Shown in pieces: positions 1 through 10,727 of a stretch of 10,727 bases of DNA. Under the pieces are notes generated by a model. It had not been told where the DNA came from, did not search any database, and saw nothing but the letters and a program-made list of their open reading frames with translations. This DNA comes from an uncultured Rhizobiaceae group bacterium (GTDB lineage: Bacteria; Pseudomonadota; Alphaproteobacteria; Rhizobiales; Rhizobiaceae): NCBI GenBank assembly GCA_905479965.1, contig CAJQOR010000223.1:1-10727 (forward strand), given 5' to 3'. Position numbers and translations under genes: made by a program. Numbering within the stretch: position 1 is the first letter of the stretch; each line of letters opens with the position of its first letter.

Positions 1-70
1 TCACATTTTCAAACAAAAATACATAGCAAATGCGAAGTTGCAGCCTGATAAAATCTTTTGGCCGGTTTCG

Positions 71-91
71 CAAGCAAAAAACGCTTGTTTT
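71..91 (+). terminator. Weak hairpin plus T-run near left edge
   Basis: CAAGC (71-75) and GCTTG (83-87) form a five-pair stem around a seven-base A-rich loop, followed directly by TTTT (88-91). This orientation would end a plus-strand transcript entering from the left of the window. No plus-strand gene can be identified upstream, since the only open frame there is 15 codons, so this is a tentative call. In the minus direction there is no T-run after the stem, so it is a poor terminator for the sigma-factor gene ending at 156. The rest of 1-155 holds nothing else I can support. Confidence 0.25.
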
Positions 92-155
92 CATGTGATT
101 TGGTGAAGCTTAGCTTATGTAGTGTGTATATTTAGAATTTAAAGGGGTTGGGTTA

Positions 156-1388
156 TCAAGATGATCGTTCATCTATCCGACTTTGCAAGAACCGTTTCAC
201 ACCTTCATCGGGTTCTAACAATATTGCTTTATCATAAAAGACCCGCGCGTGATCAATATCTCCATCGCGCCGGGCAATATCAGCGCGTATTGCGCAAGAC
301 TGGGCCTTTTCACCGTTCTGTGTTTCCCACTTATCCAGCGCTGCATAGCTTGAATTGGCGTCATCGATGTAACTTGCAGCGGCAATGCGGTTGAGCGCAA
401 ACATTGGCGATGAATGAAGCTCTAAAAGCTGATCATAACATGTGGTGATTTCAGCCCAATTTGTTTTAAAAAACGTAATGCTGGTCGAATGATGGGCCGC
501 GATGCCCGCCTGAAGCAGATATATCCCCGCATCTAATTTGTTGTCTGCATTGATATTTTGCGCATTTTGAACGTGAAACAAACCTGCCTTGATTAAATCT
601 CTATCCCAAAGATCACGATCCTGCGCTTCCAAGGGGATCAACGTCCTACCCTTAAATCGCGCTGATCGACGTGCTTCACCCAATAAGATCAGCGCCATCA
701 AGCCATGGGCTTCTGCAAGCTTTGGCATATAAAGGCAAAAGCGTGCTGCCAAACGAATAGCTTCAAGGACGAGATCAGCGCGTTGATGCGTTGCATTGCG
801 GCTAGCGCGGTAGCCTTCGTTATAAATCAAATAAATCGCCGCTAGAACTTGTCGAACCCTGTTAGACAAGTCCTCTGGTTGCGGCAGAGTTGTCGATATT
901 TTAGCCGCTTTCATCTTCCGCTTTGCGCGGAGTAAACGCGAGCGGATGGCCTCTTCATGATGATCAAAAGCTTTGCCAATCTCATATGGTTTTAACCCAC
1001 CAATGAGACGCAACACCAAAATCACTTGATCTTTTGGGCTTATGGCGGGGTGGCAACATAAAAACATCAAAGACAATTCATCATCCAGCACGCTGGTATC
1101 AGGTGAGATATCATTATCATTGCTGGTTTGTTTGATCATCTCATGGGCCGATGAATGGGTTTTAACGGCGCGCGCGCTATCAATAAAACGATTTCGCGCT
1201 GTTTTGCGGATCCATGCGCCTTGATTCTCAGGCACGCGTTCTTTCCATGCTCTAAAAGCTGTTTCAAACGCGGATTGCACGCATTCTTCAGCCAATGAAA
1301 TATCACCGCAGACGCGCAACATATAAGCAACGCTCGGGCCCCAATCAGCCTTAAAACTATCTTCTAAAACGCGATCTATATTTGCCAT
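156..1388 (-). CDS. ECF42-type RNA polymerase sigma factor with C-terminal DUF6596/TPR-like extension
   Basis: This is a cytoplasmic sigma factor that would direct RNA polymerase to a small regulon. From the ATG at 1388 it has 410 residues, about twice a plain ECF sigma. Region 2 spans roughly residues 5-75 (AEECVQSAFETAFRAW, then GAWIRKTARNRFID) and region 4 roughly 105-160 (LCCHPAISPKDQVILVLRL, IRSRLLRAKRKM). A long helical extension follows, with YLIYNEGYRAS near residue 190, RADLVLEAIRLAARF, and a C-terminal TPR-like part ending at FLQSRIDE. In the ECF42 group this extension is held to replace an anti-sigma factor, and none is encoded nearby. The DGPF gene 80 bases upstream on the same strand is the group's usual partner. 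The frame extends to a TTG at 1412, but the ATG fits the family better; neither has a clear Shine-Dalgarno. The inducing signal cannot be read from the sequence. Confidence 0.9.
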   Translation of the reverse strand: MANIDRVLEDSFKADWGPSVAYMLRVCGDISLAEECVQSAFETAFRAWKERVPENQGAWIRKTARNRFIDSARAVKTHSSAHEMIKQTSNDNDISPDTSVLDDELSLMFLCCHPAISPKDQVILVLRLIGGLKPYEIGKAFDHHEEAIRSRLLRAKRKMKAAKISTTLPQPEDLSNRVRQVLAAIYLIYNEGYRASRNATHQRADLVLEAIRLAARFCLYMPKLAEAHGLMALILLGEARRSARFKGRTLIPLEAQDRDLWDRDLIKAGLFHVQNAQNINADNKLDAGIYLLQAGIAAHHSTSITFFKTNWAEITTCYDQLLELHSSPMFALNRIAAASYIDDANSSYAALDKWETQNGEKAQSCAIRADIARRDGDIDHARVFYDKAILLEPDEGVKRFLQSRIDERSS

Positions 1389-1468
1389 GCAGGGAGCTTT
1401 TTTGTTTTTCAAACTCTTGCGGCGATTATATTCACCGCAAGAGGCATCAATTCAGATGAAGGAATTAT

Positions 1469-1843
1469 CTATAGTTCTAACATTTGCGATACGTCCATAA
1501 CCGGGCGCACTTCAACACGGCCAAATCCATAGGCGACAAGCGGCACCTTTGCAGCCCATTTAAGCGCGTCTTCAAGGTTATCGCAATTAACCACGTACCA
1601 GCCGGAAATTTGTTCCTTTAACTCAGCAAAAGGACCATCGTGATATTGGATTTCATCACCTTGCTTTTCGAGCGTTGTCGCCGTATCTGCAGCTTCCACT
1701 GCTTCTCCTGCCACAAAAACACCAGCAGCGTTTGTTTCTTCATTAAATGTTCGATACGCGCGCATATAAGTTACAAAAGCATCGCTACCTGGTTCTGGAC
1801 CAGTATTTGGTTCTGCAACGAGAAAAAAATTATACAACATCAT
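1469..1843 (-). CDS. DGPF-domain (YCII-related) protein, partner of ECF42 sigma
   Basis: A small dimeric alpha-beta barrel-type protein of the YCII-related/DGPF family, about 124 residues. The family signature HDGPFAELKEQISGWYVV is in the middle, followed by LEDALKWAAKVP and a C-terminal GFGRVEVRPVMD, the normal order for the group. Family proteins are implicated as enzymes or stress proteins, but no reaction is firmly established, so none is assigned. AGGAG (complement of 1849-1853) precedes three consecutive ATG codons at 1846, 1843 and 1840. Spacing is 2, 5 and 8 bases, so 1843 or 1840 is the likely start. The gene lies first in a two-gene unit with the ECF42 sigma and is probably both co-transcribed with it and one of its targets, as reported for this sigma group. 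Confidence 0.88.
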   Translation of the reverse strand: MMLYNFFLVAEPNTGPEPGSDAFVTYMRAYRTFNEETNAAGVFVAGEAVEAADTATTLEKQGDEIQYHDGPFAELKEQISGWYVVNCDNLEDALKWAAKVPLVAYGFGRVEVRPVMDVSQMLEL

Positions 1844-1848
1844 CATGT

Positions 1849-1853
1849 CTCCT
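1849..1853 (-). promoter_or_regulatory. Shine-Dalgarno of the DGPF gene
   Basis: The minus strand reads AGGAG here, followed by AC and then ATGATGATG. Because the first ATG is only two bases away, translation more likely begins at the second or third ATG (1843 or 1840). Confidence 0.7.
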
Positions 1854-1879
1854 GTTTGTTTTAAGCTTAAATAGCTGTT

Positions 1880-1896
1880 GTGATTTATTCAATCAC
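1880..1896. promoter_or_regulatory. Inverted repeat upstream of DGPF-sigma operon
   Basis: GTGATT (1880-1885) and AATCAC (1891-1896) form a perfect six-base inverted repeat with a five-base centre, 30-50 bases upstream of the DGPF start. A separate 12-base palindrome, TTTAAGCTTAAA, lies at 1860-1871 next to the Shine-Dalgarno. The dyad has operator-like size and position, but no matching regulator can be named. The remaining sequence from 1897 to about 1985 is AT-rich and probably carries the promoter. A TTGACG occurs on the minus strand (complement of 1925-1930), without a convincing -10 at the right distance. Confidence 0.3.
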
Positions 1897-1988
1897 GAGA
1901 GAGACGTTTGAGAAGTGTAAAGTGCGTCAAAAAAAGAGACTTATTTTGAAAATATAATGTGTTTGCAAATAGCATAGGTATAAAATGA

Positions 1989-2012
1989 TCCGCGATGTGT
2001 GGTGTTCGCGGA
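1989..2012 (-). terminator. Likely intrinsic terminator of the 87-residue gene
   Basis: TCCGCGA (1989-1995) and TCGCGGA (2006-2012) make a perfect seven-pair GC-rich stem with a ten-base loop. Read on the minus strand it lies 24 bases behind the stop codon of the gene at 2037-2300 and is followed by TCATTTTAT, a partly T-rich tail. The tail is imperfect, so efficiency is uncertain. Confidence 0.55.
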
Positions 2013-2036
2013 CCATTATTGTGCGTGGTGCATGGA

Positions 2037-2300
2037 TTAAACCCAAAAGTCGAATTTACGGATGTTGCGCGTTGCTTCAACCAATTCAGCTCGGTTCATT
2101 TTTTGCATTTCTTCAAGCGATGGCATGTTTTGCGCAGCTTCTAGCTGATCAGCGGCTTCTTGTGCATGGGTAAAACGGTCTTCCGACGAATAGCGAAATA
2201 TCGACGCCATTTCCCGCCATAAGGCTAAAAACGAAATTGTTGCAGTTTCTGTGTTTTCACTGGGTAAGTTTGGCGCAAATGTTGCATTTGAATAATTCAT
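2037..2300 (-). CDS. Unrecognised 87-residue small protein under divergent LysR control
   Basis: I do not recognise this protein. It begins MNYSNATFAPNLPSE, has a short hydrophobic/aromatic stretch (ISFLALWREMASIF, residues 22-35), then a helical, charged half and a C-terminal RNIRKFDFWV. It has no cysteine, no signal peptide and no obvious catalytic motif. The layout (flexible N-terminus, one tryptophan helix, basic/aromatic tail) loosely recalls small DUF1127-type proteins, but the arginine-rich DUF1127 core is absent. The start is set by AGGAG (complement of 2307-2311) six bases before the ATG. The open frame continues 34 codons upstream, but that part only reads through the operator repeats and is not likely coding. 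The gene is divergent from a LysR-type regulator, with shared operator boxes between them and a hairpin behind, so it looks like a one-gene transcription unit. Confidence 0.75.
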   Translation of the reverse strand: MNYSNATFAPNLPSENTETATISFLALWREMASIFRYSSEDRFTHAQEAADQLEAAQNMPSLEEMQKMNRAELVEATRNIRKFDFWV

Positions 2301-2316
2301 AATAATCTCCTGTTGA

Positions 2317-2392
2317 ATTTGAAACACAAATAACAGTTGATTTTGAATTTGAAAAACGAATATAACAAATAATGAACATTTGATTTTCAAAT
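2317..2392. promoter_or_regulatory. Three phased LysR-type operator boxes (ATTTG-N5-CAAAT)
   Basis: Three 15-base dyads sit in the divergent intergenic region. Box 1 (2317-2331) is ATTTG-AAACA-CAAAT, perfect. Box 2 (2347-2361) is ATTTG-AAAAA-CGAAT, with one mismatch. Box 3 (2378-2392) is ATTTG-ATTTT-CAAAT, perfect. Their starts are 30 and 31 bases apart, close to three helical turns, so all would lie on one face of the DNA. Each contains the T-N11-A pattern typical of LysR-family sites. Boxes 1 and 2 also share flanking sequence and form an imperfect direct repeat (2314-2336 with 2344-2366). A lone ATTTG at 2286-2290, 31 bases from box 1, may be a fourth half-site inside the small gene. Confidence 0.7.
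2362..2390 (-). promoter_or_regulatory. Candidate promoter of the 87-residue gene
   Basis: On the minus strand TTGAAA (complement of 2385-2390) is followed after 17 bases by TGTTAT (complement of 2362-2367), a plausible sigma-70 pair. The -35 lies inside operator box 3 and the predicted start point falls in or next to box 2. A regulator bound to the boxes would therefore contact or block the polymerase directly. This is a prediction from hexamer match and spacing only. Confidence 0.4.
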
Positions 2393-2431
2393 CATAAACC
2401 AAGTTGGCCCCAAACCCGTGAGTTATGTCCT

Positions 2432-3286
2432 ATGAATATTGATATCGGAAATTTACGCGCATTTTGTGTCGTTGCAGAGAAAGAAAGTTTCACATTGGCA
2501 GGTGAATTACTGGGTGCAACGCAATCTACCATTTCTATGCGCGTTAAAAAACTTGAGCAATTATTGGGTCAAAAACTGTTTGAAAGCTCGCCGCATGGCG
2601 TCGAACTTACTAATTTTGGCTCGGATTTCATGCCAAAAGCGCAGGAATTGCTCGGTGCACACGATCATACACTGCACATCATGACACACCAAAGTGAGCT
2701 ACAGAGCTTTCGATTGGGAGTGACTTATCATGGTATTGATCAAAATCTTCGGGAGCTTTTGCTTACTTTACGAGAAAGATTTCCGCAATATCGGCTAACC
2801 GTGAGTATTTTAAGTTCGGAAGAATTATATGCGGGGCTGAGCCGTAATAAATTGGATGCAATTGTCGCAAAGCGTATTTCGGGTGACCACAAGGGTGAAC
2901 GGCTGTTTGACGGTCATCTTACCTGGATGGCGGCAAAAGATTTTGTTTATGATCAAAATGAACCCTTACCGCTGGTTTCATTAGGTGCACCATGTTCGAT
3001 GCGCCAAATGGCGATCAATGTTCTCAATACCAATAAAATCAAATGGCAAGAGATATTTATCGGCTCAAACGTCTTTGCTGTCAAAGCTGCATTATCTGCT
3101 GGCTTAGGGATCGCATGCCTTGAACATCGCACCATACCAGATGATTGCCAGATACTAGGAAAAGACGCCAATTTACCTAACTTAGCCAAGACTGAGTTTG
3201 TGCTGGAAGCAACGTCCACTGCGCGGCGACGGGATAAAAACTTACTGGATGTCGTCACAGATTTCTTTAAACGGCAGAATAGTTAA
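2432..3286 (+). CDS. LysR-family transcriptional regulator
   Basis: A 284-residue LysR-type regulator, near the usual 290-310. The N-terminal winged helix-turn-helix covers residues about 5-64 (LRAFCVVAEKESFTLAGELL, then STISMRVKKLEQLLGQKLFE and the wing GVELTNFG). A linker helix leads to the effector-binding domain from about residue 92 (SFRLGVTYHG) to the end, with the typical late AVKAALSAGLGIACLEHRTI segment. The start ATG has no clear Shine-Dalgarno; it was chosen because the HTH begins immediately after it. The gene is divergent from the unrecognised 87-residue gene with 131 bases between the starts, the classic layout in which the regulator controls both its own and the divergent promoter. 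The effector cannot be predicted. No pathway enzymes are adjacent, so it appears to be a dedicated regulator of one small protein. Confidence 0.92.
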   Translation: MNIDIGNLRAFCVVAEKESFTLAGELLGATQSTISMRVKKLEQLLGQKLFESSPHGVELTNFGSDFMPKAQELLGAHDHTLHIMTHQSELQSFRLGVTYHGIDQNLRELLLTLRERFPQYRLTVSILSSEELYAGLSRNKLDAIVAKRISGDHKGERLFDGHLTWMAAKDFVYDQNEPLPLVSLGAPCSMRQMAINVLNTNKIKWQEIFIGSNVFAVKAALSAGLGIACLEHRTIPDDCQILGKDANLPNLAKTEFVLEATSTARRRDKNLLDVVTDFFKRQNS

Positions 3287-3373
3287 TCCTTCCGTTAAAA
3301 ATGTCTTCATTTTATCAATCGAATATTCGCAAGATGGGTGTAGTGTCACGATAGGACAACCGGAGTAGGTCAA

Positions 3374-3679
3374 ATGGCACTTAGTAAATTAAGCTCACGA
3401 AAAAGAAAACGCATGAGATTGAATGAGGATTGCAGTATTGAAAGTGCGCACCATTCATCAGGTGGTCGATTGGTCAATGTTTCAGAACAAGGAGTATGTG
3501 TTCAGTTACAAAGAACCATGCAGCTCAGTGACGGTGCAAATGTTAAGATATTTACTGAAAAAGCAGGCAGTCTTTTTGGTAAAATAGCTTGGCAGCACAA
3601 AAACCTGGTAGGCGTTGAATTGGAACTCAACTCGAACACCTACGCAAAAACACTCTCGCTCATTCGCGAACCAGCTTAG
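3374..3679 (+). CDS. Single-domain PilZ protein (predicted c-di-GMP binder)
   Basis: A 101-residue protein made up almost entirely of a PilZ domain, the common receptor for cyclic di-GMP. The binding signature is visible: a basic RxxxR stretch at residues 9-15 (RKRKRMR) followed by NVSEQG at 35-40, matching the (D/N)xSxxG motif. The beta-strand pattern continues through VCVQL, ANVKIF, GKIAWQ and LVGVEL. The start is supported by a GGAG/AGG stretch at 3362-3369 ahead of the ATG. The gene stands alone between the LysR regulator and the convergent arsenic operon. Its output partner cannot be read from the sequence. A c-di-GMP phosphodiesterase lies 4 kb away in this window, but nothing links the two beyond the shared ligand. 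Confidence 0.82.
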   Translation: MALSKLSSRKRKRMRLNEDCSIESAHHSSGGRLVNVSEQGVCVQLQRTMQLSDGANVKIFTEKAGSLFGKIAWQHKNLVGVELELNSNTYAKTLSLIREPA

Positions 3680-3709
3680 AACTTTTCATCCCTTATATGT
3701 AGCCGCTCA

Positions 3710-4426
3710 TTAAATCGAGCGTTGATTAACCCGTTCCATCAGCGCTTCGGCTGTTTCTACGCGTTCTGAATAGCGATCAACAAGATATTCTGAACGCCCA
3801 CGGGTTAAGTATGTGAATTTGACCAGTTCCTCGCACACATCAACAATCCGATTATAAAACCCAGATGGCTTCATGCGATCATCATTGTCAAACTCTGTCC
3901 ACGCCTTGGCAACCGATGACTGGTTGGGAATTGTAATCATCCGCATCCAGCGACCTAATATACGCATTTGATTGACTGCATTAAAGCTCTGAGACCCACC
4001 ATTTACTTGCATAACAGCAAGCGTTTTTCCTTGTGTTGGACGCACAGCTCCAACAGCTAATGGTATCCAATCTATTTGCGCTTTCATTATCCCCGTCATT
4101 GACCCATGGCGTTCAGGTGACACCCAAACCATGCCTTCAGACCATTTTGCAAGTTCACGCAGTTCCTGCACTTTTTCACTGTCTTCGGCTTTTACAGCAT
4201 CTGGCAAAGGCAAATCGGTTGGATTAAAGATTTTTGCGTCGCAGCCGAGAGCTTCTAATAAGCGTTTAGATTCTTCTGCAACAAGACGAGAGAAAGACCG
4301 TTCGCGCAAAGAGCCATACAGTAAAAGTATACGAGGTGGATGATCAAAATCACTTGCATTTACAAGTTCTTGTTGCCGGATTTGCTGAAATTGATTCAAC
4401 TCGACATTCTTTAGTTCATCACTCAT
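3710..4426 (-). CDS. arsH: ArsH, NADPH-dependent FMN reductase of arsenic resistance
   Basis: ArsH is a flavodoxin-fold, tetrameric FMN protein that uses NADPH. Members oxidise trivalent organoarsenicals to the less toxic pentavalent forms and reduce quinones or other acceptors. The 238-residue length is usual for the family. The FMN-phosphate loop is [13 protein letters not shown] (residues 35-47). The family-typical [22 protein letters not shown] and the [20 protein letters not shown] stretch follow, with [17 protein letters not shown] near residue 160. ATGA overlap with arsC (4423-4426) indicates translational coupling. It is the last gene of the arsR-(Cys-rich)-arsC-arsH unit and is convergent with the PilZ gene. 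Identity is clear. The substrate in this organism is not, since no arsM or arsI gene for organoarsenicals is seen here. Confidence 0.95.
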
Positions 4427-4818
4427 TTAATGCGCTCACCATCTTCTTTGGTAAATTCCGATATTTCACGAGCAAGAAGCGGAAGAACTTCCTCCGATGG
4501 CCGACAAAGCTTGACGCCTTTAGATGAACAAACAATCGGTCGATTGACCAAGACAGGGTGTTCAAGCATTGCATCCAACAGCGTTTCATCAGATACGTTT
4601 TCATCTAACAACCCCAACTCTTCAGCTGGTGATTTTGATGTACGCAAAGCTTGACGCGGAGTTAGATCAGCAGCTGCAAATAAAGCTAACAATTGTGGAC
4701 GGGACCATCCCTCTTTGAGATATTCAATAACGACGGGCTCTTCGCCAGATGTTTTGATCATCTCCAACACGTTTCGTGATGTTCCGCAGTCAGGGTTATG
4801 GTGAATAACAATGCTCAT
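4423..4818 (-). CDS. arsC: Arsenate reductase, glutaredoxin-dependent ArsC
   Basis: The protein reduces arsenate to arsenite in the cytoplasm using glutathione and glutaredoxin. From the ATG at 4818 it has 131 residues, near the usual size of the E. coli plasmid R773-type class. The catalytic cysteine lies in [11 protein letters not shown] (C11). The three arginines that bind the oxyanion in this class have clear counterparts, in [16 protein letters not shown] and [10 protein letters not shown]. The frame stays open 25 codons further upstream, but that part overlaps the cysteine-rich gene and does not resemble ArsC. The chosen ATG has a weak AAAGA seven bases ahead. It lies 23 bases after the cysteine-rich gene and overlaps arsH by four bases. 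Its product, arsenite, is more toxic and normally needs an exporter; none is encoded next to it. Confidence 0.95.
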
Positions 4819-4841
4819 AATTTGTCTTTCATGGTTCAAAT

Positions 4842-5033
4842 TTAATGACAACAAGTTTGTATTTTTAATGATGGCTCTATTTTTTCTGAACAACCACAGC
4901 CTTGTTCACCAGATGTCTTGGCGACTTCATCCTGGCGGCAGCATGCCTGTTGATCTTTGACAGCAGGACCACCGCAGCACGTATCAGTCTTTTTGTTCAA
5001 ATCGATATCTCGTTCAGTCATTGGAGTCCCCAT
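4842..5033 (-). CDS. Small cysteine-rich protein of the ars operon (candidate metalloid binder)
   Basis: A 63-residue hydrophilic protein with eight cysteines in four close pairs: C19-C20 (TCCGGP), C31-C32 (ACCRQ), C46-C48 (GCGCS) and C61-C62 (TCCH at the C-terminus). It has no signal peptide or membrane segment. The CCGG motif also occurs in the C-terminus of the neighbouring ArsR. Vicinal thiols of this kind are known As(III) ligands in ArsR, ArsD and ArsM, so binding of arsenite for storage or delivery is a reasonable inference; no family is recognised. The gene begins four bases after the arsR stop codon. A second in-frame ATG at 5021, preceded by GGGGA at five bases, is an equally good start and would give 59 residues. 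It sits where S. meliloti has aqpS. Confidence 0.75.
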   Translation of the reverse strand: MGTPMTERDIDLNKKTDTCCGGPAVKDQQACCRQDEVAKTSGEQGCGCSEKIEPSLKIQTCCH

Positions 5034-5037
5034 TTAT

Positions 5038-5370
5038 TCAACAGCATTTCATAATTTTAGCAATTGCGATCTGACAGGCTTCTGGATCGCCACCGCAACA
5101 ATCTTCCATTAAAAAAGACAACAGCTCACTTAGATTATCAAAATCAATTGAGTACCTAATGAAGCGCCCTTCCCGTGTGCTTTGAAGCAGACCTGCATTG
5201 GACAGTACACTCAAGTTCGATGACATAGTGTTTTGCTTCACCCCGAGTGCATCGGCAATGTCACCTGCAAGCATCCCACCGCTTCCAGCTTTAACTAGCA
5301 GCCTGAACACTTGGAGGCGGGTTTCCTGCGCGAGGGCGGAAAAATGTGCGATTGCAGTATTAATATCCAT
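5038..5370 (-). CDS. arsR: ArsR-family arsenite-responsive repressor
   Basis: A 110-residue winged-helix repressor. The ArsR core runs from residue 8 (AHFSALAQETRLQVFRLLV) through the recognition region (LGVKQNTMSSNLSVLSNAGL) and the wing (GLLQSTREGRFIRYSI). The C-terminus carries C91-C92 in EDCCGGDPEAC, C99, and a terminal C109-C110 pair. There is no cysteine in the recognition helix, so this is not the E. coli CVCD-type sensor. The arrangement instead resembles the C-terminal As(III) site described for Acidithiobacillus ferrooxidans ArsR. Arsenite would release the protein from DNA and induce the operon. The start ATG has an in-frame TGA two codons upstream and no Shine-Dalgarno. Its own operator overlaps the start codon, implying tight autoregulation. 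Confidence 0.95.
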   Translation of the reverse strand: MDINTAIAHFSALAQETRLQVFRLLVKAGSGGMLAGDIADALGVKQNTMSSNLSVLSNAGLLQSTREGRFIRYSIDFDNLSELLSFLMEDCCGGDPEACQIAIAKIMKCC

Positions 5371-5399
5371 ATATCATGAATTATCGATATATGGATATT
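5362..5399. promoter_or_regulatory. ArsR operator: perfect 14-bp inverted repeat
   Basis: AATATCCATATATC (5362-5375) is repeated in perfect inverse as GATATATGGATATT (5386-5399) around a ten-base centre. The left arm covers the arsR start codon (5368-5370) and the predicted transcription start, and the centre holds the predicted -10. It is the expected form and place for an ArsR dimer site controlling its own operon. Confidence 0.75.
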
Positions 5400-5406
5400 C
5401 TGTCAA
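5380..5406 (-). promoter_or_regulatory. arsR promoter, probably giving a leaderless mRNA
   Basis: The minus strand has a consensus TTGACA (complement of 5401-5406) and GATAAT (complement of 5380-5385) separated by 15 bases. The spacer is two bases short of the ideal 17, and almost all of it is the upstream arm of the operator. The predicted start point is about 5373, only three bases before the arsR ATG. With no Shine-Dalgarno upstream, the transcript would be leaderless or nearly so. Confidence 0.5.
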
Positions 5407-5430
5407 GCGATATTCTTTGATTGCTTGATT

Positions 5431-6222
5431 TTATTCACACAACCGATAGCCCGACTTCCGAAACGCGAGATCAAAGTGGAAATGATCTTGATGGGTTATA
5501 TTAGCTCCGGGACCCAGCACCGTAGTGAAATAAGCGCACGCCCCTGCTCTCGCCGCCGCTTGGAATTTGGTATTCGATAACGCCTCTTTCACGCTATCTG
5601 TATTTGTTTGCACATTAATGACAGAACCGTTTTCTAGCTCAAATCCAGTAATATCCACTCCATTCGCAAAACCGTGCTCGCTAATTTTCCCGCCGGGCTT
5701 ATTATTGCGGGTACGACAATGATAAGAAGTAGAGGTTTTAAGCGACTTGACGTCCTGACTTAAATACAATTTAGCCGAAGGGCGGACGATATTCTTGATC
5801 CAGTCATCTAAGGCGAGCACGACTTCACATCGCAGGGTAATTTCGCGCGACAAAGACATTCCGTCACTTAAACGAGTTACTGTTAGCGGGCGTTCAACAA
5901 TGCAGCCCTTTTCATCCGTGATTTGTTTTTCAACTTTAAAAGCAACACGGCGGGATGCGAGCTTCTGCTCACATTGTTTTGCGACTTTAAGATCAAATGG
6001 CGGCTTGTTTTTTGCCCCTTCAAAGGGCTGAGCGGTCTTATTGTCGGCCACATGGTCATATTCGAGCGTTATTGCGGGAATTGGCACAGGATCCCATGGC
6101 TCAACATCCTCAGCATGAAGATTTTGCAACCAAAACGCACTCATTACGGCCGACAGAATAATTAATCGTATGAGATCAGAAATTATCCTTACGCTTTCTA
6201 ATTTCTGCAAAGACATCAACAT
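5431..6222 (-). CDS. Exported extensin-like protein (DUF extensin-like C-terminal domain)
   Basis: The C-terminal half matches the extensin-like C-terminal family, which has the fold of LAS/M15-type peptidoglycan peptidases. Visible marks are VRPSAKLYLSQDVKSL, SYHCRTRN, SEHGFANGVDITGF and HQDHFHFDLAF. The His and Asp of SEHGxxxxxD and the final HFH supply the expected zinc ligands, so an envelope peptidase role is possible but unproven for this family. The N-terminus has a basic/hydrophobic signal segment (IRLIILSAVMSAFWLQNLHA, likely cleavage before EDVEPW). Six cysteines in the mature part could form disulfides. The start is uncertain: ATGs at 6231, 6222 and 6216 all lie inside the 3' end of gloB. 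6222 was chosen because GGAAG is nine bases ahead. It ends 60 bases before arsR. Confidence 0.82.
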   Translation of the reverse strand: MLMSLQKLESVRIISDLIRLIILSAVMSAFWLQNLHAEDVEPWDPVPIPAITLEYDHVADNKTAQPFEGAKNKPPFDLKVAKQCEQKLASRRVAFKVEKQITDEKGCIVERPLTVTRLSDGMSLSREITLRCEVVLALDDWIKNIVRPSAKLYLSQDVKSLKTSTSYHCRTRNNKPGGKISEHGFANGVDITGFELENGSVINVQTNTDSVKEALSNTKFQAAARAGACAYFTTVLGPGANITHQDHFHFDLAFRKSGYRLCE

Positions 6223-6940
6223 CTTGTGCATCTTCCATGTTCAAATGCGCGCGAATTGCCATATCCCCAGCCCGTAAAAACGGATTTGTTGCAAGCTCTA
6301 TTGATAACATAGTTGGCACAGTGCTTTCGCCGGTGCGTCGTAAAGAGGCGACCAATTCACTGCGGTTCTGCAATGCTTCATTAGTTGGATCAACAGAAAG
6401 TGCAAACCCAACATTCGCCTCTGTATATTCATGTGCACAGTAAATGATTGTATCTTCCGGTAAGCTTGTGAGCTTTTGGAGCGATTGCCACATCATTTCA
6501 GCCGAGCCTTCAAACAAACGCCCGCACCCCATAACAAATAACGTATCACCCGAGAAAAGCACCTTACCATCCTCGATATAATAATTGAGCATATCAGTCG
6601 TATGGCCAGGGGTATGAATTGGCGTGACTAAATGGCCTGCAAACTCGAAGCTATCACCTTCTTTGATCGCTTTATCCAGACCCAAAATTGAAGACCCATA
6701 ATCTGGCCCAACAACAAGACACTGAGTTTTCTCTTTAATCTCTAGCAAATGCGAGGTGTGATCGGCATGATGATGGGTGATCCAAACTTCTGATAATCGC
6801 CAGCCTTTTTCCTCAAGTGCTGCAAACATTGCATCCGCATCACCTGCATCAATACAAGCGGTTTCACCAGTTTCATCTTCATGTACCAACACACCATAAT
6901 TATCAGATCGATAGGCGAATTGGTGAAAGTGTAGCGCCAT
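6176..6940 (-). CDS. gloB: Hydroxyacylglutathione hydrolase (glyoxalase II)
   Basis: This metallo-beta-lactamase-fold enzyme hydrolyses S-lactoylglutathione to lactate and glutathione, the second step of methylglyoxal detoxification. All metal ligands can be seen in the 254-residue protein: THHHADH (H56, H58, D60, H61), PGHT (H113), SGDT (D132) and AHEYT (H170). The C-terminal glyoxalase II domain is present, with NRSELVASLRRTGESTVPTM and the terminal RKRKDNF. Length and order are normal. The start is set by TAATG overlap with gloA (6938-6942), so the two are translationally coupled. The extensin-like gene begins within its last codons. Confidence 0.95.
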   Translation of the reverse strand: MALHFHQFAYRSDNYGVLVHEDETGETACIDAGDADAMFAALEEKGWRLSEVWITHHHADHTSHLLEIKEKTQCLVVGPDYGSSILGLDKAIKEGDSFEFAGHLVTPIHTPGHTTDMLNYYIEDGKVLFSGDTLFVMGCGRLFEGSAEMMWQSLQKLTSLPEDTIIYCAHEYTEANVGFALSVDPTNEALQNRSELVASLRRTGESTVPTMLSIELATNPFLRAGDMAIRAHLNMEDAQDVDVFAEIRKRKDNF

Positions 6941-7392
6941 TACCAGCTACCTTCATTTTTCATTGAAGCCCAAGGTTCTTGCACGGGTAGCGCATCACCT
7001 TCCTGCAAAAGCTCAATGGAAATATCATCAGGTGACTTTACAAATGCCATGCGCCCATCGCGTGGTGGACGATTAATTACGACACCTTGGTCCATCAGTT
7101 TTTGGCAGAAATCATAGATATTTTCGACTGTATAAGCTAAATGCCCCCACGAACGAGCCGTTGCGTAAGTTTCGTCTCCCTCCCAATTATACGTTAGTTC
7201 AAGCGTTGGCGCTTCGTTCTTTAAAGCTTCATCCTGATCTTGGTCAGCCGCGAGGAATATAAGCGTAAATTTGCCCTCCGGCACTTCTTTTCGCCTTACT
7301 TCAATGAGGCCCATTTTTTTGCACCAGAAATCGAGAGATTGATCCAAATCAGTCACGCGGATCATTGTATGTAAGTAACGCATTGTATTCAT
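6940..7392 (-). CDS. gloA: Lactoylglutathione lyase (glyoxalase I)
   Basis: The enzyme converts the methylglyoxal-glutathione hemithioacetal to S-lactoylglutathione. The 150-residue protein has the two-module vicinal-oxygen-chelate layout of the short bacterial type. The four metal ligands can be placed: H8 (RYLHTMIRV), E65 (TLELTYNW), H84 (WGHLAYTV) and E127 (ISIELLQ). DQSLDFWCKKMGL and KSPDDISIELL are typical family stretches. The lack of the inserts found in the long zinc form suggests the nickel/cobalt-preferring class, by inference. The first ATG follows GGAAGG closely; a second in-frame ATG at 7383 is possible. The gene is first in the gloA-gloB-extensin unit. Confidence 0.95.
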   Translation of the reverse strand: MNTMRYLHTMIRVTDLDQSLDFWCKKMGLIEVRRKEVPEGKFTLIFLAADQDQDEALKNEAPTLELTYNWEGDETYATARSWGHLAYTVENIYDFCQKLMDQGVVINRPPRDGRMAFVKSPDDISIELLQEGDALPVQEPWASMKNEGSW

Positions 7393-7568
7393 CGCCTTCC
7401 AAAATTATCAGTATTTGCCCTATATTGTCATAGTCATAGAGTGATTCAATATTAACTATTTAAAGCTAGCTTTGCGCCAAGTATTGTTGGTTAAGAGCAT
7501 GTTTTTATTGTTACTGTGAATATTACAGGGTTATTCATCGCTCGCAATCTCAGTTTCTGTTTTCCACT

Positions 7569-7574
7569 TATAAT
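7569..7574 (+). promoter_or_regulatory. Perfect -10 box upstream of the EAL gene
   Basis: TATAAT is present, with an expected start point near 7581 and a leader of about 50 bases before the TTG start. No recognisable -35 is found 16-18 bases upstream, so the promoter may need an activator or another sigma. The remaining sequence between gloA and this site (7393-7560) is AT-rich. It must also hold the gloA promoter on the other strand, for which I see only weak hexamers. Confidence 0.4.
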
Positions 7575-7587
7575 TGGTGTGGAGCAA

Positions 7588-7617
7588 ATGGATTTGGAGG
7601 TTTATACTGGCAGATAA
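7588..7617 (+). other. Nine-codon leader ORF ahead of the EAL gene
   Basis: ATG at 7588 opens a nine-codon frame (MDLEVYTGR) ending in TAA at 7615-7617, 15 bases before the TTG start of the phosphodiesterase. GGAG at 7581-7584 lies only three bases before the ATG, so its ribosome binding is suboptimal. If translated, ribosomes would terminate next to the real start site and could affect its initiation. It may equally be chance. Confidence 0.25.
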
Positions 7618-7632
7618 TTGTTGGAGTATACT

Positions 7633-9204
7633 TTGAGACTTGCAAATTTCTTTCGAACCAAACTAGGTTCCCTCGTTGCAATCCTTGGAATAACGAGCCT
7701 GTCGATCGTTGGAACAACCGCTACATATGACAGTTTGCACTTTTGGAAAAACAAAGAATATCTTCAAGAGTTAAACAAAAAGCTGTTAACGCGCGCCGAA
7801 CTTGCTGCGGATTATGCAATTATAACACTGAATGAAAGTGCCGAAGCAGGATTTACTACATGTAGCGATATAAGTATGGGTGGTCTTGCCGAAACAATTT
7901 TCACAAAAAGCAACATCAAAGATATCGCCATTTTAGATACCAAAGGCAATTCAGTTTGTTCTGTCATCAGTGGTCGGCGTGCAACGTTCCCAATTGATAT
8001 TTCTTTGAAGACGAAATTCCCAACCGCAAGTGATCAAATATACTTCGTAGAGGTGGGCACAGGATCAGAAGGCGTCATCGGGATCACCTGGCAGTTTGCT
8101 GATTTTGGCCTGATGGCACTTATCAACATCGACACGCTGTTATTTGACATTTTCCCAATGGATTGGCGAGATAATTCTATCGCTATAATTGGCTTTAATA
8201 AAAATGCACTGATAGGATCGCATAACAGCACCATGAATGCTGATTTCTTAAATGACCCAGACAAACAAATCATCTCCTATCAAGCAGAGTCTGGCCGCTA
8301 TCCACTTAACGCGGAGCTAGCAGTGGAACTTGAGCAACTTGTCATGCACGGCCGCGAAGACGAGAACTTCTTCATTCTGGGTGGTGGTATTTTAGGTCTT
8401 TTGTTCGGAATTTTAATTGCGCAACTTTTGGCGCGGCCTGAAAATCCGATCACTGAAATAAAGCGCGGCATTGATGCCAATGAGTTTGTACCCTTTGTTC
8501 AACCCTTGTTTAATCTGTCAGATCTCAGGATTATTGGTGGTGAAGCATTAATGCGTTGGCAAAAGCCAGATGGTTCGATAATCCCACCTTCGCAATTCAT
8601 CGCGCTTGCAGAAGACAGCGGCCTAATTGGGCCTATGACGCGCTCGATCATCAAACAAACACTCAATCATGTCGAAGATATCCTGATCCGCGATCGCAGC
8701 CTTAAAGTCTCATTTAATATCACACCAGAAGACCTGGTAAGTGATGGTTTTATTGTCGATTTGGCTTCAATTGTATCCAAAAGCAGTATCAAACCAGAGC
8801 AAATTGTGCTGGAGATTACCGAACGTCAGGAAATCAAAGATGAGCACAAAGCTGCAGCTGTTATTCAATCGTTAAAGTCGCTCGGTTATCGAATAGCCCT
8901 TGATGACACTGGAACGGGCCATAATGGCTTATCTTACATTCAGGATCTCAATGCTGACATCATGAAGATTGATAAAAAGTTCGTCGACTTTATTTCAGAT
9001 GATGGCGGCACAGAAATTGTTCAAATGCTGGTGCAACTGGCTAAAGACATGAAAATGCAAACCATCGCTGAGGGCATTGAAACCAAAGATCAAGCACGCA
9101 TCCTCAACAAGCTTGGCGTTGATCAGGGGCAAGGTTATTACGTTGCAAAACCCTTAGAGCCCAAAGAGTTCTGCATGCAGGTCCGAAAACAAGCTCTTAA
9201 ATAA
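7633..9204 (+). CDS. Membrane-bound CSS-motif/EAL cyclic-di-GMP phosphodiesterase
   Basis: Hydrolyses c-di-GMP to pGpG, lowering the second messenger. From the TTG at 7633 the protein has 523 residues. It has a membrane helix near 12-30 and a periplasmic CSS-type sensor at about 31-245 with C77 (TTCSDIS) and C109 (SVCSV). A second membrane helix is near 248-267, and an EAL domain covers about 272-520. Catalytic motifs are intact: GGEALMRW (E304), SFNIT (N362), LEITE (E394), DDTGTG (D424, D425), KIDKKF (K445), AEGIE (E480) and GQGYYVAKP. In PdeC-type enzymes the periplasmic cysteines form a disulfide that holds activity low; that is inferred here. The frame opens earlier at TTG 7618 and 7621, but GGAG (7623-7626) sits six bases before the TTG at 7633. 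The start is thus non-ATG. Confidence 0.9.
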   Translation: MRLANFFRTKLGSLVAILGITSLSIVGTTATYDSLHFWKNKEYLQELNKKLLTRAELAADYAIITLNESAEAGFTTCSDISMGGLAETIFTKSNIKDIAILDTKGNSVCSVISGRRATFPIDISLKTKFPTASDQIYFVEVGTGSEGVIGITWQFADFGLMALINIDTLLFDIFPMDWRDNSIAIIGFNKNALIGSHNSTMNADFLNDPDKQIISYQAESGRYPLNAELAVELEQLVMHGREDENFFILGGGILGLLFGILIAQLLARPENPITEIKRGIDANEFVPFVQPLFNLSDLRIIGGEALMRWQKPDGSIIPPSQFIALAEDSGLIGPMTRSIIKQTLNHVEDILIRDRSLKVSFNITPEDLVSDGFIVDLASIVSKSSIKPEQIVLEITERQEIKDEHKAAAVIQSLKSLGYRIALDDTGTGHNGLSYIQDLNADIMKIDKKFVDFISDDGGTEIVQMLVQLAKDMKMQTIAEGIETKDQARILNKLGVDQGQGYYVAKPLEPKEFCMQVRKQALK

Positions 9205-9372
9205 CCCCCGTTTAAACAGATACACGACAACCCACAATCTCATCACAGATTTGCGAAGAGACGTGATTTTCAATTTCGCGTCGAATGCGCCATACAAGAT
9301 CGCAGATGTCCACACGACATATTTGTCACATAGATAGCCATCTGAATTGAGATTGCTGGTTAAACTGGGGGT
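9204..9372 (+). promoter_or_regulatory. Long-range inverted repeat covering the hydrolase-OsmC ribosome site
   Basis: The EAL stop codon runs into ACCCCC (9204-9209), followed by GTTTAAAC. At the other end of the intergenic space GTTAAAC (9359-9365) is followed by GGGGGT (9367-9372), the Shine-Dalgarno region of the next gene. Further in, CAATCTCA (9235-9242) pairs with TGAGATTG (9348-9355) and CAGAT (9246-9250) with ATCTG (9340-9344). The left side has about 15 extra bases between its first two paired blocks. The 173-base intergenic region between the two genes otherwise holds one small dyad, ATGTC-CACAC-GACAT, at 9306-9320. An RNA fold hiding the ribosome site is possible. A non-autonomous element with imperfect ends is the alternative, but no target duplication is visible. 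Confidence 0.4.
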
Positions 9373-9377
9373 GCCAC

Positions 9378-10610
9378 ATGGCAAGCGTTAGAAACGTAAA
9401 ATTTGAAGGCTCTTTAAACGAAACACTGGTTGCGCGACTGCACTTACCAGAAGGTGCAACACATGCTTATGCAATTTTTGCCCATTGCTTTACCTGTACA
9501 AAAGACATTCTCGCAGCCCGCAAGATTGCAGATGAGTTATCCAAACGCGGCATTGCCCTCCTGCGCTTTGACTTCACCGGATTAGGTGCATCCTCAGGCA
9601 ATTTTGAAAACACAACGTTTACATCAAATATCGGTGACATATTGGCAGCAGCGCAGTTCTTACGCGCAAATTATGAAGCACCGAAAATTCTAATCGGCCA
9701 TTCACTAGGTGGCGCTGCCATTTTAGCGGCTGCAGGCGAAGTACCCGAAGCCAAAGCTGTTGCCACAATCGGTGCGCCAGCGGATGCTGATCACGTCATC
9801 CATAATTTCGGCGCGCATCTTGATGAGATTGAAGAAAAAGGCATTGCAGAAGTTAAACTTGCTGGCCGCCCGTTTTCTATCAAGCAGGAATTTGTCAAAG
9901 ACCTTCGCTCTCATTCAGTCACGGTAGAAGAACGCGTTGCGAAAATGAACAAAGCATTGATGGTTTTGCATTCACCTATTGATAACACGGTCGGAATTGA
10001 AAATGCCGGCAAAATTTATTCAGCAGCGAAACACCCAAAAAGCTTTGTCTCGCTCGATACTGCTGATCATCTATTATCTAGCTCAAAAGATGTGGCGTAT
10101 GTTGCTGAAGTTATCTCCGCATGGGCGACGCGCTACGTAGATTATGATTATAAGGCTGCACAAAACCCTGTGATTGATGGCGCTGAGGTCAGCGAAACCA
10201 AAGACGGTAAGTTCCAAAACTCTGTGCGCGTTGGCAAACACTCTTTGATGGCCGATGAGCCTGAAACCGTTGGTGGCCATGATACAGGTCCAAGCCCATA
10301 TGATTATTTAAATGTTGCACTTGGTGCATGCACATCTATGACAATTCGCATGTATGCCGACTTTAAGAAAATCCCGTTAAACCGCGTAACTGTTAACGTC
10401 ACACACAGTAAAACACATGCTGAAGATTGCGCTGAATGCAATCTTGAAGATGATACCGTTGGTAAGATTGATCGCTTTGAACGCCGCATCAAACTCGAGG
10501 GAGAATTTGATTCAGAAACGCGCGATAAGATGCTGAAAATAGCTGATAAATGCCCGGTGCACAAAACGCTTGAAGCACATTCGGCGATTGTGACGAAGTT
10601 GGCGGATTAA
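9378..10610 (+). CDS. Bifunctional alpha/beta hydrolase-OsmC fusion protein
   Basis: A 410-residue fusion. Residues about 1-255 are an alpha/beta hydrolase with the nucleophile elbow GHSLGG (S109), acid in HSPIDNTV (D202) and histidine in TADHLLS (H231), a complete triad. Residues about 266-410 are an OsmC/Ohr-type domain with its two redox cysteines in LGACTSM (C318) and DKCPVHKTLE (C392). OsmC-family proteins reduce organic hydroperoxides using these thiols. The same fusion order is known in many proteobacteria, though its natural substrate is not established; an esterase working on a hydroperoxide-bearing ester is one guess. The extra HCFTC (C37, C40) near the N-terminus may be redox-active. 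GGGGG at 9367-9371 lies six bases before the ATG. The gene stands alone, followed by a terminator. Confidence 0.93.
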   Translation: MASVRNVKFEGSLNETLVARLHLPEGATHAYAIFAHCFTCTKDILAARKIADELSKRGIALLRFDFTGLGASSGNFENTTFTSNIGDILAAAQFLRANYEAPKILIGHSLGGAAILAAAGEVPEAKAVATIGAPADADHVIHNFGAHLDEIEEKGIAEVKLAGRPFSIKQEFVKDLRSHSVTVEERVAKMNKALMVLHSPIDNTVGIENAGKIYSAAKHPKSFVSLDTADHLLSSSKDVAYVAEVISAWATRYVDYDYKAAQNPVIDGAEVSETKDGKFQNSVRVGKHSLMADEPETVGGHDTGPSPYDYLNVALGACTSMTIRMYADFKKIPLNRVTVNVTHSKTHAEDCAECNLEDDTVGKIDRFERRIKLEGEFDSETRDKMLKIADKCPVHKTLEAHSAIVTKLAD

Positions 10611-10631
10611 AAATTAGTTTTGCAAAGATCA

Positions 10632-10671
10632 AGGCCGTTGCCATCATGATACGTAACGGCTTATTTTATTT
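10632..10671 (+). terminator. Rho-independent terminator after the OsmC fusion gene
   Basis: GCCGTT (10634-10639) pairs with AACGGC (10655-10660), extended by a G-T and an A-T pair, around a 15-base loop that itself contains ATCATGAT. TTATTTTATTT follows at 10661-10671. It lies 21 bases behind the stop codon at 10608-10610 and separates two convergent genes. In the minus direction the following tail is only weakly T-rich. Confidence 0.7.
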
Positions 10672-10726
10672 AATACCCCAACAACCACGCAATGAAGAAA
10701 AAGAGTGGATATGGCATCACGCCAAT
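10670..10726 (-). CDS. C-terminal end of a probable membrane protein (partial)
   Basis: On the minus strand an open frame enters from the right edge and ends at TAA (10670-10672). The 18 visible residues, IGVMPYPLFFFIAWLLGY, are almost wholly hydrophobic and aromatic, like a final membrane helix. The neighbouring convergent gene ends with a terminator directly beyond, which fits a gene end here. Too little is visible to name a family, and the upstream part lies outside the window. It could also be a chance open frame. Confidence 0.45.
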   Translation of the reverse strand: MGVMPYPLFFFIAWLLGY

Positions 10727-10727
10727 A

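Follow-up and report, generated by a model that had tools for sequence, protein, structure and literature searches.

An ars operon with a cysteine-rich peptide gene

The window, meaning the whole stretch of 10,727 nucleotides that was analyzed, belongs to a marine bacterium and carries on its minus strand an ars operon in the order arsR, peptide gene, arsC and arsH. The arsR gene (5038..5370, minus strand) encodes an ArsR/SmtB-type repressor (NF033788, 69 bits with a cut-off of 55), arsC (4423..4818, minus strand) encodes a glutaredoxin-type arsenate reductase (TIGR00014, 110.7 bits, cut-off 106.05) and arsH (3710..4426, minus strand) encodes an NADPH-FMN organoarsenical oxidoreductase (TIGR02690, 387 bits, cut-off 292.25). 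All three products score above cut-off. The open reading frame with eight paired cysteines that a sequence-only reading had placed in this operon is real. The genes are closely packed, with 16 nt between arsR and the peptide gene, 23 nt between the peptide gene and arsC, and a 4-nt overlap between arsC and arsH. In a repeat search, we found a 14-nt perfect inverted repeat spanning the arsR start (5362..5399), which is presumed to be the ArsR operator. When an internal promoter was sought on the minus strand between arsR and arsC, no promoter-like site was found, and positions 3600-5500 hold five terminator-like sites versus 2.0 expected, two of which lie on the minus strand inside arsC.

The longest frame of the peptide spans 4842-5033 on the minus strand, and its likely start is an internal ATG at 5021. 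We placed the start there because a GGGGA sequence lies just upstream and because the homologues P0001, P0002, L010 and L011 begin at this position, so that the gene (4842..5021, minus strand) encodes 59 residues followed by a stop codon. Its cysteines are residues 15, 16, 27, 28, 42, 44, 57 and 58. The CCGG motif that the peptide had been said to have in common with ArsR was borne out as ArsR residues 91-94; the repressor has cysteines at 91, 92, 99, 109 and 110, which form a C-terminal CCGG-x4-C and a CC. Searching the peptide against Pfam returned no family at E 1, and NCBIfam returned one unrelated model at chance level (E 0.53, 10.1 bits versus a cut-off of 174). A search for phage carriage of the peptide gave no match. 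The structure model of the peptide was poor (pLDDT 53) with nothing readable past a tentative helix, and we therefore propose no site geometry. Elsewhere in the window, a glyoxalase I-like gene adjoins a hydroxyacylglutathione hydrolase gene (6176-7392), in one orientation with an extensin-like gene and the ars operon and upstream of both, and at 9378-10610 an alpha/beta hydrolase domain and an OsmC-like domain are joined in one protein.

Conservation of the peptide among close relatives

Searched against 5.8 billion proteins, the peptide as sole query returned two relatives. We also scanned contigs guided by ArsR, keeping the best 80 of 572 related stretches. Among these, three loci from Rhizobiaceae metagenome-assembled genomes (MAGs), L009-L011, have the gene order of the window, with ArsR, ArsC and ArsH 87-93% identical and the peptide 47-58% identical, and the other 77 stretches showed no peptide at the threshold used. 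The same order is found in L126 of genome G015 (ArsR 70%, ArsC 85%, ArsH 82% and peptide 45% identical). The L126 peptide is exactly the protein P0128, which is named from Lentilitoribacter sp. Alg239-R112, and the ArsR of a Lentilitoribacter MAG is 89% identical to that of the window. We provisionally assign the window to this genus.

When the frame and its cysteines were checked for conservation in these related ars operons, both were kept: the peptide occupies the same slot in L009-L011 and L126, and none of the eight cysteines varies across the six rows of alignment A2 or is missing from L126. Comparing the window with L009-L011, dN was 0.11-0.17 in a core of 30 codons versus 0.71-0.77 in the flanks, while dS was 0.98-1.38 in the core and partly saturated elsewhere; for comparison, dN was 0.06 for arsC and 0.05-0.08 for arsR. 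The core of the peptide is under constraint and its ends are nearly free. Considering the same slot in relatives, the invariant cysteines and a core dN far below dS, the peptide is no chance frame. The arms of the operator-like repeat differ at 1 of 28 positions in each of L009, L010 and L011, and at 5 of 28 in L126.

The peptide core is shared with flavoprotein tails

The constrained core (4890..4979, minus strand; residues 15-44, from CCGG to GCGC) is delimited by its invariant positions, its low dN and a homology to flavoprotein tails that goes beyond the cysteines. It follows the pattern CCGG-x8-CC-x2-D-x2-AK-x2-G-x2-GCGC. Judged by sequence, the peptide is a free-standing copy of a module that otherwise forms the C-terminal tail of an arsenic-linked flavoprotein. 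Its six core cysteines (CC-x10-CC-x13-C-x-C) are present in 60 of 63 fused tails and in 120 of 120 small relatives among the matches listed, and the signature CCGG, ACC, D, AK, G, G, which includes residues other than cysteine, is invariant in alignments of 16 and 14 rows. A six-row profile of the peptide scored 28.4-50.5 bits against the 63 fused tails. The best score among shuffles with the cysteines fixed (200 per tail) was 23.7 bits, and because none of the 12,600 reached the score of its own tail, the likeness of peptide and tails is more than their common cysteines.

The six-frame search of plasmids gave 18 records. In six of the eight examined, an NAD(P)/FAD-binding protein is matched close to its C-terminus; of the other two, L001 is a broken flavoprotein and L005 holds no module recognized by pattern. 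Plasmid searches with two distant relatives found none. The profile of the Lentilitoribacter peptide matched 57 of 394 Rhizobiaceae genomes at E 0.01, three of them marginally (E 0.007-0.010; L137, L138 and L139), with no module on inspection. Wider profiles matched 14 of 385 Alphaproteobacteria, 11 of 299 and 15 of 398 Pseudomonadota, and 37 of 397 genomes of the order, in draws that overlap and with thresholds that differ between them.

Two of the tail-bearing flavoproteins scored 38.6 and 48.1 bits against ArsO (NF040505), below the equivalog cut-off of 425, and two of the adjacent transporters scored 219.7 and 159.2 bits against ArsK (NF033733), below the equivalog cut-off of 400, so that the transporters are related to ArsK without being ArsK by that model. 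Among 60 flavoproteins, cysteine is the majority residue at eight alignment columns, two of them in the body and six in the tail, and at each of these it is present in 60 of 60. An AlphaFold2 model from 41 sequences (mean pLDDT 83.6) has a confident body, a linker at residues 412-427 predicted to be disordered, and a moderately confident tail core at residues 431-450 (about 75). The solved folds nearest to the body are the bacillithiol disulfide reductase YpdA, thioredoxin reductase-like proteins and N-hydroxylating monooxygenases.

In three reports, ArsV is described as a methylarsenite-oxidizing flavoprotein and ArsW as an MFS permease (PMC10080717, PMC9144182, PMC11719878). Both systems place a flavoprotein next to an MFS transporter in Rhizobiaceae ars clusters, and a flavoprotein of this kind bears the module as its tail, whereas the window has neither the flavoprotein body nor an MFS gene. 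Our guess, from gene order and host range, is that the flavoprotein may be ArsV and the adjacent transporter ArsW. Another cysteine-tailed flavoprotein beside a transporter was seen in L089 (genome G003, contig C49, 284-2355), where a flavoprotein of 355 residues, with CCDGECEC at its end, runs into the beginning of an SBF-family transporter that has 69.7 bits to Acr3 (cut-off 282.8).

Fused, partial and free copies of the module

To place the peptide among these forms, we took a census of 96 loci, comprising the window, eight plasmid loci, three contig loci and 84 genome regions; the loci were chosen by profile match, a few genomes appear twice and some loci are near-identical (L195 and L196). 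The module was recognized in 86 of the 96. The ten without a module by pattern (L005, L137, L138, L139, L200, L205, L206, L207, L217 and L220) were kept outside the counts; in L205, L217 and L220 the flavoprotein body is still there and the module pattern is absent. Full fusions, defined as flavoproteins with at least 380 aligned body residues, occupy 63 of the 86 loci. An ArsR-type gene lies upstream in 59 of them, an ArsK-like transporter gene follows next downstream in 56, and all 63 have some ars-type gene in the locus. Partial flavoprotein bodies were found at five loci, of which L132 runs off its contig.

The remaining 18 loci have no body. We set apart a broken copy (L001), an end fragment (L131) and a fusion to a DUF6428 protein (L273), leaving 15 free-standing copies, a class over-represented because only five of the 37 order-level genomes were examined, chosen by unusual frame length. 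Ars-type neighbors are seen for ten of the 15: five with the order of the window (the window itself, L009-L011 and L126), four beside an ArsK-like transporter (L127, L130, L134 and L274), and L165, which stands alone behind an arsR-type gene. The other five (L128, L129, L141, L272 and L275) have no clear ars neighbor, although an ArsK-like gene lies about 3 kb from L128. Across these five loci, the neighbors include rhodanese, mandelate-racemase-like, FAD monooxygenase and GFA-family genes, among others. The DUF6428 fusion was seen once (L273:5936-6616): a DUF6428 protein (80.7 bits, cut-off 28.7) carries the module at its C-terminus, and its gene and an arsR-type gene are divergent.

Free copies recur in the very slot of the flavoprotein: in L127, L130 and L134 the peptide sits exactly where sister loci hold the whole flavoprotein. 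In L133 and L136 a flavoprotein lacking its middle or its front keeps the tail between the arsR-type gene and the transporter, and L001, L131, L133 and L136 all look like reduced flavoproteins with the tail retained. Since the tail outlives the loss of the body, it seems to have work of its own, though translational coupling to the transporter, rather than function, could also explain its survival. We considered whether the peptide of the window is itself a remnant of a decayed flavoprotein and rejected this for the present operon, because the peptide gene starts 16 nt past the end of arsR and its core is constrained.

The linkage of the motif with arsenic genes therefore stands, with an ars-type gene in the locus of 63 of 63 full fusions and 10 of 15 free copies. 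The narrower proposal, that the motif goes with an arsC lacking acr3, arsB or aqpS nearby, does not hold overall, since most copies examined are flavoprotein tails by an ArsK-like transporter, often next to acr3 or aqpS.

A wider family of small proteins

A profile from 14 free-standing rows gave 1097 small relatives at E 0.001 or better among 2617 candidates, in a search confined by design to small proteins; 120 of the relatives were listed. Among the matches listed, 107 of 120 have the stricter motif. At least ten of the 120 include parts of the flavoprotein's body, which makes them fragments rather than free peptides. The sources named among the matches listed include Kiloniella, Spirochaeta, Gracilibacillus, Paenibacillus and Nitrincola. 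None of twenty diverse members hit a Pfam or NCBIfam family at E 0.01, and a 16-row profile (A3) matched no PDB chain at E 10. The listed relatives are mostly called hypothetical protein, with one UniRef entry called Metallothionein. Because the members scanned have no family name and their named relatives are mostly called hypothetical, annotation overlooks the module. Our literature search found no paper naming such a module, subscription papers being mostly outside its reach.

The exit route for arsenite

In line with the first reading, no exporter or channel was found in the window: it gave no tblastn hit to the three queries used, an Acr3, an AqpS-type and an ArsK-like protein, and a Pfam scan of its ten other main open reading frames found no transporter family. 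Our genome-wide statements on the exit route rest on relatives rather than on the window's own genome. ArsB was found in none of G001, G002 and G003. Acr3 above cut-off was found in none of G001, G002, G003 and G015, with a 69-bit relative beside a flavoprotein in G003, and an ArsK-like match was absent from G001, G002 and G015, with one of 33 bits in G003. These absences are provisional because the completeness of the MAGs is not stated. The search for a distant acr3, arsB or aqpS nevertheless found an AqpS-type aquaporin gene in all four relatives (80-100% identical to the G001 query), at a separate locus (L228-L231) between genes that we take to be hemA and a cobW-type GTPase gene. In G343, G149, G092 and G215, the G001 query finds the aquaporin of the ars operon at 60-64% and a second aquaporin at 31-35%. 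By sequence, then, the aquaporin of the relatives is AqpS-type, being closer to ars-operon aquaporins than to others. Considering that four relatives keep this channel at another locus, arsenite can probably still leave through AqpS. A co-regulation of the distant gene by the ars operator was considered and rejected, as the four stretches hold no operator-like site (best, 11 of 28 mismatches).

Whether the peptide could stand in for the exit route, as had been suggested from its position, was also examined at 81 arsR loci, 33 of which have both arsC and arsH. In a test that covered acr3 and AqpS-type genes, 23 of the 33 have one of these genes in the examined stretch and ten have neither, four of these with the peptide and six without it. 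As 6 of 29 peptide-less loci thus also go without acr3 and AqpS-type genes, and as four relatives have the AqpS-type gene elsewhere, the peptide as an exporter replacement is weakened. The AqpS of Sinorhizobium meliloti does take the second position of an otherwise identical order in the sister operon L018, but it is a membrane channel, and the relatives that bear the peptide keep an AqpS-type gene at its own locus. We further considered ArsM as an internal source of methylarsenite and rejected it, since none of 11 genomes gave a match above cut-off; the weaker matches were general methyltransferases, perhaps not that in G388.

Discussion

Trivalent arsenicals seek vicinal cysteine pairs. The reading that we favor, still tentatively and at less than even confidence, is that the peptide may be a thiol module under ArsR control, which would capture trivalent arsenicals and pass them to other proteins, as a tethered part of the flavoprotein elsewhere and as a free peptide in this operon. 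Going by its sequence, it would probably grab trivalent arsenic rather than replace an exit channel. We infer that, when trivalent arsenic appears, ArsR would leave its operator and arsR, the peptide gene, arsC and arsH would be expressed together. The cysteine pairs of the peptide would then take up trivalent arsenic, either As(III) from ArsC or organoarsenicals entering the cell, and keep it away from other thiols. Captured organoarsenicals would pass by thiol exchange to ArsH, which we propose as the natural local partner, and inorganic As(III) would be passed towards exit by the AqpS-type channel encoded elsewhere in relatives. In other bacteria, the same module would be tied by its flexible linker to the flavoprotein that it serves. 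For the repressor, one report has conserved cysteines of A. ferrooxidans ArsR binding As(III) (PMC9137774), and the ArsR of the window has a comparable CCGG-x4-C. The direction of the ArsH reaction is disputed, as one study reports reduction in vivo (PMC9137774). The five of 15 free copies without clear ars neighbors count against capture and hand-off.

The main rival is that the peptide is a metallothionein-like sink, induced by arsenic and binding trivalent arsenic or soft metals stoichiometrically with no hand-off. We regard this as possible but rather unlikely. The peptide is indeed small, cysteine-dense and cytoplasmic by appearance, as bacterial metallothioneins are, and its linkers are free; in L165 the module is the only gene adjoining the arsR-type gene, and the one UniRef label of a distant relative as Metallothionein points the same way. 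However, its cysteines number only eight and keep a fixed pairing, and 63 of 86 loci have the module joined to an enzyme, an attachment that a plain sink would not need. The conserved D, AK and G, which are not cysteines, suggest a shaped site or a docking surface, and metallothionein families in Pfam matched neither the peptide at E 1 nor any of 20 relatives at E 0.01.

Large thioredoxin reductases have a mobile C-terminal arm, and the tail could likewise be a redox arm, its cysteines forming disulfides that the flavoprotein reduces, with the free copies as thiol-disulfide carriers. The resemblance of the body to YpdA and thioredoxin reductases is in line with this, as are a tail ending in C-x-C and a linker predicted to be disordered. 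Against it, the free copies of the window's genus have arsC and arsH, and no flavoprotein of this kind, next to them, and ars genes rather than thiol-redox genes are the neighbors in 10 of 15 free copies, which makes this explanation improbable. A module for zinc, copper or another metal, linked to arsenic by neighborhood alone, would account for the five free copies without clear ars neighbors, one of which (L129) lies a few kb from genes reading like a zinc-uptake ABC system; but all five same-genus copies with visible context sit inside an ars operon and each of the 63 loci with a full fusion includes an ars-type gene, and we consider it quite improbable. That the peptide tunes ArsR, competing for arsenite and so setting the threshold and shut-off of the operon, is very improbable: it adjoins arsR in the same direction and has CCGG in common with it, but any As(III) binder would do so in part, the fused copies and those away from ars genes are left unexplained, and nothing favors it.

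Returning to capture and hand-off, two known systems offer partial likenesses. The proposed role resembles that of the ArsD metallochaperone in carrying trivalent arsenic to the next protein by vicinal cysteines, but the peptide is half the size, there is no ArsB to serve in relatives (none of three), and no ArsD family was found for it in Pfam at E 1 or in NCBIfam, where the one unrelated model was its only match. In mercury resistance, a flexible linker joins the NmerA domain to mercuric reductase, which also has a C-terminal cysteine pair. By analogy, both systems would tether a metal-binding arm to a pyridine-nucleotide flavoprotein and have relatives of that arm that stand free, though sequence and metal are different and the arm here is a C-terminal cysteine module of 30 residues rather than a ferredoxin-like domain. 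In its boldest form, the module might be an undescribed mobile carrier domain for trivalent arsenic, used as a tethered arm in the flavoprotein and the DUF6428 protein or as a free peptide, with the free arm here serving ArsH and the unlinked AqpS-type channel in trans as an arsenic counterpart of NmerA; we hold this extended form to be speculative and on the whole unlikely. Since some genomes have the tethered version and others the free one at an equivalent place in the cluster, comparing the two would test directly what the tail does.

Taken all together, the operon itself is ordinary, and what it carries is a conserved module, repeatedly free-standing or fused and nameless in the libraries searched. 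Operons of the ars type are usually described as a sensor, a reductase, a pump and a few enzymes. That many of them encode a small thiol module, either fused as an enzyme tail or free, points to a step in which trivalent arsenic is handled after it is made and before it is disposed of.
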